Shown one piece after another: positions 1 through 64,000 of a stretch of DNA of 64,000 nt. Source of the stretch: Chloroflexota bacterium (GTDB taxonomy: Bacteria; Chloroflexota; Anaerolineae; Anaerolineales; Villigracilaceae); NCBI GenBank assembly GCA_013112685.1, contig JABFGC010000001.1, positions 248,001 through 312,000 on the forward strand, written 5' to 3'. Made by a program: the position numbers and the translations under genes. Every line of letters begins with the position of its first letter. The stretch's first letter is position 1. The notes below the pieces were generated by a model. That model made no database searches and was not told where the DNA came from. It worked only from the letters and a program-made list of their open reading frames with translations.

Positions 1-1634
1 AGGAAATCTCCCCCCTCCAAAACGCCGCTCAAGATCACCTTCAACGAATCGGATTTCAACAAGTCGTCCAACTCGAATGGTTTCAACCGCGTCTGCGTCG
101 TGCGTACAGACGGCTCCAGGAAATCCCCGAATGGCAATGAAGTTTTAAACAACTGGTAATACAAAAAACGCCGCGCGTTGCGCTTGAACTCAGGCGGGGT
201 GTCAATCTTCTGAGCCTCAAGAAACTCTTTCATCTTTCTTCTTACTTCTTCCACCGTCTGCGGGAAGAACACGGTGGGATATTGCGTGAATCTTGCCCTG
301 CCCGCGCACAACACCGCCGCGCCCATGATCGAAGCCTCCAAGCCAATGGTGGAGTTGTACACCATCACGAATTTGGATTTTTGAATCAATTCATAGGAAC
401 TCAACGTCTCGCGCGGACCGACAAAAACGACGTTCGCCTCTTTCTGGACCTCGCGGCTGGTTGCCCATCCCTCGACCGTTTCCCGGCTGGATTTTCTCAC
501 CCGCAATTCGTCTGGGTGTGCACGGATGACGAACAGCGTCTCGGGATGTTCTTTGATCACCTCCAAAACCAGATCCAGCCAGTCGAACATGTCCTCGAAG
601 ACCGTGTTGGCGTGCGGCTGGCTGGTGTCGAAGATGACGTTGGTAAAGACCGGCACGATCTGTTTAAAGCGCGCCGCCTTTTGCAGGAACGCCTCATCAA
701 GCCCTTTCATCTCCGCCCAGAATTTGATGCCCGCCATCGTAAAGTCGCCTTGAAAGCGTTTGGCGAGATAAGCATCGAGTCTGGCGTTTTGCTCGTCGCT
801 CAACTCAAACTCATCCGGGATGTGGATCGGGTACGCGGTCGCTTCGCCATCAGTGAAAAAGGCGGAGGCGGGTTGAAGTCCCACCTCGTGTGTGATGACT
901 CGTATGCCGCGTTGTCGCGCCACCCAGCGCGCGGTCGCTTCGGGGAAGAATTGTCCGTTGAAAAGCACCACTGCGCGTGGATTGATTTCGTCCAAAAACT
1001 TTGAAAACTTCCGCGCCACATTCCACGCGGACAAGATGTATTCACGGAAAAGATAGCGCGTGTTCTCGTCGTCGTTCAAATGATGAATACGCAAAATCCA
1101 GCGCAAGCCCGGCAGGCACAGCGGACCGAGAGGAATATCTTGAAAGTGAAAAGTGGAAAGTTTTGGAACGGAGAGATTCTCAATGCGAGTTACGAGTTGG
1201 GGGTTGCGTTCAAAACCAAACCATGAAATGACGGTGGACGGTGAACGATGGACAGCGGTCTGCGGTCTATGGTCTACGGTCAATTCAGGAACACCCCGAT
1301 ACAACGCTTTCGATTGCATCACACACGACCGGCACGGCATCTCTTTATGAGGCTGATCCCGATTCGTCCCCAACACGCATTTACTCATCCCCGCATGGCA
1401 CGCGAAATAGGAGACCGGGATGCCCTTCAACCGCAGCGCCCACGAAGCCAGTAAATGAAATCCACTGTTCCACGAGAGGTCGTCAATGCCGGTGGAGGCT
1501 TTGAAGAAGACAACAGGCGCGCCAGAGGGCGGAGGCGAGTTACGAGTTACAAGATACGCCATGCGCGCGATTTTTAGATTGTTGAGCCGCCGGACAAGTC
1601 CGCGTTTGAGGCGTTGGGTGAAGAATTCTCTCAT
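1..1634 (-). CDS. Capsule-type GT-B glycosyl/glycerophosphotransferase, partial at 3' end
   Basis: The frame is open from an ATG at 1634 to the window edge (at least 544 residues), so the C-terminus is missing. The protein carries the RxHP motif (RAHPDELR) followed by a second GT-B landmark, NSTIGLEASIMG, as seen in CDP-glycerol glycerophosphotransferase-like and capsule polysaccharide transferases. The genes at 12541-14016 and 29317-30921 share both landmarks, so this is one of three paralogues. It probably adds a sugar or polyol phosphate to the cytosolic glycan. It starts 5 nt after the upstream sulfotransferase stop. Degenerate 7-bp repeats are read through in frame near 1182-1285 and 1540. 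Role is inferred; the acceptor is unknown. Confidence 0.75.
   Translation of the reverse strand, partial: MREFFTQRLKRGLVRRLNNLKIARMAYLVTRNSPPPSGAPVVFFKASTGIDDLSWNSGFHLLASWALRLKGIPVSYFACHAGMSKCVLGTNRDQPHKEMPCRSCVMQSKALYRGVPELTVDHRPQTAVHRSPSTVISWFGFERNPQLVTRIENLSVPKLSTFHFQDIPLGPLCLPGLRWILRIHHLNDDENTRYLFREYILSAWNVARKFSKFLDEINPRAVVLFNGQFFPEATARWVARQRGIRVITHEVGLQPASAFFTDGEATAYPIHIPDEFELSDEQNARLDAYLAKRFQGDFTMAGIKFWAEMKGLDEAFLQKAARFKQIVPVFTNVIFDTSQPHANTVFEDMFDWLDLVLEVIKEHPETLFVIRAHPDELRVRKSSRETVEGWATSREVQKEANVVFVGPRETLSSYELIQKSKFVMVYNSTIGLEASIMGAAVLCAGRARFTQYPTVFFPQTVEEVRRKMKEFLEAQKIDTPPEFKRNARRFLYYQLFKTSLPFGDFLEPSVRTTQTRLKPFELDDLLKSDSLKVILSGVLEGGDF
1182..1285. repeat. Degenerate heptamer repeats inside the GT-B gene
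   Basis: Units such as ACGGTGG, ACGGTGA, ACGATGG, TCTGCGG, TCTATGG and TCTACGG follow each other in 7-bp register at about 1231-1285, with a shorter run of TACGAGT-like units at 1182-1205. The array does not break the reading frame and adds a low-complexity stretch to the protein. It belongs to the same class as the intergenic heptad arrays further along. Confidence 0.6.
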
Positions 1635-1639
1635 TCTCT

Positions 1640-2494
1640 TCACCAATCATTATCCTTCTCGTACCCCAGCCTCACCACCAAGTCCCCCGCCACGTCCTTG
1701 AATAACTTTTTGTGTTCCTCGGTGAAGAACTCGCGCCAGCCGCCCGTCTTGCCCAAACGGAAGGTGTGACTCTTCTTCGGTTGAATCGCTTCCACCAAAA
1801 TGGCGAGCGCCTGTTCACGCGGCGTCGGGATTTGGTAGTCGGTCTTTTCCACTTCATCCAGCATGGACGAGAGCGTCGCGTCGCGGTTGTTGATTAGATC
1901 CTCGAAGCGGATGCACATCACACCGGGCGTTGCCAGCCATTGGAAGACGCCCTCGTATCTCTGCTTCACGCTGACCATTTTGAGTCCGTCCCGGTCAATG
2001 CCGGTGATGGCGACTTTCAGCCTCGCGCCGAAATCAGGGAGCGAGTTGTAGTAGGCGTGCATCCCGTGTTCCTCGTGCATGTCGGCGGCAAAGAACACCT
2101 GCGAGACGAGCATATCCCTGGGATCGCGATAAATGAAATAGTTCACGCGCCCGCTCGCAGTCAGGAAGGAGGCGTTTTCGGGCGTGGCTTCCACATAGCC
2201 CCAGCCGATCACCCCGCGCGGCAGATTCTCCAATTCTCCCAGGATTTCCTCTTTCGTCTTTCTTCTTCCCTCTTTTGTGATCGTGCGAATCGGCTCCGCC
2301 TCCACATACCGATACGGCATGATCCGCGTGAAGCCGTTCAGGATTTGCAACAACAAATGCGACCCGCTCTTCGGCTTGGAATTGCCAAAGATGGGCGGCG
2401 CATCGTCGAAGGAAAATCGTTTCCAGCGCGCCATCGCCTGCAAGGTTTTGCCCGCAGGACGGACGGCGCGGCGGAGGTTTCGAATCAGACTCAT
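1640..2494 (-). CDS. PAPS-dependent sulfotransferase
   Basis: Transfers sulfate from PAPS to a glycan or related acceptor. The 5'-phosphosulfate loop is PKSGSHLLLQIL near residues 43-54, the 3'-phosphate site is FIYRDPRDMLVS, and the C-terminus has the usual RxGxxGGW-x-F-T block (RLGKTGGWREFFT). Its last residues (GYEKDNDW) closely match those of the second sulfotransferase (10395-11423), so the two are paralogues. I prefer the ATG at 2494, preceded by GGTGG; an in-frame ATG at 2521 would start inside an AT-rich palindromic repeat. The PAPS synthase at 7400-9127 supplies the donor. Acceptor sugar unknown. Confidence 0.85.
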   Translation of the reverse strand: MSLIRNLRRAVRPAGKTLQAMARWKRFSFDDAPPIFGNSKPKSGSHLLLQILNGFTRIMPYRYVEAEPIRTITKEGRRKTKEEILGELENLPRGVIGWGYVEATPENASFLTASGRVNYFIYRDPRDMLVSQVFFAADMHEEHGMHAYYNSLPDFGARLKVAITGIDRDGLKMVSVKQRYEGVFQWLATPGVMCIRFEDLINNRDATLSSMLDEVEKTDYQIPTPREQALAILVEAIQPKKSHTFRLGKTGGWREFFTEEHKKLFKDVAGDLVVRLGYEKDNDW

Positions 2495-2499
2495 CGAGC

Positions 2500-2549
2500 C
2501 ACCAATTACCCAATTACTCAATTACGTAATTCTGTAATTGAGTAATCAA
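2500..2549. repeat. AT-rich palindromic octamer array
   Basis: Units such as CCAATTAC, CCAATTAC, TCAATTAC, then GTAATTCT, GTAATTGA, GTAAT form two inverted arms. It fills the spacer between the NeuB-type gene and the sulfotransferase and covers the end of the former. It is an 8-bp relative of the heptad arrays elsewhere in the window. Confidence 0.6.
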
Positions 2550-3429
2550 TCCTCCCCATTCACTCGCCGCAGTTTCATCATCGAAGGCTTCTCGCTCTCG
2601 TACACCCGCTTCACCCCATCCCCCAGCGACGTTTCGGTGACACGGATGTATTTGACCAGACGCTCAAAGCCGCCGGGTTCGACGGACGCCGCCGGTCGCT
2701 GCCCCACATGGCGCGGTCGAGCGTGATGTGGCGTTCTACCGACGAAGCGCCAAGCGCCACCGCCACCGCCGAAGGAACCAGCCCCACTTCGTGTCCCGAA
2801 TAACCGATGGGGTTGTTCGGGAATTCCCTACGAAGCGTTTCGATCATGCGCAGGTTCAATTCCTCCGGCTCGCAGGGATAGGTGCTGGTGCAGTGCATGA
2901 CGACGAGGTTATCTTCACCGACCGCGTCCACGCCGCGATGAATCTGTTCCATGGTGGACATACCGGTGGAGAGGATTACGGGTTTGCCCGTCTGCCGCAC
3001 GTAGCGAAGCAGGTCATGGTCGGTGAGCGAAGCGGACGGCACTTTGTACGCGGGCGTGTCGAACTTCTCCATGAAATCCACCGAAGGCTCGTCCCACACC
3101 GAGACCATCCAGTCAATACCTTTTTGTTTGCAGTAGCGGTCAATTTCGCGGTATTCCTCCTCGCCGAACTCGACCTTAAAACGGTAATCCAGATACGTGA
3201 TGTAGCCCCAGGGCGTCTCGCGCATTTGTTTCTGCTGTTCGGGCGGGGTAGAGATTTCCGGCGTACGCTTTTGAAACTTCACCGCATCCGCGCCTGCGTG
3301 CACCGCCGCGTCAATGATTTTCTTTGCAATCTCAAGATCGCCGTTGTGGTTGATGCCGATCTCCGCGATGATGTACGCGGGATGTCCGTCGCCAATCATT
3401 CGTTTTCCAAATTTGATCTCACGAGCCAT
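2546..3429 (-). CDS. Short NeuB-type nonulosonic acid synthase, C-terminal frameshift
   Basis: Condenses a 6-carbon amino sugar (ManNAc-like) with phosphoenolpyruvate to a 9-carbon nonulosonic acid. The TIM-barrel landmarks are clear: IIAEIGINHNGDLEIAKK, DAVKFQKR, STGMSTMEQI, HCTSTYPCE, GYSGHE and ERHITLDR. A good ribosome site (AGGAGATAAC) precedes the ATG at 3429. Near 2690-2696 one base appears to be missing: restoring frame there gives a natural end (YIRVTETSLGDGVKR) stopping at 2546, whereas the uncorrected frame ends at 2611 with unrelated residues. The protein lacks the SAF domain of the second synthase at 22110-23180. It pairs with the downstream NeuA-type gene. Confidence 0.85.
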
Positions 3430-3448
3430 GTTATCTCCTTGTGAATAA

Positions 3449-3572
3449 TGTCATTGCGAGTGGCGCCGGCGGTCGAGTAGCGCGAAGAGCGTATCGAGAC
3501 CCGGCGTCACGAAGCAATCTTCCCGCAACAGGAGATTGCTTCGGGCGGGAATTCGCCGCCCTCGCAATGACA
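3449..3572. repeat. GTCATTGCGAG-type palindromic repeat with nested GTCGAGTAGC element
   Basis: The spacer begins TGTCATTGCGAG and ends CTCGCAATGACA, with internal inverted AGCAATCT/AGATTGCT arms. Nested at about 3471-3503 is a second repeat (GTCGAGTAGC to GTATCGAGACC) that recurs degenerately at 25480-25545. Related copies lie at 17317-17401 and inside a coding sequence at 15541-15628. It is a REP/BIME-like dispersed element. Confidence 0.75.
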
Positions 3573-4790
3573 TTACAAGTTTTTCAAAATCATCTCACAC
3601 AATTCGCGCACCGCCCCGCGCCCGCCGGGTTTGGTCAGCACATAATCCGCGGCGCGCAGGACTTCGGGATACGCATCCGCCACTGCCGCCGACCAGCCTG
3701 CGATTTCGAAACACGGGAGGTCGTTGAGGTCGTTGCCGATGTAGACGACGTTCTCCGCTTTGACCTTTTTCTGCTCGAGGACTTCGCGCATCACCCTACC
3801 CTTGTCCTGCATCCCGACCCCGTGAATTGCCTCCACCCCCATCTTTTTCGCCCGCGCTCGGACGACGGGATTCGGTTCCGAGGAGAGAATCATCACCTCC
3901 ACGCCTTTTTCGCGCAGGGTCTTGATGTGCATGCTGTCGCTGCGCGAGGCGGAGACGGTTTCTTTTCCGTTTTCGTCGGTATGGACGAGGTTATCCGTCA
4001 CCACGCCGTCGAAATCACAGATGATGAGTTTAATTGTCTCGGGCATCGGACGGCGGGGCTTGCCCGGCGAAACCACTTCCAAGCCGCCGTAGATGACCGC
4101 TTCGTACTTCGCCCAATCTGCCAGCGTGTCAATATCCACCGTGTACTTCGGGTCAATCACCAGCGGATAAACGACATCCCCCGTCAGCGAATTTTTACCG
4201 GCGATGGTCGCAACGCGGATGGCGTCAATGTGACCGGTCTGCCAGTACACCGGCGGCAGGATTTGGCGCGGTGCATTATATGGTTCGGGAATTCCCGGAA
4301 CTTCGAGCAATGGTTTCAGGGGTCTGTCATCCCCGGCAAAAAGCCACATCTTGAAGGGATTTTGCGCCGCCGGGACCACGCCGCGGACGCAATCCGCATC
4401 TTCGTGATTCAACAGGATGTGAATCGCATCGTCCACCATACCTTTTGGGCGGATGGGCGATGTGGGACGCAATTGTACGACGATGCCGGGGTGGTAGCCT
4501 TCCACGTCTTCCAGCCATTTGAGCGCGTGTTCAAAAACAGGCAGGTCGGTGGTGTTATCCTGCGCCAGTTTAACGGGACGCATGAAGGGCGTCTCCGCGC
4601 CCCACTTGCGCGCAACGGATGCGATCTCTTCGTCATCCGTCGAGACGATGACGCGCGTCACCCGTTCGGATTGCTTCGCCGCGGCAATGCTCCACACAAT
4701 GAGCGGATAGCCCGCAAAACTGCGGATGTTCTTGCGCAGGATGCCTTTCGAGCCGCCGCGCGCGGGGATGAGGGCGAGGATGTCGGTCAT
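3573..4790 (-). CDS. CMP-nonulosonate cytidylyltransferase fused to KdsC-type HAD phosphatase
   Basis: Residues 1-225 are a NeuA/KdsB-type cytidylyltransferase: ALIPARGGSKGI nucleotide loop, QLRPTSPIR, and the metal-binding end VDIDTLADW. Residues 250-405 are a HAD phosphatase of the KdsC/NeuA C-terminal type with motif I DFDGVVTDN (about residue 258), motif II ILSSE and motif IV GNDLNDLP. The fused pair would dephosphorylate the 9-phosphate sugar and charge it with CMP. With the NeuB-type gene 143 bp upstream it forms a sialic-acid-like pathway. NeuA-HAD fusions are known in other bacteria. The exact nonulosonic acid cannot be told from the sequence. Confidence 0.88.
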   Translation of the reverse strand: MTDILALIPARGGSKGILRKNIRSFAGYPLIVWSIAAAKQSERVTRVIVSTDDEEIASVARKWGAETPFMRPVKLAQDNTTDLPVFEHALKWLEDVEGYHPGIVVQLRPTSPIRPKGMVDDAIHILLNHEDADCVRGVVPAAQNPFKMWLFAGDDRPLKPLLEVPGIPEPYNAPRQILPPVYWQTGHIDAIRVATIAGKNSLTGDVVYPLVIDPKYTVDIDTLADWAKYEAVIYGGLEVVSPGKPRRPMPETIKLIICDFDGVVTDNLVHTDENGKETVSASRSDSMHIKTLREKGVEVMILSSEPNPVVRARAKKMGVEAIHGVGMQDKGRVMREVLEQKKVKAENVVYIGNDLNDLPCFEIAGWSAAVADAYPEVLRAADYVLTKPGGRGAVRELCEMILKNL

Positions 4791-4812
4791 TTCATATTCC
4801 TGCCCCCACCCT

Positions 4813-4860
4813 CGCCCTCCCCCAATTTCTCCGAAATTGGGGGAGGGAAGGGGAGGGGGT
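4813..4860. repeat. CCCTCCCC hairpin repeat (copy 1)
   Basis: CCCTCCCCCAATTTC pairs with GAAATTGGGGGAGGG around a four-base loop. It fills the spacer after the SDR gene and touches its stop codon at 4860. Relatives with a CCCTCTCC/GGAGAGGG stem lie at 6789-6848, 19602-19652 and 29277-29316. Confidence 0.7.
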
Positions 4861-5687
4861 CACCACGCCGTCCAGCCTCCATCCACGACGACATTGTTAC
4901 CCGTCATGTATGAGGAAGCATCCGAAGCAAGGAAGAGCAGCGCGCCGTTCATTTCGTCCTTGTTTGCCATGCGCCCGAGGATGGTTTTGGCGGAATAATT
5001 CTTCACGAAATATTCTTCGTGGTTATTGAACACGCCGCCGGGGGTGAGCGCGTTCACGCGGATTTCGGTCCCGGCGTAATAGGCGGCGAGATATTTGGTA
5101 AAGCCCAGCACGCCCGCCTTGGTCACGGTGTAGTAAACGGGTTTGTACGCCACGCGCTTGCCGTCTTTGATGTAGATGCGCTGGTCGGGACCGTTGAGTC
5201 CATACGTGGAGCAGATGTTGATGATACTGCCCTTTTTGCCCTGCAAGATCATCTGCTTCACACAGGCTTGGGTGGTGAGGAACATACCGGTCAAATTGAC
5301 GTTGAGAGCGGCGTTCCAATCGCTGAGCGGATAATCCTCGAAAGCGCCGGGGGCGATTCCCTTCGCGGCGGCATCGGGGTCGAACTTTGGGTCGAGCGCC
5401 GCGCTGTTGACGAGAATGTCGAGGCGGCTGAACTGCTTGACGGTTTCAGCGACCAGTTCGCGGGTCGATTCGATGCGGGTCACATCGAGGGGAAACGCCA
5501 TCGCCGAATACCCGGACTCTGTGAGTCGAGTCGCGGTCTTCGCGGCGAGTTCCATATTCAAATCCGCCGCCACGACTGCCGCGCCCGCTTCGGCAAGCGT
5601 TTTGCAGAACTCAAAACCCAACTGCCCGCCGCCGCCGGTGACAATAGCCACCCGTCCTTTCAAATTGAATTTTTCGAAGATGGTCAT
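4860..5687 (-). CDS. SDR-family NAD(P)-dependent oxidoreductase
   Basis: Classical short-chain dehydrogenase of 275 residues. Visible landmarks are the cofactor loop VTGGGGQLGFEFC near residue 17, the structural NSAALDP (NNAG equivalent), catalytic Ser in IINICSTYG, and the Tyr-x-x-x-Lys pair YYTVTKAG. It ends with the usual SYMTGNNVVVDGGWTAW tail. A strong ribosome site (TTTAGGAGAACAC) precedes the ATG at 5687. Its place next to the NeuA fusion suggests oxidation or reduction of a nucleotide sugar or its precursor. The substrate is not known. Confidence 0.85.
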   Translation of the reverse strand: MTIFEKFNLKGRVAIVTGGGGQLGFEFCKTLAEAGAAVVAADLNMELAAKTATRLTESGYSAMAFPLDVTRIESTRELVAETVKQFSRLDILVNSAALDPKFDPDAAAKGIAPGAFEDYPLSDWNAALNVNLTGMFLTTQACVKQMILQGKKGSIINICSTYGLNGPDQRIYIKDGKRVAYKPVYYTVTKAGVLGFTKYLAAYYAGTEIRVNALTPGGVFNNHEEYFVKNYSAKTILGRMANKDEMNGALLFLASDASSYMTGNNVVVDGGWTAW

Positions 5688-5700
5688 GTGTTCTCCTAAA

Positions 5701-5731
5701 GACCTGACAGGTTTTGGAAACCTGTCAGGTC
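5701..5731. repeat. GACCTGACAGG perfect inverted repeat, possible terminator
   Basis: GACCTGACAGGTTT pairs exactly with AAACCTGTCAGGTC around TGG. It lies between the stop of the membrane transferase (5736) and the start of the SDR (5687), so it could end transcription or shape the intercistronic RNA. No long T-run follows, which makes a plain rho-independent terminator less certain; it resembles a dispersed palindromic repeat. Confidence 0.6.
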
Positions 5732-5735
5732 TGTT

Positions 5736-7322
5736 TTACGGAAATGCAGTATAGATTTTATCGCCTTGCGCCTCGAATGCGAGATACAAACCGTCGGTGA
5801 GATTTTGGTAGACGGATTGCGAATCTTCGCTTTGCGAACCGACGTTGAACAGTGCAAGCACGGCTTCGCCCGAAAGCACATCGACTTTGAGATTGACGAC
5901 CCCTTCCTCAAAGCCGCCTCGCGGCAGACCCGTGACCGGGTCCACCAAATCGGGCAGGACATATCCCGGACGGCTTGTGTACAAATAGACCGGCGCGGTC
6001 TCGTTGGAGTAGATGCGCGTGCCTTCAGGAAGTGTTTGCAGAAACTTCATGGCTTCCGAGTCGAACCATTGAAACGATGCGTATCCCTGCCCGCCTTTGC
6101 GGAGTTGGGTCAGGGCGTCGTTCATGCCGTAAATGGAAAAGGAGAAGATGATAAGTCCAATGAGAACGGCGGAATGTTTCTGTTTTCTCCAAAGCCAAAC
6201 GCCGAAATATACCAGCATGGTGAGCAAGCCGACATACACCGGCGCAAGGATGCGGAGTTGGAATTTTGTGCTGGCATCGAAGAGGGTCATCGAGGAAAGG
6301 ATGGACGCCAGATAGCCGAAGACGTACAGGGCGCTGATAAACGCCGGCACGTCCGGCGGCTCGGCGGAAGGTTGGAAGAACGCTTTCCAGCCGGTCCTCG
6401 CCGTCCAGATGAGCAGGGCAAGAAAGATCATCGAAATAACGACGGGAAACAAATTGGGAATTTGAATCAACGCGCGCCGCCATTCGTCCACCGGCAGGAG
6501 GAAGGCGGCGAAGTTGGAAATTCCCGTTTCGATATTTTCGGCAGTGATGGGGTGATAGACGATGGTGCGGTTGGTGGCGGTATCTGCGAGCAGGCGGTTA
6601 CGGATGCTCCACGCGAGGGCAAAGGGCAGGAAACCCGCAAGGAAGAATCCGATGCTGGTCAGGCGTTTGCGCCAGGTGGGGTAAAGGATGAAAAGTGAAA
6701 TAAGAAAAGCGGCAAGCAGGGCAAGACCGGCGTAGCGGGTGAGGTAGGCGAAGGCGGTGAGGATGGCAGTGAAGATGAGCCAGCCCATTCCCTCACCCCT
6801 AACGACCTCACCCCCATCCCCTCTCCTGAAAGGAGAGGGGGGAGTGAAGTATTGAGAAAAACTTAAAATCGCGGCGAGGGTGAAGAAGATATAGAGCGGC
6901 TCGCTCATCGCCGTGGTGTGGACGCGGAACAACGAGCCATTGACCAAAAACAAAACCGCGAGCGCAATCCCTGCCGCTTGCGATTGGGTCATGCGCCAGC
7001 CGATGAGACCGAGCAGAAAAACGTTTGCGCCAAATAATAGGGAATTGACGAAGCGCGCGCCGCGCAGGGGGTCGAGTCCGCTCAAGCCGACGAGCGCCAA
7101 CGCCGATGAAAAACCCGGCGGAAAATGCGTGACGGGCTGGTTGGATGCCAGCCACGCCTCGCGGTAGCCCTGTCCTGCCAGGAGACTGCGCGCGCCTGCG
7201 ATATAGGCGATGGAGTCATCGGAGAGTCCCATGCCTTGCGGAGTCGCATAGAGGATGAGAAAGGTCCCTGAAACGGCAAGCAGACCCAAGGTCAGAATTG
7301 AAGCGAGAGGGGGTTTGGTCAT
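5736..7322 (-). CDS. Polytopic membrane glycosyltransferase, GT39/PMT-like
   Basis: A 528-residue integral membrane protein with about ten hydrophobic segments and a soluble C-terminal tail. The first extracellular loop holds the acidic GLSDDSIAYIAGARSL, matching the DD motif used by PMT/ArnT-type transferases that take polyprenyl-phosphate sugars. I chose the ATG at 7322 because residues from frames further upstream are not membrane-like and overlap the 5' palindrome. An in-frame palindromic repeat (6789-6848) adds about 18 Pro/Gly/Arg-rich residues between two membrane segments. Probably glycosylates a lipid or protein outside the membrane; acceptor unknown. Confidence 0.7.
   Translation of the reverse strand: MTKPPLASILTLGLLAVSGTFLILYATPQGMGLSDDSIAYIAGARSLLAGQGYREAWLASNQPVTHFPPGFSSALALVGLSGLDPLRGARFVNSLLFGANVFLLGLIGWRMTQSQAAGIALAVLFLVNGSLFRVHTTAMSEPLYIFFTLAAILSFSQYFTPPSPFRRGDGGEVVRGEGMGWLIFTAILTAFAYLTRYAGLALLAAFLISLFILYPTWRKRLTSIGFFLAGFLPFALAWSIRNRLLADTATNRTIVYHPITAENIETGISNFAAFLLPVDEWRRALIQIPNLFPVVISMIFLALLIWTARTGWKAFFQPSAEPPDVPAFISALYVFGYLASILSSMTLFDASTKFQLRILAPVYVGLLTMLVYFGVWLWRKQKHSAVLIGLIIFSFSIYGMNDALTQLRKGGQGYASFQWFDSEAMKFLQTLPEGTRIYSNETAPVYLYTSRPGYVLPDLVDPVTGLPRGGFEEGVVNLKVDVLSGEAVLALFNVGSQSEDSQSVYQNLTDGLYLAFEAQGDKIYTAFP
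6789..6848. repeat. CCCTCTCC hairpin repeat inserted in frame in a membrane transferase gene (copy 2)
   Basis: CCCCTCTCCT pairs with AGGAGAGGGG at 6818-6840, preceded by the CTCACCCC lead typical of this family. The insertion keeps the frame and encodes a Pro/Gly/Arg stretch (SPFRRGDGGEVVRGEG) in a loop of the transferase, where it is probably tolerated. Confidence 0.75.
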
Positions 7323-7324
7323 AC

Positions 7325-7394
7325 AAGGGAGGCGACAGTCGCCTTGCTTGATCCGCCACGCTGCGGGGCGCTTCACAAAGGCGACTGTCACCTT
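7325..7394. repeat. GGCGACAGTCGCC palindromic repeat
   Basis: The 77-bp spacer between the PAPS synthase stop and the membrane transferase start holds GGCGACAGTCGCC, itself palindromic, and a partner AAAGGCGACTGTCACCTT, so the whole spacer can fold as one stem. No promoter is visible here, so the two genes may be cotranscribed. Confidence 0.55.
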
Positions 7395-7399
7395 GAAAT

Positions 7400-9237
<1,838 letters not shown>

Positions 9238-9362
9238 TTGAGAAACACGCCTCCATCTGGACCTTGAGCCTGTCCTGCCCCATTGACATTTTGCCACCCG
9301 TACACCGCCGATAAACTACAGGACTCTCCTTGCAAGCCCCCTTCTACCAAAAGCGAACTTTT

Positions 9363-10355
9363 CTATAAGGAAATTAACCGTCCCGCCTTTTGAGATTCAT
9401 GCACTGCTGAAATGATCTTCATCACTCGAACCCCATCGTCCAACGTACAAGACGGCTCCGCTTTGCCCTTGACCACATCCGCGAAATGCTTCATCTGCGC
9501 CTGAAACATGGCGTTACGTTCCCAGCCTTCGGGCAGGGGGAAGATGTCCCAATCTTTTTTCTCGGCGCGATAAATACGCGCATCTCCATCGGCGAGATTC
9601 CACTTGATCGTCCCGTTCGTGCCGATGATGCGGAACTCGTGCTCCGGCGGCTGCTGGTTGTAATCGAGGTGCAGGCTGCCCAATGCGCCGCCTTCGAAAC
9701 GCAGACCGATCTTGGCGGTATCGTCCACATCCACTTCGAGGTCGCTGAGTTTGGCGGCAAATCCCCACACCGACTCGACCCGCTTCCCCACCAGCCAGGG
9801 CAGGTAATCGAGCGAGTGACACTGCGTCGCCACCACGCCGCCGCCCATGTCGGCGCGCGCGGCATAGCCCTTGCGATAATCCTCCCAGGGATGCCAGGCG
9901 GGCAGGTACTCGCCGAAATGCACGCTCGCCGAAACCACCCGCCCAATCTCACCATTTTGAATCAACTGCCGGGTTTTGACCATGCCGGGGTGAAAACGAA
10001 ACTGAAACGCTACCAGCACCTTTGCGCCGTTTTTTTGCACAGCAGACTGCAAAACGTCCAATCGTTCCAACGAGTGAGAGATGGGTTTTTCGAGCAAAAT
10101 AGCGCATCCCGCTTCTGCGGCGGGGATGGCAACGTCCAAATGCAGCGCCGTCGGGTTCGAGACGATGACTGCATCCGGTTTGTGTTTTTTCAGCGCTTCC
10201 GTCAAATCGGTTTCGACGGGATAGCCTGCGAGTTCATCGTCGGGCAAGGTTGCTTTGTGCGTGCGGTAGAGGACAATGTCCGTTTCGCCGAGCGCGATCA
10301 AATTCCGCATGTGGCGGCGTCCCACAGAGCCAAGCCCTGTAATTAAATATTTCAT
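9363..10355 (-). CDS. Gfo/Idh/MocA-family sugar oxidoreductase
   Basis: A 330-residue NAD-dependent dehydrogenase. Residues 1-120 form the Rossmann domain (ITGLGSVGRRHMRNL at the start, then the family mark EKPISHSLE), followed by the substrate domain with GGGVVATQCHSLDYLPWL, where the His-x-x-Asp pair (HSLD) aligns with the catalytic residues of the family. A clear ribosome site (TGGAGACAT) precedes the ATG at 10355. In glycan loci such enzymes oxidise nucleotide or free sugars at C-3 or similar carbons. The substrate here is unknown. The gene is followed by about 120 bp without features ahead of the PAPS synthase promoter. Confidence 0.85.
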   Translation of the reverse strand: MKYLITGLGSVGRRHMRNLIALGETDIVLYRTHKATLPDDELAGYPVETDLTEALKKHKPDAVIVSNPTALHLDVAIPAAEAGCAILLEKPISHSLERLDVLQSAVQKNGAKVLVAFQFRFHPGMVKTRQLIQNGEIGRVVSASVHFGEYLPAWHPWEDYRKGYAARADMGGGVVATQCHSLDYLPWLVGKRVESVWGFAAKLSDLEVDVDDTAKIGLRFEGGALGSLHLDYNQQPPEHEFRIIGTNGTIKWNLADGDARIYRAEKKDWDIFPLPEGWERNAMFQAQMKHFADVVKGKAEPSCTLDDGVRVMKIISAVHESQKAGRLISL

Positions 10356-10371
10356 ATAATGTCTCCATTAA

Positions 10372-10398
10372 GTAGCGCGAGATAGTATCTCGCGTTAC
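10372..10398. repeat. GTAGCGCGAGATA palindrome at a gene junction
   Basis: GTAGCGCGAGATA is followed directly by its near-perfect inverse. The palindrome covers the stop codon of the second sulfotransferase (10395). It shares the GTAG...CTAC/TTAC ends of the palindromes at 20432-20473, 41150-41176 and 43790-43816 while the inner bases differ. Confidence 0.6.
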
Positions 10399-11423
10399 CA
10401 GTTATCATCCTTCTCATACCCCCACTTCACCAGCATCTTTCCCGCCACTTCCTTGAACAAGGTTTTGTCGCTTTCGGTAAAGAGCCGCCGCCAATTGCCA
10501 GCCTGTCCTTTCGGAAGAAAGGAAGCGATGTCGCTGTTGCGCCGTTCCTGCCATTCTTCGTCGGGGTTGGAGGACATCTCTTCAATAAGTTGTTTTTCCA
10601 GCGTCTTGTTGATTCTCTTCACGCCGAGAAACTTCCACAAGCGAGACAGCTCTTTGAATGGCTGGGCGAGCATATCTTCATAGCGCAGGGAGATGTAATT
10701 CCCGCCGTACAACTTCACGCCCTCCGTGTCAATCTCGTGCAGGTCGTCCACCCAGCGTTTGGCGATGTTGCGGAGGAAGGTCTCGGTAAAGATCGAACGG
10801 CGTCCGCCGCTGAATGGAGCCGAATCAGCCCGCAGGTCCGAAATGATGCGTTTATCTTCTGCGGTGAGAAATTTCGATTCTTCGACAAAATTGCGGAAGC
10901 GTTCCGAGATTAACACGTCGCGCCCGTCGCGGACGATGTAGATGATTTTCGCATCGGGATAAAGCGCAAACGCATCGCGCATGACCTGGGCATGGATCGT
11001 GGACGATGGGCTTTTATCGCCAACGATGGTTTTCCCCTCGCGCGCGGCGTCGCGCTCCATGATGAAATCCGCAGCGGCGCGCAGGATGAGCGGCGAAAGA
11101 TCGCGCCCCTGATTCCAGCGGTTGGACTTGCGCGCCAGCCATTCTTCGATCTCGGCAGAGTCAACCAACGACTTCAATAGCGGCTTGCGCGTGAAGAAAT
11201 GCGCCTGGTAGTTGCAATGCACGTCGGGATGCAGGCGCAGGAGGCGCATGAGCAGGGTCGTGCCGGAGCGGGCATGACCGAAGATGAAAAATTTTTCGCG
11301 TGGAAAAAATTGCCTGATCTGCGCCAGCTCTTCGGACGTGATGGCGGGAATGGGATTGCGGCTCTTCTTTTGGGATTCGCCCTTGAAGAGAATGCGGGCA
11401 GCGGATTTAAAGCGAGAGAGCAT
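10395..11423 (-). CDS. PAPS-dependent sulfotransferase (second copy)
   Basis: 342 residues with a canonical phosphosulfate loop FGHARSGTTLLMRLL near residue 48, the 3'-phosphate site YIVRDGRDVLIS, and the GNWRRLFTESD block near the C-terminus. The final GYEKDDNW matches the sulfotransferase at 1640-2494, showing common origin, although the overall length and P-loop differ, so the two may act on different positions. It lies 3 nt downstream of the small EamA-type gene. It needs PAPS from the gene at 7400-9127. Acceptor not determined. Confidence 0.87.
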   Translation of the reverse strand: MLSRFKSAARILFKGESQKKSRNPIPAITSEELAQIRQFFPREKFFIFGHARSGTTLLMRLLRLHPDVHCNYQAHFFTRKPLLKSLVDSAEIEEWLARKSNRWNQGRDLSPLILRAAADFIMERDAAREGKTIVGDKSPSSTIHAQVMRDAFALYPDAKIIYIVRDGRDVLISERFRNFVEESKFLTAEDKRIISDLRADSAPFSGGRRSIFTETFLRNIAKRWVDDLHEIDTEGVKLYGGNYISLRYEDMLAQPFKELSRLWKFLGVKRINKTLEKQLIEEMSSNPDEEWQERRNSDIASFLPKGQAGNWRRLFTESDKTLFKEVAGKMLVKWGYEKDDNW

Positions 11424-11426
11424 GAT

Positions 11427-11876
11427 TCATCTTTTCCAATTCAGCATCACCAACCCAGCCAGACAGACAAAAATCCCGGCGACATTCACCCACGAAATTT
11501 CATCCTTGAACACGAAAATCGCCGCCGGGACAAGGATCAACGACGCAACCACATTGACCAGCACGGCGGCAATGCCCAAATTCCAGCCTGCACGGTAGGT
11601 GAGCAAAAAGCCGAATTCGATTCCCACGATGGCAACCGCCAGCCCGATGCTCGCCCAGTTGAGTTGTTTAAGTTCGGCTGTGATGCCGTGCGTAACGGGG
11701 AAGAAAACGAAACCAATTAGAGTGACCAGAAAGGCAACGGCATACGTCACCAGCAGGGAAACGGCAAAGTTCACGTTCGTGGGAGTGCTCTTGGCGACAA
11801 AATGATAAAAGGCGCTGGAGCAGATCGCCAGCGTGATAGAGAAGTAAAAGAGGAACATGGGGACTTTCTTATTCAT
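11427..11876 (-). CDS. Small EamA/DMT-type membrane protein
   Basis: 149 residues with four or five hydrophobic helices and almost no soluble part, about half the length of a ten-helix EamA transporter. The last two helices (AAVLVNVVASLILVPAAIFVF and VNVAGIFVCLAGLVML) fit the EamA repeat. Half-size members work as dimers, for example the ArnE/ArnF pair that flips undecaprenyl-phosphate-linked sugars. In this setting it might move a polyprenyl-linked sugar to the outer membrane face, feeding the PMT-like enzymes. That role is inference. Confidence 0.65.
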   Translation of the reverse strand: MNKKVPMFLFYFSITLAICSSAFYHFVAKSTPTNVNFAVSLLVTYAVAFLVTLIGFVFFPVTHGITAELKQLNWASIGLAVAIVGIEFGFLLTYRAGWNLGIAAVLVNVVASLILVPAAIFVFKDEISWVNVAGIFVCLAGLVMLNWKR

Positions 11877-11883
11877 CGCTGGA

Positions 11884-12484
11884 TTACTTTAAGGTAATGG
11901 TCTCTTTTGAAATCGTGACGTGATACACCAAAGAGGCGTCGGTCAGACACATCAGGGAACCGCCCGATCTCGCTACGGAGGGTTCATCGCCGGTAATCCA
12001 AGCATAACCCCAATAGCAACCAGTGAGCACCTTGGCAGAGACCACATCTCCCCTGCCGAGTCCAAACGAATACGTAACACATTCACCTTTGTCATTGGGC
12101 TTGTTCATGCCAAACGCAAGGTTGGCTTGTCCCTCCGATTCGTTATTAAATTCAACGGTCGTTAGCGCCCCTTTGGGTTCGGGAGACGGGGGCTGGTTGC
12201 ATTGCGCTGTCGGGGTTGTAACCACAACCGTCGTTGCGGTCGGCAGGATCGGAAGCACGTCCAGGGTTGGGGCGGGGGTATCGGTGAAAATCGGGGCGGG
12301 CGTCGGCGGGGCCCGGCGTGGAGGCGGGAGGGGCAACAGCCCGGGTCTGGGTGATTGCCAGCCATGCCTGCGCAACGGCGGTGTAGGCGATTTCCTCCGC
12401 GGTCAGGGTGGGGGCGGCGCCTCCGCAGGCGGATAACGTGAGGATGGTCAGGATGGAAAAGGCAAGCAGGAATTTCTGTTTCAT
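11884..12484 (-). pseudogene. Lipoprotein with frameshift in its Pro/Thr-rich linker
   Basis: Begins MKQKFLLAFSILTILTLSACGG, a lipoprotein signal with lipobox LSAC, after a good ribosome site (TGGAGAACC). A Pro/Thr-rich linker follows, then a 100-residue C-terminal domain of unknown function (ends VYHVTISKETITLK) with Cys pairs. Signal and domain are in different frames; the switch is near 12305-12320 within a GGGGCCC run, so one base is probably lost or gained there. If repaired, the product is about 200 residues, exported and lipid-anchored. Whether the break is real or a read error is open. Confidence 0.65.
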
Positions 12485-12540
12485 TGGTTCTCCAGAAGTA
12501 CGGTTTTACCACAAAGCGCCGCGAGGGGATTAATTGCCTT

Positions 12541-14016
12541 TTAATTTCTGCCCAGGGAGGCGAGCACCCTCAAAATGAACTCTGCCGTCCGCTTGCCGGA
12601 TGTCCCATCGGTGAACGTGATTTCATCTTCGACGAATTTCCGCCTCTGGACCGCGTCGAGAGTTGGATCTGCCAAATAGAGATTTAACGCATCCCGGAGT
12701 TGGTCCACGTTTTCCGCCACGCGTCCTGCTTTCGCCTCGCGGAATCTCTTATGCGTGGGCCATTCGCCGATTTCCTTGAGCGAGAGCGAAAATTTCTTTG
12801 GGTGATTCCAGCCATTCGGGGCGTCAATGGTCGCCGCGATCATCGGCGTGTTGTGGACAGCGGTTTCGACCAGCATCGTCGAATAGACCGTGACCACCAC
12901 ATCCGAATACGCCATCATGGAGGATTTCTCGTCCATGTCTTCGCCGCCGTAGTAGCCGAGCGATCCGCCCAATGCCACCGGCTGGACAACGTGCACGTGC
13001 GGATATTTCTTCTCCAACTCAAACACGCGTGCCCGTTCCTCGGCGAAGATCTTCGGCTTATCCTGGAAATGACTCGGGTGCAAACGAATTAACAACTGCG
13101 AAGGCGCTACTAATTGATTCAGCGAGTCAGGCGAGTCAGCGGAAACCAGTTTTGCCAGCGCCTCGATGTTCGGATAGTTCGGCGCAAAGTGGACGAAACT
13201 GCTGGCATACGAGATCAGCTTGCGCCTGGGATCGAGTCCATGCAGTTTGAAATACTCGTCGCGCGGCATGAGCCATTGCCTGCGGAAATATCCGTCATAC
13301 GAAGGGATGCCGCCGATGTTCACATGCTCTGGATTCCAGTCAGAGCCATAGACTAACTCGTCCTTTTGCAATTGAGACCAGCACGTCGCCCATTGCACAT
13401 CCGCGCCGGAGATGTTGTACGACGATGAATTGTCCCAGCCGACGATGACGGTCATGTTCGGGATGCCGCGCTTGGCGGATTCACGCAGGAGGTAACGATC
13501 CATGCGCCAGCCGGGAGTCGAAGCGATGACCATGTCGGGTTGGTATTTGTCGAAGAGGTCAGAATACAGCCCCGGGGTCGGCGTGAAGCGGTTTTGCATC
13601 CGCACTAAAAGTTTGCGGGCGAAGGAAAAATTCCGCAGGAGGAGAATCATCAGCGCGGAGGGAATCCAAATCCCCAAACGAAACTTCCACGAGTTCTCCG
13701 CCCAGACTTCCCAGATGTGGCTGTCCATGGCTTCGGTGTTGATGCGGCGTGAGCCGCCGACGCGGCGCAGGTAGGCGAGCAACCATTGCAGGCGCGGTTG
13801 CACTTTCTTTGCGTAGTCGTTGGCTTGTTTGAGGCGGAGTCCCTCGACGATGAGACCAGGGCGACCAAAGCGGCTGGAGATTTGAGACTGGATCTCGTCG
13901 TCGGTGAGAAGGACGACTTCGACGCCCGCATCGAGCAGCGTCGGGACGACGTCGCTTTGCAGGAAGTAGATGATTGCCATGCCGTGGTCGGCGGAAATGA
14001 AGATGCGTTTGGACAA
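12541..14016 (-). CDS. Capsule-type GT-B glycosyl/glycerophosphotransferase
   Basis: 491 residues. The first half starts with ISADHGMAIIYFLQSDV; the second half holds the RxHP motif (LIRLHPSHF) and the landmark YSTMLVETAVHNTPMI. These are the same two landmarks as in the genes at 1-1634 and 29317-30921 and fit the CDP-glycerol glycerophosphotransferase / capsule synthesis superfamily. The start is a TTG at 14016; no ATG fits better. It probably acts at the cytosolic membrane face on the growing chain. The donor is unknown. Confidence 0.72.
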   Translation of the reverse strand: MSKRIFISADHGMAIIYFLQSDVVPTLLDAGVEVVLLTDDEIQSQISSRFGRPGLIVEGLRLKQANDYAKKVQPRLQWLLAYLRRVGGSRRINTEAMDSHIWEVWAENSWKFRLGIWIPSALMILLLRNFSFARKLLVRMQNRFTPTPGLYSDLFDKYQPDMVIASTPGWRMDRYLLRESAKRGIPNMTVIVGWDNSSSYNISGADVQWATCWSQLQKDELVYGSDWNPEHVNIGGIPSYDGYFRRQWLMPRDEYFKLHGLDPRRKLISYASSFVHFAPNYPNIEALAKLVSADSPDSLNQLVAPSQLLIRLHPSHFQDKPKIFAEERARVFELEKKYPHVHVVQPVALGGSLGYYGGEDMDEKSSMMAYSDVVVTVYSTMLVETAVHNTPMIAATIDAPNGWNHPKKFSLSLKEIGEWPTHKRFREAKAGRVAENVDQLRDALNLYLADPTLDAVQRRKFVEDEITFTDGTSGKRTAEFILRVLASLGRN

Positions 14017-14069
14017 TGCTGTTCTTTCTTACTGGAAGTTGATTCTGCTTTGAGAGGCGGATTCCACCC

Positions 14070-14603
14070 TTAGCCTGCTTTCAACTTCGCACAAAGTCTT
14101 TTGATATTCTCTTGGTACTTTGGGATTTGACGAATGTTAGGATATTGCGCCCAAATCTCACTTACCATTTGTAAGATTTCAATATATCGTTTACAAACTC
14201 GAATAGCATTTTGATAATCTTTTTTCTTTTCATAAATTATTCGAAGACGTTCATAAGGCAAAGACGCAAGAAAACCATCACTAATGTTTTGTTCGTATAA
14301 AGTAATAGCACTTTGTATGTCATTAGATTTTTCAAATTTCTGAGCCTGTGTGAGCCGTTCCCCCAAACGCTGGTCAATTTCAAGTGCCGCTTGTCGGTAT
14401 GGCAAAGCCAATTTGCGCCCCATTTCTAAAGAATCAATTACAAAATCTAATCGAACCGACAAAGGAAGGTTTGTCAAATTTTCTTTGAATGGGTTTGTCC
14501 CACTATCTATGGCTTGGGCAGTTTGAATCAAAAGAACACTGCGAACGCCAGCGGGTAAGTCAACAAATAGATTGTCAGGCGCAGGAAGATCATTTTCTTT
14601 CAT
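14070..14603 (-). CDS. TPR-like protein of unknown function, partner of the HEPN-like gene
   Basis: 177 residues, mainly helical, with a degenerate tetratricopeptide pair around residues 95-165 (AQKFEKSNDIQSAITLYEQ, then KKDYQNAIRVCKRYIEI). No catalytic motif is visible. Its start codon overlaps the stop of the HEPN-like gene (ATGA at 14600-14603), so the two are translated together. Base composition is clearly more AT-rich than the flanking glycan genes, and codon use differs, which suggests recent transfer. Function not recognised. Confidence 0.6.
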   Translation of the reverse strand: MKENDLPAPDNLFVDLPAGVRSVLLIQTAQAIDSGTNPFKENLTNLPLSVRLDFVIDSLEMGRKLALPYRQAALEIDQRLGERLTQAQKFEKSNDIQSAITLYEQNISDGFLASLPYERLRIIYEKKKDYQNAIRVCKRYIEILQMVSEIWAQYPNIRQIPKYQENIKRLCAKLKAG

Positions 14604-15169
14604 TGTTTTCTCGATAACTCAGCAGCAAACCTCGATAAATATTGCTTTTCTTCAGGGTCTATTTCAACAAGGCACTTAATCACCATAAAAATAGTCTCTA
14701 CCGCTTTTTCTGCGCTGTTTATCATCGAATAAACATCGTCACCAACTTTTTTCATTTCAACTTCATCTTCTAGTTGCACTGTTTTAGATTTGGAGTGTAC
14801 TAGCTCATTACGCAGTTTTTTGAGTTCTTCCAAATTTTGATAGCATTGTTTGTCTTTGGGAAATCGCCTACCAGTAAACAACTCAGAAATAACCACCCAT
14901 TTACTTACGAAATCTAAATTGTCCAAATGCTCTTTGAAAAACGCATTACTTCGTTTTCTTGCAGCATAGTTATTTATATACGCTTCCAATGTAAAGGCTG
15001 AAAAAACAATCGCAACCATTGCACATTGCCTGCTTTGCATAATAGATGCGACATGTTCATCTACAGACTTGGCGCTCCTAGCCTGATGTCGTTGTGTACG
15101 AGCCAACTCCAAATTTTCAAGCGCAATTTTCGTGAAAACGTTTATGTTATTCAAAAGCAAATCTGTCAT
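14600..15169 (-). CDS. HEPN-like protein
   Basis: 189 residues from the ATG at 15169, preceded by GAAAGAG. The pattern AFTLEAYINNYAARK followed about 70 residues later by KLRNELVHSK fits a HEPN domain: RNELVH has the Rx4H spacing used as the ribonuclease site in many HEPN toxins. The gene is AT-rich and tightly coupled to the TPR-like gene downstream. HEPN proteins act in toxin-antitoxin, abortive infection and RNA decay systems; which applies here is not known. Domain call is from motif and helix pattern only. Confidence 0.6.
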   Translation of the reverse strand: MTDLLLNNINVFTKIALENLELARTQRHQARSAKSVDEHVASIMQSRQCAMVAIVFSAFTLEAYINNYAARKRSNAFFKEHLDNLDFVSKWVVISELFTGRRFPKDKQCYQNLEELKKLRNELVHSKSKTVQLEDEVEMKKVGDDVYSMINSAEKAVETIFMVIKCLVEIDPEEKQYLSRFAAELSRKQ

Positions 15170-15188
15170 TTGTACTCTTTCTTGGATT

Positions 15189-16250
15189 CTATTCGTAGTA
15201 CAACTTGAAAATCCAGTTATACACCGCCAGTAGAAACTTCTTGATAAATCCAACTTCCAACACCCGCCTCCCAAACGAGACAGGTTTCTTCCCCTTCAGG
15301 AACGATGTCTTCCCCGCGTCCTTCAACTCCCCCCTCAAATACCCCAGCGTATTGGACATATTCATCGCCAGCGAATCGGAGACCATCAGGCGCAGCAAGC
15401 CCGCGTCGTTCATGCGCTTGTCCAACTGGCGGACTTGTCCCATCGGCTTGTCCATGTCAAAGGGCAGGAATTGCTGAAGGGTAGATTTGTACGCCGTGAA
15501 CTGCCAGTGTGAGGCGCCAGCGAAGGCAACAATCTCATTCGATGTCGCTGCGAGCGGTTTTTGCGAAGCAGCCTCCTCATTTACGGGGAGATTGCTTCGT
15601 TGTCGCTCCGCTCCTCCTCGCAATGACATGGGGTTATAAGTTATTCTCCAGTCTCTAGTCTCTGCGTACACTTTTTTGTTCTCTTCCTCAGTTTGCCCAA
15701 GTGAGAGGTTGAATTCAAGGAAAGTCTCCCACGGAATGAATTGACCCTCTTCGAGAGTCGCGTTTTTCCGCGCCCAATCGAGCGTGGACGAGTACAACTC
15801 AGGCGAAGTGCGGAAGGGACGCGCGGTCACCATGCCGACGTTCGGGAAGGTTTCGAGGATTTCCACCGAACGGGAAAGCCATTTCGGCGAGAACAAAACG
15901 TCAGCATCGGTGTAGGCGATGATCTCACCCGGCGCGCCGCCGAAGATGACATTCCACGCGCCGCCTTTGCCCATATTCTTCTCGGCAAGGATCAAATATT
16001 GAATGCGCCCTTCCTCTTTTTCTTTCACGAGGAATTCGCGCACTTCAGCGCAGGAGCCGTTGTCGAAGACCATCAGGTCGAAGGGCAGACCTGCATCGTT
16101 CCTCATGGAATCCATGCAGACTTTCAGCACGTCGAGCGTTTCGGCGTAGAATCCGCTCAGGAAGGGGATGTAATTCAACAGCGCGACGGTGATCCGCTCC
16201 GGGCGGGCAACGTCTTTGACGAACTTGGCGGGGTTTTGACCTTTTCGCAT
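15189..16250 (-). CDS. GT2-family glycosyltransferase with in-frame repeat insertion
   Basis: 353 residues with a GT-A fold: ERITVALLNYIPFL at the start, DLMVFDNGS, EKNMGKGGAWNVIF, and the metal site AYTDADVLFSP near residue 116. About residues 200-240 (PMSLRGGAERQRSNLP and flanks) are encoded by a palindromic repeat and a heptad run (15541-15672) that split the enzyme between EENKKVYAE and EIVAFAGASHWQF without shifting frame. The ATG at 16250 directly abuts a heptad array with no clear ribosome site. Probably adds a sugar to the chain in the cytosol. Confidence 0.8.
   Translation of the reverse strand: MRKGQNPAKFVKDVARPERITVALLNYIPFLSGFYAETLDVLKVCMDSMRNDAGLPFDLMVFDNGSCAEVREFLVKEKEEGRIQYLILAEKNMGKGGAWNVIFGGAPGEIIAYTDADVLFSPKWLSRSVEILETFPNVGMVTARPFRTSPELYSSTLDWARKNATLEEGQFIPWETFLEFNLSLGQTEEENKKVYAETRDWRITYNPMSLRGGAERQRSNLPVNEEAASQKPLAATSNEIVAFAGASHWQFTAYKSTLQQFLPFDMDKPMGQVRQLDKRMNDAGLLRLMVSDSLAMNMSNTLGYLRGELKDAGKTSFLKGKKPVSFGRRVLEVGFIKKFLLAVYNWIFKLYYE
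15541..15672. repeat. GTCATTGCGAG-type repeat plus heptads inside a GT2 gene
   Basis: 15541-15628 runs from a degenerate GTCGCTGCGAGC to CTCGCAATGACA with inner AGCAGCCT/AGATTGCTT arms, the same family as 3449-3572 and 17317-17401. It is followed by heptads (CTCCAGT, CTCTAGT, CTCTGCG) at about 15648-15670. The block is read through in frame. Confidence 0.7.
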
Positions 16251-16252
16251 CG

Positions 16253-16365
16253 GGTGTCAGTTTCCAGGTTTCAGGTGTCAGGATTTGGTCGAAGGTCAAA
16301 AGTCGAAAGTCGCGTGACCCTTCGATAAACTCAGGGCAAGCCTTCGACCTGCGACTTTCGACTCA
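16253..16365. repeat. Inverted heptad array filling an intergenic spacer
   Basis: On the plus strand units GTGTCAG, TTTCCAG, GTTTCAG, GTGTCAG, GTCGAAG, GTCAAAA, GTCGAAA are followed by inverted units CCTTCGA, CCTGCGA, CTTTCGA. The array runs from the stop codon of the upstream gene (16363) to 2 nt from the start codon of the next gene (16250). Confidence 0.75.
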
Positions 16366-17298
16366 CTTAAACAGATTCTTGAATCTTTTTTGCCATCGCT
16401 TCGGTCTGGCAATATTCTCGACCACGTTCTCAGGCAGGAAGAAAAATATCATTCGCAGGAACAACTCCAATTTCCGCGTGAGGCGGGCAGAGGTCGTCTT
16501 CGGGCGGGAAAGTTTACCATCAACCAGTTGATGTGTCGCATCCAAAATCGTGTAACGGATGTTCGCCCGTCCGCCCGCGAGGCGGATGTTTTCGTTCGTT
16601 TCGGGATGTTCGTAATGCGGCTTGCCATCGGGCAAATGGGAGTAATCGTGGTTTTGATGCACGATCATCAGCGACGGCGTGCAATCAATCACTGCCCAGT
16701 TTTCTTTTCGGGCTTTATAGATCATCCAATTATCCCAGCCCGCACGACCGATGGTGAAGTTGGGAATTTCCGCATAGCAGGATTTGGGAAAGAGGAAAAA
16801 ATCGCTTCCCGCCGGACGGTGAAGCTGGTTCTGTTTCCTGACAGATTCCCTCAGCCGAGACTCCCACCCCTCGGTGAAATCGAGCGGCGACGTGATGTCA
16901 TAGTCCCAGCGCTGGCTGACGAGAACAAAATTTTGGATCAAGGAAGCTTGCTTCCGTTTTTTCGACAGCAATCTGTCTGACTCCATAACGGCTTCGACGA
17001 AATCGTTCATCAGGATCATGTCCGCGTTGATGATGCAAAGAAGATCACCGCTTGAGTTTTCACGAGCCAATTGAAACATGGACGAGATCAACGGCACACC
17101 GTTTGCATTGCGCTCGACGTGCGGGATGTGCTTCACGCCCAGTTCACGCGCCGCCCCAGCGAGCCCTTCCTCCTCGCCAAGCAAAATAACCTCCACATCG
17201 GGGAGCAAAGTCCATGACGTGATGGCGTTGCGTTGAATCAGCGCGACATGGGGATCGGTGAAGGGTTTGGGAGCGGAAAAGAGGGTGATCAGCGGCAT
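16363..17298 (-). CDS. GT2-like glycosyltransferase
   Basis: 311 residues. Starts MPLITLFSAPKPFTDPHVAL, then VEVILLGEE, and a metal-binding stretch LLCIINADMILMNDF around residue 95, all as expected for a GT-A nucleotide-sugar transferase. The ATG at 17298 begins the conserved part; an ATG at 17316 is possible, and frames further upstream come from the palindromic repeat at 17317-17401 and are unlikely to be translated. The gene ends in a Lys/Arg-rich tail. Donor and acceptor unknown. It is part of the run of genes 15189-19594. Confidence 0.75.
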   Translation of the reverse strand: MPLITLFSAPKPFTDPHVALIQRNAITSWTLLPDVEVILLGEEEGLAGAARELGVKHIPHVERNANGVPLISSMFQLARENSSGDLLCIINADMILMNDFVEAVMESDRLLSKKRKQASLIQNFVLVSQRWDYDITSPLDFTEGWESRLRESVRKQNQLHRPAGSDFFLFPKSCYAEIPNFTIGRAGWDNWMIYKARKENWAVIDCTPSLMIVHQNHDYSHLPDGKPHYEHPETNENIRLAGGRANIRYTILDATHQLVDGKLSRPKTTSARLTRKLELFLRMIFFFLPENVVENIARPKRWQKRFKNLFK

Positions 17299-17316
17299 GA
17301 TTTCGATAATAATCAT

Positions 17317-17401
17317 GTCATTGCGAGCGAATGAAGCGAGCGCGGCAATCCCAGGCTTGATGGTTAGTTGGGATTGCTTCGGGCTTCGCCCTCGCAATGA
17401 C
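17317..17401. repeat. GTCATTGCGAG-type palindromic repeat
   Basis: Starts GTCATTGCGAGCGAATGAAGC and ends GCCCTCGCAATGAC, with GGCAATCCC and GGGATTGCTT as inner arms. It occupies the whole spacer between the cytidylyltransferase stop (17403) and the GT2-like start (17298). Related to 3449-3572 and 15541-15628. Confidence 0.8.
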
Positions 17402-17402
17402 A

Positions 17403-18236
17403 CTATTTAATGGCACGATCATCAATATGTTTCAATGTCTTGTGTTGAACGCCCGCATTGATTTTCATCAACTCAGGGTTGTCGTGAACCAAATCCAAAA
17501 CATCTTTCCACAAAAAGTCATCGCGCTCATTAAAGTGACTGTACACCTGGCGCATGAATTCGAGGTCTTCGGGCGTATCCACCGTCCAGCGGTAGTCGCC
17601 GAAGTCGGTAGTGTGATGGAGCAGGGCAATGCGGTATCCGCGCGGGGAAATGCCGGTTTGTAGTTGGCGGTTGACGGTTGTCAGCGTAACGCCTTCGTAC
17701 AAATAGGGCATGGCGTGTTCGCGGTGCTGGGGTTCTTTAGCTTCCTTCCATGCGTGTTCTAATGCGGTAAAAGTGCAAACTTCGGTATCCAAGCCAATTG
17801 GATAGGTTCTTTTCCACGGTGGCGGGAGCCGATTCGCCGCAAAATCAAACTGACCACTGATTACTGATGACTGACCACTGATCACTGTGCTGACAACATC
17901 GTCAATCAGATCGGGGTCAATCACGGGACAATCCGCCGTAATGCGGACGACCACATCCGCTTTGGCTTGCAGGGCGGTTTGATAATAACGGTCCAACACG
18001 TCGTACAGACTGCCTCGGGTGCAGGGAATGCCCGAGTATTCGCAGTATTCAGCGACGGGGTCGTCGGAGGCGTCTGTCGTCGTGGCAAAGATCACGTTAG
18101 CAAGGGTCTTCGCCCGCGAGGTGCGGGTAAAGACCCGGGTCAGCATCGGTTGACCGCCGATATCGGCAAGGATCTTCCCAGGTAAACGCGAAGAAGTCAT
18201 GCGTCCTTGAATGACGGCGATAATTCTTGGTTTCAT
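17403..18236 (-). CDS. SpsF-type cytidylyltransferase-like protein
   Basis: 277 residues of the NTP-transferase fold used by spore-coat polysaccharide protein SpsF: IAVIQGRMTSSRLPGKIL at the start (nucleotide loop), RGSLYDVLDRYY and RITADCPVIDPDLID, and WTVDTPEDLEFM for metal binding. In glycan loci these enzymes activate sugar acids or polyols with CTP. Its ATG overlaps the stop of the DUF4910-like gene (18233-18236). A heptad run at 17850-17890 is read in frame and inserts STVISGQSSVISGQ between two conserved segments. The substrate is unknown. Confidence 0.82.
   Translation of the reverse strand: MKPRIIAVIQGRMTSSRLPGKILADIGGQPMLTRVFTRTSRAKTLANVIFATTTDASDDPVAEYCEYSGIPCTRGSLYDVLDRYYQTALQAKADVVVRITADCPVIDPDLIDDVVSTVISGQSSVISGQFDFAANRLPPPWKRTYPIGLDTEVCTFTALEHAWKEAKEPQHREHAMPYLYEGVTLTTVNRQLQTGISPRGYRIALLHHTTDFGDYRWTVDTPEDLEFMRQVYSHFNERDDFLWKDVLDLVHDNPELMKINAGVQHKTLKHIDDRAIK
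17850..17890. repeat. Heptad repeats inside the SpsF-like gene
   Basis: Units ACTGACC, ACTGATT, ACTGATG, ACTGACC, ACTGATC follow in strict 7-bp register. They encode repeated VISGQ-type residues in a surface loop of the enzyme. Seven-base units return to frame every three units, so exact array length matters for keeping the gene open. Confidence 0.7.
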
Positions 18237-19594
18237 GATTTTGGGTGGGACAAATTGGCAATTTGTCCTACGAGGTCTGAGCCTCCGATGGGATGGGAAG
18301 CGGATTCACAAATCCTTTCACTCTGAATTTTTCGACGTACTCGCGCACGGGTCCAATAATCCAGCCCGACCTGTTCGGCGATGTCAAAGACCGTGTGCTG
18401 ACCTTCGAAGCGCATCATGATCTTTTCGATGGCGCGGTTGAGCGCCCAATTCTCACGCCAGTCCACCCAGAGACCGTGACCACTGAGAAAAACGGGACCG
18501 CGAAACGTGCGCCTGGGTATGTAGTTGCTGGCGTAGATGCGGATGATCTCTTCGGCAATTTGCGCCGCGCCGACGAGCATGTTTTCGTGCATGATGTCGA
18601 GATTGTCGTCGGTGGTGTGATACTCATCGTAGGGCCAGCGGTTGATGGAAATGCACGGCACGTTGACGCCAGGTCCGTTGATGACGCGCTCGTCGTTGGC
18701 GGGGGCGGCGGCGAAATCACGTTCCTCGTGTTCGATATTTCGTAATTGGTAATGGGTAATTTGGTCGAGGAGGTGGTTGTGTTGTCTGGTGTGATGCCAT
18801 GCAATTTTATTTTTGTTGCCTGTCATCTCCATGAAGATTCCGCCGCGCAGATTTGGAATCAGACTCTCATTGTGCGCCAACCATGCAATGGTGCCGATGG
18901 TCTCGGGTCCAAACCAGAAGCGGATGCTCATTGAGCCGCGTGGCAATGGGTTTTCGGCAAGGCGTCGTGCCAGTTCAATCGTGCTGACCACACCCGCGCC
19001 GTCGTCGTTTGCCTGTATGGGATGGCAGGTATGCGCCTGCACGAGGAATTCACCCGCTTCGGGATTCGGTCCGCCCTCGGGGTGGACGACTGCCGTAGCG
19101 ACTTTGAATCCCTGCGCGGAGTCGGTGACAAATTCGGACCTGATGACCGCGTGGTATTTCCTGTCACGCGGGAGTTTGTCGAAGGTATTCTTCGGCAGGC
19201 AAAATCCCCAATCCCGTTCGTAGTATTTGAAAACCCACGGCACGGTATGCGGACGTTTTTCATTGAAATACAAATGCGGCTGGAGTTCGTCAAAACTCAA
19301 AACTTTATCAACGGGCAACGAATACGAAACGATGTGAAGCGGGTTGTCCTTGAAATCCACGATGCGTTCGCCGTCTTCCGTTTCGAGATACGCTTCGTGG
19401 ACGACATATCGCTCAGGCACTTTCCACGTCCAGACGGGGGTCAGCGGCGCGTAGGTCTCGATGGTGTAGTTGGATGAGTCGGGCATGTACGAGCCGACGA
19501 TCTCCAATGTTTTGTCGTGATCGTCGGAGGCGAGGGTGCGGTGCAGAGGGAAAAATTCCGCAAGGATGGATTTGAGGGAGGAGTAGGGTTTCAT
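18233..19594 (-). CDS. DUF4910/M28-like aminopeptidase-like protein
   Basis: 453 residues. The metal-binding pattern of M28-type peptidases is visible: AHTCHPIQANDDGAG, WFGPETIGT and later YDEYHTTDDN. This fits the aminopeptidase-like family with DUF4910/DUF2172 that is often found in polysaccharide clusters, where it may deacylate or modify an amino sugar rather than cut peptides. A winged-helix-like region follows (FDIAEQVGLDYWTRARVRR). The last 12 or so residues (GQIANLSHPKS) come from a dispersed palindrome at 18247-18269. Function in the cluster is inference. Confidence 0.75.
   Translation of the reverse strand: MKPYSSLKSILAEFFPLHRTLASDDHDKTLEIVGSYMPDSSNYTIETYAPLTPVWTWKVPERYVVHEAYLETEDGERIVDFKDNPLHIVSYSLPVDKVLSFDELQPHLYFNEKRPHTVPWVFKYYERDWGFCLPKNTFDKLPRDRKYHAVIRSEFVTDSAQGFKVATAVVHPEGGPNPEAGEFLVQAHTCHPIQANDDGAGVVSTIELARRLAENPLPRGSMSIRFWFGPETIGTIAWLAHNESLIPNLRGGIFMEMTGNKNKIAWHHTRQHNHLLDQITHYQLRNIEHEERDFAAAPANDERVINGPGVNVPCISINRWPYDEYHTTDDNLDIMHENMLVGAAQIAEEIIRIYASNYIPRRTFRGPVFLSGHGLWVDWRENWALNRAIEKIMMRFEGQHTVFDIAEQVGLDYWTRARVRRKIQSERICESASHPIGGSDLVGQIANLSHPKS
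18247..18269. repeat. CAAATTGGCAATTTG palindrome forming a protein C-terminus
   Basis: GGACAAATTGGCAATTTGTCC, with the same core as the palindrome at 43790-43816. Here it is read through and forms the tail of the aminopeptidase-like protein. Confidence 0.7.
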
Positions 19595-19601
19595 AATTTC
19601 A

Positions 19602-19652
19602 CACCCTCACCCCTGCGCCCCTCTCCCAAATGGGAGAGGGGACGGGGGAGAG
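19602..19652. repeat. CCCTCTCCC hairpin repeat (copy 3)
   Basis: CCCCTCTCCC pairs with GGGAGAGGGG around AAAT, with the family lead CCCTCACCCC. It fills the spacer between the acetyltransferase stop (19657) and the aminopeptidase-like start (19594). Confidence 0.75.
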
Positions 19653-19656
19653 GGGG

Positions 19657-20418
19657 TTAATACTTCGGCTCTTCGATGTAATGCAGCTTCTCAGGATGCT
19701 CTCTCACGATCACGGACATATTGTCGTAGAAATCGTTCGCGGTTGCAAAATGCACCTTTGCCGCGCCGACCTGGATTTCCTTGATGACACCCGCTGCAAG
19801 CAATTCATTCATACCAGGGTTGATGTACGTCTTGACCGTATCATCCTTGCGCACGAACATCGAATACATTTTGACCTGCGGCTTGCGGTCATAGCCCACG
19901 TAAATTCCAGAGAATTCTTTTATGCGGCGGTAATCGCAGCCGACGTTGTACTCGATGTAATGATGCATCGAGAAGGTGCTGTTGAAATCCAAGCCGATGC
20001 TTACAATCGTCCCGTTGATCTTGTGGAACAGCGCAAACGCTGAATTCGGTCCGTAGGCTTCCACATCTTCGGTCTTGGAAAATTCCTCCGCGCGTTTGCC
20101 CAAAACGGAGAAACTGTAAATCGGGTGCGGAGTCCGCTTTGCGTTCGGGCGGAGGCGAGCCTGTTCGGTGATCGCGCCCATCCGCGAAGGCGTCTCCAGC
20201 GCATCCCAATAATGGTTTTCCGTCCACGACTGGAAGTTGAAGGCGGGGAACATCACCGTGCCATCCTTCCCTGCCAATTCGATGAACGCATCAATCACCG
20301 TGTCCGCGCCGCCTTCCACGCCGCCCAGCGACTTGTAAGACGTGTGCACCATGATCGTGTCGCCGTTCTTAATTCCGATTTGACCAAAGCCGTCAATGAG
20401 TTGTTTTTTAGTGAGCAT
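19657..20418 (-). CDS. AAC(3)-family acyl-CoA-dependent N-acetyltransferase
   Basis: 253 residues matching the aminoglycoside 3-N-acetyltransferase fold: DTIMVHTSYKSLGGVEGGAD near residue 20, GTVMFPAFNFQSW, RTPHPIYSFSVLGKRAEE, and the conserved TFSMHHYIEY. Members of this family in glycan clusters acetylate amino sugars, so antibiotic resistance is not the likely job. A ribosome site (AAGGAAAT) precedes the ATG at 20418. It may act on the 4-amino group of a sugar made via the PseB-like enzyme at 24447; this is inference. Confidence 0.82.
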   Translation of the reverse strand: MLTKKQLIDGFGQIGIKNGDTIMVHTSYKSLGGVEGGADTVIDAFIELAGKDGTVMFPAFNFQSWTENHYWDALETPSRMGAITEQARLRPNAKRTPHPIYSFSVLGKRAEEFSKTEDVEAYGPNSAFALFHKINGTIVSIGLDFNSTFSMHHYIEYNVGCDYRRIKEFSGIYVGYDRKPQVKMYSMFVRKDDTVKTYINPGMNELLAAGVIKEIQVGAAKVHFATANDFYDNMSVIVREHPEKLHYIEEPKY

Positions 20419-20431
20419 GATTTCCTTTTCG

Positions 20432-20473
20432 GTACCGCGACATTCATGTCGCGCGAGATAAATCTCGCGGTAC
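20432..20473. repeat. GTACCGCGA...TCGCGGTAC double palindrome
   Basis: Outer arms GTACCGCGA and TCTCGCGGTAC enclose a second inner palindrome GCGACATTCATGTCGC. The element fills the spacer between the GT4 stop (20476) and the acetyltransferase start (20418). Confidence 0.65.
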
Positions 20474-20475
20474 TT

Positions 20476-21579
20476 TTATTTTAGATTTCGATAGACTTCC
20501 ATCAACGCGGCGGCGTTTTTCTTCCAATCCGCGCGCCTCTCGGCGGACCTGCGGGCTGTTCTGCCAACCTCAGGCAGTTTCTCACGCTGATTCATTGCCG
20601 CGAGAATCTTCTCCGCCAGGTGATCCGCGTCCCCATCGCGGAACAACCAGCCGTTGACTCCCTCCTCGACCCACTCTTGATTGGCGGGAATATCCGAGAC
20701 CAGACACGGCAACCCGCACGCCAGCGCCTCCATCAGCGATACGGACGAGCCGTCCACGTGCGAGGGCGAGATGTACAAATCCGCCATATCATACCAGCGC
20801 GGCAGGTCGGTTTGGGAGATCTGCCCGCCGAAAGTGACTCGCTCCAGCACGCCGCCGCTTTGCAGAATCCTGCGGATGTTCGCGCCCTGTGAGCCGCCGC
20901 TGAGCAGGATCAAATCCACGTTGTCTTTTTGCTGCGCCACTTTGACGAACGCCCGCGCCAGCACATCCACGCCGTAGCGTATTTCCCAGGAGCGGTTGCA
21001 GAAGAGCGTGAAGTGTTCCGTTTTTTGTGACCAGCGATCAGTATTGGGCTTGAAGTGATCGAGGTCAACGCCCCAGGGGATAACGATCATCTTTTCGGGG
21101 TCCATGCCATAAGCAATGGCTTTATCGCGTGTAACATTGGCATCGCTGGCGAAGAAATCCGTATTGCGTAATACGTAATGCGTAATCCACTCCTGCCATT
21201 TGCTCTTGTGGACGTCGTCCATCAAATCGAAGCCCCACGACATGGTGAGGAGGGGTCTCGCGCCAGCGAGGACGGCGATAAAGGCACAGGTCTGGATCGG
21301 ACCTGCATGGACAAGATCAGGCTTGATCTCACGGGTCAAACGTCGAAAGTCGAAGGTCAAGGACGGGAGGTCGTGCGATCGAAACGGTTTCTTTCCACCT
21401 TTCCAGATCACTTGTGTCACCCCTTCAGGCACGGGGCGATCTTCGATCTGGCGCATGTTGCCTTCCAACTGGACGAAGAACGCCTCATGACCGCCATCCA
21501 CAATGGCTTTGAGGAAGCGGTGATCGTGCGTGGAGTAGCCGAGGGAGAAATAAAGGATTTTCAAAGTTTCAAGTTCCAA
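20476..21579 (-). CDS. GT4-family glycosyltransferase
   Basis: 367 residues with a GT-B fold. The C-terminal half has the donor-binding pattern SHVDGSSVSLMEALACGLPCLVSD (EX7E type), preceded by FCNRSWEIRYGVDVLARAF and LILLSGGSQG. The ATG at 21579 lies inside the heptad arm; the conserved protein starts KILYFSLGYS, so a TTG at 21564 may be the original start. Heptads are also read inside the gene near 21161-21192 (THYVLRNTDF) and 21340-21362. It is separated by only 23 nt from the four-helix-bundle gene. Confidence 0.82.
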   Translation of the reverse strand: MELETLKILYFSLGYSTHDHRFLKAIVDGGHEAFFVQLEGNMRQIEDRPVPEGVTQVIWKGGKKPFRSHDLPSLTFDFRRLTREIKPDLVHAGPIQTCAFIAVLAGARPLLTMSWGFDLMDDVHKSKWQEWITHYVLRNTDFFASDANVTRDKAIAYGMDPEKMIVIPWGVDLDHFKPNTDRWSQKTEHFTLFCNRSWEIRYGVDVLARAFVKVAQQKDNVDLILLSGGSQGANIRRILQSGGVLERVTFGGQISQTDLPRWYDMADLYISPSHVDGSSVSLMEALACGLPCLVSDIPANQEWVEEGVNGWLFRDGDADHLAEKILAAMNQREKLPEVGRTARRSAERRADWKKNAAALMEVYRNLK

Positions 21580-22112
21580 GTTTCATGTTTCAAGTTTCAA
21601 GTTCAAGTGTTGGCTGTCGGTAAAGGCTTTGCGGGACGGTGAGGGTTTTTCAAAACGGATTTCTTCAACCCTCCAATGAGCGCCCTGGTCTTTTGCGCCT
21701 GCTCGTAACAGGATTTGAAAACGTCCTCGGTAATATAGTTTACGTCCAAAGCCGCATAACAAAGCGACTGAACTTCGACAGCCGAACGGCGAGCCATGCC
21801 GAGAAAGCGGGCAAACTCAACCGAGGATTCATTGTCAAATCCCTCCGCGATATTGGTCATTGCCGAAAGAGCCGCCTCCCGAAATTGATCGCGCATCCCA
21901 AAATCCTTCGCAAACGAGCCCTCCGATGAAACTTGATATGCCATTCGCATCAATTTGCGCGCCTCCTGCCAAGCGATCAAATCCTCAAATCTTGTGATTG
22001 CAGCCATTGCATCCTCCGTTTCGATTTTGAAATTGAAGATTTAATGATCAACCGGTTCACATAGAACCTGAAACCTGGAACTTGGAACTTGGAACCTGGA
22101 ACCTGAAACCTA
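21561..22112 (-). mobile_element. Element A: inverted heptad arms enclosing a four-helix-bundle gene
   Basis: The left arm (21561-21607) is made of TTTCAAG, TTCCAAG, TTTCATG, TTTCAAG units; the right arm (22064-22112) is made of GAACCTG, AAACCTG, GAACTTG, GAACTTG, GAACCTG units, the inverted counterpart. Between them sits a single gene (21603-22007) for a four-helix-bundle protein. The upstream NeuB gene ends with TAG exactly at the right arm border. The same design occurs in element B (34244-34709). Confidence 0.65.
21603..22007 (-). CDS. Four-helix-bundle protein (S23/IVP family)
   Basis: 134 residues matching the small helical family known from 23S rRNA intervening sequences: FEDLIAWQEARKLM at the start, DFGMRDQFREAALSAMTNIAEGF in the middle, ARRSAVEVQSLCYAALD later. 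The family also includes Avd of diversity-generating retroelements, but no reverse transcriptase is near. The ATG at 22007 has a strong ribosome site (CGGAGGATGCA). The stop codon lies in the heptad arm. A second copy is at 34276-34689. Proposed role is RNA binding or element maintenance; unproven. Confidence 0.85.
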   Translation of the reverse strand: MAAITRFEDLIAWQEARKLMRMAYQVSSEGSFAKDFGMRDQFREAALSAMTNIAEGFDNESSVEFARFLGMARRSAVEVQSLCYAALDVNYITEDVFKSCYEQAQKTRALIGGLKKSVLKNPHRPAKPLPTANT

Positions 22113-23180
22113 TGAACCCAACTCCACCCACCTCAATTCCTTGCCCTTCGGCATATCAACCAAGGCTTTCGTCCCAATTACATTCGGAATCTCATGCGGC
22201 TTGATGGCTCCGGGCGTGGCGGGACGCAGGACGTCAATCATCTCGCGGGTGAAGGTTTCGCCAGCCTTGATGTCGCGCGCGGCGCGCAGACAGCGGCGTT
22301 GGACAACCTTCGTCTCCTGCTCGTTGGCTGCGATGAATTTATCCGAACTGCCGAGCGAACGTTCGAGCAGGCGGGTCTCTTCAACCATCTTCGCCCAGTT
22401 TTCGGGGTTCATCGCAAACTTGTGGTCGGGACCTTCGCGGTCGTTGCTGTCCGTAAAGTGACGTTCGATCACGCGCGCGCCCAACGTCACTGCACCGAGG
22501 ACGGGGGCGACAGAATGAGTGTGGTCGGAGAGTCCAAGTATCACGTCGGGAAACATGGCGGCGTAGGTTTTCAGCACATTGATATGCAAATGGTCGTAGT
22601 TATCGGGGCTTGCGGTGTAGTTGGTGTTGCACTGCATCAATACCAGTTGCTTGTTGATTTTCAATATTGCGTGAACCGCGCGTTGAACGTCGCCAATATC
22701 CGATGCGCCGGTGGCAACAAAGAACGGCTTGCCTTTGGACGCCATACGCTCCAGCGCTTCGATCCAGTCAATTTCGCCGGACCCCGCCTTGTAGACTTCC
22801 ACATACTGGTCGAGGAAATCTATCGCTTCGAAATCGTACGGGGAGGAGAAATAGTCGATGCCGACTTCATTGCACTCTTCCACCAATGTCATTGACCATT
22901 CAAATGGTATGGACGCGCCCTTATATACCTCAAACACAGATTTCTTCCAACTTGCCTGATGGGAGACCTGTCCGCCACTCATGGCTTTGAAGCCGTAGTC
23001 CGAGACGATCTTGGGCGCATCGAAATTCTGGAACTTCGCCGCGTCCGCGCCCGCCTCTTTGGCGAGACGGATGAGCAGTTTGGCGCGCTCCAGGTCGCCG
23101 TCATGATTGGCGGCGATGTCGGCGATGAAGTAGGTCGGGTGGTTCAAGCCGATGGTTCGGTTTCCAAATTTGATTTCCAT
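22110..23180 (-). CDS. NeuB/PseI-type nonulosonic acid synthase with SAF domain
   Basis: 356 residues, full length for the family. The TIM barrel (residues 1-270) shows FIADIAANHDGDLERAK, DAAKFQNFDA, VATGASDIGDVQ, MQCNTNYT, GLSDHTHS and ERHFTDSNDREGPDH. Residues 290-356 are the SAF (antifreeze-like) domain that caps the partner active site (RRCLRAARDIKAGETFTREMI). It condenses phosphoenolpyruvate with a hexosamine. With the PseB-like dehydratase at 24447 and the acetyltransferase at 19657 it suggests a pseudaminic- or legionaminic-like sugar. Good ribosome site (CGGAGGAACAG). Confidence 0.9.
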   Translation of the reverse strand: MEIKFGNRTIGLNHPTYFIADIAANHDGDLERAKLLIRLAKEAGADAAKFQNFDAPKIVSDYGFKAMSGGQVSHQASWKKSVFEVYKGASIPFEWSMTLVEECNEVGIDYFSSPYDFEAIDFLDQYVEVYKAGSGEIDWIEALERMASKGKPFFVATGASDIGDVQRAVHAILKINKQLVLMQCNTNYTASPDNYDHLHINVLKTYAAMFPDVILGLSDHTHSVAPVLGAVTLGARVIERHFTDSNDREGPDHKFAMNPENWAKMVEETRLLERSLGSSDKFIAANEQETKVVQRRCLRAARDIKAGETFTREMIDVLRPATPGAIKPHEIPNVIGTKALVDMPKGKELRWVELGS

Positions 23181-23380
23181 TCTGTTCCTCCGATAGCAAA
23201 TGCATTATTGTCGAATTTTCGACCATATATACAGAATTTTTTACCGCTAAGCGCGCCATGTTCTTCCCGGTGAGCTGTGGCGTGAGAAGCCTCAGCGAAG
23301 GTCAAGGTTGGGGCGGGCAAGCAGGCGTTCTGTAGGATGAGGCGGGAATTTCATCGGGTGTGGGGAAGTGTCAGCCTGTC

Positions 23381-23552
23381 TGTGGATAACTGCGCGGATT
23401 CTGTGGATAACTTTGGGCGGTGCGGAATGAATTTCGCGTTACGCCTGTTGATAACTGCGGATTTTCTGTGGATAACCCTGTCGGAATTGTGTGTAAAACT
23501 CGTCCAAACCGGTGGAAAAGCCCGGGAGATTCTCGCCCAAATCTGTGGATAA
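23381..23552. other. Cluster of five DnaA-box-like sites
   Basis: The nonamer TGTGGATAA, the inverse of the consensus DnaA box TTATCCACA, occurs exactly at 23381, 23402, 23467 and 23544, and with one change (TGTTGATAA) at 23446. All point the same way. Spacings include two of 21 bp (centres 23381/23402 and 23446/23467). The cluster overlaps the end of the RmlD-like gene and the 258-bp spacer to the NeuB gene; an AT-rich stretch lies at 23195-23250. Could be a DnaA-titrating site, an origin, or chance amplification of a repeat. Confidence 0.55.
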
Positions 23553-24355
23553 CTTGTGGGTAGAAAGCCATAGGTTGTTGGCTCGGCGCGCGAGCAAGCC
23601 GGAAAAACTGACGGACTTGGGAGTGATGTCGCTCTCGCGCATGCGGAACTTGCGGGCGATTTCCACACCGAATTGATACTTGCTCATGGCTTGCGTGCCC
23701 ACCAGATGATACAAGCCTCCCAGCCCGCGCTTCAACATCTTGACGAGGAGGCGGGCGGTGTCGTTTGCCAGCATCGGGCAAAAGACGACGTCGGTGAATC
23801 CGCTCATGCTTTTGTTGTGGCTGAGGTTGTGGTAGAAGAATTCCGCGAGGCTGCGCCTGCCGCTGAGGCTCCAGCCGTAGAAATTGACGCGCGCCACGAT
23901 GGCAGACGGGTTTTCCGTCAGCACCGCCCACTCGCCGTCCAGTTTGGTTTTGGCGTACATCCCAAGCGGATTGGGTTTGTCGTCCTCGGTGTAAAAGCCG
24001 TCTTTCTCGCCGTCGAAGACGGCGTCGGTGGAGATGTGGGCAAGGGGGATATTCCGCGTTTTGCAGGCGCGCGCAAACCGGCGGGGCAGGTCGGTGTTCA
24101 GGCGTTTGGCAAGGTCGGGGTCGTTCTCGCAGGCGTCGAGGTCGCGAGAGCCGCGCAATTGACCACCGCTTCGGGCTGCGCCGCGTCGAGGACTGCATCC
24201 ACCGCACGCGGGTTGAGCAAGTCCTGTTTCAAGACCCTGAACGGCGCTTTGATCAGTTTGCCGCGGTCCACGCCGATGATCTCATGTCCGCCCATCATTT
24301 CCTGGGCGAAGTTGATTCCGAGCAAGCCGCTGACGCCGGTGAGTAATAGTTTCAT
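23439..24355 (-). pseudogene. RmlD-like dTDP-4-dehydrorhamnose reductase family protein, frameshifted
   Basis: An SDR of the RmlD type: LLLTGVSGLLGINFAQ at the start, NCAALADLDACENDPDLA, IPLAHISTDAVFDG, and the Tyr-x-x-x-Lys pair in YAKTKLDGEW. Two frames must be joined near 24143-24148, where one G of a GCGGACC appears missing. Restored length is about 305 residues. The C-terminal segment (KLSTDLG onwards) is encoded across DnaA-box-like sites. Expected to reduce a 4-keto nucleotide sugar. If the frameshift is real the gene is inactive. Confidence 0.75.
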
Positions 24356-24446
24356 GTGTCAGGTTCCAGGTGCGAGGTTTCAGGTATCAAGTTCCAAGTG
24401 TCAAGCTCCAGAGACATGAAACGTGGAACGTGGGACTTGAAACTTT
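24356..24446. repeat. Inverted heptad array filling an intergenic spacer
   Basis: Units GTGTCAG, GTTCCAG, GTGCGAG, GTTTCAG, GTATCAA, GTTCCAA, GTGTCAA, then inverted ACATGAA, ACGTGGA, ACGTGGG, ACTTGAA. The array begins right after the start codon of the RmlD-like gene (24355) and runs to the stop of the PseB-like gene (24447). Confidence 0.75.
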
Positions 24447-25457
24447 TCATCCTTCAAGTTTACCCTGCGCGAACAATTCTTCAAATGGGGCGATGTATTT
24501 TTTGATGCCTTCCACATCCAGCCATTCGGTGTTGTTGTCGCTGGAATAGGAAAAGCCTTCTTCGAGTGTTTCGCCTTTATCGTGCCACGAATAGCCGAAC
24601 CACGTCGCTTCGGCGGGCTGGACGACGAACATTTTCTCCAACTCAATGGTGTGACGCGCCTCATCCTCCGAGATGAGCACTTCGTGCAATTTTTCGCCTG
24701 GGCGGATGCCGATAATTTCCAGTTCTGCGTCCGGCGCGATGGCTCTGGCAAGATCGGTGACTTTGGTGCTGGGAATCTTTGGCACGAAGACCTCGCCGCC
24801 TTCCATTTGCCCGATGCAGTGAATGACGAAGCGCACACCCTGCTCCAGCGAGAGCCAGAAGCGCGTCATGCGCTCGTCGGTGATGGTAACTTTGCCATTC
24901 GACCTTTGCTTGAGGAAAAGAGGCACGACCGAGCCGCGGCTGCCGACGACGTTCCCGTATCGGACGCAGGAGAAGCGGGTCTTTGTCCCTCCGGCATAGG
25001 CGTTGCTTTGAATGGTCAACTTCTCCGCCGCGAGTTTTGTCGCGCCGTACAAATTTGCCGGGCTGACAGCTTTATCCGTGCTGACGGTGAGCACCTTTTT
25101 CACACCCGCATCCAGCGCGGCTTCGACGACATTTGCCGTGCCCATGATGTTGGTCTTGATGGCTTCCATCGGGTTGTACTCGCAGGCAGGCACCTGCTTG
25201 AGCGCCGCCGCATGGACAACGATGTCCACGCCGTGCATCGCGCGGACGAGCCGCTCGCGGTCGCGCACGTCGCCGATGAAGTAACGCAGGCGCGGGTCGT
25301 TGAATCCGCCCACCTGCATTTCGTGCTGTTTCAACTCGTCGCGGCTGAAGATGATGACCTTCTTCGGCTGGTGATCGTCCAGCAGAATTCGGGTAAATTT
25401 CTTGCCGAACGAACCCGTGCCGCCGGTGACAAGCACTACTTGATTTTTCCAATCCAT
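24447..25457 (-). CDS. PseB-type UDP-GlcNAc 4,6-dehydratase
   Basis: 336 residues closely fitting the inverting 4,6-dehydratase family (PseB/FlaA1/CapE): VTGGTGSFGKKFTRILL nucleotide loop, IIFSRDELKQHEM, HAAALKQVPACEYNP, VSTDKAVSPANLYGATK (catalytic region with YGATK), RYGNVVGSRGSV, and RMTRFWLSLEQGV. It turns UDP-GlcNAc into a 4-keto-6-deoxy sugar, the first step to pseudaminic acid and to other amino-deoxy sugars. No PseC-type aminotransferase is visible in the window. Ribosome site AGAGG upstream of the ATG at 25457. Confidence 0.9.
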   Translation of the reverse strand: MDWKNQVVLVTGGTGSFGKKFTRILLDDHQPKKVIIFSRDELKQHEMQVGGFNDPRLRYFIGDVRDRERLVRAMHGVDIVVHAAALKQVPACEYNPMEAIKTNIMGTANVVEAALDAGVKKVLTVSTDKAVSPANLYGATKLAAEKLTIQSNAYAGGTKTRFSCVRYGNVVGSRGSVVPLFLKQRSNGKVTITDERMTRFWLSLEQGVRFVIHCIGQMEGGEVFVPKIPSTKVTDLARAIAPDAELEIIGIRPGEKLHEVLISEDEARHTIELEKMFVVQPAEATWFGYSWHDKGETLEEGFSYSSDNNTEWLDVEGIKKYIAPFEELFAQGKLEG

Positions 25458-25479
25458 GAATACCTCTTTATTATCAACG

Positions 25480-25545
25480 GCGGTCTCGATACGTCCTTCG
25501 TCTCGGCTGCGCCTTGCTCAGGGCTGCTCGACCACCGAATTGGTC
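25480..25545. repeat. Degenerate GGTCTCGATACG palindromic repeat
   Basis: The 90-bp spacer between the methyltransferase and PseB-like genes holds GGTCTCGATACG on one side and GCTCGACCACCG on the other, the same family as the nested element at 3471-3503 in inverted form. No promoter was recognised. Confidence 0.5.
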
Positions 25546-25547
25546 TT

Positions 25548-26345
25548 TTACTTCGAAGCTTTGAACAAGCCCGAATCTTTTGAAATAAAGATTTCGCCGT
25601 TCTTCCTGATCGTTTCGACCAGTTCGCCTTCGAGTTTCCGGGTTTCCGCGTCCCGCAAGTCATACATCGAGGTCATCGAGCGGACGTAAGCAAGGAGCAT
25701 CCCGGCATCCGTCACCCGCAGGCTGTCGGGGTAACGGGTCAATTCTACACGCGGAAAGATTTGCCGCAATTGTTCCTGCCCATTTTCGAGCGTGAACTGC
25801 AACGGAACCGCGCCCTGCTTCCCGCCGCTGGCGCGGAAAATCCATTCGTATATTTCGTGCAGGTGGGTCTCGCCGATAGTGGTCGCAAACAAAACACCGC
25901 CGTCCTTCAAAACCCGGCGAATCTCCGCCAGCGCCTTTTTACGGTCCGGCACGTGAGACAGCATGTGGTTGGCGATGACCGCATCGAAGGTCTTGTCCGC
26001 ATACGGGATGGATTGCGCGTCCACCTTCTCGAACCTGAACCCGCGCCCGATCACGATCAAGTTGCGCCAGGCGGAATCCAACATGCCGTCGGAGAGATCG
26101 GTCAATGTGATGTTCCAATCCGCAGGGATTCGGCTGGCGCATTCCCTCCACAATTCGCCGGACCCGCATCCCAGTTCCAGGATGTTTGCATTTGCAGGCA
26201 GCGAAGCAAGCGCATCGAATATCCAGTTGAACCAGCCATACGGGTTGGCGCTGAAACGTTTGTGGATCGCGATCCGCGCGTCGAGGTTGGACGAGTCCTT
26301 GTATTGGTTCTGCGTAAGATACTTCTGATCGGTAAACCTGGACAT
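25548..26345 (-). CDS. Class I SAM-dependent methyltransferase
   Basis: 265 residues. SAM-binding motif ILELGCGSGELWREC near residue 60, acidic LTDLSDGML, VDAQSIPYADKTFDAVIANHMLSHV, and RVLKDGGVLFATT. The ATG at 26345 overlaps the TGA that ends the upstream frame (TGATG), which supports this start over one 18 nt upstream. It may O- or N-methylate a sugar or small molecule; the target is not known. It is one of six methyltransferase genes or domains in the window. Confidence 0.82.
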   Translation of the reverse strand: MSRFTDQKYLTQNQYKDSSNLDARIAIHKRFSANPYGWFNWIFDALASLPANANILELGCGSGELWRECASRIPADWNITLTDLSDGMLDSAWRNLIVIGRGFRFEKVDAQSIPYADKTFDAVIANHMLSHVPDRKKALAEIRRVLKDGGVLFATTIGETHLHEIYEWIFRASGGKQGAVPLQFTLENGQEQLRQIFPRVELTRYPDSLRVTDAGMLLAYVRSMTSMYDLRDAETRKLEGELVETIRKNGEIFISKDSGLFKASK

Positions 26346-26623
26346 CAGTTCGAACCCCGGCAATAACTGGCGTCAATCACTTCGCGCACGTCCGCGTCCA
26401 GCGGCTGTTGAATGGCGCGCAACATCTCGCACGCCTGCACACGCAAGGGCTTGTCGCCAACCACGCGCTTTGCGGTCTGCTCCAATCGTTCTGCGTTCCC
26501 GGTGATGGCGTACCCTTTCAGAAACGGCATCCATTCGACGCGGTCTTCGGGGCTGAGTCCCAAATCGAGCGCCTGCTCGCCCAGCAAAACCACTTCATCC
26601 CACCTGCCGGTCTGCGCTGCCAA
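26345..26623 (-). pseudogene. C-terminal part of the membrane glycosyltransferase, cut off by an in-frame stop
   Basis: This frame continues that of the gene at 26624-28402 without any shift; only a TAA at 26624-26626 separates them. The 92 residues (LAAQTGRWDEVVLLGEQALDLG and on to YAITGNAERLEQTAKRVV) look like a TPR-type tail that belongs to the upstream protein. A single G-to-T change (GAA to TAA) would explain the stop. A TTG directly after the stop could allow restart, but no ribosome site is seen. Confidence 0.65.
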
Positions 26624-28402
26624 TTACGCTTTTTGGAAATAATAGCACCAATCGTGTTCCGGCTCTTCGCCAAAGATCGAAACAGGCGGCAAAGCGGATT
26701 CGGTTTCTGCAATTACGTTTTCAATCTTCGATGCCGGAGCGACCAACGGCACATTCACCGGGTCGTTGGATGAGATCAGCGGCTGGGTCCCGTCAATCAC
26801 ATGCACGCACGAGGTCAACGCTGGCTGGCTAAAGACGAGTATGTTTCCATAGTCGAGCGTAAATGTGTGACTGCGGTATCCCGTTTCGATCACCTGCGTC
26901 CCATCCAAAATACCGGGCAGGTTCTCACTGTTCAACGTCAACCCGGACAGCGGATAATGCACGGGGATTTCGCCCGTCGGTTCGGGGAAGTAAATCACAT
27001 TCGCGGCTTCCATCAAGCCGTACCCACCGTCCCCCATGCCGGGCAATGGATAGTGAACCACCAGCAAGGTCCCGGCGCGAAGCGATGGCGCGCGCCAACT
27101 CACCTGCCACCAGAATTTTTGCAGCGCCTTGATCTCGGTCACGGCGTTGGACGCGATCCCAAAATGCGCCAGCGCCGCAAACCCGATCAGCACATACAAC
27201 GCCGCCACGCGGATTTTTTCGAGCGCGAACAAATTCAAAAACGCCGCCATGAAAACCCCAGCCGCAAGCGACGCGGGCAAACCATAGTGCGAAAAACCGC
27301 CAATATCAACGGAACGATTCGCCATGACGACCGGCAGGACGCCGAAAATCATTCCCAGTCCGCCGAGCGTCAACGCCTCTTTCTGGACTTGAACCTGCCA
27401 GCCCTCCCCAGCCTTTTCCCCCGCCGCGAGTCTGATTCGTCTCTCCGCAAAAACGACGAGCAGAATGACAAACGCAGCGAGCAAAACGCCAAACGCAATA
27501 TCGCGCAATCGTATTGCCTGAACAAACGGCGGGAATTGGTTGATCCACGCCAGCACGCTGAGATTCAGCAGGCTTTTGTAAATTTGCAGCAGCCAGTCCA
27601 TGCCCGCGCCCAGAGGGTTGGCGAGAAATACGCTCAATTGGCTGCCGATGTCGGTTGCCTTGCGCTCGTTGGTGAAGAAGAAGATGCGCCACACCGCGAT
27701 TCCCAGCGGAATGACCAGCGTCCACGCCCAGGCTTTGACCGTGTTGATCAACCGCTTCCAAAAATCAAGTTGACCATCTCGATTGACCAGCAAATACACC
27801 GCGATAAAGCGAAACGCCTCCATGCCAATGGCGTAATCCACGAGGGCGATGTACGCCCAGCCCGTGAGAATCGCGCCGATGATGTAAGCAATTCTCTTGA
27901 ATTTGCTCAAGGCGGCGTCCCCGCCGCCGAGGACGGCGGCTGGAGCAACAAGTTGTATCGCCTTTAACGTGAACGCAATCGAAAAGACCTGCAAAGCCAG
28001 GCTGGCGATCATCGGCTGGTACTCGATGGCGCTGATCCACCAGAAGTAGCCGGGGTAAATTGCAAACAAAAGAGCGGCAACGAAATTGAACTTCCGATTG
28101 TCCCGCCAGAGGATGTCGAAGATCCACAGCGCGCCGATTGCGCTCAACCCGCGCCAGATGAAAGCGCCGACGTGCCACGCAAGCGGGTTCACACCAAACA
28201 GCAGGAAATACCACTCAAAGAAAAAACCGCGCGCCGGGCGGTCAATGCGGAACATCTCATGGAAAATCTTCGCCCCGCCGATCATCCCGTCGTAGACGTA
28301 GTACCAGTCGTCCTTGTAATAGGTCAACTCCCCGATGCGCGGCAGAAACACAACGGCGGAGATGAGAAGAAGGAACAAAATGGATTGGGTGTTTTTTTTC
28401 AT
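26624..28402 (-). CDS. Polytopic membrane glycosyltransferase-like protein, interrupted by a stop codon
   Basis: 592 residues from the ATG at 28402 with about twelve membrane segments, then a soluble region ending EHDWCYYFQKA. The opening TYYKDDWYYVYDG carries an acidic DD pair in the first outer loop, as in GT39/PMT enzymes. The same frame remains open for 92 residues past the TAA at 26624-26626, so the original protein was probably about 685 residues. The start codon directly abuts a heptad array. It likely uses a polyprenyl-phosphate sugar outside the membrane; this is inference. Confidence 0.72.
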   Translation of the reverse strand: MKKNTQSILFLLLISAVVFLPRIGELTYYKDDWYYVYDGMIGGAKIFHEMFRIDRPARGFFFEWYFLLFGVNPLAWHVGAFIWRGLSAIGALWIFDILWRDNRKFNFVAALLFAIYPGYFWWISAIEYQPMIASLALQVFSIAFTLKAIQLVAPAAVLGGGDAALSKFKRIAYIIGAILTGWAYIALVDYAIGMEAFRFIAVYLLVNRDGQLDFWKRLINTVKAWAWTLVIPLGIAVWRIFFFTNERKATDIGSQLSVFLANPLGAGMDWLLQIYKSLLNLSVLAWINQFPPFVQAIRLRDIAFGVLLAAFVILLVVFAERRIRLAAGEKAGEGWQVQVQKEALTLGGLGMIFGVLPVVMANRSVDIGGFSHYGLPASLAAGVFMAAFLNLFALEKIRVAALYVLIGFAALAHFGIASNAVTEIKALQKFWWQVSWRAPSLRAGTLLVVHYPLPGMGDGGYGLMEAANVIYFPEPTGEIPVHYPLSGLTLNSENLPGILDGTQVIETGYRSHTFTLDYGNILVFSQPALTSCVHVIDGTQPLISSNDPVNVPLVAPASKIENVIAETESALPPVSIFGEEPEHDWCYYFQKA

Positions 28403-28475
28403 AGAGACTGGAGACTGGAGATTGGCAATAGCCAATTACCAAGCTCTAATTACGATTTACGAATTACGATTAGAG
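28403..28475. repeat. Heptad array at a gene junction
   Basis: Units GAGACTG, GAGACTG, GAGATTG, then AATTACC, AAGCTCT, AATTACG, ATTTACG, AATTACG. It begins right at the start codon of the membrane protein (28402) and runs into the last codons of the upstream methyltransferase (28450), encoding its VIRKS ending. Confidence 0.7.
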
Positions 28476-29271
28476 GATACTGTCCATTTTCCGCAAAGAA
28501 CTTCGGGAACGAATCTTCCAACCAAAACACAAACCGCAAAAACGTCCGCCCGCCGAAGGGACGCACGAACCAGCGCATGATGCGCGTGCTGAGACTGCGC
28601 CAGGGTTTGATTTCAATCGTCATCTGTGAGCCGATTTCACGCTTCAGCCATTCGGGCGTCATCTTTTGGACGAACGTCCCCGCGGGGTCTTCCTCGTTCA
28701 GCCATTCCTTCTTTTTCTTTTCGGAGCGCCCCGACATTCTTCGCATCAGCCCGATGAGCGGTTCCGCCATGCGGATGAGCAGCGGATTATGCCAGCCGTT
28801 GACGATAGCCGCCGTCCGCCCTGGCGCCAGCACGCGGTGGATTTCCGCATAGGCGCGCGGATGTTCGGGGAGAGCGAGATGGTGAATCGCGTGCATCGAG
28901 ACCGCGCCGTCGAACGCATCATTCTTAAAGGGGAGGTTTGCAAGATCGCCCACAACGAACAGCCCGTGTGAGCCGATTCGATTCCGCGCCTCGCGCAGGG
29001 CTTGGATGGAAATATCGAGGCAGACACGCCTTTCGTAGCCCGCGGAATAGGTCTTGTACTCTTCATACTGGACGGGACCAGACCCCGCGTCGAGAAGGAA
29101 GCGCCCGCTGGGAATCAATCCATTCATCACGCGCAGGCGCGTCTTGTGGATGTATTCGCGCGAGACGGGACGCAGGTCTTCGTAGCGGGCGTTTTGATAA
29201 TGCCCGTTTTCCTCCTGCTGCCAGCCGATCTCATCATAAAACTCGCGGACTTTTTGTTTGGTGTCGGTCAT
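28450..29271 (-). CDS. Class I SAM-dependent methyltransferase
   Basis: 273 residues. LLDAGSGPVQYEEY is the SAM loop, then VCLDISIQALREAR, VGDLANLPFKNDAFDGAVSMHAIHHL and HRVLAPGRTAAIV. The C-terminal third is a lid with basic patches (GRSEKKKKEWL). The ATG at 29271 follows GGGAG. The last residues are encoded by the heptad array that follows. Target unknown; a sugar O-methyltransferase is plausible in this locus. Confidence 0.82.
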   Translation of the reverse strand: MTDTKQKVREFYDEIGWQQEENGHYQNARYEDLRPVSREYIHKTRLRVMNGLIPSGRFLLDAGSGPVQYEEYKTYSAGYERRVCLDISIQALREARNRIGSHGLFVVGDLANLPFKNDAFDGAVSMHAIHHLALPEHPRAYAEIHRVLAPGRTAAIVNGWHNPLLIRMAEPLIGLMRRMSGRSEKKKKEWLNEEDPAGTFVQKMTPEWLKREIGSQMTIEIKPWRSLSTRIMRWFVRPFGGRTFLRFVFWLEDSFPKFFAENGQYPLIVIRKS

Positions 29272-29276
29272 ATTAA

Positions 29277-29316
29277 CTCCCCCCTCTCCCTTTGGGAGAG
29301 GGGACGGGGGTGAGGA
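29277..29316. repeat. CCCTCTCCC hairpin repeat (copy 4)
   Basis: CCCCTCTCCC and GGGAGAGGGG flank TTT at 29281-29303, followed by ACGGGGGTGAGG. It fills the spacer between the GT-B stop (29317) and the methyltransferase start (29271) and also carries the GGGAG ribosome site of the latter. Confidence 0.75.
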
Positions 29317-30921
29317 TCATTTCCATGTAAACGGCTCGCCCACCAAAAACCCGAAAGTATCTTTAAATTGCGCCATGCCTTCATCGCTCAAGACGCGGTC
29401 GAGAGACCATACAGCAAGGTCATCCCAGAAATTCATCAAGCGCCAGGGGAAGGGACGCGGATACTCAAAGAAGAAGCGGTAGGCGTAATTCCAGGCGAAT
29501 TCGATCTGCTTTTCGCTCAGTTGATGAGCGGGAATATCGGCAAGCACTTTTTCGAGCGTGGAATAATATTCATCCCACGTATTCGGGTCGAGCGTGATGC
29601 CGCGCCCGCGATAATGAGTCTTCCCGCACGAAATGACGGGTCGTCCGTTCATCGCGGTTTCGAGACCGACGGTGGTGGTGTACGCCAAACCGGCATCGGC
29701 GATTTCGATCAAGTCGTAGGTGTTGATCGGGTCCAGCGCGCCGATGACGTGAATGTGACTGGGCAATTCGGGCAGCGCCTCTTTGACCACCGTCGCCATG
29801 GACTTTGCCTGCGGCACCAGTTTCTCACCAGGGTGGACGCGGATGACGAGTTGGACATCCGTCCGTTTGGCGAAATACTGAACGGTCTTCGTGATCCATT
29901 CGGTCATGGAAGAGGCGAAGATGTCGCGTCCGAGTGTGAGGCTGTCGCCGAGCACGTTCGCGGCGAGCATCACGACGGGGCGGTTATCCAAGCCGAGCAT
30001 GTTGCGGGTGGTGTCCGCTCCCTGCGATGAAACATACTGCCAAAGGCGTTTCGACTTGCCCCAAACGCGCGCGCCGCGGCGGGCGTTTTCCAGATCCGCC
30101 ACGCGCTCGTACATTTCGTCGGTCATCGGCAAATGGCAGCGCGCCTCGACGAGATAATCCGTATCCTGCTGCATGATGGATGAGTTTTGCGCGATCCAAA
30201 TTTGTTCGCGCTGGTCGTTGAATTCATACGTCACAGCGTCAATGCCGAGGTGACGCGCCACGCGGAAGACGATTCCCATTTCCAAAATCAAGCCGTTGGG
30301 AATTAATACCACGTCGGGCTTGTTCGCCTGCATCCACTCGAGCGCGGCTTTAGCGGCGAAGGTGTTGCGCTTAATCCGCAAGTCGTAGAGCGCGCGGTCA
30401 GATGGATCGTTCATGTCCACTTCTTCGCGCATGAGGGTGTATTGAGCATCCCAAAGGGAGATTTCCTTAATGTCCGATTGAAGCCTTTGGGGGAGGTCGA
30501 AGGTCGAAGGTCGAAGGTCGAGTATGGAGATATGCTTGACCAAAGGCGATAATGCGGCAAGCGCGTCCTTTGTGTGAAGAATCCGCTGACGCTGGGTGAA
30601 TTTATCCTTTTCTTTATGCCATTCGGAGTAGGGCAATGTCAGCAGCGTGACATCGTGCCCCAAGCCCGCAAGCGCCAATCCAAGATAAGCCGACTGCTCG
30701 ATCCAATAATGAAGCGTGGCAAAGAACAGAACGCGTTTTCCGCGTTTTGCGTTTGCTGCAAACGGCTTCACCGCTTCCACCGCCGCAGGCAGCGACCTTT
30801 GCAGGCGATCCAAATTGAAATGGTCGCGCCGCGGACGATTTCGCAACGCGGACCGAAGCATCCAGTCAATTTCGGCGGTGAAGGGCAGGTCGCCCAAGAT
30901 TTCGCGGAGCGGGGTTTTCAT
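29317..30921 (-). CDS. Capsule-type GT-B glycosyl/glycerophosphotransferase
   Basis: 534 residues with the RxHP motif (LVIRVHPGEKL, about residue 372) and the landmark TTTVGLETAMNGRPVI downstream. The N-terminal half includes VLFFATLHYWIEQSAYLGLALAGLGHD-like Rossmann strands. It shares both landmarks with the genes at 1-1634 and 12541-14016. Heptads at 30498-30524 are read in frame and encode LRPSTFDL. It lies directly downstream of the Wzt gene, and could start or cap the exported chain. Donor unknown. Confidence 0.72.
   Translation of the reverse strand: MKTPLREILGDLPFTAEIDWMLRSALRNRPRRDHFNLDRLQRSLPAAVEAVKPFAANAKRGKRVLFFATLHYWIEQSAYLGLALAGLGHDVTLLTLPYSEWHKEKDKFTQRQRILHTKDALAALSPLVKHISILDLRPSTFDLPQRLQSDIKEISLWDAQYTLMREEVDMNDPSDRALYDLRIKRNTFAAKAALEWMQANKPDVVLIPNGLILEMGIVFRVARHLGIDAVTYEFNDQREQIWIAQNSSIMQQDTDYLVEARCHLPMTDEMYERVADLENARRGARVWGKSKRLWQYVSSQGADTTRNMLGLDNRPVVMLAANVLGDSLTLGRDIFASSMTEWITKTVQYFAKRTDVQLVIRVHPGEKLVPQAKSMATVVKEALPELPSHIHVIGALDPINTYDLIEIADAGLAYTTTVGLETAMNGRPVISCGKTHYRGRGITLDPNTWDEYYSTLEKVLADIPAHQLSEKQIEFAWNYAYRFFFEYPRPFPWRLMNFWDDLAVWSLDRVLSDEGMAQFKDTFGFLVGEPFTWK
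30498..30524. repeat. GGTCGAA heptads inside a GT-B gene
   Basis: Three or four perfect GGTCGAA/GTCGAAG units in register, read in frame as part of an LRPSTFDLPQ stretch. Confidence 0.7.
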
Positions 30922-30994
30922 ATAGTTGCAGGTTTAAGGTTACAGGTCTAAGGTTACAGGGCACAACTTTCAACCTGCAACCTGCAACCTTCTA
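30922..30994. repeat. Inverted heptad array without cargo
   Basis: Units GTTGCAG, GTTTAAG, GTTACAG, GTCTAAG, GTTACAG are followed by inverted AACTTTC, AACCTGC, AACCTGC, AACCTTC. It runs from the TAG stop of the Wzt gene (30992) to the ATG of the GT-B gene (30921) with no space left for a ribosome site. Confidence 0.8.
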
Positions 30995-32281
30995 ACCGAT
31001 TCTTTCGATCTTCCAATTCAATCTCGGTCTTACCGGTCCCACGCGCGGCTCCGCCCATTGCGTGCCGGGCGCGCCCGAAATATCCACGTTGAACGCCAGC
31101 GCGTTCTCGTCCATGAAATAGCGGCGCACGCCGAACGAACTGGCGTTCACGCCGACCACATAACGTCCTTCGTTGAGCAGGTCGGCTGGAAGCTCCGCGC
31201 GGCTGACGTAATGCCCCGCATCCCGCGTGTCGAATTTTTCGTAAAGCGCGGGCGTATCCGTATCGAACGACGTAAAGACATACTCACCGCGCATCGTGCT
31301 GACGTACAACCCAACCCGCAGACCCGTGATGGGCGAACTGAGTTTGTATTCGAACTCGACAGTGACGGGCTCGGTGGAACGAACCGTATCCACGACCTTC
31401 CCGCTTATTTCCTTGACTTTGAGACTGATCGGCGTAAAAGGCGCGCTCGCCGCCGGGACCTCGTCCGCCTCCCAAACACGCTCGCCTGCCTGCGACTGCC
31501 CCGACGAAAGATAAAAGTCAACAGCTTCCTGCGAAGGCGCGCGCATGATGAGTTGACCTTTGTTCAGCACAATCGCCTCTTGAGTCAATCTCAAAATGGC
31601 GGACATGTTATGGCTGACGAACAAGACTGTGCGTCCCTGCTGCGCCACGTCGCCCATCTTGCCCAGGCATTTCTTCTGGAATTCGGCGTCGCCCACCGCC
31701 AGCACTTCATCCACCACAAGGATTTCGGGTTCGAGGTGCGCGGCGACGGCAAACGCGAGGCGCAGGTACATGCCCGATGAATACCGCTTGACGGGCGTGT
31801 CAATGAATTGGCTGACTTCGGAGAAATCCACGATCTCGTCGAATTTGGCGTCAATCTCCGCGCGCTTCATGCCGAGGATCGCACCGTTCATGTAGATGTT
31901 TTCGCGTCCCGTCAACTCAGGGTGAAAGCCCGTCCCCACTTCAAGCAGCGAGCCGACCCGTCCGCGCACGGTGACGGTTCCCGTCGTCGGTTCGGTAACG
32001 CGGGAGAGAATCTTCAATAACGTGGATTTGCCCGCGCCGTTGCGCCCCACAATGCCGAGCACCTTGCCTTCCTCCAAATCAAAAGAGACATCCTTCAACG
32101 CCCAGACGTAATTCTGGTTCATGCGGCGGTCGGATTTGCCGATCATCGCCTTCGCCAGCCGCACAGGCGCCGAGACCGTGTCCACGATCACATCGCGCAG
32201 CATGTTATAGCGGAACTTCGTCTCCGCCGCGCCGATCTTGTATTGCTTGCCGAGGTTGTGTACGGAAATTGCTGTTGTCAT
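30992..32281 (-). CDS. wzt: ABC transporter ATP-binding subunit of polysaccharide export (Wzt)
   Basis: 429 residues. The ATPase (residues 1-250) shows Walker A GRNGAGKSTLL, Q-loop region, signature YSSGMYLRLAFA, Walker B ILVVDEVLAVGD and switch LFVSHNM. Residues 260-429 are a Wzt-type C-terminal domain (EFEYKLSSPITGLRVGLYVST) that in known systems binds the capped chain before export. I start at the ATG at 32281; residues further upstream (LNLQPSTF) come from the heptad array. It pairs with the permease 82 bp upstream and powers export of lipid-linked glycan across the inner membrane. Confidence 0.92.
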   Translation of the reverse strand: MTTAISVHNLGKQYKIGAAETKFRYNMLRDVIVDTVSAPVRLAKAMIGKSDRRMNQNYVWALKDVSFDLEEGKVLGIVGRNGAGKSTLLKILSRVTEPTTGTVTVRGRVGSLLEVGTGFHPELTGRENIYMNGAILGMKRAEIDAKFDEIVDFSEVSQFIDTPVKRYSSGMYLRLAFAVAAHLEPEILVVDEVLAVGDAEFQKKCLGKMGDVAQQGRTVLFVSHNMSAILRLTQEAIVLNKGQLIMRAPSQEAVDFYLSSGQSQAGERVWEADEVPAASAPFTPISLKVKEISGKVVDTVRSTEPVTVEFEYKLSSPITGLRVGLYVSTMRGEYVFTSFDTDTPALYEKFDTRDAGHYVSRAELPADLLNEGRYVVGVNASSFGVRRYFMDENALAFNVDISGAPGTQWAEPRVGPVRPRLNWKIERIG

Positions 32282-32365
32282 AAATGTTGAAGGTTGCAGG
32301 TTTAAAGTTGAAGGTTTAGGTTGAAGGTTCAAACTTGCAACTTTCAACCTTCAACCTGTAACCTA
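32282..32365. repeat. Inverted heptad array without cargo
   Basis: Units GTTGAAG, GTTGCAG, GTTTAAA, GTTGAAG, GTTTAG, GTTGAAG, then inverted ACTTGCA, ACTTTCA, ACCTTCA, ACCTGTA, ACCT. It spans exactly from the permease stop codon TAG (32363) to the Wzt start (32281). It is the clearest empty version of elements A and B. Confidence 0.8.
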
Positions 32366-33217
32366 AATCGTATCCGCAAAGGTCTTTTCCATGCTTCTGA
32401 AATAGAAGAGACCAGAAATGAAGATCAATACCGAGATCGCAACCGACACCCAGAGTGTGATGTCCGGTCCGTTGCCGACGCCGAGCAGCGCCCAGCGAAA
32501 ACCGTTGACCACGCCTGCCATCGGGTTAAGGGAATAAACGATCTGCCATTTCTCCGAAATCACAGAGGCGGAATAGGCTACGGGTGTGGCAAACAGCCAA
32601 AACTGAGTCAGAAACGGAAGCGCCTGGTTCACATCCCGATATTGGACGTTGATCGCTGAAAGCCAAAGGGCAACTCCAAGCGCGGTGATGATCGCAAGCA
32701 GGAGGAAAAGCGGAAGCGTCCATAGCAGATGCCAAGCGGGAGCGACTTGATAAATAAACATCAGAATTACGAGAATCACAAAGGCAATCAGGAAGTCAAC
32801 CATACCCGCGAAGACCGAGGCGGTCGGCAGGATCAGGCGCGGGAAGTAGATCTTCGTCACCATGTTTTGGTGCGCCACGAGCGAACGGCTGCCTTGATTG
32901 AGCGCCGTCACGAACAGACCCCATGGCAAAAGTGCGGTGAATGAAAAGACGGGATAGGGAATGCCTTCGGTGGGAAGTTTCGCCACACGATCGAAGAGGA
33001 AGGTAAAGACCAGCATGGTCATCACCGGTTGGACAACCGCCCAAGCCATACCAAGCAAAGTCTGTTTGTATTTCACTTTCACGTCGCGCCACACCATGAA
33101 GAAGATCAGTTCACGGTAGTGCAACAGGTCGCGGAGGTTTAATGCAGCCAATCCCTTGGACGGCTTGATGTAAACGGTGTGGGGTTCGTGGGGATTCGAT
33201 TTTGAGATTTGTGTCAT
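32363..33217 (-). CDS. wzm: ABC-2 type polysaccharide export permease (Wzm)
   Basis: 284 residues with six membrane helices and the ABC-2 coupling region. Early residues LRDLLHYRELIFFMVWRDVKVKYKQTLLGMAWAVVQPVMTMLVF are typical for Wzm/KpsM/TagG-type permeases, as is the later LNPMAGVVNGFRWALLG. It forms the membrane channel for the Wzt ATPase. The pair shows that at least one glycan of this locus is exported by the ABC-dependent route. Ribosome site is weak (GACAGAG). The gene ends with TAG at the edge of a heptad array. Confidence 0.92.
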   Translation of the reverse strand: MTQISKSNPHEPHTVYIKPSKGLAALNLRDLLHYRELIFFMVWRDVKVKYKQTLLGMAWAVVQPVMTMLVFTFLFDRVAKLPTEGIPYPVFSFTALLPWGLFVTALNQGSRSLVAHQNMVTKIYFPRLILPTASVFAGMVDFLIAFVILVILMFIYQVAPAWHLLWTLPLFLLLAIITALGVALWLSAINVQYRDVNQALPFLTQFWLFATPVAYSASVISEKWQIVYSLNPMAGVVNGFRWALLGVGNGPDITLWVSVAISVLIFISGLFYFRSMEKTFADTI

Positions 33218-33231
33218 TTTTTCTCTGTCAA

Positions 33232-33284
33232 AAGCCGAAGGTCAAAGGTCTTCTTCCGACCTTCGACTTTTGACCTTCGACTTA
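33232..33284. repeat. Inverted heptad array at a gene junction
   Basis: GCCGAAG, GTCAAAG, GTC, a short loop, then GACCTTC, GACTTTT, GACCTTC, GACTT. It starts at the stop of the GDP-fucose synthase-like gene (33282) and ends just before the leader of the permease gene (33217). Confidence 0.75.
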
Positions 33285-34286
33285 TTTTATTTTGTCTCGA
33301 TTTGCCTTGAACCACTCAATGGTCCGCCTCATTCCCTCCTCGAACGGGACCTGCGCGCTCCAGCCGAAGAGTTCCTTCGCGCGGCTGACGTCGAGTCCGC
33401 GTCGGGGCTGACCGTTGGGCTTATCCGTCTGCCAGACGATTTTTCCCTGAAAGCCGGTCATCTTGACGATCATCTCCGTCAGGTCCTTGATGGAAATTTC
33501 ATAGCCAGAGCCGAGGTTGACAGGGAGTTCGCCATTGTACTTCTCGGCGGCGGTGACGATTCCATCGGCGGCGTCTTCCACGTATAAAAATTCGCGTGTG
33601 GGAGAGCCGTCGCCCCAGGCGGGGAGTTCCTTGTCACCGCGCTCGTTTGCTTCAATCGCTTTGCGGATGAGAGCGGGAATCACGTGCGAAGTCTGCAAAT
33701 TGAAGTTATCGCGCGGACCATACAGGTTCACGGGCAAAAGAAAAATAGCGTTAAAACCATATTGCTGGCGATACGCCTGCGCCTGCACAAGCATCATCTT
33801 CTTGGCAAGACCGTAAGGCGCGTTGGTCTCTTCGGGGTAACCGATCCAAAGATCATCCTCCTTGAAAGGGACAGGCGTGAACTTGGGGTAGGCGCATACC
33901 GTGCCAATGGCGACGAATTTGCCAACGCCGTTCTTGTACGCCTGGTGCATGAGTTCCACGCCCATCATCAGGTTGTCGTAGAAAAACTCGGCGGGATGTT
34001 CGCGGTTCGCGCCGATGCCGCCCACGTTTGCAGCGAGGTGGATGACGATCACATTCTTCGGGTCAACGCCGGTGAGCGTGTCCGCATACAGGCGCCTGAT
34101 GTCGTTCGGGTCCACCAGGTTGTAGTTTTCGATGCGCGGGATGAAGATATCCATTGCGCCGCGCTGCTTCAACTTTTCGGTCACGAACGAACCGAGAAAG
34201 CCCGCTCCGCCGGTGACGATCACTTTTTTATTTTGCCAGAAGGGTTGAAGGTTGAACGTTGAAGGTTGAAGGTTGTTATTTGACAT
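33282..34286 (-). CDS. GDP-L-fucose synthase-like NAD-dependent epimerase/reductase
   Basis: 334 residues of the extended SDR family: [18 protein letters not shown] nucleotide loop, [25 protein letters not shown], the Ser/Tyr/Lys site in [10 protein letters not shown] and [12 protein letters not shown], and [20 protein letters not shown]. This pattern fits GDP-fucose synthase (WcaG/Fcl), which converts GDP-4-keto-6-deoxymannose to GDP-fucose. The ATG at 34286 lies within the end of the four-helix-bundle gene, and residues 4-12 ([12 protein letters not shown]) are heptad-encoded, so an insertion seems to have replaced the native N-terminus. No GDP-mannose dehydratase was clearly identified nearby. 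Confidence 0.85.
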
Positions 34287-34709
34287 TGTATTCGGCTCCA
34301 GTTTCGCGGATCCGCCGCGCATTGGGTTGAGATTCAAGATATTGGATAAAACGGGATAGTTGCTTGCTGCATATTTCTGCTGTTGAAAGCATTTCATTAA
34401 AATCCTTTTCGGTGATATAGCCTTGGTCCCTGGCGATGTAAAGTTGGGCGCGTAATTCACCTGCTGATCCTTTCGCATGTCCAAGATATTTGATGAAGAT
34501 TGCCTGGGTTGAACTTTCGAACCCTTCAGCAATATTGGACATAATTGATACTGCGGCTCGCCGCATCTGATCGCGCAAACCGAAATCGCGCGCAAAAGAA
34601 CCATCGGTAGAATGCCGATAGACTAGATTGGTTAACTCTTTTGCTCTTTGCCAGACTTCCAAATCCTCAAAACGCTTTGCTGTGGTCATAACCTTCAACC
34701 TGCAACCTA
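34244..34709 (-). mobile_element. Element B: inverted heptad arms enclosing a four-helix-bundle gene
   Basis: Left arm GTTGAAG, GTTGAAC, GTTGAAG, GTTGAAG (34244-34271); right arm AACCTTC, AACCTGC, AACCTAC (34690-34709). The gene between them (34276-34689) is a second four-helix-bundle copy. The right arm starts exactly at the TAG stop of the SDR (34707-34709). The left arm now encodes the first residues of the neighbouring epimerase. Same plan as element A. Confidence 0.65.
34276..34689 (-). CDS. Four-helix-bundle protein (S23/IVP family), second copy
   Basis: 137 residues: [70 protein letters not shown]. The pattern matches the gene at 21603-22007, with clear divergence, so these are separate insertions and not a recent duplication. 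I prefer the ATG at 34689; a TTG at 34698 lies in the heptad arm. The AAGG needed for ribosome binding would itself be supplied by the arm. The 3' end overlaps the start of the epimerase gene by 11 nt. Function unproven. Confidence 0.85.
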
Positions 34710-35717
34710 CTGCACAATAAATTGCGCGTTCCGATACCGATCATCCGTCGGGTCTTTGATCAACCCGGTTTTCAACGCAAACAACACCTCGCGCACGCCG
34801 TCGTCAACGGTCAGCGTCGTTTCGAACCCCAGCACATGCCTGATCTTCTCGAACGAGACCGTGATGTCGCGCATGTCGCCGCCGAAGGTCAGGTCCTTGT
34901 ATTCGACCACCGTTTCGGGCATGCGTTTTAGTACAAAGCCGACGATATCGTTCTTGGAATAATTTCCGTTCTCCGCGCCGAGGTTGAAGACCTGCCCGCG
35001 GATTTTCGATTGCTCCGCCTCCAACCCCATGATGACCCCCCGCACCACGTCGCGGATGTGGACGAAAGAACGCGAGTATCCGCGCTGATAAATAATGAGC
35101 TGGCGTTTGGTGAAGGCTTCGAGCACGAACTGGTTGACGATCAAATCGAAGCGCGTACGGGGGGAAATGCCGTAGAGCGTCGCAAAACGGAAGATCAAGG
35201 GCGCGCAAGCCGCATCCTTTTGAGACAGCAAGTATTCCTCGCTCGCGATCTTCGTCTCCGCGTAAAGCGACTGCGGGTTAAGCGGAGTCTCCTCCGTAAC
35301 CGGCTTGCCGTTTTCGGACAAACCGTAATTGCTGTAGGTGGATGCGAACACGAACCGCTCCACGCCCAGATCCGCCGACTGCTCGAAGACCAGTTTCGTC
35401 GCCTCGACGTTGTATTTCCACGCCACCTGCTTCCCCACCGCCTGACAGGCGGGAAAGCCGACAATGCCCGCGAGATGGACAACAACATCCGGCTTTTTCC
35501 ATTCTTTTTTGACCGCGTCGCGCACGGCGCGGGGTTCGGTCACATCCGCTTTGAAGAAGTGGAAATTGGGATGACTCAAAAACGGCAGGATGCTTTCGCC
35601 GCCGAAGAGCAGCGTATCCAGGAGTGTGACCTGGTAATTTTGCCGGAGCAGTTCCGAGGTCAGAAGGGAGCCGATGTAACCCGCCCCGCCGGTGATGAGG
35701 ACATGCTTTCCAGTCAT
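34707..35717 (-). CDS. NAD-dependent sugar epimerase/dehydratase (extended SDR)
   Basis: 336 residues. HVLITGGAGYIGSLLTSELLR at the start, VVHLAGIVGFPACQ, ASTYSNYGLSENGKPVTEET, and the catalytic YAETKIASEEYLL (Tyr-x-x-x-Lys). RFATLYGISPRTRFDL gives the substrate loop. This resembles UDP-glucose 4-epimerase-like members of glycan clusters; the exact reaction cannot be named. Its start overlaps the stop of the winged-helix regulator (ATGA at 35714-35717), so both are transcribed from the promoter at 36193-36222. Confidence 0.85.
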   Translation of the reverse strand: MTGKHVLITGGAGYIGSLLTSELLRQNYQVTLLDTLLFGGESILPFLSHPNFHFFKADVTEPRAVRDAVKKEWKKPDVVVHLAGIVGFPACQAVGKQVAWKYNVEATKLVFEQSADLGVERFVFASTYSNYGLSENGKPVTEETPLNPQSLYAETKIASEEYLLSQKDAACAPLIFRFATLYGISPRTRFDLIVNQFVLEAFTKRQLIIYQRGYSRSFVHIRDVVRGVIMGLEAEQSKIRGQVFNLGAENGNYSKNDIVGFVLKRMPETVVEYKDLTFGGDMRDITVSFEKIRHVLGFETTLTVDDGVREVLFALKTGLIKDPTDDRYRNAQFIVQ

Positions 35718-36190
35718 TCCAATCCCTCCAGCCTGATCTTGTATCCATCCAGCACTAGCGCAGGCGCGGATTTATCGTTCACCACCGCAATGCCCTGCTC
35801 GATGCAGGTCAATTTGCAAATATCCGCCACATCGCCCGAACCGGCGATGCGCACACGATCGAAGCCTGCCGCCCGCACTTTGGCAAGATGTTCCTTCACG
35901 CGCTGGCGGGTGCGGCGGTAAACCGAAAAGGAACGTTCCACGTAATCCACCGCGAGGCGGGCGCGCAGAGCGAGACCTTCGGGCGTGATGATGTAACGCA
36001 GTTTCTTGCGCTCGGCGCGCGAGACTTTAAGCGCGCCTTTTGCGATCAGGCGTTTGATGTGCCAGTTGACCGTACCGACCGCCACGCCCAATTGACGCGC
36101 AAGCGTGGACTGATTGATATCGGGGTCGCTTTCGATCTGCTCGAGCAGGGTCAATTCGCGCAGTTCTTCGTTTGTAGATTCAACACTCAT
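35714..36190 (-). CDS. Winged-helix transcriptional regulator of the locus
   Basis: 158 residues. Residues 10-70 are a winged helix-turn-helix (LLEQIESDPDINQSTLARQLGVAVGTVNWHIKRL, then a basic wing KVSRAERKKLRYIITPEG) of MarR-like type; similar regulators are found with exopolysaccharide genes. The rest (DRVRIAGSGDVADICKLTC, ending VLDGYKIRLEGLE) looks like a small ligand-sensing domain. It is expressed from a divergent region with palindrome AATTCA-N5-TGAATT, also found at the PAPS synthase promoter, so it is the best candidate for the protein that binds there. Confidence 0.78.
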   Translation of the reverse strand: MSVESTNEELRELTLLEQIESDPDINQSTLARQLGVAVGTVNWHIKRLIAKGALKVSRAERKKLRYIITPEGLALRARLAVDYVERSFSVYRRTRQRVKEHLAKVRAAGFDRVRIAGSGDVADICKLTCIEQGIAVVNDKSAPALVLDGYKIRLEGLE

Positions 36191-36192
36191 GC

Positions 36193-36227
36193 TTTATAAT
36201 TCCAAAATTCAGTCGCTGAATTATAAC
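36193..36227. promoter_or_regulatory. Divergent promoter region with regulator operator
   Basis: The palindrome AATTCA-GTCGC... read on the minus strand as AATTCA-GCGAC-TGAATT lies at 36206-36222, flanked by TTATAA (36194-36199, minus-strand -10) and TATAAC (36222-36227, plus-strand -10). The outer bases TTATAATTC and GAATTATAA are also exact inverses. The layout allows one protein to repress both the regulator operon and the methyltransferase-GT2 gene. The PAPS synthase promoter has a matching site. Confidence 0.6.
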
Positions 36228-36257
36228 CCACTTTTTCAGAGCGAGACCAATCACCCA

Positions 36258-37691
36258 ATGTTTCCCACCCCATCCTTCGACGAATCAGGCAAACTCTACC
36301 AGCAAACCCGCATCGCCCACTGGGATCACGTTGCCCAAAAACGCGATTCATGGAGCGGCATGGGGCGCTGGTATCACAAACGCCTGAACGAAATTTACAA
36401 GTTCCTGGTCAGCCCCAACCGGCGCATCCTCGAAATCGGATGCGGCACAGGCGACCTGCTCGCCAGCCTTCAGCCTTCGCATGGGGTGGGCATTGATTTC
36501 TCCTCCGAGATGATCGCGCGCGCAAAACAGAGTCATCCCAACCTTGAATTCCACCAACTCGACGCGCACGACCTCTCCGCGCTCGCGGGCGAATTCGACA
36601 TCATCCTCCTCTCGGATACCATCAATGACCTGTGGGACGTCCAGCGCGCGCTCGAACAGATCAGGAAATTCTGTGCGCCGCACACGCGCATCATCCTCAA
36701 CTTTTACAGCCATCTCTGGCAGCTGCCGCTCACCATCGCGCAGAGCTTTAACCTCGCCGCCCCGCTCCTGAATCAAAACTGGCTCACCCCCGAAGATGTG
36801 AACAACCTCCTGCGTCTTGCCGGGTTCGAGTCCATCCGCGCCGCCAACGAGATTCTCTGGCCCCTGCCGCTCGGCGGGTTTGCCAACCGTTATCTCGTCC
36901 GCCTGTGGCCCTTCCGCGACCTCGCGCTCTCCAACTTCATCATTGCGCGCCCCGCCCCACAGCCTGCGGAAAACCCCAGCGTTTCCGTGGTCGTTGCCGC
37001 CCGCAATGAGGAAGGTAACATCAAGAGCATCTTCGAACGCCTCCCGCAAATGGGATCGAAGACCGAACTGATCTTCGTGGAAGGACATTCCCGCGATAAG
37101 ACCTACGAAACCATCGAGAAGGAAATCGCGCTTCACCCCCGGACTCCGAGCCTGCTCTTCCGCCAGCCGGGCATTGGCAAAGCCGACGCGATTCGACTCG
37201 GCTTCGAGAAAGCCTCCGGCGACATCCTGATGATCCTCGACGCCGACCTGACCGTCCCGCCGGAAGACCTGCCGCGTTTCTACGAAGCCATCGCCGCCGG
37301 CAAGGGAGAGTTCATCAACGGCGTGCGACTCGTCTACCCGATGGAAAAAGAGGCGATGCGCACGTTGAACTTCATCGGCAATAAATTCTTCAGCATGGCG
37401 TTCTCATGGCTCCTCGGACAGCCCATTAAAGATACGCTTTGCGGTACGAAAGTCCTCTGGCGAAAAGACTACGAAGAGATCGCCGCCAACCGCTCCTACT
37501 TTGGCGACTTCGACCCCTTCGGCGATTTCGACCTCATCTTTGGCGCAGCCAAACTCAATCTCAAGATCGTGGATCTGCCCATTCGCTACCGCGAGCGCAC
37601 CTACGGCACAACCAACATCTCGCGCTGGAAACACGGAATGCTGTTGTTCCGCATGATCGCCTTTGCGGCGAGGCGAATCAAATTTGTATAG
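36258..37691 (+). CDS. Methyltransferase-GT2 fusion protein
   Basis: 477 residues. Residues 1-225 are a class I methyltransferase (ILEIGCGTGDLLASL, then GVGIDFSSEMIARAKQ, LDAHDLSALAGEFDIILLSD). Residues 240-477 are a GT2 domain (SVSVVVAARNEEGNIKSIF, ELIFVEGHSRDKT, GKADAIRLGFEKASGDILMILDADLTV, then the acceptor region FDPFGDFDLIFGAA). The GT2 half resembles polyprenyl-phosphate sugar synthases (DPM1-type), which would supply donors to the PMT-like membrane enzymes in this locus. ATG at 36258. One of only two plus-strand genes. Confidence 0.85.
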   Translation: MFPTPSFDESGKLYQQTRIAHWDHVAQKRDSWSGMGRWYHKRLNEIYKFLVSPNRRILEIGCGTGDLLASLQPSHGVGIDFSSEMIARAKQSHPNLEFHQLDAHDLSALAGEFDIILLSDTINDLWDVQRALEQIRKFCAPHTRIILNFYSHLWQLPLTIAQSFNLAAPLLNQNWLTPEDVNNLLRLAGFESIRAANEILWPLPLGGFANRYLVRLWPFRDLALSNFIIARPAPQPAENPSVSVVVAARNEEGNIKSIFERLPQMGSKTELIFVEGHSRDKTYETIEKEIALHPRTPSLLFRQPGIGKADAIRLGFEKASGDILMILDADLTVPPEDLPRFYEAIAAGKGEFINGVRLVYPMEKEAMRTLNFIGNKFFSMAFSWLLGQPIKDTLCGTKVLWRKDYEEIAANRSYFGDFDPFGDFDLIFGAAKLNLKIVDLPIRYRERTYGTTNISRWKHGMLLFRMIAFAARRIKFV

Positions 37692-37716
37692 GGAAGGAAA
37701 GCGGCAATTGGACCGC

Positions 37717-40260
37717 CTACTTGCACAAGGCGCGGTCAAAGAATTTTGAAACGTAGAATCCCTGTTGAGCGTCTTTTTCCACAAAAACAAACCAGAGCGC
37801 CCCGTCCGGTCCATAAACCAATGTTGCGTCCGATGCGTGCGGGGAGAAATCGGCATAGCCAGATAAAGGCAGGATTACTCGGGTATTCTCCTGTCCAACA
37901 AACTCAAACACGAGGCGGTTTTCATCGGCGACTCGATAGCCGATGGAATCGGTGAACTTCTCCCCATCGCCCGCAGCATAGTAACGGGGATAAAGCGCCC
38001 TGCCTTCCACGTAGGACAATAGTCCCTCCGCATCCAGCTTTTCCAGGCAGGCAGGCTCGATATCGGCTTGAGCCAGCGAAGGCGACGTCAGCAAACTGGG
38101 TAAAATCTCGGCGTCCGCACGAGGCGGGTACTTCTCAGGGAACACTCTTTCGACCAGTACCGGCAGCGCGCCTATCAGAAGAAAAAAAAGTCCGGCATAG
38201 AAATACCGCCTTATCGCCGGACGCGGACGCTCGATAACTGGGAATTCATTGGGCGAATTTTCACGAATCCAATTCATGACCACCGGACGTCCCGCCGTGA
38301 GCATCATCGCAAATCCGCCCAGCAGGGTGAAAATCCCGATCATATAATAAAAATAGATTGACCAATCCATCGCCACCATGAACCTCTGCCCCGAAAGCAG
38401 CGCCAATGAAGTCCACAAATTATAGGCAAGGTTAAGACCGAGCGGAAGAAGTCCCAGCCACCCGCTGCGATGCCATGCGACAGCCACGCCCAATCCAAAG
38501 AGAAAGAGATAAAAAACGAGAAGGATGGATTGCAACGTCGTCGGAACGCCCACCCACTCCTCCCAAAAAGCGTCTTCGGGAATCCAGAAATCGCTCAACT
38601 TCACCAACTCATACCGCAGTGGGAACAACAAAATGTTGTTCACGCCATGATTTAGAAACGTATTGACGACGCCCCAAACAGCCTTCTGCGGATCGGAGCG
38701 AATGGCAAAAAGAGCCATGTTCTTCAGCCGTTCGCTATAGTCTGCGGGGGACTCGCCGTCAAACGATGTGATATCAGGTTCGACGCCGTTCAGCCTGTTA
38801 TAACGGACGGCAAGATTTGCCATCTGATATTCAGGGCTGTCAAAAATGATCTCGCCCGTCAATTGCCAGTTTCGCCATAACCACGGACTGATCGTGATCA
38901 CAAGCCCCAATGCCATGACAAGAACGCCAGTGAGCAACGGCTTTATTTTTCGGCGGCGGATAAGAAAGCCAAACACCATGAAAACCGGAAACGCCACGCT
39001 CGTCTGCGTGCGGATCAACATCGCGAGTCCGATCACCCCACCCAGCAGGAAACCGCTATACGCCGGGAATTCCTCCTTGATCCAGCGAATCCCTATAATC
39101 AGGAGGAGAACCAAAAACATCGCTGTGGGAATCTCGGAGAGATATACTTTTGAATAACTCAAGTTTCCCGTAAAAGGGGAAACCAGGTTGGACGTAAAAT
39201 CGCGCAGAATTGCCAGCAAGGCAATGGATACCCCTACGGGTCTCCCGAAAAAACGCCTGCCAAAAAGATAAAGAAGAACCGGGAAAAAAGCAAAGACCAG
39301 CGACTGGAAATCAATCATCGCCTCATAACCTTGTCCGACCAAAACATGCGCGATGACCAGAAACGTAACATACAAAATACGCAGTGGAATACCCTCGCCG
39401 AACCCTTCCCCCACCAAAACAGACTGGGCAAGCAGGTCGTAGGTTTGTGAGTCAATAAAAGGATAGATCTCAAAATTCGGCTCGTGCGGCTTGAGCGCGG
39501 ACGGGTTTGGGATGATCGGCTGTGCAGTCCAGAGGAATGAAGCAAACATCCAGATTGCGACACAAATCGCCAGGTCGAGACGGGCAAAGTTTGCAGTCTT
39601 TCTGTTCGCCTCAAGGAAAACGGTTGCAATGGAAAAGAGAACGGCAAGTAAAATATGCCATTCAAATAGGGGCACAGCGGGCAGGCCGCGAGACCAGTCC
39701 CCTTTGTAGGAAGGTACAATCCCCAGACCGGTCGAAAGGACGATCGCTGAAAGCACTCCCAACAACACCAAAACAAGAATCAACCGCGCCACGAAAGCCG
39801 GATTCAATCCTGGTAACTCATTTATTTCATTTACAAAGATTACGATGATAGTTTCAAGGGAAACGAAAGTCGCCAGATTCAACAGCGGCGTAATGATCCG
39901 AATATAATCATCCACCTGCGACTCGGGCGTTGCGGAAGACAACCCGTATAATATCCAGATACCGGTCAAGGCACATAATGCGGAAAGGGACCAACCCAAC
40001 ACCATATCCCTCGTCTTGGATGGCGAAAATACGGCATCCCACGCAAGCCAGCGGAGGCTACCTCTCAACAACAAGACAGCAAGAAGGATGACAACCGCCA
40101 GAAAAGCGATCAGCAGTGAAAACACGATTAAGTGCGGCCGCGTAAAATCGTTGAAAGACCCTGCAAAAGACAGGAATTGCCAAAGTGCTATAATCCCGTG
40201 AATGAACCACAACCCTAGGAGAAACAGCCATTTATATCCATCAGATTTGATGCCAAGCAT
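37717..40260 (-). CDS. Large polytopic membrane protein, probable glycosyltransferase
   Basis: 847 residues with about fifteen membrane segments. A weak PMT-like pattern is visible: an outer loop PFIDSQTYDLLAQSVLVGEGFGEG after the seventh or eighth helix, and a soluble C-terminal region of about 130 residues after VERVFPEKYPP. The C-terminal segment has conserved-looking NTRVILPLSGYADFSPHASDATLVYGPDG. I cannot assign a family firmly. It is convergent with the methyltransferase-GT2 gene, with a 25-bp gap. It may glycosylate lipid or protein on the outer face. Confidence 0.65.
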   Translation of the reverse strand: MLGIKSDGYKWLFLLGLWFIHGIIALWQFLSFAGSFNDFTRPHLIVFSLLIAFLAVVILLAVLLLRGSLRWLAWDAVFSPSKTRDMVLGWSLSALCALTGIWILYGLSSATPESQVDDYIRIITPLLNLATFVSLETIIVIFVNEINELPGLNPAFVARLILVLVLLGVLSAIVLSTGLGIVPSYKGDWSRGLPAVPLFEWHILLAVLFSIATVFLEANRKTANFARLDLAICVAIWMFASFLWTAQPIIPNPSALKPHEPNFEIYPFIDSQTYDLLAQSVLVGEGFGEGIPLRILYVTFLVIAHVLVGQGYEAMIDFQSLVFAFFPVLLYLFGRRFFGRPVGVSIALLAILRDFTSNLVSPFTGNLSYSKVYLSEIPTAMFLVLLLIIGIRWIKEEFPAYSGFLLGGVIGLAMLIRTQTSVAFPVFMVFGFLIRRRKIKPLLTGVLVMALGLVITISPWLWRNWQLTGEIIFDSPEYQMANLAVRYNRLNGVEPDITSFDGESPADYSERLKNMALFAIRSDPQKAVWGVVNTFLNHGVNNILLFPLRYELVKLSDFWIPEDAFWEEWVGVPTTLQSILLVFYLFLFGLGVAVAWHRSGWLGLLPLGLNLAYNLWTSLALLSGQRFMVAMDWSIYFYYMIGIFTLLGGFAMMLTAGRPVVMNWIRENSPNEFPVIERPRPAIRRYFYAGLFFLLIGALPVLVERVFPEKYPPRADAEILPSLLTSPSLAQADIEPACLEKLDAEGLLSYVEGRALYPRYYAAGDGEKFTDSIGYRVADENRLVFEFVGQENTRVILPLSGYADFSPHASDATLVYGPDGALWFVFVEKDAQQGFYVSKFFDRALCK

Positions 40261-40499
40261 GGTACATTCCAGTTTTATTTGATTGCTTTAATGGGGAGGG
40301 TTATCGTCATGACCCATTCCAACCACACCACTTCTCGCACAAGAAAGGACGCACTTCCTTCTGCTTCCAGGGTGAACCGGGTTCATGTCGCAGAATCCCT
40401 GAAAGCGCGGGAAGTCTTATAAAACAAACGTTTGTCAATATCTGCGAATAATCCGTAAGCATGGAAATTGCTGTGAAATTATAACAAACAAGGATACGC
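40261..40499. promoter_or_regulatory. Divergent intergenic region
   Basis: 239 bp between the membrane protein gene (start 40260, minus) and the methyltransferase gene (start 40500, plus). On the plus strand a TATAAC lies at 40483-40488, 12 nt ahead of the start codon region, and TTGTCA lies near 40433, too far to pair well. A good ribosome site (CAAGGATACG) precedes the ATG at 40500. No palindromic operator of the AATTCA type was seen. Promoter calls here are weak. Confidence 0.4.
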
Positions 40500-41144
40500 A
40501 TGGAAACAAAGTTGAAACTACTGCCTGCCCATCAATACAAAGGGGTCAACGACCTCGACCCGATCAAATATTATTATTGGCCCATCTTTGGGAAACTGTA
40601 CCGCCGCCGCGTGGAATTGGCGCTGGGCGAATGCACCGGCGGCGAGCGCGTGCTGGAGGTCGGGTTCGGGACCGGGCTCGCCTTTCCCAACCTGCACGAG
40701 ATGTACGAAGAAATCCACGGCATTGACCTGACCGCCGACATCGAAGCGGTCCAGTCCGTGTTCGAGCCGATGGGCATTCCGCTTTTCCTGCAAAAGGGCG
40801 ATGTGCTGCACATGCCGCATTACGAAGATAATTTCTTCGATACCGTGCTGTTGATCAGCATTTTAGAGCACCTCAAACCTGCGGAGTTGGAGCAAGCCTT
40901 CACGGAAGTGAAGCGCGTGCTCAAACCCGGCGGGCAGATGGTGTACGGCACGCCCGTCGAAAAGCCATTCATGGTCTTCATGTTCCGCCTGCTGGGACAC
41001 GACATCCGCGGCGAGCATTTCTCTACCGAGAAGGAGATCGTCACCGCCGCGTACAAGGCGTTTTTCAAAGGACACGTGATCGAAATGAAAAGCACACCGC
41101 CCATTGCGGGGACGGTGTACACGGTGGGGAATTTTGTGAAATAA
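40500..41144 (+). CDS. Class I SAM-dependent methyltransferase
   Basis: 214 residues. VLEVGFGTGLAFPNLHE is the SAM loop near residue 52, followed by GIDLTADIEAVQ, KGDVLHMPHYEDNFFDTVLLISILEHL and VKRVLKPGGQMVYGTP. It begins METKLKLLPAHQYKGVNDLDPIKYYYWP-like, a lead seen in enzymes that act on lipids or quinones as well as sugars, so the target is uncertain. It has its own upstream region and ends at a perfect palindrome shared with the convergent gene. Confidence 0.8.
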   Translation: METKLKLLPAHQYKGVNDLDPIKYYYWPIFGKLYRRRVELALGECTGGERVLEVGFGTGLAFPNLHEMYEEIHGIDLTADIEAVQSVFEPMGIPLFLQKGDVLHMPHYEDNFFDTVLLISILEHLKPAELEQAFTEVKRVLKPGGQMVYGTPVEKPFMVFMFRLLGHDIRGEHFSTEKEIVTAAYKAFFKGHVIEMKSTPPIAGTVYTVGNFVK

Positions 41145-41149
41145 AAGCG

Positions 41150-41176
41150 TAGAGCGGGATAATATCCCGCTCTACA
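41150..41176. terminator. Bidirectional terminator-like palindrome between convergent genes
   Basis: GTAGAGCGGGATA and TATCCCGCTCTAC flank a single A, a perfect 13-bp stem. It fills the 34-bp space between the methyltransferase (plus) and the GT39-like gene (minus). AAAA precedes it and ATTT follows, so it could end transcription in both directions. It also fits the GTAG...CTAC palindrome family found at 10372, 20432 and 43790. Confidence 0.65.
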
Positions 41177-41178
41177 TT

Positions 41179-42945
41179 TCATCGCACCCGTTCAAAAATC
41201 AGCACATCCGGATTCACCGCCGAGACGGAAACCGGCGGCAGCCAGGGCGGCAACCGGTATCGGAATTCCTTCAAGGGGCGGTATGTCTTTACCTCGCCAG
41301 CCAGCAGACGCTTGAAGAAATCGCACTCCACTGGGTTTGTCGCACAAACCGACTCGGTGTAGAAGCGGTCATAGGTGTAACTATCAATGACGAAATAATC
41401 GGTGTCGCGCTCCAGCAAGCCCTGCTCGCCCTGGTTGTATTCAAATCGCCCGCCGGTGGGAACCTCGTCATTGGGATATTTCACAAAATAGATGGGATAG
41501 TTGTGCGCTCGTTCAAAGCGCCGCTTTTCGATGAGCGGCGGGTACAACGTGTACTCGATGCTTTTCTGGTATCCGCGAATCCCGGCGATGTAGTCGCTGG
41601 CAGGGATGCGGGCGTCGTTCATGAACAGCAAAGCCGTGCTGACCAGCCGCAAAAGCGAGTAGGCAATGCCGACCGCCAACAGCGTGGCAACCGCCGGCTG
41701 GACAAAGACCAGCTTCCGGTCCGAGGCGAGGCGGAGAATTTCATCCGCGAACAACGCCGCCAAAATTGCGAGGAACGGCACGAAGGGGATGAAATACCGT
41801 TCGATGTAATTGATGGAAATCATGAACGGCAGGTCGAAGATCAACACCGCGGCGAGGAGAACCGTCACTCCTTGCGCCCGTTTGTCGTCGAACGAGCCTC
41901 TGCCCAGTTTCCACAAAACGAGACGAAGTGTAAACCAAACGAACGCGGCGATAAACAGGTAATATGCGAACGTCCCGACCGCCCGCTCGAACACCGCCCA
42001 TTGACCGAACAAACCGATTGTCGTGCCGGAGTTGAAACCATATTGCGGATAGTTCCGCAGGGCAACAAATACATCCGTGAAATAGTTGATGGGATCAATC
42101 AGGGAACGCGGGGTTCCCAAGCCATAACCGAGATACGAGATCAAGCCGCCCAAAAAAAGTTTGCCAGCCATCGCCAGCCATCGTGAAGGAAACTCGCGCC
42201 AATGAGTGGACAGATACACCGCCATCGGCAACAGGATGAGACTCCCGCCGGTGTACTTGCTCGAAGCGGCAAGCCCGACCGAAAAGAAGGACAAATACAG
42301 CCAGAGTTTTGAATTGGCGGAAAAGAGATTAAACACAAAGGGGGAATTCGGTTGATCCTGTGGATGTTTTTCCTTCGTGACCTTCGTGACCTTTGTATTT
42401 GAAAATGGTTTTCTCGTTGAAAACGGTAGAGCCGAATTGGTGTATTGATATTTGACGATGAAATAAACCGTCAAAATGGAGAACAATTGCAGGTACAGGT
42501 CGTTGTGGGCAAAACGCCCGTTCGCCGCCGCCACGCCGCTGGCAATGTACAGGAAGCCTGCGAGAAGCGAAATCTTTTTATCCGCCCCGAGCATGCGCCC
42601 GAGATAATAAATCAACACGCCGCCCAACGCACCCAACAACGCCGAGAACGAGCGCGCCGCCACAATGAACGCATAACTCGATTTCCCCATGCCGTACGTC
42701 ACCGCGCCGATGGCACACATCGCATACTTCGGCAGGGAAGGATAATTGAAATCGGGTTCGCTTACATCGAACTGCATGTGACCGCCCAATGCCATATCCA
42801 CACGCCAGATCAATTCGTCGGGGTTCCACAAGGCAGGCGCGCCCCAATTGTTGCCCGGCAGGGAGACCGCCAGAAAAAGCGCAAAGACGAACAGCGGCAG
42901 CAAAAATTCGTAACGCGAAAAAAACGAATTCAACCTGCTTTGCAT
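41179..42945 (-). CDS. GT39/PMT-family membrane glycosyltransferase
   Basis: 588 residues from the ATG at 42945 (GGAG seven bases upstream). The first outer loop PALWNPDELIWRVDMALGG has the Asp-Glu pair of PMT/ArnT enzymes, followed by ten or more helices and a soluble tail (VIDSYTYDRFYTESVCATNPVECDFF). A short repeat-encoded stretch (SNTKVTKVTKEKHPQDQ, about 42350-42420) lies between two helices and was probably acquired. It likely transfers a sugar from polyprenyl phosphate to lipid or protein outside the cell membrane. Confidence 0.8.
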   Translation of the reverse strand: MQSRLNSFFSRYEFLLPLFVFALFLAVSLPGNNWGAPALWNPDELIWRVDMALGGHMQFDVSEPDFNYPSLPKYAMCAIGAVTYGMGKSSYAFIVAARSFSALLGALGGVLIYYLGRMLGADKKISLLAGFLYIASGVAAANGRFAHNDLYLQLFSILTVYFIVKYQYTNSALPFSTRKPFSNTKVTKVTKEKHPQDQPNSPFVFNLFSANSKLWLYLSFFSVGLAASSKYTGGSLILLPMAVYLSTHWREFPSRWLAMAGKLFLGGLISYLGYGLGTPRSLIDPINYFTDVFVALRNYPQYGFNSGTTIGLFGQWAVFERAVGTFAYYLFIAAFVWFTLRLVLWKLGRGSFDDKRAQGVTVLLAAVLIFDLPFMISINYIERYFIPFVPFLAILAALFADEILRLASDRKLVFVQPAVATLLAVGIAYSLLRLVSTALLFMNDARIPASDYIAGIRGYQKSIEYTLYPPLIEKRRFERAHNYPIYFVKYPNDEVPTGGRFEYNQGEQGLLERDTDYFVIDSYTYDRFYTESVCATNPVECDFFKRLLAGEVKTYRPLKEFRYRLPPWLPPVSVSAVNPDVLIFERVR

Positions 42946-42955
42946 GAAAACTCCG

Positions 42956-43777
42956 TCACTTCGGCTGGCTGGCAAACACGGAGATCAGCGTCACCGCGTC
43001 CGTGTTTTCATCGCCAATCTTGAACTCCGCACGGATTTGCTCCTGCGCTTTGCGAAATTCATCCACCAGCCGCTCCAGCACCGTAAACTCCACCCGCTCA
43101 AAATTCGCTTCGAAAATACGCCGGTAATCGTTCAGGCGCAGGCGGTTCAGATTACTGGTGGGGTTCAGGAAATTTTTCCAAACACCTTCGGGGTATTTCA
43201 ACATCTCAAATGGATATTTGAAATAATGATCGCGCAAGTCCACAAAATGCAGATGCACGCCATTGGGCGCAGTCAACTTCGCCAGCGCATATGTGATTCC
43301 TGGGACGTCATCCAAATGCTCGAAGACCGACGTGCTCAGCACAACATCCACCTGCGCGATTTGCTTTTGGATGGACTCCTCGCGGATGTCGCCGTGCAGC
43401 AGGGTGATGAATTCGCTTCGCGGCTGGACCCGCTCCTGCTCTGCCGTGAGATAGCGGTCATACGCCGGGAGCAGTTCGCGGTTGCGTTCGTCGTCCAGCA
43501 GAATGAAATGATCGCACAAGACCACGTGCGCCGCGCCGCGCTTCAGCAAATCCACGCCGACGGCAAAACGTCCGCCATAGCCGAAGACCAGAATCCGCTT
43601 TCCTTGAATCGAAACACCCTGCGCGGACAACGTCTCCACATAGCGCTCCGCCGCCGTAAACGGGTCGGTGGATTCCAGCCCAGGTTTGATGATCCAGCGC
43701 CGCTTGAGCAGGAAGCGCGCCAGACCTTCGGGCGTGAAGTGACGGATGAGGCGAAGGGAGAGGTAGCGGAGGTTCAT
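42956..43777 (-). CDS. Class I SAM-dependent methyltransferase
   Basis: 273 residues from the ATG at 43777, which follows a GGAGG-poor leader next to the palindrome at 43790. ILVFGYGGRFAVGVDLLKRGA is the nucleotide loop; LCDHFILLDDERNRELL, LHGDIREESIQKQIAQVDVVLSTSVFEHLDD and NGVHLHFVDLRDHYFKYPFEM follow. The last is typical of sugar-cluster methyltransferases. Frames upstream of the ATG read the palindromic repeat and were left out. Target unknown. Confidence 0.8.
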   Translation of the reverse strand: MNLRYLSLRLIRHFTPEGLARFLLKRRWIIKPGLESTDPFTAAERYVETLSAQGVSIQGKRILVFGYGGRFAVGVDLLKRGAAHVVLCDHFILLDDERNRELLPAYDRYLTAEQERVQPRSEFITLLHGDIREESIQKQIAQVDVVLSTSVFEHLDDVPGITYALAKLTAPNGVHLHFVDLRDHYFKYPFEMLKYPEGVWKNFLNPTSNLNRLRLNDYRRIFEANFERVEFTVLERLVDEFRKAQEQIRAEFKIGDENTDAVTLISVFASQPK

Positions 43778-43789
43778 AAAGGTTTTCCG

Positions 43790-43816
43790 GTAGCGCAAAT
43801 TGGCAATTTGCGCTAC
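43790..43816. repeat. GTAGCGCAAATTGGCAATTTGCGCTAC palindrome supplying a stop codon
   Basis: A perfect 27-bp palindrome with core CAAATTGGCAATTTG, as at 18247-18269. Its last bases give the TAG stop of the membrane protein at 43813-45903. Confidence 0.75.
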
Positions 43817-45903
43817 GGCAAATATTCGGAACAATCGTCCGGCACGGCTTTCGGCACGAGCAATTGCACGTTGACTTCCTTGAACGTCTGGATTTCCTGG
43901 TAATAGCAAAGGACCGGAATGGAAACCCATTTGACCCAGGCGTTGTTCTCCTCGCCGAATTCGTAGGAACTGTCCTTGACCGGTGTGCGGAGCGGCTCGG
44001 TGACGATGAGCGAGAAACGCTGGCTGGCAAGGTCGCGGTAGAACGATTGGAAATATTCCACATTGGTACTCAGCGCTTCGTTCATCAATACTTTCTTTTC
44101 GTATTCAGGAATCAGCGGCGCCCGGATGTAGCCGAAGGTCAGCAGCTGGCGTTGGTCAATGAACAGCACGTCGCCGCGGGGCTGCGCCTCATCCACAAAA
44201 GCCTGAATTTCCTGCAACGCCTCCTCCACCGTGACGGAGTCGGGGAGCATGTCGAAGGCTTTTGGATCGGTGGTATCCGTCAACACCATGATCATGTTGA
44301 GTTCGTCGCCGTAATTGAAGGAGCGCAGCTGCCGTAGGGGAGTGACTGCGGGAACGATGAGCGAAGCGATGAGCGTCACGCGCACCCACAAGGGCATTTC
44401 ATTTTTCAGCACAACGTCCTTCCCGCCGTTGATCCAGGCGATGAAGGCGGTGAATGCCATGCCGATCAGGAACATGTCCATGTTGTGCAGGTCGCCGCCG
44501 CCGCCGATCTTGGTGCTGGCGATCAATCCGACCACCAAAAATGCGAGCAGGGGTCCAAGGATGGCGAGTTTCTGCCAGATGTTCAATTGCCATTTTTTGG
44601 AAGCGGCAAGCCAAACCAAAACGATGATTACGGGCAGGACGGCAATCAATAAGCCGAGCAAAATCCCAGCGCCGTAGGTTGGGTTGGGGAGCAGGCGGTA
44701 CCACAACAGCGGCTGGTCGGTGACGGCATACGCGATGAATTCCGAGTTCACGCCGCTGTTGGCGATCTGCTCACTCACGTCGGTCACGCTTTCCACGGGG
44801 CGGTTGAGCAGGGGTAAAAGTTTGGGGAGCAAGTATCCGCCGAAGGCGCCGGACAAGCCCAAAGCGATGGAGCGGCTCCATGCGGTCCGATCAAGTTTCC
44901 CCGTAGAGAATGAGGCACCCGCCAGTTCCAGCATCCCGATCCATAAACCGGGAGCGAATAACCACGTGAAGCGACTGGCAGCGGCGAAGTTCCCCGCATA
45001 AATAATCAACGGGATGGCAAGCCATAACGGTTTGCGCCAGAGGAAAACGGTGAGTGCGGCGGCAAGCACCAGCGGCGGATGAATGGGACCTTGCCGTAAA
45101 AACAGGAAGACCCACAGGATCATCAAGAACCAGATGCGCACATTTTTTTCCGCAACGACGTATGCGGCGAGACCGACGAGAAAATACGGAATGATGAGCA
45201 TCAAGCCCATCCAAAAACGCACCGCTTCGATGGTGACGCCAGGGATGAGGAACGGCAGACCGCCGACCAACATGCGCCCTGGGTCGAGCAGGACGTAAAT
45301 ATCCTGGTTATCGGCAATGTTGTACCGTTCGCGCCCAAAGAGAATCGAATAATCCCAAATGCGGTTGCCCTCGGACCACGCCTGCGAAAACGGATAATCG
45401 GTGACGCCCTGCAGCGAAACCGCAATCGTGAACGCGCTCGAAGTCAAGATCAGGGACGCAAGAAACGGCTTCCATTCGATCAGCGAGTTGCCGCGTGTGA
45501 TGAAAGATGAAAGAAGAAAGATGGTCAACGCCCACAAGAGCGCGCGGAAAGAAACGCCATCGAAGACAATGCCCCACATGCTGCGCTGCAAAAACCACAC
45601 CGGGGCAATCAGCGTCAGGATCTCCAGCGCCCAACTCACTGCTGAAAATTTGTTTCTGAGCGAAATGAATTTTTGAGAAACGGAAAGAAATTCCTCGCGG
45701 CGCAAGACGGCAAAGGACACGCCCGCGAACAACCCCAGAGAGAACAAAACGAAAACCGCAAAAAGAATCAACCAGCGCGGCGAGAACTGCCCCACCGCCT
45801 CACCCGTCCCCCAGGCGACGCGATGGAACTCGACGCCCGCGCCAATCAAAACGATGGCGGATATCAAGAGCGAGAAAATTTGCGGAACGGAAAAACGCCT
45901 CAT
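43813..45903 (-). CDS. Polytopic membrane protein of unknown function
   Basis: 696 residues with about fourteen membrane helices (for example SLLISAIVLIGAGVEF and WLILFAVFVLFSLGLFAGVSF) and a soluble C-terminal region of about 170 residues (VTVEEALQEIQAFVDEAQPRGDVLFID onward) ending in Cys-containing strands. No recognised catalytic motif; the position between PMT-like genes and a GT4 suggests a glycan membrane step. Its ATG overlaps the stop of the downstream-reading GT4 gene (ATGA at 45900-45903). The stop codon is in a dispersed palindrome. Confidence 0.65.
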   Translation of the reverse strand: MRRFSVPQIFSLLISAIVLIGAGVEFHRVAWGTGEAVGQFSPRWLILFAVFVLFSLGLFAGVSFAVLRREEFLSVSQKFISLRNKFSAVSWALEILTLIAPVWFLQRSMWGIVFDGVSFRALLWALTIFLLSSFITRGNSLIEWKPFLASLILTSSAFTIAVSLQGVTDYPFSQAWSEGNRIWDYSILFGRERYNIADNQDIYVLLDPGRMLVGGLPFLIPGVTIEAVRFWMGLMLIIPYFLVGLAAYVVAEKNVRIWFLMILWVFLFLRQGPIHPPLVLAAALTVFLWRKPLWLAIPLIIYAGNFAAASRFTWLFAPGLWIGMLELAGASFSTGKLDRTAWSRSIALGLSGAFGGYLLPKLLPLLNRPVESVTDVSEQIANSGVNSEFIAYAVTDQPLLWYRLLPNPTYGAGILLGLLIAVLPVIIVLVWLAASKKWQLNIWQKLAILGPLLAFLVVGLIASTKIGGGGDLHNMDMFLIGMAFTAFIAWINGGKDVVLKNEMPLWVRVTLIASLIVPAVTPLRQLRSFNYGDELNMIMVLTDTTDPKAFDMLPDSVTVEEALQEIQAFVDEAQPRGDVLFIDQRQLLTFGYIRAPLIPEYEKKVLMNEALSTNVEYFQSFYRDLASQRFSLIVTEPLRTPVKDSSYEFGEENNAWVKWVSIPVLCYYQEIQTFKEVNVQLLVPKAVPDDCSEYLP

Positions 45904-47086
45904 GCCTCACCCGTGCCTGACTCTGCTGCGGGGGCTTTCCCTTCGCCCAAGCCTTGTTCGATCACCTGCAAATACTGTTCACACATTCGGTCGGTCGTAT
46001 AGGATTCAAGGATTCGCGCCCTGCCCCTGCCGCCCATTTCACGGCGTTGGGCTTCGGACGTGGAGCATAATTGTAATACAGCATCCGCCAGCGCCTGCGG
46101 GGACTCAAGCGGGACCCAAGAAACCATGCGCGCCGTGTTCCACCACATCCTCCACGCCTTCCACCCGCGTAGCAACGACGGGCAATCCCGCCATCATCGC
46201 TTCGAGCAATGCCATCGGCGACCCTTCCCAGCGCGAAGGCAGGACGAAGACATCCGCCGCGGCGAGCAGTTCGGGGATGTCGTTCCACAGCCCAAGCAAT
46301 TTTACCTTTTCCTGCAAACCCAGCGCTTCGATCTGACGGGACAGTTGTTCACGCAATGGACCCTCGCCGCAGATGCCCGCCACCGCCCGGTCATTGACCT
46401 GCGCCACCTTCGACATGGCTTCGACGAGAAATTCATGTCCCTTTTCGTAAACCAGCCTGCCCACCGCCAGCAGAAAAATATCGTCATGGCGCAAGCCAAG
46501 TTTGTTCCGCACGGCATTCCGATCCACGCCGCCGACATCGAAAGGCATAATGGCATTGTGGATGACTTTGATTCGGTTCGGGTCAATTCCTGCCTGAACG
46601 GCGTTGCTCCTAGTGCGGGAGGATGAGGCGACCAGCGTCTGAATCACGCCGCGATTGACGAGGATGGTGTGCGACCGCTCGCGCCAGGGCGGACATGCCG
46701 CGAATCTCCCCCAAGTGCGTGCCGATGCGCGCGCGAATCCCCGCCAGTTTGGCGAGCGGCAGACCAAGCATGTTGCTGTCGTGCGTGAAGGTGATGACGG
46801 CGTCGTACTTTCCCCGATTGAGCATCTTCCACAAGCGCCACAAACCCGCAGCCAACTTTGGCAGGCTGAGCAGTCCGCCCGCCTGTTTGTCGAAGGCTTG
46901 CAGGTCATGGATCGGGAACGGGTAATTTCTCTTCCATTTCTCGCGCAGACCGTCGCGGTCGTAAAAAAACGCAACAGCGACTTGATGTCCATGCGCCTGG
47001 AACCAACTTGCCTGTTCCAAAAGCAATTTTTGCGCGCCGCCCACCGCCATCTGCGTGCCGAGGAGGAGGATGGAGCAAGATGACAT
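45900..47086 (-). pseudogene. GT4-family glycosyltransferase with two frameshifts
   Basis: Three frames join to one GT-B enzyme of about 395 residues: start SCSILLLGTQMAVGGAQKLL; middle RSHTILVNRGVIQTLVASSS and KVIHNAIMPFDVGGVDRN, LAVGRLVYEKGHEFLVEAM, the donor site LPSRWEGSPMALLEAMMAGLPVV; end VPLESPQALADAVLQLC. The first shift lies near 46679-46683 (one extra base in GCGCGAGCG), the second near 46118-46121 (extra G in TTGGGTC). Both are in G/C runs, so read errors are possible. The ATG at 47086 follows the WecB stop by 4 nt. Confidence 0.72.
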
Positions 47087-47090
47087 TGGG

Positions 47091-48152
47091 CTACCTGCAT
47101 TCATCTTCAAGATGTCGGATGATTTTTTGAGCCGCGTTCCCATCACCGAACAGGTGAGGACGTGAAGCAGGGGGAGAGAAATTACGGACCGCGTCCACGA
47201 TCCGCCCGCGTTCCACGCCAACGACGAGGTTCCAGCCTGCCTGAACAGTCTCCACCCATTCGGTCTCTTCGCGCAGCGTAATACAGGGAGTCCCAAACCA
47301 GTAGGCTTCCTTTTGCACGCCGCCCGAGTCCGTGAGAATCATGCGGGCGTTCTTTTCCAGCCAGAGCATATCAAGATAACCGACCGGCTCCATCAGTTTT
47401 AGGTTTTCACCGGCGGAAAATCCCGCCGCCCGGATCCTCTTGAAGGTGCGGGGGTGGACGGGAAATACCACTGTTTCCTCGAGGGCGGAAAAGGTTTCGA
47501 GAATGTCGAGCAGGCGTTCCATATCGTCCACGTTCGCGGCGCGGTGGACGGTTGCCAGAAGATATTGTTTCGGCGTCAAGCCAAGCACACCCAAAATGGA
47601 CGATCTCTCCGCCGCCACAGCGGAATAGCGTAAGACGGCATCGTACATCACATCGCCCACCACGTGCACGCCGGAGGTCACACCCTCCAACCGCAGGTTT
47701 TCCACCGCTTTTTGGGCGGGACAAAACAATAACCGCGAAACATGATCGGTGAGTATTCGATTGATTTCTTCGGGCATGGCGCGGTTGAAACTGCGCAAGC
47801 CCGCCTCGATGTGCGCGGTGGGAATTTGCAACTTGGAGGCTGTCAAAGCCCCTGCCAGCGTCGAGTTGGTGTCGCCGTACACCAGCACCCAGTCGGGTTT
47901 TTCCTTTTCAAAGATCGGTTCCATGCGGATGAGCATCTCGCCCGTCTGCACGGAATGTCCGGCAGAGCCGACTTCCAGATTGTAGTCCGGTTCGGGAATG
48001 TCCAACTCACGAAAGAAGACCTTGGACATGCCATCATCATAATGCTGACCGGTATGCACCAATACTTCGGTATGTTTTTCGCGCAGGACGCGGCTGACCG
48101 CCGCCGCCTTCACGAATTGGGGGCGCGCTCCAACCACAGTGAGAATTATCAT
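47091..48152 (-). CDS. wecB: UDP-N-acetylglucosamine 2-epimerase, non-hydrolysing (WecB/MnaA type)
   Basis: 353 residues, full length. VVGARPQFVKAAAVSR at the start, HTGQHYDDGMSKVFF, GDTNSTLAGAL, HIEAGLRSFNRAMPEEINR (catalytic region), ATVHRAANVDD, and LTDSGGVQKEAYWFGTPCITLR. It interconverts UDP-GlcNAc and UDP-ManNAc, giving ManNAc units or the precursor for a ManNAc-derived acid. It is the first gene of a group with its own upstream region (48153-48248). Confidence 0.92.
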   Translation of the reverse strand: MIILTVVGARPQFVKAAAVSRVLREKHTEVLVHTGQHYDDGMSKVFFRELDIPEPDYNLEVGSAGHSVQTGEMLIRMEPIFEKEKPDWVLVYGDTNSTLAGALTASKLQIPTAHIEAGLRSFNRAMPEEINRILTDHVSRLLFCPAQKAVENLRLEGVTSGVHVVGDVMYDAVLRYSAVAAERSSILGVLGLTPKQYLLATVHRAANVDDMERLLDILETFSALEETVVFPVHPRTFKRIRAAGFSAGENLKLMEPVGYLDMLWLEKNARMILTDSGGVQKEAYWFGTPCITLREETEWVETVQAGWNLVVGVERGRIVDAVRNFSPPASRPHLFGDGNAAQKIIRHLEDECR

Positions 48153-48189
48153 AAGGGATTGTTTCCAGATGATCGAATTGAAAAGCGAA

Positions 48190-48226
48190 GGGGATTATAA
48201 CAAACGGATAAGATGGGTTTAACCCA
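48190..48226 (-). promoter_or_regulatory. Putative promoter and palindrome upstream of WecB
   Basis: On the minus strand TATAAT lies at 48199-48194, about 42 bp ahead of the start codon. Overlapping the -35 zone is a palindrome TGGGTT-T-AACCCA (48214-48226). This spacer (about 96 bp) lacks repeats, unlike most others, and fits a regulated promoter. The protein that would bind is unknown. Confidence 0.45.
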
Positions 48227-48248
48227 AAGGCATAGGGGAAGAATTCTT

Positions 48249-49367
48249 TCAATCTGCGCGCTTGGGGGTGAAAGATTGTTCAACGTGGTTTGCCACAATT
48301 TGCTTGAAGAATTCCAGCCGCCGCTCTTCCTTCTTACGCTGGTCGAGATAGGGTGCGACCGCGTTGATATCCACCCGTTTACCGAGCATGTCGTAGGCAA
48401 ATTTGCGGATGATTTCGGCGTTCTCGACGACATTGTTTTCGGTATTGGGAATGCGGAGGATGGTATCAAGATGCACGTCGTGCAAATCGGTATCGTGGAA
48501 GGCGACGACGACGGGGATGCCATACATCAGCGCCTCACGAACTTTTAACACCGAGGCTTCCTGCATCTGGTTGCGGTGCAGGGCGAGTGTGCCGAGGGCA
48601 ACATCGGTTTGAGCCAGCACTGCACGCACGCCTTGTTTGTCGAGAAAGCCGTGCAAATGCACATTCGACGACGCGGGCAAATCCAAATCCTTTTGGGAGT
48701 AGCCAACAATGTTGACGGTGATGTCGGGATATAACTCCGCAAAACGAATCAATTTGTCCACGCCGTGCCATTTCATGCCGGGCGAGCAAACCATGGTGAG
48801 GACCGGCTGCCTGTTATTTGTGGGCGGCAACGCCTCCGCCTGGCTCAGGTCAATGCCGTTGGAGATGACGCAGAAAGGCTTGTCCCGTTTGGGCAGAAGC
48901 ACGTCCACCAACTCATGGGAGGGGGAAACCATTCCCGCGGACCGACCAAACGTCAATCCGCGTGTGAGGCGGTTCATCCAATAAAAGAATGCGCCGCGTT
49001 TTTGATATTCCTGGCGGTCGTCGGAATTCGTCTCCAAGACAACCGGCGCAATCTTGAAGAGACGATGCAAAGGATAGGAATAAAGCCCGAAACGAAGATA
49101 GATGATATCAGGCTGGTACTCCCGAATCGATTCGAGCATGCGCATCAAGCCGGACGCGCGGTTTGCTTCGCGTTTCAGGAGGTTGGTCTGCGCCTCGAAG
49201 ATGAACTGCCGCTCGCCGGGAAACGGTATTTCCGCCGGGGTGAGGCTGAAGAGAGCGACTTCATACCCCTTTTCACGCCAGATTCCCATCTGGGTTTGAA
49301 TCTTTTTCCCCACGCCGCCCCGCATAATCTCCGGCGCAACGTGGATCGTGACGTAGGCAATGCACAT
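48249..49367 (-). CDS. GT4-family glycosyltransferase
   Basis: 372 residues, starting MCIAYVTIHVAPEIMRGGVGKKIQ. The C-terminal half contains LTMVCSPGMKWHGVDKLIRF, VNIVGYSQKDLDL and the donor site ALHRNQMQEASVLKVREALMYGIPVVV (EX7E type). The ATG at 49367 overlaps the stop of the amidotransferase gene by one base (TAATG), so they are translated together. Donor and acceptor unknown. Confidence 0.82.
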   Translation of the reverse strand: MCIAYVTIHVAPEIMRGGVGKKIQTQMGIWREKGYEVALFSLTPAEIPFPGERQFIFEAQTNLLKREANRASGLMRMLESIREYQPDIIYLRFGLYSYPLHRLFKIAPVVLETNSDDRQEYQKRGAFFYWMNRLTRGLTFGRSAGMVSPSHELVDVLLPKRDKPFCVISNGIDLSQAEALPPTNNRQPVLTMVCSPGMKWHGVDKLIRFAELYPDITVNIVGYSQKDLDLPASSNVHLHGFLDKQGVRAVLAQTDVALGTLALHRNQMQEASVLKVREALMYGIPVVVAFHDTDLHDVHLDTILRIPNTENNVVENAEIIRKFAYDMLGKRVDINAVAPYLDQRKKEERRLEFFKQIVANHVEQSFTPKRAD

Positions 49368-50491
49368 TATTTGAACCAAGCCATGACCTTTTTGACGACC
49401 GGCGCGAGGTTCTGCACAACGGGCTGGCGCATGAATTGACCGTAGGAGGGATAATCCCAGTAATTCTTTTTCGGCGCGGTCATGATGGCGTTGAACTCCT
49501 CGTCGGTGAAGCCGAGTTTCTTGGCGACATATTCGCGGTCTTCCTCCTGCATGGACGGCGAATAGGTTGGAATCTTTAACTCCTCGAACGCCTGCTCGCG
49601 GGTGATCTCGCCGGAGCAAACCAGGCTGGAAAGGTGACATCGGCGTTTATCGAAACCGAATTTCACGGGCAGGATGTAGCCCTGATAAAAGCGGGTGTAA
49701 ATGGACTCGTAATGTTTGCCGCCGTAATAGCGCCAGCCAAGTTCATCTTGAAGGATGCGCAAGGCTTCCTTCTTCGAGTAATTGACGTAATCGAGGATGG
49801 CGATGCGCTTCTGGGTGATCATGCGCAGGTAGTAGGTGAAAAAACCAAAATGCGGAAAGGTTTTGAGCGGGCGGACGCCGAAACGTTTATGCACTTCGCG
49901 GATGTACTTCCAGTCGAAATGTCCCTGCGACCAGACGCGCGGCAGGTGCGTCTCGGTGCGGACGTTGTTGCCGATGAGGATGTATTTGATCCCCAATTTC
50001 GCCGCCATATTTCCGAGAATGGCGACGATGGCATGGTCGGTGGGAATTTCCGAATCGGGCGTGGAGGCTTTGAGAAATGCCGCCTGCAAATCCCTGAATT
50101 CCTCCCAATCGAGGACTTCGGTGTACAGGTCAATGCCGAGGCGTTTGAGGGTTTCTTCGATGTTCTTGACCGCAAGTTCCGAATCCCAGCCGTTATCCAA
50201 ATGAATGGCGAGCGGGCGCAGACCCCATTGCTTCACGAGATATGCCACGTAGGTGCTGTCCACGCCGCCGCTGACGCCGATGATACAGTCGTATTGTTTG
50301 CCCTGTCCCGCGCGTTTTATATCGGCGAGTAGTTTTTCGAGCCGCCTGCGTCCCGCCTCCCCTTCCACGATATGTTCGCGGACGAGGCGGTCGTAAGTGT
50401 GGCAGTGATTGCAAACGCCGTTTTCGTCGAAGGTGATTTCGGGATCGGTTGTGTCCATGACACAACGGGTGCAGATTCGGTATTCGGTCAT
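49367..50491 (-). CDS. WbpG-type N-acetyl sugar amidotransferase
   Basis: 374 residues. The N-terminus has CTRCVMDTTDPEI and CNHC, a metal-binding pair; then the PP-loop ATP site GVSGGVDSTYVAYLV near residue 72, GNNVRTETHLPR, and GHFDWKYIREVHKRFG. This matches WbpG/PseA-type enzymes, which with HisH and HisF homologues use ammonia from glutamine to turn an N-acetyl group into an acetamidino group on a sugar. All three genes are present in order here, which makes an amidino sugar likely. Confidence 0.9.
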   Translation of the reverse strand: MTEYRICTRCVMDTTDPEITFDENGVCNHCHTYDRLVREHIVEGEAGRRRLEKLLADIKRAGQGKQYDCIIGVSGGVDSTYVAYLVKQWGLRPLAIHLDNGWDSELAVKNIEETLKRLGIDLYTEVLDWEEFRDLQAAFLKASTPDSEIPTDHAIVAILGNMAAKLGIKYILIGNNVRTETHLPRVWSQGHFDWKYIREVHKRFGVRPLKTFPHFGFFTYYLRMITQKRIAILDYVNYSKKEALRILQDELGWRYYGGKHYESIYTRFYQGYILPVKFGFDKRRCHLSSLVCSGEITREQAFEELKIPTYSPSMQEEDREYVAKKLGFTDEEFNAIMTAPKKNYWDYPSYGQFMRQPVVQNLAPVVKKVMAWFK

Positions 50492-50509
50492 TCAATCTCC
50501 ATCGTTATC

Positions 50510-50570
50510 GTAGGGGCGACCCTTCCATTGCGATCAAGCCGCCTCGCAGTCTCAAGCGGGTCGCCCCTAC
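50510..50570. repeat. GTAGGGGCGACCC element, copy 1
   Basis: 61 bp with ends GTAGGGGCGACCC and GGGTCGCCCCTAC and a variable interior. Fills the spacer between the WbpG start (50491) and the HisF end (50574). One of four copies of almost equal length (also 55096, 56901, 58781). Confidence 0.8.
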
Positions 50571-50573
50571 GGG

Positions 50574-51333
50574 TTACATTAATTCTTTCAATTCTTTTTG
50601 TGTGGGATAACTGATCAACACGCCGCGCAGGGGGACCTTGAAAAACGAACATGCTCCCCGCCGCCGCGCGCGAGGCGTGACCCTGCTTGATGACTTCGGC
50701 AACATGGGTCAAATTCCCCGCGCCGCCGCAAGCGACAACAGGGACGTTGACGGCATCCGCCACTTTGCGGACGAGTTCGAGGTCGTAGCCCTGCATCGTC
50801 CCATCGCGGTCAATCGAATTGAGCAGGATTTCGCCCGCGCCCATCTTTTCCATTTCGACGGCGTGCGTCAAGGGATCGAGCCCGGTCTTTTTCTGTCCGC
50901 AGCGGGTGAACACTTCGTATTTGCCGAAGAGATTCTTTTTTACATCCATCGAAACAACCACCGCCTGACTGCCCGCATAATCCGCCGCCTCGCGGATCAA
51001 CGAAGGATTTTCGACGGCAGATGTGTTCATGATCAATTTTTCGATGCCGATGCCGAGCAGTTTCCGCACATCATCCATACTGCGGATTCCGCCGCCATAC
51101 GCCAGCGGAATGAACGCCTCGCTGGCGATATTCTTCAGCAGGCCGAACTGCGGAGCGCGGTTCTCCGGCGTGGCGGTGATGTCCAAAAGGACGATCTCAT
51201 CCACTTCCTTATCGTTGAAGATGCGCACGATGTTGATCGGGTCGCCAAGATATTTCGGGTCTTTGAACTTGACGGTCTTGACTAAGCCCTGCCCTTTCAA
51301 CAGCAAGGCGGGAATGACGCGCGGGCGGATCAT
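50574..51333 (-). CDS. HisF-type cyclase subunit of the sugar amidotransferase, C-terminal frameshift
   Basis: About 252 residues, TIM barrel: RVIPALLLKGQGLVKT, DEIVLLDITAT, IPLAYGGGIRSMDDVRKL, VVVSMDVKK, EILLNSIDRDGTMQGYD, VPVVACGGAGNLTHV. The final ten residues need a shift in a GGGGG run at 50630-50634 (CQGP, then LRGVLISYPTQKELKELM ending TAA at 50574); uncorrected, the frame runs into the GTAGGGGCGACCC repeat. Linked to HisH and WbpG, it channels ammonia and is not part of histidine synthesis. Start overlaps the HisH stop by four bases. Confidence 0.87.
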
Positions 51334-51950
51334 TGCACGTTCTCCGCAAAGTTTTTCAGCAGGCGCATTCCGTATTTGTGGCTTTTTTCCGGGTGAAACT
51401 GCGTGCCCATGATGTTGCCCCTGCCAAGAATGGAATGAATTTGCACGCCATATTCAGTTTCGGCAAGCACGGCGTCGGTTTCCTTTGCCACGACATGATA
51501 CGAGTGGACGAAATAAAAGCGCGACTCAGGATCCCAATCCGCCACCAGCGGATGTTCGCGGCGGACTTGAACCGAGTTCCAGCCCATGTGCGGGATTTTG
51601 AGAGGGGCATGCTCGGCGTCGAACTTGAAGCGGACGGTCTCTGCATCGAACCACCCCAAGCCTGCCTCCTGACCCTCTTCGCTTCCCTTCGTCATGAGTT
51701 GGAGTCCCACGCACAAACCCAGCACAGGAATTTTCTTTTCCAGCACCAACTCACCCACCACCGGAACCAAGCCCGTCTCGCGGAATTTTCGCATTGCCGC
51801 ATCGAACGCGCCAACGCCGGGCAGAATTAATTTTTCCGCGCTTTCGATCACCGTCGGGTCGGAAGACGCTACGGCTTTGACGCCGACCTTTTTGAACATG
51901 TTGACAATCGAACCGAGGTTGCCAACGCCATAATCCACCACGACGATCAT
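51330..51950 (-). CDS. HisH-type glutamine amidotransferase subunit
   Basis: 206 residues. Starts MIVVVDYGVGNLGSIVNMFKKVG, then LPGVGAFDAAM, the nucleophile elbow VLGLCVGLQLM (Cys), WNSVQVRREHPL, FVHSYHV and the His/Glu pair in MGTQFHPEKSH. It releases ammonia from glutamine for the HisF/WbpG partners. The ATG at 51950 overlaps the AsnB stop (51947-51949), supporting this start. The trio WbpG-HisF-HisH corresponds to that of acetamidino sugar synthesis in O-antigen clusters. Confidence 0.9.
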   Translation of the reverse strand: MIVVVDYGVGNLGSIVNMFKKVGVKAVASSDPTVIESAEKLILPGVGAFDAAMRKFRETGLVPVVGELVLEKKIPVLGLCVGLQLMTKGSEEGQEAGLGWFDAETVRFKFDAEHAPLKIPHMGWNSVQVRREHPLVADWDPESRFYFVHSYHVVAKETDAVLAETEYGVQIHSILGRGNIMGTQFHPEKSHKYGMRLLKNFAENVQ

Positions 51951-53833
51951 CCGACACTCACCTTTTCGTTCTTCTCGCGGAACATTTGCAAAAGCGATTG
52001 CGCCTGGACGAGTTTCCACGCCTTGTAGATGCGGTCCTTGTCGTGATTCTTGAAGGCGGTATCCATATCCGAAACGACACGCGCACCGTTCCAAAATGGA
52101 TTGGATCTGAAATCCACCGAGGAGATCGCATCACGGATGAATTCATGCCCGCGCGGGGAGTTCCAGCCTTCGTCCAAATTTGGAAAACCGAGTTTCTTCG
52201 TGCGCCTGCGAATCGCTTCGGGCAGGATGCCCTTCATCGCATCGCGCAGAATCCGCTTGGTGTATCCTCCGCCGATCTTGTGCGCGGACGGAATCGCAAA
52301 CGCGAACGTCACCAGCCGCCAGTCCATGAACGGCGAGCGGACTTCGACTCCGTGCGCCATGGAGAGGCGGTCGAAGTCGCGCAGGTTCATCGGCAGGTTG
52401 GTGAAATGGAAATCGTTGTACAAGGCTTTGAAGAGTTCATCACGCTCGGCAATGCGCGGCATGTCCTGCTCCATTGCAGGGGTGGTAAAAGGCTGGGGTT
52501 GGAGATTCAGCCACGAGGTCCCGTTCGAGGCGGGTTTGTTTCCAGGCAGGCGTTTCTTCACTGCGTTCACGTAGGTCTCGATGCCATGCGTCAAACTCAT
52601 GCTGTTGCGAATCAAGGCCAGTTCCGCGTATCGAATCGGATTCGCATCGCGCATCGCGGCGAAGACGTGCCAGGTGTAACCGCCCAGCGCCTCATCCCCG
52701 CCGTGACCGTCAATGGTGACGACCACGCCGTGCTGGCGCTGCATCTTGTGAACGAACCAGGGACCGAGATGAATATCGGACAGTTCCTCGAATTGATAAA
52801 GGATGTCGTTGAAATGGTCGAGATACATATCCGCGTTCATTTCGCAGTAGATGGGCGTGACGCCTGTGTGCCTGATCACCTCGTCGGCGTAATGACGCTC
52901 GTCAATGATCTTTCCGGGCCAGGTTCCAATGAACGCCTTTTGCCATTCATGCGCCATGCGCATGGTGGCATCGCCCGATTTGCGGATGTGACTCATGGAA
53001 GAAAGAACCGAGCTTGAATCCAAGCCGCCGCTGAGCGCGGTGCCGATCGGCACGTCGCTTCTCATGCGGATGCGGCAGGCATCGAGAAATAACTCGCGGT
53101 ATTGCGCGACCTGGTCTTCGTATTTTTGCGGAACGTTGGGTAGATGATCGAGGGTGTTCCACCAGCGGCGGATTTTCAAATCGCCGTTTGCAGTGAGCGT
53201 GAGGCAGTGACCGCCCAATAAACGCTTGAGCCCTTGAAAGAGACAATCTTCCGCGCCTTCGACGAGGGTGGCATCGTTGAGGGAGTTGGCAAGCACAGTC
53301 GGGTTGTATTCGGGGCGGAAACCATCGAGCGCGAGAAAGGCTTTCATTTCGGAAGCGAAGGCAAAGCGTTTGCCATCGAAAAGATAGATCATCGGTTTGA
53401 CGCCGAAGCGGTCGCGCGAGAGAAATAGTTTGCGCTCGCGGCTGTCCCAAATGGCAAGCGCCCACATGCCGTTGAGTTTGAATTGAAAATCCTCGCCCCA
53501 TATATCGTAGGCGGCGAGCACCACTTCGGTATCCGATTCGGTTTTGAAACGGCAGCCCAGCCCTTCGAGTTCCTTTTTCAATTCGACAAAGTTATAAATT
53601 TCGCCGTTGAAGACGATCCAGTAACGCCCGCCGGCGTAGGGCATCGGCTGGTCGCCCGTGTTCAAGTCAATGATGGCGAGGCGGCGGTGACCGAAGCCCA
53701 ACGCGGCGGCTTCGTCCACATGGACATCCCAGCCGTCGGGTCCGCGATGCGCGAGTTGATTCGTAAAGCGGATCAACTCTTCACGGTCCACAGGTTTGCC
53801 GTCCAGATTCCAAAATCCAGTAATTCCACACAT
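51947..53833 (-). CDS. asnB: Asparagine synthase (glutamine-hydrolysing), AsnB-type
   Basis: 628 residues, full length. Starts MCGITGFWNLDG with the catalytic Cys after Met; glutaminase domain shows GHRRLAIIDL, MPYAGGRYWIVFNGEIYNF and ESDTEVVLAAY. The synthetase domain has the ATP site ALSGGLDSSSVLS near residue 270. Such genes in glycan clusters often amidate sugar acids (uronamides) rather than make asparagine. Position next to the WbpG/HisF/HisH group fits a role in sugar amidation, but asparagine synthesis cannot be excluded. Confidence 0.87.
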   Translation of the reverse strand: MCGITGFWNLDGKPVDREELIRFTNQLAHRGPDGWDVHVDEAAALGFGHRRLAIIDLNTGDQPMPYAGGRYWIVFNGEIYNFVELKKELEGLGCRFKTESDTEVVLAAYDIWGEDFQFKLNGMWALAIWDSRERKLFLSRDRFGVKPMIYLFDGKRFAFASEMKAFLALDGFRPEYNPTVLANSLNDATLVEGAEDCLFQGLKRLLGGHCLTLTANGDLKIRRWWNTLDHLPNVPQKYEDQVAQYRELFLDACRIRMRSDVPIGTALSGGLDSSSVLSSMSHIRKSGDATMRMAHEWQKAFIGTWPGKIIDERHYADEVIRHTGVTPIYCEMNADMYLDHFNDILYQFEELSDIHLGPWFVHKMQRQHGVVVTIDGHGGDEALGGYTWHVFAAMRDANPIRYAELALIRNSMSLTHGIETYVNAVKKRLPGNKPASNGTSWLNLQPQPFTTPAMEQDMPRIAERDELFKALYNDFHFTNLPMNLRDFDRLSMAHGVEVRSPFMDWRLVTFAFAIPSAHKIGGGYTKRILRDAMKGILPEAIRRRTKKLGFPNLDEGWNSPRGHEFIRDAISSVDFRSNPFWNGARVVSDMDTAFKNHDKDRIYKAWKLVQAQSLLQMFREKNEKVSVG

Positions 53834-53837
53834 AAAA

Positions 53838-55082
53838 TCAACGCTTCCTTATCTCGACCAGGGCTTGGGCAAACGCCTCGAAGTTGGTCGTTTCATTATA
53901 TCGTTCCCGCCAGACCTCGCGGCTGCCCTGGCGTTTCTTCATCCACTCCTCGCGGTGATCGCAGACGTCCAAAAGCGCGTCTGCAATTTCATCCGGCGAA
54001 GGGTTTGCGCTTAGCAAAAAACCATTCCTTTCCTGAACAATTTCCACATTTCCGCCCACCGCCGTGGCAATGACGGGAATCCCGCAACTGACGGCTTCCA
54101 TCATCGCAACCGAAGTCCCTTCGGTGGAACTGACATTGACGAACACATCCACAGGGTTGGAGAGATAGGTTTTGATGAGATGCTTCTGCGTTTGATAGCC
54201 GGGAAAACTCGCCTTAGCGTTAGCGGGGAATTCACTCGCAGCCCGCCGGGCGTATTGTTGCATAATTTCTTCCGCACCCCCGAAATGCGTCCATTCGATC
54301 TTTTGAGCAGGTCGTTTTTTTGCGGCAGCCATAACGCTTTCAAACAACAAGTCAATGCGTTTGACAGGATGAAAATTGGAACAGGATACAATCCGCAAAA
54401 CGCCATCTTCGGAGGGCTGAGCGACTCCGCCGGGATCGGGAACGCCAAGCAATGCCGTGTTGTATTTCTCCTTGAACTGCGGATATTTTTCGTGAAGATA
54501 CTTTGCGCCGATGTCCGAATCTGCAAACAAGCCATCGAGCAATTCAATGGCGCGCGGGCGCAGTGGCCAAACACCATAAAGTTCCTCGTATAAATCGTAA
54601 CCATGTGTTCGGCTGACTACGCGCAGGCTGGGAAATTTTTCTTTGGCGAAGCCGAGTCCCATTGAGATTTCATCGAACCAGAAGGTGTAACCTATCACTT
54701 CATCGGCAGAGACACGGTTGACTTTCAGCCAGTTTTGCATCCATTTACGGGTCAGGTTTGCGCCTGCAACAAAGGAAAACAATCTTCGCAGGTAGGCGGG
54801 TTTGAGCGATGAGGGCAGGCGATTTTTCAGGTCGAGATAGAAATCCTTTGAGAAAACCGCCAATACGCCTTCCGCAAGCCGCCTGCCAAGCGTGAAGGAT
54901 TTTGCAAAACTCGTGTTCACTTCCACCCCATCGGGGACGGGAAGCCGCCTTCCCTGCGCGATGCGCGGAACGAGGATCACCCGCTCAAAGCGTTTGCAGA
55001 GAATCTCCACTTCGCCGTTGAGGAAGGTCTGCTCAGTAGCGTAATCGTAAGGATAGGAGTTGGAGAAAAGGAGGAGGATCAT
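53838..55082 (-). CDS. GT4-family glycosyltransferase
   Basis: 414 residues. MILLLFSNSYPYDYATEQTFL at the start; RIVSCSNFHPVKRIDLLFESV, GYQTQKHLIKTYL, and the donor site NVSSTEGTSVAMMEAVSCGIPVIATAVGG (EX7E type) in the C-terminal half. The stop lies 4 nt from the AsnB start. A GTAGGGGCGACCC element precedes its start. Donor and acceptor unknown. Confidence 0.83.
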   Translation of the reverse strand: MILLLFSNSYPYDYATEQTFLNGEVEILCKRFERVILVPRIAQGRRLPVPDGVEVNTSFAKSFTLGRRLAEGVLAVFSKDFYLDLKNRLPSSLKPAYLRRLFSFVAGANLTRKWMQNWLKVNRVSADEVIGYTFWFDEISMGLGFAKEKFPSLRVVSRTHGYDLYEELYGVWPLRPRAIELLDGLFADSDIGAKYLHEKYPQFKEKYNTALLGVPDPGGVAQPSEDGVLRIVSCSNFHPVKRIDLLFESVMAAAKKRPAQKIEWTHFGGAEEIMQQYARRAASEFPANAKASFPGYQTQKHLIKTYLSNPVDVFVNVSSTEGTSVAMMEAVSCGIPVIATAVGGNVEIVQERNGFLLSANPSPDEIADALLDVCDHREEWMKKRQGSREVWRERYNETTNFEAFAQALVEIRKR

Positions 55083-55095
55083 TTTTCGAAAACTT

Positions 55096-55156
55096 GTAGG
55101 GGCGACCCTTCAAGGACGGGCAAGTCGGCTGATCTTGCTGGGCGGGTCGCCCCTAC
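55096..55156. repeat. GTAGGGGCGACCC element, copy 2
   Basis: 61 bp, ends GTAGGGGCGACCC and GGGTCGCCCCTAC, interior with GGCAAGTCGGCTGATCTTGC. Fills the spacer between the GT4 start (55082) and the nucleotidyltransferase stop (55167). Confidence 0.8.
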
Positions 55157-55166
55157 AAAATTATTT

Positions 55167-55880
55167 TCAATTTCCATTCGGTAAAAACGCTTCTCGATGC
55201 TTCGCAAATTCTTCGATGGCGCGCTCGTAGTCGTCGTGCCTGCCGATGTCGAGCCAGTAGCCGTCGAAATTGAAGACATTGACCCTCTTTCCGTCGCGCA
55301 TTAATTTCAAGACCAGTTCGGGCAAATCCAGTCGTTGACCTTTCGGGATGTAATTCAGGATTTCAGGCTCGAACAGGTAAATGCCCATGCTCACGGAATA
55401 GTGATAGGTGGGCTTTTCGATGTAGTTGGAAACCCAATTGTCCGCATCCACTTCGATCACACCGAGGTCAATCTTCACATCGCGTTGATAACAGGCGACG
55501 GTGGCAAGCGCGCCGCGTTCGCGGTGATAGTCGAGCATGGCGCTGTAATCTATGGTCGTGAGCAGGTCGCCGTTCATCACCAAAAAGGTATCGTTCAAGT
55601 TCGGCACGAGGGCAATCGGTCCCGCCGTGCCGAGCGGCTGGTCTTCGTGTGAATAGGAAATTTTCGTATTGAACTTGCTTCCATCGCCACAGTATGCCAT
55701 CAGCAATTCAGCCAGATAGCCTGTCGCCAGCGTAATGTCGTCGAAGCCTTTCTTCTGCAACTGGCGGATGACGATCTCCAGAATCGGCATGTCGCCGATG
55801 GGCATGAGCGGTTTGGGAAGGATGGTCGTGTATGGGGCAAGGCGCGTGCCTTTGCCGCCAGCGAGGATCACTGCGCGCAT
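55167..55880 (-). CDS. Sugar-1-phosphate nucleotidyltransferase (PtmE/RmlA-like)
   Basis: 237 residues. MRAVILAGGKGTRLAPYTTILPKPLMPI is the nucleotide and product signature; HEDQPLGTAGPIAL and VMNGDLLTTIDY follow, with WLDIGRHDDYERA at the end. It makes an NDP-sugar. Being one base from a LegB-like dehydratase, it may be the GTP:glucosamine-1-phosphate type used for legionaminic acid; a GDP- or dTDP-sugar for another branch is also possible. ATG at 55880. Confidence 0.85.
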   Translation of the reverse strand: MRAVILAGGKGTRLAPYTTILPKPLMPIGDMPILEIVIRQLQKKGFDDITLATGYLAELLMAYCGDGSKFNTKISYSHEDQPLGTAGPIALVPNLNDTFLVMNGDLLTTIDYSAMLDYHRERGALATVACYQRDVKIDLGVIEVDADNWVSNYIEKPTYHYSVSMGIYLFEPEILNYIPKGQRLDLPELVLKLMRDGKRVNVFNFDGYWLDIGRHDDYERAIEEFAKHREAFLPNGN

Positions 55881-55881
55881 G

Positions 55882-56871
55882 TCACACCGTGTATTGGTCG
55901 GGACGATAGAGGTCAATATGGGCGGAGATCCACTCGATGGTGGCATGCAAGCCTTCGTCGAGGGAGATGCGGGGTTCCCATCCGATCATGCGCTTTGCCT
56001 TTTCGTTCGATGCCCACAACTTCATCACTTCGCTTTTATCGGGTCGAATGCGCTGCGGATCGGTGACAATCTTCGGGGTCTTTCCGATGATTCCAAAAAT
56101 TTTGTTCGCTAGATCGCCGATGCGGATGGTATTGTCGTTGCCGAGATTCACCTCCTCGCCAAGCACGCCTTCGGCTTCGGCAACTTTCAAAAAGCCGTCG
56201 GCGGTGTCATGCACGAACGTGAAATCGCGCGAAGGTTCGAGACTGCCAAGCTTGACCTCATCGCGCGTGAGCGCCTGCACGATGATGGTCGGAATCACCG
56301 CGCGCATGGATTGGCGCGGACCATACGTATTGAACGGGCGCAGCGTAACAACAGGCACTTCAAACGAACGATAAAAACTTTCCGCAATGCGGTCCGCGCC
56401 GATCTTGCTGGCGGAATACGGCGACTGCCCCTGCAAGGGATGCTTCTCGTCAATCGGCACATATTGCGCCGTGCCGTACACTTCGCTGGTCGAAGTATGC
56501 ACCACGCGCCGCGTTCCAAAATCGCGCGCCGCCATCAACACGTTGAGCGTGCCCATGATGTTCACATCAATCACTTCGCGCGGGTTGACATACGAATACG
56601 GGATCGCGATCAACGCGCCGAGATGAAACACGGTATCCACACCGCGAACTGCGCTGCGAACCGCTTCGTTATCACGCAGGTCGCCTTGCATCACTTCCAC
56701 CTGTGCGAACGCATCGGGCGCGATCCATTTCAACATGCCGAGGTCGTTGCGCGAGTTGTAGCGGACGAACGCCCGCACCTGTGCGCCTGCGCGGACAAGC
56801 CGCTCCACCAAATGGCTGGCGATGAATCCGCCCGCGCCTGTGACCAAAACTTTTTTACCGTTCCAATTCAT
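55882..56871 (-). CDS. NAD-dependent 4,6-dehydratase, LegB-like
   Basis: 329 residues of the extended SDR family: VLVTGAGGFIASHLVERLVRAG, VFHLGALIAIPYSYVNP, HTSTSEVYGTAQYVPIDEKHPL, catalytic YSASKIGADRIAESF, RPFNTYGPRQSMRAVIP. These fit LegB, which forms a 4-keto-6-deoxy sugar on the way to legionaminic acid. An aminotransferase partner (LegC) is not in the window, so the pathway would be completed elsewhere. It is coupled to the nucleotidyltransferase. Name is by family resemblance. Confidence 0.82.
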   Translation of the reverse strand: MNWNGKKVLVTGAGGFIASHLVERLVRAGAQVRAFVRYNSRNDLGMLKWIAPDAFAQVEVMQGDLRDNEAVRSAVRGVDTVFHLGALIAIPYSYVNPREVIDVNIMGTLNVLMAARDFGTRRVVHTSTSEVYGTAQYVPIDEKHPLQGQSPYSASKIGADRIAESFYRSFEVPVVTLRPFNTYGPRQSMRAVIPTIIVQALTRDEVKLGSLEPSRDFTFVHDTADGFLKVAEAEGVLGEEVNLGNDNTIRIGDLANKIFGIIGKTPKIVTDPQRIRPDKSEVMKLWASNEKAKRMIGWEPRISLDEGLHATIEWISAHIDLYRPDQYTV

Positions 56872-56900
56872 TTCGACTCCATCTTGTATCTCATGTTCGT

Positions 56901-56962
56901 GACAAGGGCGACCCTTTCATGCAAGATTGACTAACGTATATGCCCAGGCGGGTCGCCCCTGC
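56901..56962. repeat. GTAGGGGCGACCC element, copy 3
   Basis: 62 bp, ends GACAAGGGCGACCC and GGGTCGCCCCTGC, interior TCATGCAAGATTGAC. It covers the C-terminal codons and stop of the SDR at 56931-57866. Confidence 0.75.
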
Positions 56963-57866
56963 GAATTCTTTCGCGCCAATCATCGAGCAGGTCGGATAAG
57001 GATTGTTTCAACGAAATGCGCGGATTCCAACCCGTGACCTTGCGCAGCTTCTGGAAACTTCCCACCTGCACAGGGACATCGTTCTTCTGGACCCGCGCCG
57101 CTTCGATCCTAGCCGACAGTTGTTTCTGCGACTGGGACATCATCTCCCTTAGACATTTTCGAATCGCCACCGCGCGCCCCGAGCAGATGTTGAAAATCTG
57201 CCCCGCCTCGCCTTTTTCCGCCAGCAAGGCAAACGCGCGGACAGCGTCGCGCACATCCACAAAATCGCGTTTGGCATCGAGGCTGCCAGTGACAATTTCC
57301 GTCTGATCCGTTATCTCCGCCAGCGCAATCTGACGCGCAAACGCCGAGCAAGCCAAATCGGGAGATTGACCTGGACCCAGCAGGTTGAACATCCGTACGA
57401 TGATGACGGGCAATCCAAAGGCGTAATGATACCGCAGAGCCGCCGTCTCCTGCGCCGCCTTGCTGACAGCGTACTCGGTGACAGGGCGCAGCGGCGAACG
57501 CTCCGTGATGGGGCGCGAGCCTTTCGTCAGCCCATAAACCGCGCTGGAACTGGCGACGATGAGTTTCGGACGCAATTCAGATTGCATGATCGCTTCCAAA
57601 AGCGACAGCGTCCCAAACAGGTTGGCTTTGTAGTACATCTCGGCATCGTCGCTTTTGATGATGCCCGCAAGGTGGAACACGGCATCAGGCTGGCAATCAA
57701 GCATCACCTGAGAGAGAAGCGCACGGTCAGATAAATCACCGACGAAGACATTCTCTCCCGCTGAACGGATGTCGAATCCATACACCTGCCAGCCTGCGCG
57801 GACGAGTTCCTCCCGCAAATGCCTGCCGACAAAACCAGAGATTCCAGTGATGAGTGCGCGTTTCAT
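56931..57866 (-). CDS. NAD-dependent epimerase/dehydratase (extended SDR)
   Basis: 311 residues. RALITGISGFVGRHLREELVRAG, AVFHLAGIIKSDD, IVASSSAVYGLTKGSRPITE, catalytic YAVSKAAQETAAL, and RMFNLLGPGQSPDLACSAF. This looks like the 4-reductase or epimerase group that acts on GDP-4-keto-6-deoxy sugars (RMD-like). The last residues (RRGDPPGHIR) are encoded by the GTAGGGGCGACCC element. Substrate not certain. Confidence 0.82.
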   Translation of the reverse strand: MKRALITGISGFVGRHLREELVRAGWQVYGFDIRSAGENVFVGDLSDRALLSQVMLDCQPDAVFHLAGIIKSDDAEMYYKANLFGTLSLLEAIMQSELRPKLIVASSSAVYGLTKGSRPITERSPLRPVTEYAVSKAAQETAALRYHYAFGLPVIIVRMFNLLGPGQSPDLACSAFARQIALAEITDQTEIVTGSLDAKRDFVDVRDAVRAFALLAEKGEAGQIFNICSGRAVAIRKCLREMMSQSQKQLSARIEAARVQKNDVPVQVGSFQKLRKVTGWNPRISLKQSLSDLLDDWRERIRRGDPPGHIR

Positions 57867-57873
57867 CTTATGC

Positions 57874-58779
57874 TCAAGCCGCCGCCGGGAGCTTGGTAAA
57901 TATCTTTTTCACTCCAGCAAACGTGCCTTTCAAGCCTTTCAGGCTGTGAAAGTTCGCCGCGAACAATCCGAGCAATGCCCAATAATAAAACAGCCAGCGC
58001 CATTTGTCCCTGCTCCAACTCTTGCGGAAGAGATAATCATAATTGACCACGCTCATCTCCGCCCACTGCTGGACGTTGAGGCGGTTCATCGGGCTTTCGT
58101 TATGAATGAGTGTTGCGGTAGTTTGATAATAAATTTTATAACCTGCATCCAGCGTCTGTTTGGAAATATCGGCATCTTCCATCAAGCCGTAACGGGCGAG
58201 GTTCTCGTCGAATGCGGCTTTCTCGAACACTTCGCGCCGAAACGCCATACAGCACCCGGAGAGACATTCGATGAATCCGCTTGGCCGGTTTGCGCGCGGA
58301 TGCGAGGGCATTCCAGAGGGATAAAATTTTCCGTTGCGATTGCCGACCACGCCAAACATAAAGCGCAGCACGCCAAACGCAAAACTCTCGAATTTGAGGC
58401 GCGCGGAGGGGGGCGTTAACTCCACGATCTTCCCATCGACTGCGCCGATTTTTTTCGTCGTGTCGTCCGCAAATACTTTTTCCACTTCGGCAAGATAACT
58501 CGCGCCCAAATCCACGTCGTCGTCAAAGAAGAAGATCAGATCGCCCTTGCTTTCGCGGATGCCGCGATTGCGCTGCAGGGTCAAGCCAGGCTGGGTGTGG
58601 AAGTAACGGACGGGGAACGGCAGCGTGACCGAGCCGAGATACGCTTCGAGTTTTTTCTCGTCGGACGAATCAACGACGATCAACTCATCGGGCGGGCGGG
58701 TTTGCGCCGCGATGGATGGCAGGGTTTTCGTGAAATCGTCGAAGCGGTTGCGGGTGCAAATGATGACGGTAATTTTCAT
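57874..58779 (-). CDS. GT2-family glycosyltransferase
   Basis: 301 residues from the ATG at 58779. MKITVIICTRNRFDDFTKTL, ELIVVDSSDEKKLEAY, LTLQRNRGIRESKGDLIFFFDDDVDLG (DxD metal site near residue 91), and GCCMAFRREVF, with ARYGLMEDADISKQTLDAGYK holding the catalytic base region. The C-terminal part is basic and may lie on the membrane. The start codon lies just beside the GTAGGGGCGACCC element (58781). Donor unknown. Confidence 0.85.
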   Translation of the reverse strand: MKITVIICTRNRFDDFTKTLPSIAAQTRPPDELIVVDSSDEKKLEAYLGSVTLPFPVRYFHTQPGLTLQRNRGIRESKGDLIFFFDDDVDLGASYLAEVEKVFADDTTKKIGAVDGKIVELTPPSARLKFESFAFGVLRFMFGVVGNRNGKFYPSGMPSHPRANRPSGFIECLSGCCMAFRREVFEKAAFDENLARYGLMEDADISKQTLDAGYKIYYQTTATLIHNESPMNRLNVQQWAEMSVVNYDYLFRKSWSRDKWRWLFYYWALLGLFAANFHSLKGLKGTFAGVKKIFTKLPAAA

Positions 58780-58780
58780 A

Positions 58781-58842
58781 CGCAGGGGCGACCCTTCAGG
58801 ATCGTTCATGCAATTTGATCACACTGGACGGGTCGCCCCTAC
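58781..58842. repeat. GTAGGGGCGACCC element, copy 4
   Basis: 62 bp, ends CGCAGGGGCGACCC and GGGTCGCCCCTACC. It encodes the C-terminus and stop of the GT4 at 58796 and touches the start of the GT2 at 58779. Confidence 0.78.
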
Positions 58843-59989
58843 CATCCAAGACCTTTTCAAAAATTTCTTTGTGTTTGGCAATGAATTTTTCCAGCGAGAA
58901 AAGTTCCACCGCCCGTTGGCGCGCCTTTTGCGAAAATTCCTCGCGGCGGGAATAGGCTTGCATCACCGCCTCCGCCATTGCCTGCGAACTGGGCAGGTTG
59001 ATGCGATTCCAGTCATGCTCGACATGAACGCCAATGCCCGCATCGCCAACCAGTTCCGGCACGCCGCCGTTGTTCAAGTGGACAACCGGCATTCCCAGCG
59101 CCATCGCCTCCAAAACCAGACCCGGGGATGGGTCGGCGTATTTAGTGTGCAGCAAAAGATGAGCCTGTGAATACAAGGCTGGCGCTTCTGCCTGCGTGTA
59201 CATCCCTGTGAAAGTTACATGGTCGGTCAAGTTCATCTCGCGCAGGGCTTGCCTGGTCCATGCTTCGGCTTCGTCGCTTGGAAGCCAGAGGCTGCCCGTG
59301 ACGATCAACCTGGCGTTTGGCACATCACGGTGAAGCGCTTTGAGCGTTTGCAACGCCAATTCGAGGCGGTACTTCTCGTATTGGTTGCCGCCTAAAAGCA
59401 AGGTCAAGGCTGCGGGTCTCGCCAAGCAGGCGTCGGGTGAGAAGAGGCGGGTATCCACAGGATTGTAGATGATTTCGTTCGGCACATCCGGCGGGGAGAT
59501 GTAACGTTCCGCGCTCTCTTTGCAAAACTGACTCTGATAAATGATGAAATCCGCAAAGCCGATCAGTGTTTTCAAAGAACGGTTCGAGGCTTCGTAATTC
59601 GCGCCGTCCCAAGCAGGGAACGCCACGCCGTTTTGATTGACCACGATCTTCAATCCCCTGCTTTTTGCCCGCGCGAGGATTTCCATTTGCAGGGGATGAC
59701 CGACACTGCTGACGGCATACAGCAGATTTGCGGCGGGAAATTGATGCGGGAACGCTTCGGCAAGATAGGTCAACTTGACCCCGCCGCCGTGTGCGAATTC
59801 ATTTCGCTGTGCGGGCGGCTTGGGGAAATTCGCGCTCAGGTAGGAAACTGCAAGACCTGTCTCTTTTTTTGCGAGCCGGGAAAGCCGCATCCGCGCAGGG
59901 ATGTTGCGCAGGGAATCGCGGAAATGAAATACCTGCCGAAACAAGCCGGGGAAACGCTGCTTCAAAGAATTCATCAACTTTCTCGGCAT
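58796..59989 (-). CDS. GT4-family glycosyltransferase
   Basis: 397 residues with GT-B fold. Donor site DPSPGLVLEAMALGMPVVHLNNGG (EX7E type) in the C-terminal half, preceded by LLLGGNQYEKYRLELALQTL. The last 13 residues (GRGDPSSVIKLHERS) are encoded by the inserted element and were not part of the ancestral protein. The ATG at 59989 follows the next gene's stop by 6 nt. An in-frame ATG at 59974 is also possible. Confidence 0.82.
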   Translation of the reverse strand: MPRKLMNSLKQRFPGLFRQVFHFRDSLRNIPARMRLSRLAKKETGLAVSYLSANFPKPPAQRNEFAHGGGVKLTYLAEAFPHQFPAANLLYAVSSVGHPLQMEILARAKSRGLKIVVNQNGVAFPAWDGANYEASNRSLKTLIGFADFIIYQSQFCKESAERYISPPDVPNEIIYNPVDTRLFSPDACLARPAALTLLLGGNQYEKYRLELALQTLKALHRDVPNARLIVTGSLWLPSDEAEAWTRQALREMNLTDHVTFTGMYTQAEAPALYSQAHLLLHTKYADPSPGLVLEAMALGMPVVHLNNGGVPELVGDAGIGVHVEHDWNRINLPSSQAMAEAVMQAYSRREEFSQKARQRAVELFSLEKFIAKHKEIFEKVLDGRGDPSSVIKLHERS

Positions 59990-59995
59990 CGTAAA

Positions 59996-61090
59996 TCAAT
60001 CGCTTTCGACGAAGCCTTTCATAAACTCAGCCCACAGCGGAGTTTGACTCTCATAACTGTTCGCCTCCGCCGTCGCGCGACCCGCTTTCAAGATGGGCAT
60101 CAAAGCCTCATTGTCCGAACAGTAAACCTGTAAGGCAAACGAGGCGAGCGCTTCCGCATCTTCCACATTGGTCATCCAGGCGTTTTCACCGTGCTTTACC
60201 AAATCCATCGCCTGACCCACGTGGGTTGTCACCAGCGGAACGCCGCTTGCCATGCTTTCCAAAACCGCCTTTGGTCCGCCCTCCTGACGCGACGAAACAA
60301 GATAAAGATCGAGCGTCTGAAAAAGCTTGGCGACTTCGGGATAGGATCGAAGGTAAACGTGTTTATACGGAATACGCGCTTCCTCCAAACCCCTCTTCAC
60401 GAAGCCGCGCGCCGGGCCGGAGAGCAAAACAAAAATTTCGGGAATATCCTTCTTCAATATTTTCAGCGTGTCAACGAAAACATCGGGACCTTTGATCAGT
60501 TTCGGCTCCATACCGTCGCCCCACCCCACGCCATCCTTTTGAAAGGAACCGATCACGAACGCCGATTGCGGAATGCCGAGTTCCCCGCGCGCAAGGCGTT
60601 TTTGCTCCGCCGTACGAAACGGGAAAAAATCGTTATTAATTCCGATGGGGATGAGAAACACTTTGGAAGGGTCAATGCCCGCCTCCAACGTTACCGTTTT
60701 CATTTGCGAATGTGAAACCTGAACGCGCGAAATCTTTTCATGATGCCTGGACAACGACGCATAAAACGAATCGAAAAGTTGGTCGCCCGTATTCGGCAAT
60801 CCGTGAAAATAAGAAAAGCCAATACGATTTGGCAATAATTTCATCCAGTCATCATCCACCAAAACAAAATGGTTCGAGAAAAAAATGGACTGCGGATGAC
60901 GGGCGTGCTTCCAGATCGGCTTCGCCAGCCGCACGCCGAGCCGTCCGCAAATGCGTTTGAGTTCACGCATCTCCCAATCCAGCACCCAGCCCGCGCTGTC
61001 GCCGTACAGGATCAAACGCGAGTAGGGCTTCCAATTCCACGAAGCCGCCTTGATGATGTTTTTTGCAGCGTTTTGCAGCAACGATTTCAT
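59996..61090 (-). CDS. GT4-family glycosyltransferase
   Basis: 364 residues. KSLLQNAAKNIIKAASWNWKP at the start; IPIGINNDFFPFR, SFQKDGVGWGDGM, and the donor site SRQEGGPKAVLESMASGVPLV in the C-terminal half. It overlaps the stop of the gene at 61087 by four bases. Most of the fold is standard GT-B; the specific sugar is not known. It sits in a run of five transferases (57874-62918) that probably build consecutive residues. Confidence 0.82.
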   Translation of the reverse strand: MKSLLQNAAKNIIKAASWNWKPYSRLILYGDSAGWVLDWEMRELKRICGRLGVRLAKPIWKHARHPQSIFFSNHFVLVDDDWMKLLPNRIGFSYFHGLPNTGDQLFDSFYASLSRHHEKISRVQVSHSQMKTVTLEAGIDPSKVFLIPIGINNDFFPFRTAEQKRLARGELGIPQSAFVIGSFQKDGVGWGDGMEPKLIKGPDVFVDTLKILKKDIPEIFVLLSGPARGFVKRGLEEARIPYKHVYLRSYPEVAKLFQTLDLYLVSSRQEGGPKAVLESMASGVPLVTTHVGQAMDLVKHGENAWMTNVEDAEALASFALQVYCSDNEALMPILKAGRATAEANSYESQTPLWAEFMKGFVESD

Positions 61091-62082
61091 GAGATCAATT
61101 CCAAAACCTTCAAATATTGTTCGCTGACTTCCTGAATGGACGGGATGGAAATCCGCGACTGAATCGCTTCATACTGACTTGTGACCTGGTCCAGCAAATT
61201 GGGGATTTGCTCCGCCGCCTCGAACCCCGCCCCAGCCTGCTTCACAATCTCGGGGTGACCGCCACTCTGGAGGTGGATTGCGGGAAGTCCGCAAGACATT
61301 GCTTCGATGAGCGAATTGGAGCACGGGTCGTTGCGGCTGGCGGTGATGTAAATGTCATGTGCGCGGAACAATTCCGCCATGCGGAAGGAATCAACGGGGG
61401 GAATCATGCGGATATTCTTGAATGTCACGGAACTACGCCCGACAAAGGTCATTTCGAAACGCTCCCAGTCCAAATGCTCGTCCAGCCATTGATAGACTGC
61501 CGTGCCTTTGTTGACGTTATCCGACCAGCTGGAGGCGATGAGGCGGGTTTTTCGATTCCGCGAGAATTCGATCCGTCCGCGCGGGTGGAAGATGTCGGGG
61601 TCTGCTGCGTTCATGATCACAACGGGATTCCGAAATTCCATGCCGAGTTCGAGGTGCTTTTCCAGGCTGTAACGGGATTGAAAAATTGTTTTGTCGGCAA
61701 TCTTCTGGTTGACAGCGAAGATGCCTTTATCCACGCCGTCCTCCCGCCCGCGATAGACGTCAATGGGACCGTCTACTCGGTGGACGTACAAGACCGAATC
61801 CCGCTTCATTCGCAGCAGCCGACTCTCATTGAAGTTAAACGAATTGAACAGGCAGGCGCGCGTCGTGCGGGAGATAGTGTTGTTTTCGACCTTCAAACCA
61901 CGCGCCTCCGCCTGCTTCCAAAATGCGCGCAGGAACTGATGCCCCCCGCCCGTCGGCGGCGGCTCGAATTCATGGAAAATGGACAGGTCGGCGGAGGTAA
62001 ACTGCCCGGCCATCATCGCGGCAGCATCCGCAGCCAAATTCAACGCATTTCGCAGACCCAACTTGGGTTTAGAAAAACTCAT
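61087..62082 (-). CDS. GT4-like glycosyltransferase
   Basis: 331 residues. FHEFEPPPTGGGHQFLRAFWKQAE, then VLYVHRVDGPIDVYRGRED, SRYSLEKHLELG, and the donor site ASRNDPCSNSLIEAMSCGLPAIHLQSGG. Shorter than usual GT4 proteins but with both halves present. The start may be the ATG at 62082 or one at 62088 (six bases apart). It overlaps the GT4 at 61090 by four bases. Role inferred from context. Confidence 0.8.
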   Translation of the reverse strand: MSFSKPKLGLRNALNLAADAAAMMAGQFTSADLSIFHEFEPPPTGGGHQFLRAFWKQAEARGLKVENNTISRTTRACLFNSFNFNESRLLRMKRDSVLYVHRVDGPIDVYRGREDGVDKGIFAVNQKIADKTIFQSRYSLEKHLELGMEFRNPVVIMNAADPDIFHPRGRIEFSRNRKTRLIASSWSDNVNKGTAVYQWLDEHLDWERFEMTFVGRSSVTFKNIRMIPPVDSFRMAELFRAHDIYITASRNDPCSNSLIEAMSCGLPAIHLQSGGHPEIVKQAGAGFEAAEQIPNLLDQVTSQYEAIQSRISIPSIQEVSEQYLKVLELIS

Positions 62083-62102
62083 GACCAAAATTCACTCGAA
62101 AA

Positions 62103-62918
62103 TCAAGCATCGGGGAAGAAGGCGGAAACATCCTTCTCCACCAGCAGACCGCGGCGGTATTTACGATGTTTCCAATCGAAGCCAAAAATTTGGGAGAGAC
62201 GCAGGCGGGATGCTTTGAGGGCTTTTCCAACTTTTGTGCCTTCACCCTCGATTCTCAACAGTTCGTCAGGATTCAACCGCGTCCGCAGAAGCCCTTCCCT
62301 TTGCTGTGAACTTCGGACCAGGAACGGCATGTGCAAACAGCGGAAATAGGATTCTTCCCAGGAAATTTCAGTATGCAGCAATCTCCGCAAACCAATGTGA
62401 AAGCCCTCTTTGAACCGTACCTCCTCCCCGTGCAGCCGCTCGGTGCAATTCGTCCAGTTTTCGATGATGGAAAAATTATAAAGTTTGGTGATCGGACGAC
62501 ACGGCGGGGCAAGGTATCCCTTCGCCAGGCGGTTCTCCCGATCCAGGGATTCGACATTCAACACATTACCGAAAACGCACCAATCGTTTGAAAACGCGCC
62601 TTCAAACAGCCGTGTCCGCATGATCTTCAATCCCTGCGGATCATAGATTTCGTCGCCGTCCACGCCGAAGATCCAGGTCCTGGTCCCAAAGTACGGTTCA
62701 ATGGCAGCGGCTGACTCGCGCGGCGCGTGGATGCGCCTCAGGTCAATTTTCGGAAATTCATCCGCCAGGCGCTTGCAGACCTCGAACGTCCGATCCGTGG
62801 ATTGATGGTCGGTGATGATGATGTGATCGCAGAAATCCACGATGTTGCGGATGGCGCGTTCGATGAACACGTCTTCATTCCGCACCAGCATGATGCCGAC
62901 AATTTGATAATCGCTCAC
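62103..62918 (-). CDS. GT2-like glycosyltransferase
   Basis: 271 residues. YQIVGIMLVRNEDVFIERAIRNIVDFCD at the start, HIIITDHQSTDRTFEVC, and the metal site IFGVDGDEIYDPQGL near residue 88, then NVESLDRENRLAKGY and the acidic EEVRFKEGFH. This is the GT2 subgroup with a short C-terminal domain seen in capsule loci. The stop is 14 nt from the next start. Donor unknown. Confidence 0.82.
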   Translation of the reverse strand: MSDYQIVGIMLVRNEDVFIERAIRNIVDFCDHIIITDHQSTDRTFEVCKRLADEFPKIDLRRIHAPRESAAAIEPYFGTRTWIFGVDGDEIYDPQGLKIMRTRLFEGAFSNDWCVFGNVLNVESLDRENRLAKGYLAPPCRPITKLYNFSIIENWTNCTERLHGEEVRFKEGFHIGLRRLLHTEISWEESYFRCLHMPFLVRSSQQREGLLRTRLNPDELLRIEGEGTKVGKALKASRLRLSQIFGFDWKHRKYRRGLLVEKDVSAFFPDA

Positions 62919-62930
62919 GTCAATCTCTCC

Positions 62931-63623
62931 TCAACGGATCGCGCAGACGAAATAACCGGTGGTGAATTTCGCCCAGGCGCCGCTTTCCTTCCCGAATGTC
63001 GAAAGGTCGTAGCGGCACAGCCAGCGGGAGATCCATTTCATCGCCCAGCGCGCAATTTTTTGGGGAAGCGAATTTCCCTCCACGCCCGATATGCCGAGTT
63101 CGAGCATCAACCCCAACACACCGGCGTAGCCTCCCATGCGATGTACTTCAACGGATTTGAAATTTTTGAACAATTGACGCAAGCCGTCTTCCGTGAAGCG
63201 CTGGAAGTCGTACGGGTCAGCGTGAACAGGGTAGAAAAAAGGCACGGAAGCGAGGACCAGTCCTCCGTCACGCAAGAGGCGGTGAATTTCCTCCACGCAT
63301 CGCTCGGGACGGGGAAGATGTTCCAGCACTTCGGTGCAGATCACACAATCCACGCTTTGTCCTCTTAATGGGACTTGCGCAACGTCGGCATACACATCCG
63401 GTTTCGTTTCGAGATCCAGGTTGACATACCACCAGGCTCGCGCCTGATGCGCGGGCGGTTGAAAGGAACCGCGCTTGTTTGTACGCTTGCCGCCGATGTC
63501 CACCACCACGCCGCGCATGTCAGCGGAAAACGCGGAGAGCGCAGTATCCAGCCACAATCGTCGGTAGGTGACATAACCTTCCGTTTTCCAATAATCGAGG
63601 CGGCGCGGGACGAGCAGCGGCAT
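62931..63623 (-). CDS. Class I SAM-dependent methyltransferase
   Basis: 230 residues from the ATG at 63623. VVVDIGGKRTNKRG replaces the common glycine loop and is seen in a sub-group of sugar methyltransferases; then YVNLDLETKPDVYADVAQVPL, VDCVICTEVLEHLPRPE and RLLRDGGLVLASVPF. ATG at 63638 is possible but overlaps the upstream gene's stop region. It forms a pair with the partial methyltransferase that follows. Target unknown. Confidence 0.8.
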   Translation of the reverse strand: MPLLVPRRLDYWKTEGYVTYRRLWLDTALSAFSADMRGVVVDIGGKRTNKRGSFQPPAHQARAWWYVNLDLETKPDVYADVAQVPLRGQSVDCVICTEVLEHLPRPERCVEEIHRLLRDGGLVLASVPFFYPVHADPYDFQRFTEDGLRQLFKNFKSVEVHRMGGYAGVLGLMLELGISGVEGNSLPQKIARWAMKWISRWLCRYDLSTFGKESGAWAKFTTGYFVCAIR

Positions 63624-63624
63624 G

Positions 63625-64000
63625 TTATTTGAACGCATGAACGACAAAATGAGGGTTTGCAACGCGGTGCGTTCGATTTTCCATATCGAAGCGGCTGACC
63701 ACGCGCGCGTCCCTGAAACCCGCCGCTTTACACATGGCGATCACGGCGGCTTCAGACAGGCTGTAGAACGAACCGCCTGAAATGTGACCTTGATACGTCA
63801 GCAGCGGTTTGTTCCTGTTGAACCAATTCGTTTTCATCGCGGACGAAACAGCGATGACGCATTTTTCCTTTGCGGCAAAGTACAGTTGTTCGATGGCGGT
63901 GATCGGGTCGCGGAGGTGCTCCAGCAGGTCGTTGCACATCACCAGGTCGAATTCGCCGAAGGGCTTGAGGTCATACACCGTTCCGTTTTGAAATTCAACT
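63625..64000 (-). CDS. SAM-dependent methyltransferase, 5' end beyond the window
   Basis: The frame runs open to the window edge, so the N-terminus with the SAM loop is not visible. What remains shows the acidic end of the fold: FDLVMCNDLLEHLRDPITAIEQL, CVIAVSSAMKTNWF, LLTYQGHISGGSFYSLSEAAVIAMCKAAGF, ending FVVHAFK. The stop codon at 63625 lies one base from the start of the next gene, so they are cotranscribed. Probably modifies a sugar. Confidence 0.7.
   Translation of the reverse strand, partial: VEFQNGTVYDLKPFGEFDLVMCNDLLEHLRDPITAIEQLYFAAKEKCVIAVSSAMKTNWFNRNKPLLTYQGHISGGSFYSLSEAAVIAMCKAAGFRDARVVSRFDMENRTHRVANPHFVVHAFK

Follow-up and report, generated by a model that had tools for sequence, protein, structure and literature searches.

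The closest described arrangement is that of the LA2681 HEPN family, which was reported in 2013 as fused to TPR or encoded in an operon with TPR genes (PMC3710099, Table 1). The same survey describes AbiU2 proteins whose genes lie in operons with a Sel1-repeat partner, and it classes both DUF3644 and RiboL-PSP HEPN as HEPN (PMC3710099). In the HEPN/MNT systems (HepT-MntA), the HEPN gene is accompanied by an adjacent minimal nucleotidyltransferase. HEPN ribonucleases with solved structures act as dimers with a composite active site. Here, a pair of genes is considered that lies in a 64,000-nucleotide stretch of a Chloroflexota bacterium contig (JABFGC010000001.1, positions 248,001 to 312,000; hereafter the window, in which all positions are counted). 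The HEPN-family gene (14600–15169, minus strand) encodes 189 aa from an ATG at 15169; the start was set there, and a longer TTG-start ORF (to 15274) enters the upstream glycosyltransferase gene. The TPR-like gene (14070–14603, minus strand) encodes 177 aa. The stop of the first and the start of the second overlap in ATGA at 14600–14603 (minus strand), and translational coupling of the two genes is possible. The GC content of the genes is 0.368 and 0.378, respectively, compared to 0.547 for the window, and the 1100-bp stretch of the pair (GC 0.37) is the most AT-rich part of it: of 1258 sliding windows, the two with equal or lower GC both overlap the pair. The initial annotation, which had pointed to both ORFs, their four-base overlap, and their AT-richness, was correct in these respects.

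Similar to the LA2681 HEPN, the protein encoded in the window has the Rx4-6H spacing and its gene is in an operon with a TPR-like gene, which overlaps it, but this was seen in this genome only. No LA2681 match was obtained with Pfam for the window protein (E up to 10) or for 36 family members (E up to 0.1), a comparison in which HMMER filters can drop weak matches. The nearest named HEPN profile is RiboL-PSP HEPN (PF18735), and Rx4H is common to both; however, the window protein remains below the cut-off (E 0.018; 15.4 bits against 28.4) and shows no endoRNase L-PSP domain. The resemblance to HepT-MntA consists of the HEPN fold, found among the best structural matches, and of two overlapping genes, whereas no minimal nucleotidyltransferase is adjacent and the partner is TPR-like. 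The AbiU2 operons with a Sel1-repeat gene (PMC3710099) likewise combine HEPN with a helical-repeat protein, yet AbiU2 is not among the matches listed for the window protein and the repeat of its partner matches TPR, not Sel1. A weak local match to DUF3644 / EC042_2821 HEPN covers the Rx4H region (E 0.0027), but it is below the gathering score and the protein carries no wHTH, REase, or Zn-ribbon fusion. Literature searches on HEPN proteins with TPR antitoxins turned up no matching pair besides the LA2681 entry.

The first question is whether the product of the first gene is a HEPN protein. The initial annotation relied on the RNELVH sequence (R120 to H125), i.e., on the Rx4H spacing of HEPN ribonucleases. 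A single Rx4H in a protein of 189 aa is weak evidence when taken alone, and it is strengthened by conservation among relatives. The motif is present as proposed, and in the alignment of 36 HEPN-family members the active-site-type residues R120 and N121 are each kept in 35 and H125 in all 36, which answers the question of R and H conservation among homologues and shows the conserved Rx4-6H of the HEPN superfamily. Residues E62, D83, D86, K90, W91, and K127 are also invariant (36/36), and LDxLDxxxKW, at about residues 82–91, is a motif of the family. The AlphaFold2 model based on the family alignment (mean pLDDT 93.9) has a predicted all-helical HEPN fold. When Foldseek candidates were compared to it with VIA-align 2, ranks 1 to 19 were all HEPN proteins or HEPN-type structures, with Z from 7.8 to 10.2, although middling Z values can arise by chance between helical bundles. 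The top matches include Thermus TT1696, AF_0298, HepT, HEPN-MNT toxins, and Csm6, and the best one aligns over 122 residues (Z 10.2, rmsd 3.0). Foldseek alone gave no match at E ≤ 0.001; the assignment is therefore based on the enrichment of HEPN structures among the matches together with the motif. No Pfam model reaches its cut-off with this protein, the sub-threshold matches being the DUF3644 and RiboL-PSP profiles; the latter (HEPN_RiboL-PSP) is matched by 11 of the 36 family members (best E 3e-5) and is the most frequent Pfam match in the family. For PADLOC, which has no model dedicated to this family, the one match is a weak one, to the HEPN portion of a CARF-HEPN model, and a sequence search of the PDB with the family gave no match. 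Judged by model and alignment, the first gene product is a member of the HEPN superfamily that retains catalytic-type residues. Of the claim of a HEPN ribonuclease, the HEPN identity and the catalytic-type residues are borne out by the fold model, the structural matches, and the 36-member alignment; the ribonuclease activity is what these would predict.

The second protein was previously described as a degenerate TPR pair that is not a known MNT antitoxin, and both statements hold. Its repeats are degenerate and match TPR_7 with E 0.0022, short of the Pfam cut-off, while residues 66–156 match designed TPR proteins with E 2e-11. The C-terminal helical repeat extends over about residues 66–150 and contains the motif PYERLRIIY. 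Pfam gave only weak TPR and MIT profiles and no nucleotidyltransferase domain, and an MNT antitoxin was rejected on this basis. A single-sequence model of this protein (pLDDT 53) was left out of the analysis. A class scan revealed that other Chloroflexota have short stand-alone proteins of about the same size; these can be aligned over much of their length and have PYERL and flanking positions in common with the TPR-like protein. The repeat motif is also found in larger or unrelated phage proteins, and this motif is all that was shared in the phage records.

The second issue is whether the two families belong together. The search for co-occurrence, with one genome per species, was negative: a relative of the TPR-like partner is encoded at none of the 46 loci of HEPN relatives, reading of the same loci revealed no coupled TPR-like neighbour, and no HEPN of this family was found near relatives of the TPR-like protein at over twenty loci. 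A conserved HEPN-TPR pair is thus rejected, and the pairing was found in this genome only within the loci searched; the conserved co-occurrence of a toxin-antitoxin system was not seen. The earlier suggestion that the genes might represent an undescribed toxin-antitoxin type is not supported, since the pairing did not recur at the loci searched and since HEPN-TPR operons, namely LA2681, were already described in 2013 (PMC3710099). The HEPN gene is a member of a widespread family, and its pairing with the repeat protein was seen only here.

The setting of the pair is a variable slot (14017–15188, minus strand) between two conserved genes of a glycan operon. Its left flank is a glycosyltransferase-like gene (15189–16250, minus strand), found genus-wide with about 72–97% identity over the best-matching part, and its right flank is a gene for 491 aa with a TTG start (12541–14016, minus strand), 82–90% identical in most genus-mates. 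The slot was compared in 31 genus-mates having both flanking genes on one contig, and neither the HEPN nor the TPR-like gene was present in the slot of any of them. It is empty (29–130 bp) in 7, contains a methyltransferase gene alone in 5, the methyltransferase with additional genes in 4, and other cargo in 15; the exact boundary of an insertion could not be set with flanks that diverge between species. As recognisable cargo, L113 has a TdeIII restriction endonuclease and its methyltransferase, and L129 (503–2401) a very AT-rich UG17 reverse transcriptase accompanied by an RT-associated SLATT_5 protein. In L107 there is a DUF4062-NB-ARC protein that resembles a PADLOC candidate, in L122 a protein that matches ApeA-HEPN weakly, and in L111 a Y1-type transposase. 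Diguanylate-cyclase, WD40-like, and unnamed proteins were also found. Most of the cargo is not recognisably defensive, and the share of defence genes is suggestive. As for the proposal of a defence pair, what survives is the defence-like setting, given by what sister genomes carry in this slot, and not the new HEPN-TPR toxin-antitoxin type.

The explanation we favour, with a probability of roughly 0.5, is that the pair is an acquired two-gene cargo module in the variable slot, consisting of a HEPN RNase effector and a locally recruited TPR-like modulator. It assumes that the two genes arrived horizontally in a slot of the conserved glycan operon. The HEPN protein, judging from its fold and conserved residues, would act as a dimeric endoribonuclease with a composite active site built from two RNxxxH motifs. 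It is probably an anti-phage or stress-activated RNase effector; phage or stress would unleash it, and the resulting RNA cutting would lead to toxicity or dormancy. The TPR-like protein would bind either HEPN or its trigger and modulate HEPN, or would sense the trigger, as a partner recruited locally rather than a conserved antitoxin. This role in HEPN control is one it may have, and it is proposed from the gene overlap and the common base composition. The whole explanation is supported by the fold model, the conserved residues, the GC of 0.37 against 0.547, the empty slots, the defence-type genes in the same slot, and the ATGA overlap. It is weakened by the lack of Foldseek matches at E ≤ 0.001 and of a PADLOC model, by the mostly non-defensive cargo, and by the absence of the partner elsewhere.

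This absence, with the partner at 0 of 46 HEPN loci, no TPR-like coupled neighbour there, and the partner's relatives located away from such HEPN genes, fits with a HEPN effector that acts alone and a TPR-like gene that is merely its unrelated neighbour, the two having arrived or built up in a slot that collects AT-rich genes and the overlap reflecting compact packing with no functional coupling. Other occupants of the slot likewise combine unrelated genes. However, the pair has the same unusual GC, the same direction, and the ATGA overlap, and another HEPN family does form operons with TPR genes (PMC3710099). Unrelated neighbours are a serious alternative, somewhat short of an even chance and nearly as likely as control of HEPN by the TPR-like protein. 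A further reading, which we regard as speculative and unlikely, joins the favoured module to a broader claim: the HEPN protein would represent an unnamed widespread RNase family, defined by LDxLDxxxKW and RNxxxH and triggered by phage or stress, to which a TPR-like switch was added in this lineage, so that the module would be outside the known HEPN toxin-antitoxin types.

The distribution of the HEPN family shows how widespread it is. Relatives with roughly 20–35% identity occur in the same bacterial family, on Pseudomonas and Thiothrix plasmids, and on 31 genome contigs, among them contigs of Anaerolineales, Saprospiraceae, Oscillospiraceae, Opitutaceae, Pseudomonas, Comamonas, a cyanobacterium, and a Thermoplasmatota MAG. 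The members span several phyla of bacteria, and one MAG is archaeal. In a phylum-wide sample, 6 of 400 genomes contain the family. Single-protein queries of IMG/VR gave no close relatives, and the family alignment retrieved seven HEPN loci on viral contigs, none with the partner (0/7). There was no HEPN match in phage records; plasmid records contain distant HEPN relatives and no TPR-like partner. In six Pseudomonas loci, plasmid or chromosomal (L031, L054, L057, L060, L063, L066), the HEPN gene is followed immediately by one for a tyrosine recombinase, and the loci other than these and the ssb-linked ones described below are mostly without a coupled neighbour. A Sphingobacterium member (L058:5767-8576), judged from sequence only, is followed by AAA ATPase-like and RloB-like genes.

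In ten Anaerolineae loci (L036, L037, L038, L039, L041, L042, L045, L046, L050, L062), the HEPN homologue is directly upstream of ssb, with a gap below 30 bp or a slight overlap, and this could be a second accessory site or may mean that HEPN monitors SSB. Since these are the closest relatives, it might also be considered that the HEPN protein is not a toxin but binds RNA or nucleotides in a housekeeping or regulatory function tied to DNA replication. Such a function is improbable: within the genus the homologue is present at 5 of the 30 ssb loci examined and is accessory there too, distant members are located beside recombinases or on plasmids, and catalytic-type residues are kept throughout the family. 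A role of the pair in glycan biosynthesis, as an assembly or regulatory accessory of the host operon, is suggested by its position between two co-directional glycan genes, but it is very improbable when the pair is missing from the slot in all 31 genus-mates and genes for restriction, reverse transcriptase, and transposase are among those found there instead.

If the acquired-module explanation is correct, the catalogue of likely RNase effectors would gain a HEPN family for which neither Pfam nor PADLOC gives a match at cut-off. The glycan-operon slot of Anaerolineales would then be one into which conflict genes, such as those for restriction and reverse transcriptase, are taken up repeatedly, and defence genes that are still unknown could be sought there in a phylum that is little studied. 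The HEPN-TPR pairing, as a single occurrence, so far teaches little by itself. A separate observation concerns the sister slots. The repeat GCTGGTTGAGTAG, which has no good match within the window, is present in five of them (L107, L111, L113, L122, L136); by reading, three of these contain a small GIY-YIG-like gene, and one contains the Y1 transposase. The repeat is possibly a REP-type element.
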